DNA from: a virus
Virus record (IMG/VR): IMGVR_UViG_3300048573_000167
Span: 1-21,710 of that record
Length of the DNA stretch: 21,710 nt
Direction: 5' to 3' (one strand)
Positions 1 to 21,710 of this stretch are shown here, piece after piece. Position numbers and translations under genes: made by a program. The notes beneath the pieces are model-generated. The model made no database searches, was not told where the DNA came from, and worked only from the letters and a program-made list of their open reading frames with translations. The first letter of the stretch is position 1; the number at the start of each line of letters is the position of its first letter.

Positions 1-2
1 CT

Positions 3-92
3 TTTAAAGAACACGAAACTTTTATGACATATCACGAATGGATCAACCTGAACAAGTCTTCTAAATTTTATTATAAAGCAATAGCAAGATGA
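3..92 (+). CDS. 3' end of an unidentified gene (partial)
   Basis: An open frame runs from the window edge to the TGA at 90-92 and gives 29 residues, ending FYYKAIAR. Its stop overlaps the ATG of the next gene in an ATGA arrangement, the coupling used repeatedly in this operon, which supports it being a real gene end. The visible part is rich in aromatic and charged residues and shows no recognisable motif. Its start and function lie outside the window. Confidence 0.55.
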   Translation, partial: FKEHETFMTYHEWINLNKSSKFYYKAIAR

Positions 93-364
93 AAACAACA
101 CAACAAATAGCAAAAGCAACAGGATGCACTTACGATGCAGTGTATAGAGCTGTTCTAAACAACAAACTAACACCGGTTAGTTACGAAGATAAATTTAGAA
201 TGTACGGACAATCACAAATAGATTTCATATTTAAAATCCTTTACTTTGGACGTAAAATGAATTTCATAACCTACGAATCAAAACTAAACGATCCTAACTT
301 TGATTGCCCTGAATTATACTCCCGTGAAAATTTTATTAGTGCAGGCAATATTATTAAAAAATAA
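89..364 (+). CDS. Small helix-turn-helix DNA-binding protein
   Basis: This 91-residue protein begins with a helix-turn-helix pattern (TTQQIAKATGCTYDAVYRAV, residues about 3-22), followed by a short wing-like stretch (KLTPVSYEDKFRMYGQSQID), as in MerR/excisionase-type small DNA-binding proteins. The C-terminal half (about 50-91) is not recognised. It lies directly upstream of the small terminase gene and overlaps the preceding stop by 4 bases. A role as a late-operon regulator or an accessory of DNA packaging is inferred from position only. An excisionase is less likely because no integrase is nearby. The ATG at 89 is the natural start because it is coupled to the upstream stop. Confidence 0.75.
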   Translation: MKTTQQIAKATGCTYDAVYRAVLNNKLTPVSYEDKFRMYGQSQIDFIFKILYFGRKMNFITYESKLNDPNFDCPELYSRENFISAGNIIKK

Positions 365-382
365 TTCGTAATTTTGTTTATT

Positions 383-820
383 ATGGCAAGACCTCACGGA
401 ACAAAGAACATAGAAACTCCCGAAAAAATGTGGAAATTATTTTTGGCCTACAAAGAAGAAGTCAAAAGCAAACCTATAACTGTAAAAGATTGGGTAGGAT
501 CAAACGCAAATCCTGTTATTAGAGAAAAAGAAAGACCTTTATCGGTTGATGGTTTTGAATGTTGGTGTTATGACAATGAAATTATAAGCGATTTAAGTCA
601 ATATTTTGCAAACACAGAGCAAAGATACACAGATTATCAAACTATCTGTTCACGTATAAGAAAAGCGGTAAGAAACGACCAAATCGAGGGAGGAATGGCG
701 GGGATATACAATCCAAGCATAACACAACGGTTAAACAACTTAGTTGAAAAAACCGAAGACATGACCCAACAACAACCCAAAACAATCACAATCAAATATA
801 AACGAGATGAAGAAGTTTAA
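383..820 (+). CDS. terS: Terminase small subunit (gp3-like DNA packaging protein)
   Basis: This 145-residue protein resembles the P22 gp3-like small terminase family, which binds the packaging site and directs the large subunit. Visible family features are the opening ARPHGTKNIETPEKMWKLF, the 'PLSVDGFECWCYDNE' segment (about 52-66), a middle helix rich in R and K, and the late 'GGMAGIYNPSITQRLNNLVE' segment (about 103-122). The frame is open to a TTG at 374, but the ATG at 383 is preferred because it gives the usual MARP start. The large subunit follows 392 bases later, with a lipoprotein gene between the two. The sequence TAATTTTG at 369-376 resembles a -7 box, but no convincing -33 box was seen. 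Confidence 0.85.
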   Translation: MARPHGTKNIETPEKMWKLFLAYKEEVKSKPITVKDWVGSNANPVIREKERPLSVDGFECWCYDNEIISDLSQYFANTEQRYTDYQTICSRIRKAVRNDQIEGGMAGIYNPSITQRLNNLVEKTEDMTQQQPKTITIKYKRDEEV

Positions 821-1010
821 ATATTCTTTATTGTTATTTAGAATAAATCCAAAGAGAGACACAGTATCTTGTTTTTATATGTTTTGTATTAGCTTTTGCA
901 CGTTTAAAATCGAAAGACAAACTTTTAATCTTAACGAAGTACCCTTGAAAATTGTGGTTAAATTTTATAAAGGAGTTACTAATGACTATCAAAAAAAATA
1001 TAAATTATGA
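807..1010 (+). CDS. Doubtful small ORF between terS and the lipoprotein gene
   Basis: An open frame of 67 codons starts inside the end of terS (14-base overlap) and ends in an ATGA overlap with the lipoprotein gene. The product is basic, with an odd run of aromatic and cysteine residues (CFYMFCISFC, about 22-31), and matches nothing I recognise. If it is not translated, 821-1006 is a 186-base stretch without a gene. It would then hold only a possible weak promoter for the lipoprotein gene: TTG at 869-871 and TTAGCTTTTG at 889-898, which deviates from the consensus by an extra T. Confidence 0.25.
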   Translation: MKKFKYSLLLFRINPKRDTVSCFYMFCISFCTFKIERQTFNLNEVPLKIVVKFYKGVTNDYQKKYKL

Positions 1011-1216
1011 AAAATTTACTATTGTTATGTGTTTTATTTTTAGTTATAAGCTGCTCAAATGACGATGAACCAGTCAATAAATGTGGTAAAATAACAGTAA
1101 AAGGGTGGGATTATATGCAGGGTTACTTTTTTAAATTAGACAATAAAAAAGAAATGATTTTAGTCTCCGCCGAAACTTATAATAAAAACCAATTGAACCA
1201 AGCCTATTGCAAATGA
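1007..1216 (+). CDS. Small lipoprotein, candidate surface-exposed
   Basis: This 69-residue protein has a lysine-bearing N-terminus, a hydrophobic core LLLLCVLFLV and a lipobox VISC with the lipidated cysteine at residue 16. The residues after the cysteine are SNDDE. In Bacteroidetes, acidic residues straight after the lipidated cysteine are known to act as an export signal that carries lipoproteins to the outer face of the outer membrane. The mature part is about 53 residues, has two more cysteines (26 and 68) and matches no family I know. It sits between the two terminase genes, with ATGA overlaps at both ends in the preferred gene model. A superinfection-exclusion role is an inference from other phage lipoproteins. 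Confidence 0.75.
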   Translation: MKNLLLLCVLFLVISCSNDDEPVNKCGKITVKGWDYMQGYFFKLDNKKEMILVSAETYNKNQLNQAYCK

Positions 1217-2610
1217 TTCAGAATATAGAATTTGAGGAAGGGATATTCAATGAAATATATTTTGAAATAGACAAAATATTTAATGACGATTCAATTCGTT
1301 TTGGTTTTATCTATGGAGGATCTTCTAGTTCAAAGACGTTTTCATACGTGCAGCGTACGATTGTATTTATGCTGGAAGGTAATAACAACAACACGCTTAT
1401 ATTTCGAAAGTTTTCAACTGATATTGACAATTCAATCTTTGAGGACTTTAAGCGTATTATTTCAGATTGGCGACTAAACGACTACTTTAAAATCCAAAAG
1501 CATTATATTGAATGTAAGCTCACAGGATCATACACCGTATTCAAAGGATTAGACGACAGCGAAAAAATTAAAGGTTTATCCGGGTTTAAAAAAATATGCA
1601 TGGAAGAGTTTAATCAATTCGAATACTCGGACTTTAAGCAGGCTAAGAAACGTTTAAGAGGTTTGAAAGGACAGCAAATAATCGGTATATTTAATCCGGT
1701 AAGTGAAATGTCTTTTATCAAAAAGGATATCTTCGACAAAGAAATATTCACTAACCTACCATCAAAGATAACCGAAAAACAAATAAATAGCACTGGCGAC
1801 ACTGTTATCCTTAGAACGTGTTACATAGACAATATTTGGATTGTTGGAGATGGCAAAGGCGGTGGATTCATTGATACGCATGTTGTAGCAGACTTCGAAA
1901 GGGACAAAATTAACGATCCAAATTATTACGACATTTACGCATTAGGTAAATGGGGCAAACTTAGAACAGGGGGGGAGTTTTTAAAGAATTTCAAAGCGGA
2001 TCAACACGTTGGAAAATATCTATACAACCCGGAAGAACCTTTGCACCTTGTATTCGATGAAAATGTACTGCCATATTTGACCTGCAATGTATTTCAGTAC
2101 TACAATAGTAATATAATTCAAATAGATGAGATAATGCTAAAAGACCCTCGAAATACTTTGAAAGATACTTGCGAAGAGTTCTTGGAGCGATACGGAACCA
2201 ACAGACAAGGGCTGTTTATTTATGGCGATGCAACCAGCAGGAAGCGTGATACTAAACTACAGAAAGGGCAAAACTTTTTTAAAATGATTATGACGTATTT
2301 ATCAATTCAAAAACCTACATTCAGAGTGCCACAAGCCAACCCGAGCGTTATAATGTCACGTAATTTTACAAATGAATTATTGCGGGGTGGTATTGATGAT
2401 TTATATTTGATGATTGATGCTAGTTGTCGTAATTCAATTAACGATTATCAATATTGCACAGAGGACGAGGACGGCAAAGTAAACAAGAAAGTTATCAGGG
2501 ATAAAACCACAGGGCAATCGTATCAGGAATACGGCCACGCAACCGACTGTTTACGTTACATTTTGACCGCATTATTGCTAGAACGCTATAAGAAATACGT
2601 AAGAAAATGA
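1213..2610 (+). CDS. terL: Terminase large subunit
   Basis: This 465-residue packaging motor has an N-terminal ATPase and a C-terminal nuclease. The Walker A loop is GGSSSSKT (about 35-42) and the Walker B strand is ICMEE (about 128-132, ending with two glutamates). The RNase H-like nuclease shows three acidic positions: D282 in LHLVFDEN, D339 in LFIYGDAT and D445 in HATDCLRY. The pattern fits the Terminase_3 / PBSX-type family. The ATG at 1213 is preferred over the in-frame TTG at 1207 because it forms an ATGA overlap with the lipoprotein stop. The gene is intact. A run of seven G lies at about 1969-1975 within the coding sequence. Confidence 0.95.
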   Translation: MIQNIEFEEGIFNEIYFEIDKIFNDDSIRFGFIYGGSSSSKTFSYVQRTIVFMLEGNNNNTLIFRKFSTDIDNSIFEDFKRIISDWRLNDYFKIQKHYIECKLTGSYTVFKGLDDSEKIKGLSGFKKICMEEFNQFEYSDFKQAKKRLRGLKGQQIIGIFNPVSEMSFIKKDIFDKEIFTNLPSKITEKQINSTGDTVILRTCYIDNIWIVGDGKGGGFIDTHVVADFERDKINDPNYYDIYALGKWGKLRTGGEFLKNFKADQHVGKYLYNPEEPLHLVFDENVLPYLTCNVFQYYNSNIIQIDEIMLKDPRNTLKDTCEEFLERYGTNRQGLFIYGDATSRKRDTKLQKGQNFFKMIMTYLSIQKPTFRVPQANPSVIMSRNFTNELLRGGIDDLYLMIDASCRNSINDYQYCTEDEDGKVNKKVIRDKTTGQSYQEYGHATDCLRYILTALLLERYKKYVRK

Positions 2611-3140
2611 TATTTGGAATCAGACTAAAACATTATCAACGGTTATTAGCTTTAGGCGACAAAGCAAAGGGTAATTTTTGGATTAATCGACTGCTATTAA
2701 AGCAATCGAACAAACGATTTAAGACTAAGAATATCGAACAATTGACCTTTACAGATTTTGTCGATGCAGAAAGATTTTTAGAAGATTACGATTTTTATAA
2801 TTTTTGTAGTATATTTGTGAAGCGTAAATGGGGGCAAACTATTTACGTTCATAATCTTAAGTCTATCGTAGAAGACTTCGGCAACCAAAAGGCATCGTTA
2901 AAAGAAAAGTATTACTATATCTTTGATCCACCGCAATACGGAGAGCTAGCAAAGGAATCGATAGGCACGGAAGTACGAAAAGATTTCGTTAATGAGTTTG
3001 GTAATTGGGTGGTATTGATGGATTTAGTTTGCAAAGGTCAATTAGTTAATTATAAAAAGGTAGAGAAATGGAAGCTAGAGGAATTTTTATTCTGGGCAAA
3101 TTATTTATCAGGTCAGAAAATAATAGAAAATGTCAAATAA
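2607..3140 (+). CDS. Unassigned phage protein downstream of terL
   Basis: This 177-residue protein is rich in aromatic and charged residues and has no signal peptide or membrane segment. It starts in an ATGA overlap with the terL stop and overlaps the next gene by 11 bases, so it is firmly within the operon. I do not recognise the family. The C-terminal part (KVEKWKLEEFLFWANYL, about 151-167) vaguely recalls tail assembly chaperones. No slippery site or overlapping extension gene of the usual chaperone type was seen, so that idea stays weak. Confidence 0.7.
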   Translation: MIFGIRLKHYQRLLALGDKAKGNFWINRLLLKQSNKRFKTKNIEQLTFTDFVDAERFLEDYDFYNFCSIFVKRKWGQTIYVHNLKSIVEDFGNQKASLKEKYYYIFDPPQYGELAKESIGTEVRKDFVNEFGNWVVLMDLVCKGQLVNYKKVEKWKLEEFLFWANYLSGQKIIENVK

Positions 3141-3588
3141 ATTCAGCATACTTACAAATTATTTAGTTTCGATATTCGATGCTAATACTCTAGTTAATAC
3201 AATTTCTTTGCGTGAGGATGACGTGATTGATGTGGAAAAAGAAAACGTTTATCCTTTGGTATCGATGCGACTTATTGAAAGCCCGCCTCCTCAGCAGAAT
3301 TTAAGACAATTTAGTTATTCGTTTGAAATTGTTAATCAAAGAGACGACACTAAAACCGCAACCCCTAGCAAATTATTAACCGACACAAACTATATTGACA
3401 ATATAGGCGTTTGTGATTCAATAGCAAACGATTTTTTATTAGAGATATTAAAAACGCACAATGAATTTGATATTGATGTAATTGAAGATTCTTTGTCCGA
3501 TTTCGAGCCAGTAGGTAAAGACGATCGTAATTGTTTGGATGGTGTAAAGTTTGAATGTACATTTAGTTTGCATCAAAATGCCATATAG
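3130..3588 (+). CDS. Putative tail terminator / tail completion protein
   Basis: This 152-residue protein has the layout of small tail-terminator proteins that cap the tail tube and join it to the head. It has an N-terminal helix (NKFSILTNYLVSIF), a strand-rich core containing 'VYPLVSMRL' (about 41-49) and 'FSYSFEIVNQRDD' (about 61-73), a long helix (DSIANDFLLEILKT) and a closing strand (VKFECTFSLHQN). Similar proteins occur next to gp10-like genes in Bacteroidetes phages, and here a gp10-like gene follows with an 11-base overlap. The assignment rests on predicted fold and neighbourhood, not on a diagnostic motif. Confidence 0.55.
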   Translation: MSNKFSILTNYLVSIFDANTLVNTISLREDDVIDVEKENVYPLVSMRLIESPPPQQNLRQFSYSFEIVNQRDDTKTATPSKLLTDTNYIDNIGVCDSIANDFLLEILKTHNEFDIDVIEDSLSDFEPVGKDDRNCLDGVKFECTFSLHQNAI

Positions 3589-4009
3589 TGACGCTGAAAT
3601 AAGGCAGTATATTCGTGAGGTTGTAAGAGAAAGTAAAAAGACAGCTAATGTAGATACGGGGTTTTTGAAGCGTTCGATTAAAGGGGCATTGATTGGGCGA
3701 AATAAGTCAATCGAATTTAGAGAGGTGTTTTATGGTGTTTACAATAAAAACTCAAAGTTAGTCGAAAACGCTAAAAAGATGCTCCCAAAAGATTTAGTTT
3801 GGACGGTTGTTTTTGTCGATGAAGATGGTAATGAAGCGCAAATCGAAGGTAAAACAAGAACAGGGAGAAAAATATCTCGGAAGGAAATAGGAAGCCAAAA
3901 TATATCGAGCAAAAACATAAAGGCATTAATAGCATCAATAAAAGCACGTGGCACGAAGAAAGACGATACAGGAAAAGAAAATCGAAGCGACGATAACGAA
4001 GCACCTTAA
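3578..4009 (+). CDS. Neck / head-tail joining protein, HK97 gp10-like
   Basis: This 143-residue protein carries the gp10-like signature 'VDTGFLKRSIKG' (about 26-37) followed by 'EFREVFYGVYN' (about 47-57), the pattern found in head-tail connection and tail completion proteins. The C-terminus is highly charged. The frame is open upstream to a TTG at 3551, but the ATG at 3578 gives the usual short N-terminus and an 11-base overlap with the tail-terminator stop. The following gene also looks gp10-like and overlaps this one by 62 bases. The two together probably build the neck. Confidence 0.7.
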   Translation: MPYSDAEIRQYIREVVRESKKTANVDTGFLKRSIKGALIGRNKSIEFREVFYGVYNKNSKLVENAKKMLPKDLVWTVVFVDEDGNEAQIEGKTRTGRKISRKEIGSQNISSKNIKALIASIKARGTKKDDTGKENRSDDNEAP

Positions 4010-4310
4010 CGAGTTAGGGCGAAAAATTACAGTTTTAGCAGGGCGTAATTCGAAAGTAAGTAAGCTACAAAAAGACCACCTTAGAGACAGTGGGAACTAT
4101 CGCGTGAAGCCTTACAATGTTTTGACTGTATCACAAAACTATTACGGTAAGTTTAACACACCGAAAGGGAAGCCCACGACACAGGACAGAGACAGATTGA
4201 AAGATACCCCGATGCAAAATTCTATTAGAGAAAATACAGAGGATGGGGTAAAAGTTTTGATAAAAGATTTAGTAACTTTGTTAAAAAGTCCGATAGTAAC
4301 CAAAAAATAA
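3948..4310 (+). CDS. Second small gp10-like neck protein
   Basis: This 120-residue basic protein starts at a GTG 62 bases before the end of the previous gene. It contains 'LRDSGNYRVKPYNVLTVSQN' (about 45-64) and then 'YYGKFNTPKG', the same DSG / YYGKFN layout as gp10-like head-tail joining proteins. The overlap and the shared layout suggest a diverged pair of neck proteins, or a short two-gene split of one function. No ATG start fits; the GTG gives a natural MARRKTIQ start. Confidence 0.65.
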   Translation: MARRKTIQEKKIEATITKHLNELGRKITVLAGRNSKVSKLQKDHLRDSGNYRVKPYNVLTVSQNYYGKFNTPKGKPTTQDRDRLKDTPMQNSIRENTEDGVKVLIKDLVTLLKSPIVTKK

Positions 4311-4312
4311 AA

Positions 4313-4339
4313 CCGTGTAAAGATGCACGGAACTTTACA
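4313..4339 (+). promoter_or_regulatory. Hairpin with alternative pairing before a tail gene start (copy 1 of a shared motif)
   Basis: CCGTG (4313-4317) pairs with CACGG (4326-4330), and a T-G pair closes the loop AAAGAT. A second hairpin, TGTAAAG (4316-4322) with CTTTACA (4333-4339), is also perfect and cannot form at the same time. The element ends two bases before the ATG at 4342, so either fold could affect translation of that gene. A second copy of the CGTGT-RAAGAT-GCACG hairpin lies at 10711, and the downstream text TTAC..AAAA..TAGCAAC is similar in both. TAACTTTG at 4273-4280 fits a -7 box, but the nearest TTTTG is only 13 bases upstream of it. Confidence 0.5.
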
Positions 4340-4341
4340 AA

Positions 4342-5496
4342 ATGCTAGCAACACCAACACTCACGAATATAGATTCCAAAGCAAAGATATTCTTTGCTCA
4401 AAGTCCAATCCATTTTAATTTACAAAACGATGCGTTAGACGCTTCGATTCAAAAAATAACAGTTGAGGTTTACATTTGGAGAGGGTTTCAAGCAGCCGAC
4501 TTGCCGACAGCTCCGAGCGTGGTTTTTAATAACATACCTAAGATTTCGCCTGATGATAATTATATAGCTATTGAAATTCACAACGAAGTCAAAGCATTTA
4601 TAACCTCATCAAACCTAAACAAGAACAACCCACAATGGGCATACAATACAACCGATGTTCCAACAACAGCAGGTGAGGGATGTTATTTTCATATTGTTTA
4701 CAAAGTTGACACAGAAACAGTCAAGCAATTAGGAACTTACTTTGCAACCACTGGCTATCGCTACAACTTCGAACAAACAGGCGGTAATTACACAGGGTAT
4801 CAAAACGTCGAAACGTTCAGGAAGTATGCGAAATCGATAAATTATGCTGCATACGATTTTGATTTGACAACAGTAGTTGCAACTTCATACTCAGGGCGTG
4901 GGGAAAATGGTGTTATTTGGGAAAACCCAATCAATCCAAGCGTTAGAGAAACTCAAACGGGGGTAAAATCATTGATAGCTTACGTAAATCGTTTAGGGTT
5001 GTGGGATACTTTTACCCCATTTGGGAAGTTTACTGAATCAATAGACACGAAAAGAGACGAGTTTAATAGTTCTTTTCGCGATCCTTTGAACGTAAACAGC
5101 CAGATTCAACACCTTAAACAAACAGGCGCACCGAGAGGAACAAGAAAATTTACTATTAACACGGGATTAATTGACGAAAACAATAATTATCAAGTGCGTG
5201 AAATCCTGCAAAGTTCAAAAGTTTACTTAGTTATCTTTAATGATGATGTATTTTTGACAGCCAGTACAGGGCTTACAATCGATAGTACAGTAGTCACTAT
5301 CGATGATACAAGCATTACAATTGACAGCGATACAGTTACGATTAATGACATAGGATTCTATTCTAAATTCGTGCAAATTCCAGTAAAAAACTTAACTACA
5401 AATTTCTTAAAGAAAACTAGATTAAATGATAAAAGTTCAATATCTTATACACTTGAATTTGAGGAAACAAATAATTTTATAAATGATATTCAATAA
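4342..5496 (+). CDS. Tail structural protein (Bacteroidetes phage type)
   Basis: This 384-residue protein has no signal peptide or membrane segment, and strand-rich composition throughout. It opens MLATPTLTNIDSKAKIFFAQ and contains an early 'QKITVEVYIWRG' strand pair (about 37-48). Near the C-terminus are four 7-residue repeats beginning TID or TIN (about 312-339). It precedes a 745-residue structural gene (1-base overlap) and the tape measure, which places it in the tail or baseplate. No specific family could be named. A tail tube role is possible, but the 171-residue protein at 12783 is the better tube candidate. A hairpin element lies directly upstream of its start. Confidence 0.65.
   Translation: MLATPTLTNIDSKAKIFFAQSPIHFNLQNDALDASIQKITVEVYIWRGFQAADLPTAPSVVFNNIPKISPDDNYIAIEIHNEVKAFITSSNLNKNNPQWAYNTTDVPTTAGEGCYFHIVYKVDTETVKQLGTYFATTGYRYNFEQTGGNYTGYQNVETFRKYAKSINYAAYDFDLTTVVATSYSGRGENGVIWENPINPSVRETQTGVKSLIAYVNRLGLWDTFTPFGKFTESIDTKRDEFNSSFRDPLNVNSQIQHLKQTGAPRGTRKFTINTGLIDENNNYQVREILQSSKVYLVIFNDDVFLTASTGLTIDSTVVTIDDTSITIDSDTVTINDIGFYSKFVQIPVKNLTTNFLKKTRLNDKSSISYTLEFEETNNFINDIQ
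5275..5358 (+). repeat. Four 21-base coding repeats (7-residue TID repeats)
   Basis: The translated units are TIDSTVV, TIDDTSI, TIDSDTV and TINDIGF, in tandem, inside the 384-residue tail protein. Bases have diverged more than residues, so the repeat is kept at protein level. Alternating T/I/V positions suggest short stacked beta strands. Confidence 0.8.
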
Positions 5497-7733
5497 TGGT
5501 TTCACTATTTATAAAATATTCGGACAATAATTTTTATCTTTTAGATTTAGATCCGAGCGAGGCTATTAATTTTAAGGTAACAGTAAAAGACTTAAACGAT
5601 ATTACTAAAGTATTTTCTCCCTTTACGCAATCTTTTAAAATCCCTGCCACAGATAAAAATAAAAGATTGTGCGGTTTTATTGGTAATGAAAAAACTTTGA
5701 AGCTAAACAATGCGGGAGAGTTCGATTCAATGATTTATATTTCGGGGTTTCTTTTTCAATCTGGCAAACTTACATTCGAACAATCCGATTATGAATTTCA
5801 AGACCAAAAAGAATTTCAAGCAACATTTGCTTCTAACCTTTCAAGTCTAACAGACAAGCTAGGTGAAACCACTATTCAAGAATTGTTCCAAGATATAGAC
5901 GGCAATTTCGACCCACTTGTAAATACTATTTGGGATAAAAATATATTGAAAGCGAGAATGGGAGGGGTTAAAAGTAATACATTGTCCAATGGAATTGTTT
6001 TTAAGTTTGGTATTCCTTTTATTTCAAACAATAGAGTTTGGAATTACAATGAAAGCAATTTGTCAATAGTTGACAATATTGCTTATAAATTGACAAAAAC
6101 CACAACCGATATTAATTTCATAAACCTTAACGAAGTTCGTCCTTCGGTCAATTATATGTCAATAATGGAACACCTACTTTTAAAAATAGGAACCCCAGTA
6201 ATTTGTCCAATATTCGAAAAATCGGAAGTTAACGACTTGTTTGTTTGGTGTAATTCTGAAAGTTTAGTCGTGAATAATGCGGTCGCTTTTCCTTTAGTTG
6301 ATTATTCAGCTATTTATAAATATAGATTCGATACCAAAGATGAAATCATAGGGGTTTCACTTCCAACAGTTCCAAAGTGGACGGTAACAGAAATAGCAGG
6401 TTTTTTTAAAATTAAAAGAAATCAATCCGCCCCATATCAGGATAAGTGGAGCGATGGCATTGATATAATGATTACTTTTAATGGGTTGGTTGCTGTCGAA
6501 GGAACAGAAACAAAAGTAAAAGTAAATATTAGAAGAACAACAGATAATTCAATCTTAAACAGTCAAGAAATTACTGGCAACTTTTTTAGTTGGAGGTTAA
6601 TCGACAATACAAACGGAACTACTCAGCTAGATGCGAACGGTGAAATATATTTAAAAGTTGAGGTTTTGCCTTTGATTTTAGTCAAATGGGATAACATTCG
6701 GGTTGCAACTTTGCAAAAATTCAGAAGAGACAAAAAGACGCTTGGGGTTAATTTAGTAACAAGAGCTTCTTTTGCCTCTGAGTCAAACAACTTTGCTAAT
6801 TCAGAAGATTTAGGAGGGAATAAATTAAACCTAATTAGTTGTTTACCTAAAATGAAATGTGTGGACTTTTTAAAATCATTTTTCAAAACTTTCAATGTTT
6901 CAGTAATTAGTACAGGTTTACAGGATCAATCTATGTATTGGGTTACGCCTGAGAATTTGAAAGAAATTAATAAACCATATTCAAAAAGAATAGTCGATTA
7001 TACACAATTTACAAATATAGCTAGCTTATCAAAGAAAAAAGCAAATCAATACAATCAATATTCGTTTAGTCATTTTAATTCTAAATATTACGAAGCTAAT
7101 TATGGCAACGGCACTAAGTTTGGTGAGTTACAATATCCCGGAACACCTCCTACAAAACCCACTAAATTTGAGGTAAAAACAGATTATTCTATTTTAAAAC
7201 AATCAAATACTTTTCCGCACCCTTCAACGGCAAAGACTTGTTTAGGCTTTGCCAACGAGTCTCCAACAGTAAACGATCAGGGAGGTAACAGGTTTAAACC
7301 CGTTTATGAGGAATTTACAATTTTTTATTTAGAATCTAAAGAAATTAATTTTAACCCAATAAGTTTGGAAAATTTACCAACTCAGAATAATCGATTAGAT
7401 TCTATACTAGAAGCAAGTTTTAAATGTTCAAACAAAAAAACTTTGGCTTTTGGAGCAGAGGGTACGGACATGGGTAGTTTATATTTGAATTATTACGATG
7501 AATTTATTGAATTGCTTTTAAGCACAAACGCTTATAAATCTGAATTTAATTTAATTTTACCGCCAAATGAAATCTTTTTGAACTTCGCCAATCTGAAACA
7601 AGGCGAAAGTAATATACCTAATGGCTTCAGACCACAAAATGAAATCATAATTGGCGAACAGAGATATAAATTAGTAGATTCTACTATTGATTTAACAACA
7701 GGAAAAACAAAATTAACATTGCTAAACTTCTAA
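5496..7733 (+). CDS. Large tail or baseplate structural protein
   Basis: This 745-residue protein begins with a segment familiar from large structural proteins of Bacteroidetes phages: 'DPSEAINFKVTVKDLNDI' (about 19-36), then 'FSPFTQSFKIPATDKNKRL' (about 40-58), a strand-rich module that often opens tail-associated proteins of this group. The rest has mixed strand content, a cysteine-bearing region around residues 447-457 (ISCLPKMKCVDF) and a C-terminal strand module ending TTGKTKLTLLNF. No enzymatic motif was seen. The position just before the tape measure supports a tail-tip or baseplate role. The ATG at 5496 overlaps the preceding TAA by one base. Confidence 0.7.
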   Translation: MVSLFIKYSDNNFYLLDLDPSEAINFKVTVKDLNDITKVFSPFTQSFKIPATDKNKRLCGFIGNEKTLKLNNAGEFDSMIYISGFLFQSGKLTFEQSDYEFQDQKEFQATFASNLSSLTDKLGETTIQELFQDIDGNFDPLVNTIWDKNILKARMGGVKSNTLSNGIVFKFGIPFISNNRVWNYNESNLSIVDNIAYKLTKTTTDINFINLNEVRPSVNYMSIMEHLLLKIGTPVICPIFEKSEVNDLFVWCNSESLVVNNAVAFPLVDYSAIYKYRFDTKDEIIGVSLPTVPKWTVTEIAGFFKIKRNQSAPYQDKWSDGIDIMITFNGLVAVEGTETKVKVNIRRTTDNSILNSQEITGNFFSWRLIDNTNGTTQLDANGEIYLKVEVLPLILVKWDNIRVATLQKFRRDKKTLGVNLVTRASFASESNNFANSEDLGGNKLNLISCLPKMKCVDFLKSFFKTFNVSVISTGLQDQSMYWVTPENLKEINKPYSKRIVDYTQFTNIASLSKKKANQYNQYSFSHFNSKYYEANYGNGTKFGELQYPGTPPTKPTKFEVKTDYSILKQSNTFPHPSTAKTCLGFANESPTVNDQGGNRFKPVYEEFTIFYLESKEINFNPISLENLPTQNNRLDSILEASFKCSNKKTLAFGAEGTDMGSLYLNYYDEFIELLLSTNAYKSEFNLILPPNEIFLNFANLKQGESNIPNGFRPQNEIIIGEQRYKLVDSTIDLTTGKTKLTLLNF

Positions 7734-7736
7734 ACA

Positions 7737-9749
7737 ATGGCCGACGAACAAGAAAATATTAAATTAAATTTTGACAGCAACGCAAAAACGGTTGCTGGCG
7801 ATGTTAATAAGTTATCAGCATCGATTGAAAGTACCACAGCATCGACTAACGAAAACAATCAGGCAGTTGAACAAGGGAATCAATCTTATAAGACTTTCAA
7901 AACACAACTACGAGAGGCAAATCAAGAGTTGCAAAAGTCAATACAGTTGTATGGCGAAACGTCAGCCGAAACTGTAAAAGCAGCTAAGGCGGTTGCTGAA
8001 TTAAAAGATCAAATGGGATTTGCTAAGGATTTGTCAGAGCAGTTTAACCCCGACCAAAAAATGAAAGCGCTTGGCGCAGCTACGCAAGTAGCAGGTACAG
8101 GACTTCAAGGAGTTACTGCTGGTATGGCTTTATTTGGCGACCAATCAAAGGACACACAAGCACAATTATTAAAGGTACAGGCCGCTATGGCTTTTAGTGA
8201 TGCGTTGAGTAATTTATCAAACATTGGCGACCAATTTTCTATTTTAAAAACGACTGTTACCGACGTTTGGAAAAGTTTAACAACGGTAAAAACATTAGAT
8301 AGTGCAGCAACGGCAGTTAATACAGGCGCAGTAGTAGCGAACACTGGGGCAGTAGTAGCTGAAACAACAGCGGTAACAGGTTCAACTGTAGCTACAACTG
8401 CAGCGACAATAGCGACTAATATTTGGAACGCGTCGCTGGCGGTTGCACTAGCACCGATAACATTAATAGTTGCAGGTATTGCAGCATTAGTTTTAGGAAT
8501 TGGATATTTGACGGGGGCGTTTGGAGACTTTTCAGGGGAGCAGTTAAAAGCGGAGGTCGCTAATAAAAAGATGTCTAATTCTATTGAAGCACAAGAAAGG
8601 GCATTTAAGAAAAATAACGAACAACTAGAATTAAGTCAAAGCAGAACGTTAGGACTTGCAAAGGCACAAGGGCAAAGCGTTGAGCAAATCCAAAAATTAG
8701 AAAACGCACTAATTAATCAGGAGGTTGCAGAAAAGCGATTGAATGCGGTAAAACTGCAATCGATATTTATTGAAGCTAGTCGAATTTCAGGGTTAGAAGA
8801 TGCTACTGATTCACAAAAGAAAACAACTGAAAAAGCTTGGGAGGCTTTCAAAAAAGCAAATGAAAACTACAACGATAGTTTGACCGAAAGAAAAAAAATC
8901 GCTATTAATCACGAAATCGAAATGGCTTCCGAAAAGAAGCAAGCAGATGACAGGGCGGCTGAAAAAGCAAAAGAGCGTAGAGAAAAGGCACAAGAGGAGG
9001 CAAAAAAAGCATCTGAAAAAGCGAAAGAAGATGCTATAAAAGAAAAAGAATACTATATTAAAAGAGCCAATGAATTTGAGGAGGCTCAGGCAGAAATAGA
9101 GTTTAACAAAAAGCAAAAAGAAAAAGAAGATAAGGAAAAGGAATATAATGATGGTTTGCAAGCGCAAGCCGACAAAGCAAAAACAGAAAGCGATATAGCA
9201 AACAACGCTGCCGAGGAAAAGAAAAGACGGGAGGAGGTTATTTTTCAGCAAGAGGAGGTTATTCAAAACGCTAAATTAAGCCTAGCAAATCAGGCTGTTA
9301 ATTTATTCGGACAAATATTTGGCAAGTCTAAGAAAGCACAAAAAGCATCATTACTAGCTAGTAATGCAGTTGGTTTGGCTGAGGTTGTAATCAATACACA
9401 AAAAGCGGTAAGTGCAGATATCGCTGTTCCATTTGGAGCTGGATTGCCTAAAGTCCCTATTGACATAGCGAGTGGTTCGCTTGGGGCAGCATCTATTATA
9501 GCAGCAACAGCCAGAGGTTTGAAAGAATTAGGGGGTGGGTCTGTAGGTAATGCGCCATCATTTGGAAGTACAACAGCAGCGAGCGCACCACCAACTGTAG
9601 CTTTCAACAATACGGCCGAGAACCAAATTGGGCAGTCGGTAGCGTTGAAAGCAACCGAGCAACCACCGCTAAAAGTCTATGTGGCCGAGAGTGACATATC
9701 GAACGCTCAAAATAATGTGAAAGTTTTAGTAAAAAAGAACACGTTTTAA
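7737..9749 (+). CDS. Tail tape measure protein
   Basis: This 670-residue protein shows the usual tape-measure layout. A helical N-terminus rich in Q, A and K (about 1-110) is followed by an A/T/V-rich region (about 185-230), then a strongly hydrophobic stretch 'LAPITLIVAGIAALVLGIGY' (about 236-255). A long charged coiled coil of A, E, K repeats follows (about 400-500), and a G/A-rich C-terminus ends in a basic tail. Such proteins fix tail length and enter the cell envelope with the DNA. The length suggests a tail of moderate size. The opposite strand is open for long stretches over the coiled coil, which is a composition effect. Confidence 0.85.
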   Translation: MADEQENIKLNFDSNAKTVAGDVNKLSASIESTTASTNENNQAVEQGNQSYKTFKTQLREANQELQKSIQLYGETSAETVKAAKAVAELKDQMGFAKDLSEQFNPDQKMKALGAATQVAGTGLQGVTAGMALFGDQSKDTQAQLLKVQAAMAFSDALSNLSNIGDQFSILKTTVTDVWKSLTTVKTLDSAATAVNTGAVVANTGAVVAETTAVTGSTVATTAATIATNIWNASLAVALAPITLIVAGIAALVLGIGYLTGAFGDFSGEQLKAEVANKKMSNSIEAQERAFKKNNEQLELSQSRTLGLAKAQGQSVEQIQKLENALINQEVAEKRLNAVKLQSIFIEASRISGLEDATDSQKKTTEKAWEAFKKANENYNDSLTERKKIAINHEIEMASEKKQADDRAAEKAKERREKAQEEAKKASEKAKEDAIKEKEYYIKRANEFEEAQAEIEFNKKQKEKEDKEKEYNDGLQAQADKAKTESDIANNAAEEKKRREEVIFQQEEVIQNAKLSLANQAVNLFGQIFGKSKKAQKASLLASNAVGLAEVVINTQKAVSADIAVPFGAGLPKVPIDIASGSLGAASIIAATARGLKELGGGSVGNAPSFGSTTAASAPPTVAFNNTAENQIGQSVALKATEQPPLKVYVAESDISNAQNNVKVLVKKNTF

Positions 9750-9760
9750 TTATTTTTAAT

Positions 9761-9768
9761 TATATTTG
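9761..9768 (+). promoter_or_regulatory. Candidate Bacteroidetes promoter -7 box TATATTTG
   Basis: TATATTTG matches the Bacteroidetes TAnnTTTG -7 consensus exactly and lies 12 bases after the tape-measure stop. No clear TTG -33 box is present 17-23 bases upstream, so the promoter is incomplete. The predicted transcript would start at about 9775, at the foot of the first hairpin. Confidence 0.45.
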
Positions 9769-9772
9769 CATA

Positions 9773-9852
9773 GTTGAAAGTCGGAAGTCAACACCTAATC
9801 TCATTAACAAGACTCTTTAGAACTGCCGACTCGGTTCTATTGGGTCTTTTTT
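9773..9852 (+). ncRNA. Structured leader or small RNA with kissing-loop potential
   Basis: The 136-base gap between the tape measure and the ParB-like gene holds two hairpins. Hairpin 1 pairs GTTGA (9773-9777) with TCAAC (9788-9792). Hairpin 2 is a terminator-like arm (9809-9852) whose apical loop CCGACT (9826-9831) is the exact complement of AGTCGG (9779-9784) in the loop of hairpin 1. In addition GACTC occurs twice (9811-9815 and 9828-9832) and both copies can pair with GGGTC (9842-9846), so two folds of the arm compete. Whether this is an attenuator of the downstream gene or a free RNA of about 80 bases is open. Confidence 0.45.
9809..9852 (+). terminator. Probable intrinsic terminator or attenuator after the tape measure gene
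   Basis: AAGACTC (9809-9815) pairs with GGGTCTT (9842-9848). After a small internal loop, AGAACTG (9819-9825) pairs with CGGTTCT (9832-9838), leaving a 6-base loop. The stem runs into a T tract that ends at 9852. Both stems contain one G-T pair. It would end tail-gene transcription, or attenuate reading into the ParB-like gene 16-34 bases downstream. Confidence 0.6.
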
Positions 9853-9885
9853 AATTTATATAATATCATTAAAACAAGAATTGAA

Positions 9886-10674
9886 TTGATTGGAAAAGAG
9901 GAAGCTATTAATTATTTATCTTTAAACAAAAAAAACAGACCTCTTAGACAAGTAATTGTAGACAACTATGCGCTAGAAATGAAAAGAGGAAATTGGAGGA
10001 AAAACACTGGCGAAGGAATTAAATTTTGTAAAAAAGGTTTTTTAATTGATGGGCAACATCGATTAAGTGCTATATTGCAATCTGATAAAAAATTCAATAT
10101 GCTAGTAATTTATGATATTGAAGAAAATGTTTTTGATGTTTTAGACACGGGTAAAAATAGAGGGGCAAGTGATGTTTTTGCTTTAAGCGAAATTCCTAAT
10201 TATGCTCAAACATCTACTATTGTTAAAGAGTATATTAGCTTTTCCGAAAGCAGATTTTATAAAACAACAGCAAGGGAAATTTTAGATTTGTCAAACTCAG
10301 GATTGTTAAAAAAATACAATGAAAACCCAAACCGATTTAATGAAAACACAAAATTAGCTCAAAAATTTTCTAATAAATTGAATCGTGTAATGTCAGTTAC
10401 AAACATAGGTTCTTTTTTATTAATGTTTTCTGATAAAAACGAAAACGAAGCTATCGACTTCTTTGAGAGGCTTTGCGGCATCAAACATAATGATGTTATA
10501 GTTATTGATTTGTTACTGGATTTTTTAATTAAAGATAAAATTTCAAATAAAAAAAGTTCAACTAATTTAAAATATGCCTACATTATAAAAACTTGGAACG
10601 CTTATAGATTGAAAAAGGAATTAAAACTTTTAAAATTTGATGATACAAAAGAAGAATTTCCTATTATTTTGTAA
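9886..10674 (+). CDS. ParB-like DGQHR-domain protein
   Basis: This 262-residue protein has a ParB N-terminal-like domain: 'KKNRPLRQVIVDNYALEMKR' (about 15-34), then LIDGQHRLSAI (about 53-63) and 'FDVLDTGKNRGASDVF' (about 83-98). ParB-fold proteins bind DNA and some bind nucleotides; related single-domain proteins are common in phages with unknown roles. The C-terminal half is helical and lysine-rich and is not recognised. The annotated start is a TTG at 9886. The frame is open further upstream, and an ATT at 9868 would give MKTRIELIGKEEAINYL, a more natural domain start. The gene is visibly more A+T-rich than its neighbours and has regulatory signals on both sides, which suggests an inserted accessory gene. 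Confidence 0.75.
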   Translation: MIGKEEAINYLSLNKKNRPLRQVIVDNYALEMKRGNWRKNTGEGIKFCKKGFLIDGQHRLSAILQSDKKFNMLVIYDIEENVFDVLDTGKNRGASDVFALSEIPNYAQTSTIVKEYISFSESRFYKTTAREILDLSNSGLLKKYNENPNRFNENTKLAQKFSNKLNRVMSVTNIGSFLLMFSDKNENEAIDFFERLCGIKHNDVIVIDLLLDFLIKDKISNKKSSTNLKYAYIIKTWNAYRLKKELKLLKFDDTKEEFPIIL

Positions 10675-10701
10675 TTAGTATTAAATAATTACTTATATTT
10701 G
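10668..10701 (+). promoter_or_regulatory. Bacteroidetes-type promoter before the capsid genes
   Basis: TTTG at 10668-10671 and TATATTTG at 10694-10701 match the Bacteroidetes -33 and -7 consensus, with 22 bases between them (17-23 is usual). The -33 box overlaps the stop of the ParB-like gene. Transcription would begin near 10708, just before the first hairpin of the leader. It is the best promoter in the window and would drive the protease, capsid and tail-tube genes. Confidence 0.65.
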
Positions 10702-10710
10702 TTGCAAATA

Positions 10711-10749
10711 AACGTGTGAAGATGCACGTTACCAAAAATTAGCAACGTG
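10711..10749 (+). promoter_or_regulatory. Leader with mutually exclusive hairpins (copy 2 of the shared motif)
   Basis: AACGTG (10711-10716) pairs with CACGTT (10725-10730) around the loop TGAAGATG. The same CACGTT can instead pair with a second AACGTG (10744-10749), so two 6-bp hairpins compete for one strand, as in attenuators and riboswitches. The second AACGTG contains a GTG that opens a 17-codon frame. The first hairpin matches the element at 4313 with one compensatory pair change (A-T here, C-G there). Confidence 0.5.
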
Positions 10750-10800
10750 AAAACCTTTAAATTTAGACAAAATACAGCCTATACTATTAATTTAGTATAG
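10747..10800 (+). other. Possible 17-codon leader peptide frame
   Basis: A GTG at 10747 opens a frame encoding VKTFKFRQNTAYTINLV, which stops at the TAG at 10798-10800 inside the terminator stem. Translation would place a ribosome on the terminator hairpin, and the GTG would be hidden in the second leader hairpin. It may be chance: a short frame with a non-ATG start is weak evidence. Confidence 0.2.
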
Positions 10801-10810
10801 GCTTTTTGTC
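10766..10810 (+). terminator. Very stable terminator hairpin before the protease gene
   Basis: AGCCTATACTA (10776-10786) pairs perfectly with TAGTATAGGCT (10793-10803) around the loop TTAATT. After a 3-base bulge, GACAAAA (10766-10772) pairs with TTTTGTC (10804-10810). This gives 18 base pairs with A and T tracts on the two sides, so it could act in both directions. It lies between the promoter at 10668 and the protease ATG at 10822, so the promoter's transcripts must pass it. That is an attenuator layout. Confidence 0.8.
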
Positions 10811-10821
10811 GTTGTATTTAT

Positions 10822-11727
10822 ATGAAAAGATACGAATTGAAATATACGAAAGGAGAAACAGGGGTGTTCAGAATGAGTACAGTTGAAAGTCCTGCTATTG
10901 GTGCAACGTTGGTAATGTTCGACGACGAAAATAAACTTTTAGAGTTTGCAGACGATGAAAAGCAAGTGATTTATTCAGTGGCAATGCGTCCTAATATTTT
11001 AATCCCACGCAAGAATATAAACGGAGAGCCATCAATGGTCTTTTATACAGAGGAAACCGTTTCAGATTTACAGCAAAATTTCTTTAAAAACAATTCACAC
11101 AACGGAGCCACAATTAACCACGATAAGAATATTCGTAATGATATCTACGCTTTTGAAAGTTGGATTGTTTCAGATCCCGAAAGAGATAAAGCAAAACTTT
11201 TAGGAATGGCAGTTGAAAAGGGCGATTGGGTACTCGGCCAAAAAATTGACAACCCTGAAGTGTGGAATGATATTAAAAGTGGAAAGCTAAAAGGCTTTTC
11301 AATCGAAGCTTATTTAGAACCAATATTAACTAATACAAAAACAGAAATGACAACAGAAGAGATCGATGCCAGAATTAAGGCTATTTTAATGGAAAGCGAA
11401 GAAGAAAAAGCCGCTAAGTTAGCAATGGAAGCGACACTACCTGCGCCAGCAGATGAAGAGCCGAAAGAACCTGAAATATCAGGCGAAGCAATGCAATCGA
11501 AAATTAAAGAACAAGAAGCTGAAATTAACGACTTGAAAGCTAAATTGGCAGAATATGAAGCTAAAGAAACTACAATGTCGGAGGAATTGGCAACAGCTAA
11601 AAAAGTAGCTGTTGAAATGGGAGAGGAATTGGCAAAAGGAATTAAACCAAATCCAACCACACCACAAAAGACATATTCTGAAATGAGCAACGTCGAAAAA
11701 GCAAAATACAATCGAGGAAAATTATAA
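10822..11727 (+). CDS. XkdF-like prohead protease with fused scaffold-like tail
   Basis: This 301-residue protein has an N-terminal XkdF-like serine protease domain (about 1-168). Visible features are 'ATINHDKNI' with H100, 'FESWIVSDPERDKA' (about 111-124), 'KGDWVLGQKI' and 'KSGKLKGFSIEAYL' with S160; H100 and S160 are the likely catalytic pair. The remainder (about 176-301) is charged, helical and coiled-coil-like, as in scaffolding proteins. An in-frame ATG at codon 176 (11347) could begin a separate scaffold product. Capsid maturation proteases of this kind cut the scaffold and sometimes the capsid protein. The gene follows a leader and terminator and precedes the capsid gene by 21 bases. 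Confidence 0.85.
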   Translation: MKRYELKYTKGETGVFRMSTVESPAIGATLVMFDDENKLLEFADDEKQVIYSVAMRPNILIPRKNINGEPSMVFYTEETVSDLQQNFFKNNSHNGATINHDKNIRNDIYAFESWIVSDPERDKAKLLGMAVEKGDWVLGQKIDNPEVWNDIKSGKLKGFSIEAYLEPILTNTKTEMTTEEIDARIKAILMESEEEKAAKLAMEATLPAPADEEPKEPEISGEAMQSKIKEQEAEINDLKAKLAEYEAKETTMSEELATAKKVAVEMGEELAKGIKPNPTTPQKTYSEMSNVEKAKYNRGKL

Positions 11728-11748
11728 CCCAAAAAACAATATTAAATA

Positions 11749-12780
11749 ATGGCAATTACATACACAGGCACAAAAACAGAAAAAGGCGAATATGCCGAAA
11801 TCGTACAAGAAATTTACGCAGATTCTCCTTCATTTAGAGGTGAAACTATCGAAATCGTAGAAGGTCATATATCAGGAATGGATATTTATGAGAGTTCAGC
11901 AGAAATCACTTTCACCGATGCAAATTATGGCCCCGTAACAGCGGACAACGTAAACTTGAAATCTCAAAAATCTACCGTAAATTTAAAGACTTTCAACGTT
12001 GAAGGTTTCGTTGACGAGAGTTCTTTGAAAGGCACACGTTTTGAAAAATCAATGAAATTAGGAGCTTTTAATGTAGTCTCGGATGAGTTCGACCAAAAAG
12101 TATTAATCCAAGTACAACCAGCGACAAGTGCTAAACTTGAATCTTGGTTATGGAATGGAGCAACACAAGCAACAAAAGATGCAATTGCAGCTTTGGTAGC
12201 TGGAGCAGCTCAAGGAAGTATCTCAGCAGGCGCAAAAACTTTAGTCGCTGCTATGCCATTGACTAAATTCGATTCGATTCCTGCAACTATGTTGTACAAC
12301 GATTCACAATCAAAAGCAGTTCCTGGAGCAGGTTTAGGAGACTATATCAAAGCAACAGGGACAACCGTTACTACTGCAAACATCGTGGCCGAATACGTTA
12401 AGATTTACAACTTAATACCTGATGAAGTATTAGGAATGACAGGCGATATGGCGCCGGTTATCTATGCCCCTAAAGGTAATTACAAATTAATTAAATCTGT
12501 AAACAGAGTACAAGGTGCAGCGTTACAAGAAAATTTTGTTGGTAATTCGTTCAATGATATGTATTTCAACGATGTTAAAATTATCTTCGTTGACTTGGTA
12601 GGATTTATAATTGCAGCACAAAAAGGTAACTTGAAATTAGTTATGGATTTGTTATCAGATTCAAGCCAATTGATTATCGAAAAAGAGGCAAATGCTTCAA
12701 CTCGTAGGATATTGAAACTTATCAACTCAATGACAACTTGGGTAGTGAAACAAAAATGGAACGTTCTTTATAACGGATAA
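11749..12780 (+). CDS. Major capsid protein
   Basis: This 343-residue protein is the expected length for an HK97-fold capsid subunit. It directly follows the protease/scaffold gene and precedes the tail-tube candidate by 2 bases. The sequence is moderately hydrophobic and evenly mixed, with an A/G-rich middle (about 144-165) and a late 'NVLYNG' end. No cleavable delta domain is obvious in the N-terminus, in keeping with the scaffold being fused to the protease. The call rests on position, length and general resemblance to Bacteroidetes phage capsid proteins. Codon use looks better optimised than in the spike or ParB-like gene, as expected for an abundant product. Confidence 0.85.
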   Translation: MAITYTGTKTEKGEYAEIVQEIYADSPSFRGETIEIVEGHISGMDIYESSAEITFTDANYGPVTADNVNLKSQKSTVNLKTFNVEGFVDESSLKGTRFEKSMKLGAFNVVSDEFDQKVLIQVQPATSAKLESWLWNGATQATKDAIAALVAGAAQGSISAGAKTLVAAMPLTKFDSIPATMLYNDSQSKAVPGAGLGDYIKATGTTVTTANIVAEYVKIYNLIPDEVLGMTGDMAPVIYAPKGNYKLIKSVNRVQGAALQENFVGNSFNDMYFNDVKIIFVDLVGFIIAAQKGNLKLVMDLLSDSSQLIIEKEANASTRRILKLINSMTTWVVKQKWNVLYNG

Positions 12781-12782
12781 TT

Positions 12783-13298
12783 ATGAGCCTAACTAAATCA
12801 AGAACAGTAAGCCGTCAAGCCCCTATGAAAGGGGTAAAGGCGGTCGGTATTGCACCATATTTAGCGAGTGCGCCAGTTGTAAACACGGCTACGGGAGTTA
12901 TAGAACTACCTGGTCACATTACAACGCCAGCGTCAATTGCTAGATTGGAAGTGAAAGCGACAGGAAACAATTTTGTTGAAACGGGGACGTTTGATGAGGC
13001 AACTAGAACTAATGAATACGTAGGAGTGAATACTTTCTTTGTTCCGGGCAATGATATTGCTTTGCGTAATGAATTGCAAGGAAATAACGGAGTTTTGAAG
13101 ACAGTATTCGTAGAAGATTACAACGGAAAAATTTATTGTTTAGGTGCCAAAAACGGCTGCGACATTATGACTATCGTAGGAGGGTCGGATTCGCAAGGAT
13201 TCACTTTGACAATTAATTCAAAAGAAGCGGAAATGGCTTATGAATTAGCCTCAGCAGGAGTAACTGATTATTTGGATTCTATTTTAGCAACTACTTAA
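12783..13298 (+). CDS. Putative major tail tube protein
   Basis: This 171-residue protein is strand-rich. The pattern 'LKTVFVEDYNGKIYCLGAKN' (about 102-121) followed by 'GGSDSQGFTLTINSKEAEMA' (about 132-151) recurs in small proteins beside the capsid gene of Bacteroidetes phages that I believe are tail-tube subunits. It is co-transcribed with the capsid gene and the pair is closed by a strong terminator, fitting two abundant virion proteins. A head decoration or stopper protein is the main alternative. Confidence 0.5.
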   Translation: MSLTKSRTVSRQAPMKGVKAVGIAPYLASAPVVNTATGVIELPGHITTPASIARLEVKATGNNFVETGTFDEATRTNEYVGVNTFFVPGNDIALRNELQGNNGVLKTVFVEDYNGKIYCLGAKNGCDIMTIVGGSDSQGFTLTINSKEAEMAYELASAGVTDYLDSILATT

Positions 13299-13324
13299 TT
13301 TCATTTTTAGGTTAATTTTTGAAC

Positions 13325-13357
13325 AACCCTCCTTAGAATTAGGGAGGGTTATTTTTT
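13325..13357 (+). terminator. Strong intrinsic terminator after the capsid and tube genes
   Basis: AACCCTCCTTA (13325-13335) pairs with TAGGGAGGGTT (13340-13350) around a GAAT tetraloop: 11 pairs, one of them G-T, with a G+C-rich core, followed by A and six T. It closes the protease-capsid-tube unit 27 bases after the last stop. No clear promoter was seen between it and the next start at 13363. Confidence 0.85.
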
Positions 13358-13362
13358 AACAA

Positions 13363-13692
13363 ATGGATATACTACGAAATAACACCCCCGCAATATTTCA
13401 AATAGTACCTCGCAAAACGCTAGATCAAAATTTGAATTATACAATCAAAATCAAAAATGAAACAGCGCAAAAAACGCAAATTATTTCTTTGATTGTTGCT
13501 TTGTTACCCAATGAAAATTATCAAGTTACTTTGGCTAGTTTTCCAAACGGTAAAATTGGTGAAAAATTATCTTATGAAATAATTGAATCGGAATCAAAAG
13601 AGGTTATATGTTTGGGGAAGATGTTTATTGTATCGAAAAATGAAAGCGTGCAAGATTATACGAGGCAAAACAATAATAAATTTTACAAATGA
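13363..13692 (+). CDS. Small strand-rich structural protein
   Basis: This 109-residue protein alternates hydrophobic strands and polar turns: 'AIFQIVPRKTLDQNLNYTIK' (about 10-29), then 'QVTLASFPNG' and 'LGKMFIVSKNE'. Similar small beta proteins sit beside the capsid and portal genes of Bacteroidetes phages, but I cannot name the family. It starts 5 bases after a terminator's T tract and ends in an ATGA overlap with the portal gene, so it is translated together with the portal. It has no signal peptide. Confidence 0.6.
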   Translation: MDILRNNTPAIFQIVPRKTLDQNLNYTIKIKNETAQKTQIISLIVALLPNENYQVTLASFPNGKIGEKLSYEIIESESKEVICLGKMFIVSKNESVQDYTRQNNNKFYK

Positions 13693-14780
13693 AATTAAAT
13701 CATTTTGAATTTTCGGCTTACGAAACAGGAATTACAAAGCCTGCTTTGGGTACGAAATACACACTAAACGGAAAGGCAAACGAGAACTTTAAAAAGTATA
13801 TGGATTCGGTGGATGACAGTCCTACCAACTCTTTTATTGTAAAGGCTATCGTTAATTATATTGTCGGGAACGGGCTAATTGACAAGAAAAATAAAATCAA
13901 TCCGCACTCTTATATTTCGAAACAAGATTTAAGATTGATATGCAATGATTTTAAAGTTTGCGGTTCTGCTTTTCCACAAATTATAAACTTTCAAAACGAG
14001 GTCGTAAAAATAAAACACACCCCAGTAATGCGAGTAGGTTTGAATATCGATGTTGACAGGGAAAGTAATTCATTTATGGAAGTGAACGGATATTGGTATA
14101 GTTGGGATATTGCAAGGCCTTACGAATTTACACCAAAATTTATTCCTAAGTTTGATGCTAATAGTCTTAATGAGACTTACGAAATCCAACATATCAAACA
14201 ATTATCTAGTGAGCCTTATTTTCCTTTTCCTGATTGGTTTAGTGGATTTAAATCTGCCAAGATTGAAAGTGCATTAATTGACGATGCGGTTAACCACGTA
14301 CTAAGAGGATTTCAAGGCAAAACCATTATCAATATCAACAATGGCGATATGATGGATGACGAGGAAAAACAAAAAATCAAAGCAGAAATTAAAAAGAATT
14401 GGACTGGTACTGAGAACTCAGATGGTGTAACGGTATCGGTAAATGAAAGTGCAGACCAAGCAATAGTTGTTGATACAATCGAGCCAAGAGGACGTAATGA
14501 CCAATTTGTTACCTACGATGAAACGGCAGAGATTAAATTAATGGCAGCACACGGAGCGATGAATATTTTATTTTCACGCCCAGGCTCTAATGGATTTTCA
14601 AACAATGCCGATGAGATAGCAACAGCAACAGATTCTCTTTATCTATCTGTTATAAATCCAATGCGTGAAATCATTTTGGATTCGTTAAATCAAATTTTTA
14701 AGAAAATAGATCCATTATGTGATGTAGATTTTGTAAATTTCGGGCAAGAAAAAGCGATTATTTCAAAAACTAACGAATAA
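13689..14780 (+). CDS. Portal protein
   Basis: This 363-residue protein shows portal features: an early helix and 'SFIVKAIVNYIVGNGLI' (about 48-64), the central 'DLRLICNDFKVCGSAFPQII' clip/wing segment (about 80-99), and a late 'SRPGSNGFSNNADEIATATD' loop-and-helix region (about 298-317) followed by 'INPMREIILDSLNQIF'. Portals form the dodecameric DNA channel at one capsid vertex. The protein is short compared with many portals (400-500 residues) but appears complete. It is placed downstream of the capsid gene rather than between terL and the protease, which is the unusual point. Confidence 0.8.
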   Translation: MKLNHFEFSAYETGITKPALGTKYTLNGKANENFKKYMDSVDDSPTNSFIVKAIVNYIVGNGLIDKKNKINPHSYISKQDLRLICNDFKVCGSAFPQIINFQNEVVKIKHTPVMRVGLNIDVDRESNSFMEVNGYWYSWDIARPYEFTPKFIPKFDANSLNETYEIQHIKQLSSEPYFPFPDWFSGFKSAKIESALIDDAVNHVLRGFQGKTIININNGDMMDDEEKQKIKAEIKKNWTGTENSDGVTVSVNESADQAIVVDTIEPRGRNDQFVTYDETAEIKLMAAHGAMNILFSRPGSNGFSNNADEIATATDSLYLSVINPMREIILDSLNQIFKKIDPLCDVDFVNFGQEKAIISKTNE

Positions 14781-14785
14781 CTACA

Positions 14786-15265
14786 ATGGTAAAACTAATA
14801 ATATCAATAGACGACATAGTTAGGTTATCGGGGTTTGATGGAAATATCGATAATGATTCGATAAATCCGTTTATATTTATGGCACAAAACAGCGAAATTA
14901 AGCGCATTTTGGGTGTAGATTTGTACAATAAAATCGTTTTCGACTACGAAAATGAGGGATTAGCCAATGAATATTTAACCATTTATAACGATTATGTGGC
15001 AACAATTCTAGCTTATTATAGTTGTAGTTTCTACCTACAATTAGGAGTTGCGAAAGTTTCTCAAAACGGTGTTTATTTGGTAACACCCGAAAGAACAGAA
15101 CAACTTACAGACGATGAAAGAAACAAAAAAGGGCAGTTATACGAAAAATTATCAATCGGATTAGAAAATAAATTAATTGAATACTTAAACAGTATTACAA
15201 TTCCTGAATGGAAAGCACCTGATCAAACAAAAGCGAAATCATCATTTAACTGGATAAAAGTATAA
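14786..15265 (+). CDS. Head-tail connector (adaptor) protein
   Basis: This 159-residue protein is mainly helical. It opens 'MVKLIISIDDIVRLSGFDGN' and continues with 'NPFIFMAQNSEIKRILG' and 'ATILAYYSCSFYLQLG', the layout of gp6-like head-tail connectors and of a connector family (I believe DUF6712) common in Bacteroidetes phages. It follows the portal by 5 bases, the expected neighbour for a ring that sits below the portal. Its stop overlaps the next ATG by one base. There is no strict motif, so fold prediction would be needed to fix the family. Confidence 0.65.
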   Translation: MVKLIISIDDIVRLSGFDGNIDNDSINPFIFMAQNSEIKRILGVDLYNKIVFDYENEGLANEYLTIYNDYVATILAYYSCSFYLQLGVAKVSQNGVYLVTPERTEQLTDDERNKKGQLYEKLSIGLENKLIEYLNSITIPEWKAPDQTKAKSSFNWIKV

Positions 15266-15726
15266 TGGGAAAGATAACACACGATATATCAAGTCCTAAC
15301 GATGGATTAGGCGATGTGCTAAGACAAGCTTTCGAAAATCAAAACGCAATGAATACTGAGCTTTACGATAGCACAGTTAAGAAAGTTACAGGCAAAGGAT
15401 TGAGCGATGTTAATTATTCTAGTGCTGACAAAGCCAAATTAGATTCGATTGCCTTGAATGCGCAAGTAAACGTACAAGCCGATTGGTTACAAGAAGACGA
15501 CACTCAGGATAATTTTATTAAAAATAAACCGAGTATAGAGAAATTTCCCAAAACACAATTTATAGCCAATGGGATTACAGCTACTTATGATATAGGTGTA
15601 TTGTCCAACATAACAGCTGTCTTTTGGAATGGAGCTTTGCTTAACGACAGTGATTGGTCTCAAATAGGATCAGAATTTACACTATCATTTATCCCTGAAT
15701 TAAACGAAATAATTAAACCAATTTAA
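15265..15726 (+). CDS. Tail fibre adaptor or fibre stem protein
   Basis: This 153-residue protein holds a widespread phage fibre module: 'VTGKGLSDVNYSSADKAKLD' (about 41-60), 'NAQVNVQADW' (about 65-74) and 'FIKNKPS' (about 84-90). The module forms a trimeric stem segment in many tail fibres. The C-terminal part (about 95-153) is a separate strand-rich piece. It lies just before the large spike gene, so a role as the stem or adaptor that joins the spike to the virion is likely. Confidence 0.7.
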   Translation: MGKITHDISSPNDGLGDVLRQAFENQNAMNTELYDSTVKKVTGKGLSDVNYSSADKAKLDSIALNAQVNVQADWLQEDDTQDNFIKNKPSIEKFPKTQFIANGITATYDIGVLSNITAVFWNGALLNDSDWSQIGSEFTLSFIPELNEIIKPI

Positions 15727-15728
15727 AA

Positions 15729-18700
15729 ATGAAAAAACTACTTTTTTTACTACTATCTACCGTATCGTTTTACAGTCAAACTTACCAAAACCCGACATTT
15801 GGAAAGGTAACTGAAAAAACAAATGCAACAGACACGACCCCAGCCTTTTTCGTGACCACACAAACAGATGGGGTTCACAAAAAAACCGCAACAGCTTTGA
15901 TTGCAAAAGTCGCAACAGTTAACGATTCTTTGGCTTTGAAAGAAAATGCGTCAAACAAACAAAACTCTCTTACAGTTGACGGTACAGGGGCTAAGTTCCC
16001 TACCGTGGATGCGGTTAATAGATTGAAATGGATTAAATCAAACGAATCACTTTCTTTGGCTCAAAGAAAAGGGGGTGTTTTATACGGCATTATAGACCAA
16101 TATACAGGCGAAGAAATGACACTTTCAAAAGTAACAGGAACGCCAACGACTGATGGGGTTGTTTATTTTCAACTAGGAGCTGAATATTTTAAAAGGAATT
16201 TTAAAACACTGAATGTAAAATGGTTTGGCGCAACAGGGGATGGGTTAAGTGACGACACTTTAGGACTACAAGCTTCTTTAGCCCATGATGGTCATATTTA
16301 TATTCCATCAGGAAATTATAAAATAACAAACAGTTTGTTTTTAGAATCGAATACTACTTTAGAAGGTAATAGAGATTCTAAAGTATTTATGGAAAGCAAC
16401 CCAAATGGTTATAATTTAATTTGCGTGAAAGACAAAGAAAACGTAACTATAAAAGGTTTTTCAATAGTAGGTGTATCTGGTTCTGGTGTTGCTTTTCCAC
16501 CTGCTGGAGTTGTTGACGGTCAGGGGGTGTGTTTTATTGCTTATGGAAGCAATAATATATCAGTAATTGATATGTATTCATCTGCTAATGGATTAGGGTC
16601 TGGAAATTTCTACTTTTCAAGAGTAAGCAACGGAAGAATGGAAAACAACTATGTGGAGCTTTCTTCTAACGCTTTTGTTGTAGATAATTATTACAATGCC
16701 CCTATCAATGCCCCGAACAGTAATAATTCTTCTAATATTATTATAACTGGAAACAATGTAAGGGATATGAGTGGACGAGGAATAGCAGTAGATGCAGGTT
16801 CTGCTTCAGGACATGACAACTTCATAATATCTAACAATACTATAATGTCTTGCGCTTGGGCTGGTATACAATCTAATATATCAGGAGGGATAATAAGTAG
16901 CAACACTATTTATGGAAAAAGAGACGAGGGTTTGTCGGTAATGGGAGACCAACAGTCACTGCCTACTTACTATGGTCTTCTTATTGATTTAAGTGCGGAA
17001 AATTTGATTATTGAAAACAACGCCTTTGACTATATAATGCGAAATGGCTTAAGTATTCTTAGGGGTAGCAATATCACTATAAAAAATAATAATTTTTCAA
17101 TGGCAGTTAGTTTTGAAAATCAATGGGATGAATATAATTTAGAATTGATAGCTGATTATGAGGGAGCGGAATCTTTTAGTTTTATTCAGGCACAGTTAGA
17201 TTCAAATTCTCCTGTTTCTTTTGAAAATTTAACTATATCTGGAAATATTTTTAAATCAGAATTAATTCATTCTAATATAAATAAAATCCCCCCAGGTCTC
17301 GGAATATATAGCAATACCATCAATACATCTTTAACTGACAAAATCAACATAGTTATAGATAACAATGATTTTACAGATATTAACGAATTATCTAAGGTTG
17401 TTGATTATTTTTCAGCAAACCATGTTAAGTCTGGTAACATTAGCTTAAGAAGCAATGTTGTCCGTCCGAACAACCCACTCACATATGGTTTTGTTTTGGC
17501 AAACCTTGAAAGGATTGTTCTTGAAAATAATCAAATGACTAATTTAAAGATTGGCCTTTCGACAAATTTAGTTAGTTACTTAAATATGGATGGCAACAAG
17601 TGGAAAGATGTTGACATCGCTGTTAAGTTTGACGTGGCAAACTTGTCGAATATGATTAGTACTTTTATAACCTCTGATTTTTTCGAAAATATTGGGACTT
17701 GGTGTTTTTTTTCAACAATTCAAGGGGGATATATAAATCCGTATAGCAACGCTTCTAATTGCACATATTCAAATACTTCTTTGAATAAAATAAAAAATCA
17801 ACCGTTTCCTTTATATATTAAAAACTTAACTTCAGTAGCTATTCCGACAAATGGTTATTGGGCAAAAGGAGACATTATAGATATATTAAACGCCACAAAT
17901 TACGAACATTTTTTATGTGTAGCAGATGGTAATGTAGGAACATGGATTCAAGCGTCACCAACAGAAAATGTAATAGAAACTAAATCGTCTTTAAATAGTC
18001 CATCCTTTACAGGCACGCCAACAGCACCAACAGCCACGGCAGGAACAAATAATACTCAAATAGCTACTACTGCTTACGTTTTGGGAAATTCAGCACGTCC
18101 ATTAGACTTGACTGCTAACAGAATTCCTAAAGCAGACAGCACTGGGGATGGGTTAGAAAACAGTATAATGGTTCAAGTTGGTGGCAATTTAGGAATTGGG
18201 TCGGCTACAACCCCAGGGGAAATGTTGCATTTAGGGGATGGGAATATGCTATTAGAAGGAGGAGGAGAAGTTGCTCAAAAATTCAAAAGAGATTTCACAA
18301 CAACGGGCGAAAATTTAGGAGTACCTACAGGCTCAGGTGCATCAGTAAATCCTATATTCCAAATAGGAAGAATTATCCAAGCTGGAGATGGAGACCCGGA
18401 AATTAGAGTAATGTACAGCGATGACAACACTATTGAGAGAACTGTATTTGAAGTCGATAGAAAAGGGATTGCTGCGTCTGTAAAAACAGGAGTGGGAAGC
18501 CATTTTGAGGGTTTTGCAGGATTGACCCATGTAAATCCTGTGTTTCGCTTAAATTCTTACCCAAGAATGAGGCTAGAAATGGGAGCAGGCGCAAATAATA
18601 TTACCGATGTGGCAGTTGAAAGAAGTGCTGCGGGGGGGTTAGACTTTTATACTGATAGTGCAAACAGAGGAGGGTTTAACAGTAACGGAAAATTAATTAT

Positions 18701-19130
18701 AAACAATACAGTTCAAGCAAGCCCAGCTACAAATGTAAATGAATTAGCTACTTTAGGACAGGTTGAGACTAATGCAAGTAGTGGAATCTATACGCCTACA
18801 TTAACTAGCGTAGCCAATATATCTTCGTTGATATTAACAAATGCTTCATACACAAAAACAGGAAATGTTTTTACAGTTACGGTTGGTTATAATTGCACAG
18901 CAACGACTGCGAATGTATTAACTATCTTTTCAATAACACTTCCAGTGAATCGAACTAGCGGAGGGATTATCAATATAGGAAGCGGGGCTTCTATAGGGAA
19001 TTCTAATTTTAATTTAATTCCAGTAATGTTACAAGGTAATAGTGTAAGTACGGTAAAATGTCATTTTAAACCCGCAACAACCGAAAATCAAGTAGGAAGT
19101 GTTTCGTTTCAATACAGCATTTTAGATTAA
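15729..19130 (+). CDS. Tail spike with pectate-lyase-like beta-helix and Sec-type signal peptide
   Basis: This 1133-residue protein starts with a typical secretion signal: MKK, the hydrophobic LLFLLLSTVSF, then YSQ before a likely cut near residue 17. Next comes a fibre-like N-terminal region (about 20-100). The beta-helix then opens with 'KWFGATGDGLSDDT' (about 164-177), the hallmark of the Pectate_lyase_3 / tailspike superfamily. Short repeated turns such as 'NITIKNNNFS' and 'NLIIENNAFD' follow to about residue 700. A collar (TPTAPTATAGTNNTQIATTA, near residue 760), a 'GIGSATTPGEMLHLGDGNML' segment and a strand-rich C-terminal domain complete it. Spikes of this fold bind or cut surface polysaccharide; the catalytic residues cannot be fixed by eye. 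Confidence 0.85.
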   Translation: MKKLLFLLLSTVSFYSQTYQNPTFGKVTEKTNATDTTPAFFVTTQTDGVHKKTATALIAKVATVNDSLALKENASNKQNSLTVDGTGAKFPTVDAVNRLKWIKSNESLSLAQRKGGVLYGIIDQYTGEEMTLSKVTGTPTTDGVVYFQLGAEYFKRNFKTLNVKWFGATGDGLSDDTLGLQASLAHDGHIYIPSGNYKITNSLFLESNTTLEGNRDSKVFMESNPNGYNLICVKDKENVTIKGFSIVGVSGSGVAFPPAGVVDGQGVCFIAYGSNNISVIDMYSSANGLGSGNFYFSRVSNGRMENNYVELSSNAFVVDNYYNAPINAPNSNNSSNIIITGNNVRDMSGRGIAVDAGSASGHDNFIISNNTIMSCAWAGIQSNISGGIISSNTIYGKRDEGLSVMGDQQSLPTYYGLLIDLSAENLIIENNAFDYIMRNGLSILRGSNITIKNNNFSMAVSFENQWDEYNLELIADYEGAESFSFIQAQLDSNSPVSFENLTISGNIFKSELIHSNINKIPPGLGIYSNTINTSLTDKINIVIDNNDFTDINELSKVVDYFSANHVKSGNISLRSNVVRPNNPLTYGFVLANLERIVLENNQMTNLKIGLSTNLVSYLNMDGNKWKDVDIAVKFDVANLSNMISTFITSDFFENIGTWCFFSTIQGGYINPYSNASNCTYSNTSLNKIKNQPFPLYIKNLTSVAIPTNGYWAKGDIIDILNATNYEHFLCVADGNVGTWIQASPTENVIETKSSLNSPSFTGTPTAPTATAGTNNTQIATTAYVLGNSARPLDLTANRIPKADSTGDGLENSIMVQVGGNLGIGSATTPGEMLHLGDGNMLLEGGGEVAQKFKRDFTTTGENLGVPTGSGASVNPIFQIGRIIQAGDGDPEIRVMYSDDNTIERTVFEVDRKGIAASVKTGVGSHFEGFAGLTHVNPVFRLNSYPRMRLEMGAGANNITDVAVERSAAGGLDFYTDSANRGGFNSNGKLIINNTVQASPATNVNELATLGQVETNASSGIYTPTLTSVANISSLILTNASYTKTGNVFTVTVGYNCTATTANVLTIFSITLPVNRTSGGIINIGSGASIGNSNFNLIPVMLQGNSVSTVKCHFKPATTENQVGSVSFQYSILD

Positions 19131-19152
19131 AAACTTTAAAAACAAATATATT

Positions 19153-19350
19153 ATGAAAAATTGGAAAACAAGTGTTTTTGGAACGTGTGCGTCAATATGC
19201 ACAGGATTAGCGGTATTAGAGGTGCCTTTTAAAGAATATTTCGCTGCTGGAGCAGTTATATTCGGGGCTTTATTTTCTTTGTTTAGCAAAGACCACAATG
19301 TAAGTGGTGCTGCAAAACAGAAATTAGTCTTACCAAATAAGGGGCTGTAG
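19153..19350 (+). CDS. Small membrane protein of the lysis cassette, holin candidate
   Basis: This 65-residue protein has one or two hydrophobic stretches (about 7-23 and 28-44) rich in A and G, followed by 'SLFSKDHNVSGA', an ending often seen in small lysis-region proteins of Bacteroidetes phages. It begins 22 bases after the spike stop and overlaps the next start by one base. The lysozyme further down has no export signal, so a pore-forming holin is needed nearby. This is one of three candidates. Confidence 0.65.
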   Translation: MKNWKTSVFGTCASICTGLAVLEVPFKEYFAAGAVIFGALFSLFSKDHNVSGAAKQKLVLPNKGL

Positions 19351-19661
19351 TGATTAAAAATAGAGATATACCATTCCTATTGTATTTTTGTTCCATTGTT
19401 TCCTATTTAACCGTAGGTAATAATGACACGAAGTTTTGGAATGGTCTCTTTTTTTGCTCTAATTATTTTGTTGTTTTTTTCTTATTTAGATTGAATAAAA
19501 ACAGAACAATTAGATTATTGGGAATGGATTTAGCTATTTCGTTATTTTTGTTTTCTGTTGTGAAATTTTTTACTAACTTTGAAGTAGAAAAAGAATATTC
19601 ATTTATTCCTTTTTTTATAATATTAATCGGATTTATATCGCTAAATAAATGGGGGAATTGA
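19350..19661 (+). CDS. Polytopic membrane protein of the lysis cassette
   Basis: This 103-residue protein begins at a GTG that shares one base with the preceding stop. It has about four hydrophobic segments (near 8-23, 29-46, 58-75 and 83-98), several rich in F, and short basic or acidic links. No family is recognised. Its position among the lysis genes suggests a holin or antiholin role, but membrane exclusion functions are also possible. It overlaps the next gene by 13 bases. Confidence 0.6.
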   Translation: MIKNRDIPFLLYFCSIVSYLTVGNNDTKFWNGLFFCSNYFVVFFLFRLNKNRTIRLLGMDLAISLFLFSVVKFFTNFEVEKEYSFIPFFIILIGFISLNKWGN

Positions 19662-19972
19662 AAGAGTATATTTTAGACCGCCTAACCATAATTTTGGTTG
19701 GGTTAAATGCAATCCTTCAATATGTAGGGGTTGAAAATATTAAAAGCACAATCTTATGGATTCTTACAATTACCTTGCTTGTTTTTAAAATTAGATCAGA
19801 GTTTTTAAAATATAAATGCAACAAAGAGGAATTAAAAATAGCATTAAAAATTAAAGAGGAAGAATTGAAACTAAAAATAATTGAAAATTTTAATTTGGAA
19901 CGGGATAATTTTTTTAAAACTAGAAAAAATGAAAACAACGCAGATAGGGATAGATTTGATAAAACACTTTGA
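19649..19972 (+). CDS. Membrane protein with C-terminal coiled coil (holin or spanin-like)
   Basis: This 107-residue protein has two hydrophobic segments (about 12-27 and 31-47), then a charged helical region rich in K and E (about 50-105) that should form a coiled coil. A membrane anchor plus coiled coil recalls inner-membrane spanins, and the overlap with the lysozyme gene (44 bases out of frame) recalls compact lysis cassettes. Two membrane passes fit a holin better. No outer-membrane spanin lipoprotein with a lipobox was seen nearby, which weakens the spanin idea. Confidence 0.55.
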   Translation: MGELKEYILDRLTIILVGLNAILQYVGVENIKSTILWILTITLLVFKIRSEFLKYKCNKEELKIALKIKEEELKLKIIENFNLERDNFFKTRKNENNADRDRFDKTL

Positions 19973-20420
19973 AAGCCTGCATGATGGGGATTTATTAGAA
20001 ATAGGCTTGCAACCCAAAATGTGCCCTGCTGGAATCTGGACGGAAGGATGGGGACAAGTAATTAGAGATTTAAGAGGACAATCATTTAAAGGCATCGCAA
20101 ATAAAGAAAAAGCCTACACAAATTCAGTCGTAAAAACTAAAGAACAAGCCGACAAATTGCTTGAAAAGAGTTTGATAGTTTACGAAGAAATCGTAATGAG
20201 AAAAATAAAAGTTCCATTAAAAGAAAACCAATTCGATGCTTTGGTATCTTACACTTACAACACAGGAGGAAGCGATAATTTATTTAAATTAATAAACCTA
20301 AACGCACCTATCGAGCAGATAAAAAAATGGTTTGAAACTAAATATATCACAGCTAACGGCAAAGTTTTAAACGGATTAGTAGCAAGAAGAAAAGCAGAAT
20401 TTAAACTTTATAACCTATGA
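19929..20420 (+). CDS. Endolysin, GH24 lysozyme
   Basis: This 163-residue glycoside hydrolase family 24 lysozyme cuts the glycan chain of peptidoglycan. The catalytic glutamate is E15 in 'IKHFES'. The region 'KMCPAGIWTEGWGQV' (about 30-44) matches the T4-type catalytic loop, with T38 conserved and cysteine 32 where T4 lysozyme has aspartate, a swap known in several phage lysozymes. 'QFDALVSYTYNTGG' (near residue 105) is the second conserved block. No signal peptide or anchor is present, so release depends on a holin. The ATG at 19929 (after TAGAAAAA) is chosen over an upstream TTG at 19881. The gene overlaps the preceding one by 44 bases. Confidence 0.9.
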   Translation: MKTTQIGIDLIKHFESLHDGDLLEIGLQPKMCPAGIWTEGWGQVIRDLRGQSFKGIANKEKAYTNSVVKTKEQADKLLEKSLIVYEEIVMRKIKVPLKENQFDALVSYTYNTGGSDNLFKLINLNAPIEQIKKWFETKYITANGKVLNGLVARRKAEFKLYNL

Positions 20421-20764
20421 GCGCACAACCAAAAACTTGGAAATGGAAAGACCACTATAAAGGAAGTACTTTTTCAGCTAAAAGTATAAAGTTTAATTTC
20501 GATATTACAGGCGTTACAATTATTTGTCAATTGAAAGCTCAAAGCGGTTCATCCGTAATTCACGAGTGGAAATCAGGCGTAAATATTACCGTTTTAGATG
20601 CTTTGATAGGTCACGTTGTTCTAAATCAGATTTATAAATTCAAGCCAGCAGCGGGGAATTATATTTTTGACGTAGAAACAGACAAACCTATAAACCAAGA
20701 TGATCAAACGTATATTTCAGGAACGCTTAAAGTAGTTCAAGACATAACAGTACCAACAGTATGA
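20417..20764 (+). CDS. Small strand-rich baseplate or fibre protein
   Basis: This 115-residue protein has strand-rich segments such as 'FNFDITGVTIICQLKAQSGS' (about 27-46) and 'AAGNYIFDVETDKP' (about 78-91), like the N-terminal beta-sandwich domain of baseplate upper proteins that open fibre clusters. It starts in an ATGA overlap with the lysozyme and ends in an ATGA overlap with the collagen-like protein, so it is coupled to both. The assignment is by general fold and position. Confidence 0.55.
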   Translation: MSAQPKTWKWKDHYKGSTFSAKSIKFNFDITGVTIICQLKAQSGSSVIHEWKSGVNITVLDALIGHVVLNQIYKFKPAAGNYIFDVETDKPINQDDQTYISGTLKVVQDITVPTV

Positions 20765-20958
20765 TAGAAGTTAGCGAAATAGTAGAAGTTGTAAACATTA
20801 CGGTTGACGAAACTACTGAAACGGTAAATCTTACTGTTACGGAAGTCGAGCAAGTTGTTACTATTGAAGTTTCAGAAGTCGGATTGCAAGGATTGCAAGG
20901 ATTGCAAGGAGAAAAAGGGGATTTTCCAAAATTAATAGATTTACCCATATTACCATAA
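20761..20958 (+). CDS. Small fibre protein with short collagen-like segment
   Basis: This 65-residue protein has two parts. The N-terminus is an acidic beta-like region with alternating T, V and E (NITVDETTETVNLTVTEVEQ, about 12-31). It is followed by a collagen-type Gly-X-Y run, 'GLQGLQGLQGEKGD' (about 41-54). Such short triple-helix segments are used in phage fibres to hold trimers together. The gene starts in an ATGA overlap and ends 17 bases before the next gene. An A10 tract (20964-20973) lies in that gap. Confidence 0.65.
   Translation: MIEVSEIVEVVNITVDETTETVNLTVTEVEQVVTIEVSEVGLQGLQGLQGEKGDFPKLIDLPILP
20881..20907 (+). repeat. Three tandem copies of a 9-base unit (GGATTGCAA)
   Basis: Three perfect GGATTGCAA copies encode GLQGLQGLQ. 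Each unit is three codons, so gain or loss keeps the frame and changes the length of the collagen-like segment. Confidence 0.95.
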
Positions 20959-20975
20959 CCATTAAAAAAAAAACT

Positions 20976-21524
20976 ATGCCATTAAACAGTACAGATCTTT
21001 TCTTAGTAGAAAGAGCAGGGGTTCAATATAAAATGACCTCGGATCAAATATCAACTTTTGTAGGAGCGGTTAAAGATTTAACCGCCACAACTTACGCTAA
21101 TATGTTAGCTGGAACATTTGTAGGAGGAGTTACCGCAAAAGCCGGGGATAGGTGCTTTATAGCAGCGCCATCTACAGACCCTACTGTAACAACAGGATGG
21201 GCTATTTATAGAATTACAAGTATCGCTCCAATTGTTGTTGCTAAAATACAAGAGCAGGAGAGTATGGATTTGTCTATTAACGTAGTTACAAATTTAACCG
21301 TTACAGTAGGTGCCGCTAGCGTTACTGTTAACAGCGATACAGGTACAGATGCGGTTATTCCCCTAGCAACAGCATCTTTAGCAGGTCTTGCAAGTCCGTC
21401 AATGTTTAGCAACGAACACGTTAAGGCGGTCGCTGGATTGACAGCAGCATCAAACCCAGTAAATGTGAACTCATCCACACAAGCAATTACGTTTGGAATT
21501 ACTCAACTAACGGCATTACCGTAA
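20976..21524 (+). CDS. Tail fibre protein with virion-attachment-type N-terminus
   Basis: This 182-residue protein opens 'STDLFLVERAGVQYKMTSDQ' (about 5-24), a module common at the start of phage fibre proteins. It continues with a T/A/V-rich strand region and 'VVTNLTVTVGAASVTVNSDT' (about 103-122), then 'ATASLAGLASPSMFSNEHVK', a fibre collar-like element. The following partial gene starts with a related module. Its ATG lies 17 bases after the previous stop, behind an A10 tract. It probably belongs to a cluster of fibre or adhesin subunits placed after the lysis genes. Confidence 0.65.
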   Translation: MPLNSTDLFLVERAGVQYKMTSDQISTFVGAVKDLTATTYANMLAGTFVGGVTAKAGDRCFIAAPSTDPTVTTGWAIYRITSIAPIVVAKIQEQESMDLSINVVTNLTVTVGAASVTVNSDTGTDAVIPLATASLAGLASPSMFSNEHVKAVAGLTAASNPVNVNSSTQAITFGITQLTALP

Positions 21525-21525
21525 A

Positions 21526-21710
21526 ATGGGAGCGCAATTAGGGGATGTTTTATACGCTGAAAGAGTCGGCATAGGTGGCAAAATCACGGTTGAAGAGATT
21601 GTAAACTTAGCTGGCGGTGGTACATTGATAACTGGAACAAGTATTTTAAACTTTGGAAACGAAACGGACAGTGTTACAGCAACAATAAGCAACGCTTCAA
21701 TAACCAATAC
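21526..21710 (+). CDS. Fibre protein, 5' part (cut by window end)
   Basis: The ATG at 21526 follows the previous stop by one base, and the frame stays open to the window edge (61 full codons). The start 'GDVLYAERVGIGGKITVEEI' resembles the 'DLFLVERAGVQYKMTSDQI' module of the preceding gene, followed by a glycine hinge (LAGGGT) and a strand-rich stretch (SVTATISNASITNT). It is most likely another fibre or adhesin subunit. Its length and receptor-binding part are unknown. Confidence 0.6.
   Translation, partial: MGAQLGDVLYAERVGIGGKITVEEIVNLAGGGTLITGTSILNFGNETDSVTATISNASITN

Follow-up and report, generated by a model that had tools for sequence, protein, structure and literature searches.

A hairpin that occurs twice in a 21,710-nucleotide viral sequence (IMG/VR virus record IMGVR_UViG_3300048573_000167, analysed whole and hereafter called the window) is apparently an undescribed phage RNA element, the case for which, built from sequence comparisons, is strong on structure and anatomy. 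The hairpin covaries, is common to unrelated lineages of Bacteroidota phages, and stands in a clear arrangement of promoter, hairpin and then either a terminator or a start codon. We infer, with a probability of about 0.42, that it serves as a cis-acting leader signal conditioning the read-through of built-in terminators. Gene regulation in Bacteroidota phages, including the abundant gut phages, is little described, and the element, which is absent from Rfam, looks like an uncatalogued switch for viral genes. It could explain how late operons are switched on in these phages, is suggestive of a host factor recognizing the hairpin and would aid the annotation of phage transcription units in metagenomes.

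The two hairpins of the window

The window record is a linear virus of 21.7 kb; among its genes are those of a terminase, tail proteins, a protein resembling a tape measure, the PF14550 head-maturation protease and a portal, all on the + strand. Both hairpins reported in the preliminary description are present on the + strand, at 4313-4330 (CCGTGT-AAAGAT-GCACGG; CCGTGTAAAGATGCACGG) and 10712-10729 (ACGTGT-GAAGAT-GCACGT; ACGTGTGAAGATGCACGT), and their outer pair indeed changes from C-G to A-T between copies. The covariance model that had been called for returns the two as strong matches (E 9.9e-10 and 6.6e-11, respectively), with covarying homologues in relatives. A conserved N-A-C follows each stem directly, placing a C at 4333 and at 10732. 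The occurrence of the 16-nt core in the window is more than chance, two perfect matches being seen where 0.13 are expected at up to three mismatches; neither a scan with up to three mismatches nor the covariance model with filters off (next best E 1.8) found a third copy within the window.

The first copy is intergenic and without a promoter of its own. It takes up the space from the end of one gene, at 4310, to a tail-region gene (4342-5496, + strand) whose ATG lies 11 nt past the hairpin rather than the two bases first stated, and the region 4311-4341 folds alone (-9.3 kcal/mol, z -4.0). Among phages with relatives of this tail gene, the hairpin is present in some and absent in others. Another terminator lies downstream of this copy at 9810-9849. 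The second copy had been assigned to the 5' end of the predicted capsid transcript, here the head-protease/capsid transcript, and this assignment agrees with a -7 promoter element of the Bacteroidota type (TATATTTG; 10694-10701, + strand) upstream of it. Given the published geometry of this element, which is placed at -12 to -5 relative to the start (Baez 2019, PMC6847099), transcription is predicted to begin at 10706, yielding an RNA that opens with AAAUAA and enters the hairpin at about +7. An intrinsic terminator with an 11-bp stem, a TTAATT loop and a T tract (about 10776-10807, + strand) stands between this promoter and the head-maturation protease gene (10822-11727, + strand), with which the head operon begins after the leader. 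A possible but weak short leader reading frame (10747-10800, + strand; GTG start, 17 codons) has its stop within the 3' arm of the terminator. A second intrinsic terminator is found inside the head operon (about 13325-13356, + strand), with no promoter-like box before the next gene at 13363.

Structure, covariation and conserved letters

The family consensus reads stem-U-[GAAGNN]-(G/A)-stem', then N-A-C, and describes a 6-bp hairpin with a closing U.G and a hexaloop. In a set of 39 different sequences, pairing holds in 99.6% of the pair cells and the covariation score is 0.429, against 0.113 in shuffled sequences; the outer pair, which the searches left free, occurs as CG, AU, GC, UA, GU or UG and is never unpaired. 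As the search pattern had in part dictated the inner pairs, the count was repeated on a set of copies from loci found through a neighbouring tail or protease protein. In this set 97.6% of cells are paired, covariation reaches 0.508 versus 0.139 in shuffled sequences, and both-sided changes are seen at four of the six pairs. The loop is retained on stems as different as CGATAT/GTATCG, ATGTGT/GCACAT, AAATGT/GCATTT and CCTTGT/GCAAGG, and the structure is likewise kept among copies within single genomes though their stem sequences differ. The tolerance of G.U pairs in the stem favours an RNA over a DNA palindrome. Loop position 4 is G in all 57 copies, loop position 1 is G in 56 of them, and the C at +3 after the stem, which lay outside the search pattern, is present in 55. 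That the closing U.G, pair 3 (U-A), the G4 of the loop and the C at the third base past the stem are all near-invariant argues that something reads the sequence of the element as well as its shape.

Two further features of the window copies did not extend to the family. The mutually exclusive second folds proposed for them (TGTAAAG/CTTTACA and CACGTT/AACGTG) are confined to the closest kin of the window: six or more complementary bases are found in 2/21 and 2/40 copies, where 0.8 and 0.65 are expected, and stem changes in loci L121 and L018 go unmatched downstream. The likeness around TAGCAAC behind the hairpins is not general either.

Relatives of the hairpin among phages

The family sample consists of metagenomic contigs in which promoters and terminators were computed, its ascertainment being partly by core sequence. 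A scan of 2.9 million viral contigs with the core yielded 74 loci, most of which stand 3' of a Bacteroidota -7 box, TAnnTTTG. We note that 74 is about the raw chance number by a rough estimate of the size of the collection, and that the contexts of these loci are non-random. When stem and loop were scanned for together, GAAGAT accounted for 40 promoter-linked sites and permuted versions of the loop for 0-1. Sites having both the promoter and the downstream C numbered 35 for GAAG loops across 36 whole contigs, as opposed to 0-2 for each of 12 control loops, and the two AAAG control-loop sites appear to be true variants. The loop-permutation controls and the pairing counts rule out a chance origin of the family.

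Carriers belong to at least three phage lineages that have no protein family common to all: window-like phages (lineage A), temperate phages of the gut, each of which carries several copies, and a third lineage (C), also from the gut. In the gut temperate phages the copies precede what, judged by sequence, look like genes for a terminase small subunit, antirepressors and structural proteins. One carrier locus, L080, is on a contig from a named strain of Prevotella vespertina. A host housekeeping element is ruled out by the background level of matches in Bacteroidota genomes, 11 of 395 at E<=0.02 with about 8 expected. The nearest annotated relative found, Nonlabens phage P12024L, is without the hairpin, and when 50,697 phage records were searched with short queries, the yield was limited to weak matches in unrelated phages and one human-gut contig, MT836351. 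Comparison of the window hairpin with Rfam (E up to 5) gave no RNA-family match; this includes the Flavo-1 RNA (RF01705), which had been suggested for comparison and has only the phylum in common with the element. At gathering scores, 13 related loci matched only tRNAs. No paper containing the core sequence was found in the openly available literature, where a search on antitermination in Bacteroidota phages returned general papers only and no system described in the phylum.

With regard to what might recognize the hairpin, no NusG homologue (PF02357) was found in 23 carrier contigs, in a search whose positive controls were detected, and no match to an ANTAR-domain protein was obtained, the control genomes likewise giving none. 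A phage-encoded reader was rejected, there being neither a protein family common to all carriers nor a NusG homologue in the 23 contigs. Because unrelated phages share the hairpin and no protein family, the recognizing factor is probably host-encoded, or is RNA polymerase itself.

Promoters, terminators and start codons

Of 53 copies with a promoter, 43 have their hairpin beginning between +2 and +10. What follows is bimodal, with long leaders that carry a terminator on the one hand and short leaders close to an ATG on the other. An intrinsic terminator is present in 37 of 45 long leaders, starting 15-57 nt after the hairpin. In a separate count under a strict definition, a terminator is present in 20 of 40 cases, against 0.3 in shuffled sequences. 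Within the same contigs, a terminator follows 17 of 20 hairpin promoters and 30 of 125 other promoter-like sites (Fisher p=2.5e-7). Terminated leaders are about 100 nt long, and the loops of their terminators are mostly TTAATT. In lineage A, each of the 14 head leaders examined has a terminator ending 9-27 nt before the gene, and eight of the 14 are followed 2.7-3.5 kb on by a further intergenic terminator, mostly without a promoter-like box after it. In the short-leader copies no terminator stands directly behind the hairpin, which instead lies 8-15 nt before the ATG of a gene in 16 of 21 cases, mostly at 10-12 nt and in a few at 22-26 nt. Taken with the covariation and with the conserved loop and 3' C, the position at the 5' end behind a promoter and the companion intrinsic terminator support the earlier suggestion of a regulatory RNA family.

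A candidate read-through signal and its alternatives

The position at the start of the transcript, the leader terminator, the terminators within operons and the occurrence of a copy before a non-coding gene together fit an action at the level of transcription, namely read-through. On emerging from the polymerase, the hairpin would be bound by the host elongation machinery, whether RNA polymerase itself or an RNA-binding or Nus-type host factor, and the polymerase so modified would run through the terminator of the leader and those that come later; if nothing bound, only the RNA of about 100 nt would be made. Copies that lie inside operons and lack a promoter would confer or renew this modification; for the one before the tail gene, at 4313, it would serve the terminators downstream at 9810-9849, 10776-10807 and 13325-13356 (ends approximate). 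Against this reading, mid-operon terminators in phages also serve simply for gene dosage, and the short-leader copies have no terminator directly behind them.

Two of the observations that speak against antitermination are better suited to a role linked to translation, in which the hairpin would be an operator or enhancer of the start codon some 10 nt downstream and the long leaders would work by small-frame attenuation, translation of the small frame into the terminator keeping the latter from forming. The first is the near-constant 10-12 nt that separates the short copies from the ATG. The second is the excess of start codons behind the hairpin in long leaders, where an ATG is found 6-16 nt past it in 13 of 31, versus 3.7 in shuffles (largest value 9 in 500), and where the stop of the leader frame falls inside the terminator in 7 cases with 1.5 expected. 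We nevertheless consider this explanation rather unlikely, since at least 10 nonredundant leaders are without a start codon in range, one copy stands ahead of a phage gene for tRNA-Ala and not of a start codon, and the leader nucleotides of the window group are conserved across frame-changing indels. Moreover, short intergenic gaps would by themselves put the hairpin near an ATG.

Leaders of about 100 nt with their own promoter and intrinsic terminator are also what would be expected if the unit produced a trans-acting small RNA, with the hairpin as 5' stabilizer or protein handle and the genes behind it reached by leak-through. Lineage C lends this some substance: the CAUUGCUCUUA of its leader is antisense to UAAGAGCAAUG, the context in which many of the phages' own genes start, the pairings seen with this class of hairpin extend to as much as 16 nt, and the short RNA of this lineage may act in trans. 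Complementarity to gene starts is, however, confined to lineage C, the other lineages having no excess of it, and a general antisense small RNA was rejected on this ground; short-leader copies, furthermore, sit directly on messages and have no separate RNA. As an account of the whole family, we regard a small RNA as improbable. Still less probable is that the hairpin is merely a 5'-terminal stabilizer shielding phage messages from host decay that depends on the 5' end, a function that its start at +2 to +10 in most promoter copies would suit but that leaves unexplained the conserved loop and 3' C, the association with terminators and the intra-operon copies far from a promoter. Finally, a module-boundary or recombination sequence acting as DNA, proposed in the preliminary description and in keeping with the position of the window copies at gene-module borders, is hardly credible, since homologous recombination requires sequence identity whereas copies of one genome differ in their stems while keeping the pairing and tolerating G.U, and orientation with respect to the promoter side is strict.

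Comparison with known systems

Read as a read-through signal, the element invites comparison with several systems. The boxB hairpin of lambda is small and has a purine loop containing GAAGA. The element resembles lambda nut and the boxB-boxA of rrn operons in bringing a small hairpin with a GAAGA-type purine loop near the start of the transcript, but differs in that its loop is a hexaloop closed by U.G in which position 5 may be U. No enrichment of boxA was detected outside lineage C, and the boxA-like GCTCTTA of lineage C leaders, being the reverse complement of the gene-start context UAAGAGCAAUG of that lineage, was discarded as support for a nut site.

The targets of ANTAR proteins are paired hexaloop hairpins, P1 and P2, with A1 and G4 in the loop (PMC3369936). 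They share with the phage element a hexaloop in which G4 never varies and which precedes an intrinsic terminator, but here loop position 1 is G in nearly all copies, and there is one hairpin and none that overlaps the terminator stem. Closer in layout is the dfn leader, in which a small hairpin recruits LoaP, a NusG paralogue, past an intrinsic terminator (PMC12691694): in both cases one small 5'-leader hairpin is followed by an intrinsic terminator. The dfn loop is of the UNCG type, in contrast to U[GAAGNN]R, and belongs to a host biosynthetic operon of Bacillus, whereas NusG homologues are absent from the 23 carrier contigs; a host NusG paralogue such as UpxY could stand in for LoaP.

The put sites of phage HK022 bring about processive antitermination without a protein and consist of two stem-loops in about 70 nt (PMC9378689). 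Like put, the element is a phage cis-RNA near promoters (early ones in HK022) with terminators downstream, and no dedicated phage protein was found for it either. Unlike put, which occurs twice in one lambdoid phage, it has a single conserved 6-bp hexaloop hairpin and recurs in many phages and operons, the action of put on the polymerase having here only a putative counterpart. Since put has two stem-loops, direct action on the polymerase by one short hairpin would be out of the ordinary. It is conceivable, if doubtful, that these unrelated Bacteroidota phages carry a counterpart of put in the form of a minimal processive antitermination RNA of about 24 nt that would be read by the host without any phage protein.

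A second class of leader, in which the shared GAAGNN hairpin is absent, is represented in the window and in other phage contigs. In these leaders, a stretch of 6-8 nt in a 5' segment adjoining the promoter is complementary to the loop of an intrinsic terminator further downstream, and this complementarity is maintained though the sequences vary from leader to leader. At least seven complementary bases were found between the two elements in 8 of 26 leaders, against an expected 0.28 (200 shuffles, largest 2). The window member (9761-9849) places AGTCGG (9779-9784), the loop of a GTTGA/TCAAC hairpin, opposite CCGACT (9826-9831). Other members, in contig coordinates, map to G017 14856 (+), G023 32071 (+), G029 16474 (+), G013 18976 (-) and 21636 (-), G011 22593 (-) and G033 16645 (-). 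This class may act as a kissing or pseudoknot attenuator.

Lying between this window leader and that of the second hairpin copy is a gene with an IDGQHR motif (9886-10674), whose strong match is to phrog_5931, a family of unknown function; its match to GmrSD_N is weak and under the curated cut-off.

Two further observations concern the shared hairpin itself. In the gut phages G003 and G002 (loci L012 and L009), a second box, ACGAAARGAC, is repeatedly found 3' of the hairpin, often immediately upstream of the start codon. Another copy (L062; contig IMGVR_UViG_3300049181_000084, 6738-6842, minus strand) stands immediately 5' of a phage tRNA-Ala (GGC), with no protein gene in that place.

Antisense leaders in lineage C

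Many genes in the gut phages of lineage C (G001, G010, G014, G015 and G016) start with UAAGAGCAAUG, and its exact antisense, CAUUGCUCUUA, is present in several promoter-terminator leaders of these phages. Leader-target pairings reach 21 nt, with targets within the same phage (in G001, a ATTTCATTGCTCTTAGTGTGT-type leader). Such antisense pairing between leaders and gene starts suggests that lineage C phages encode small RNAs directed at their own start sites.
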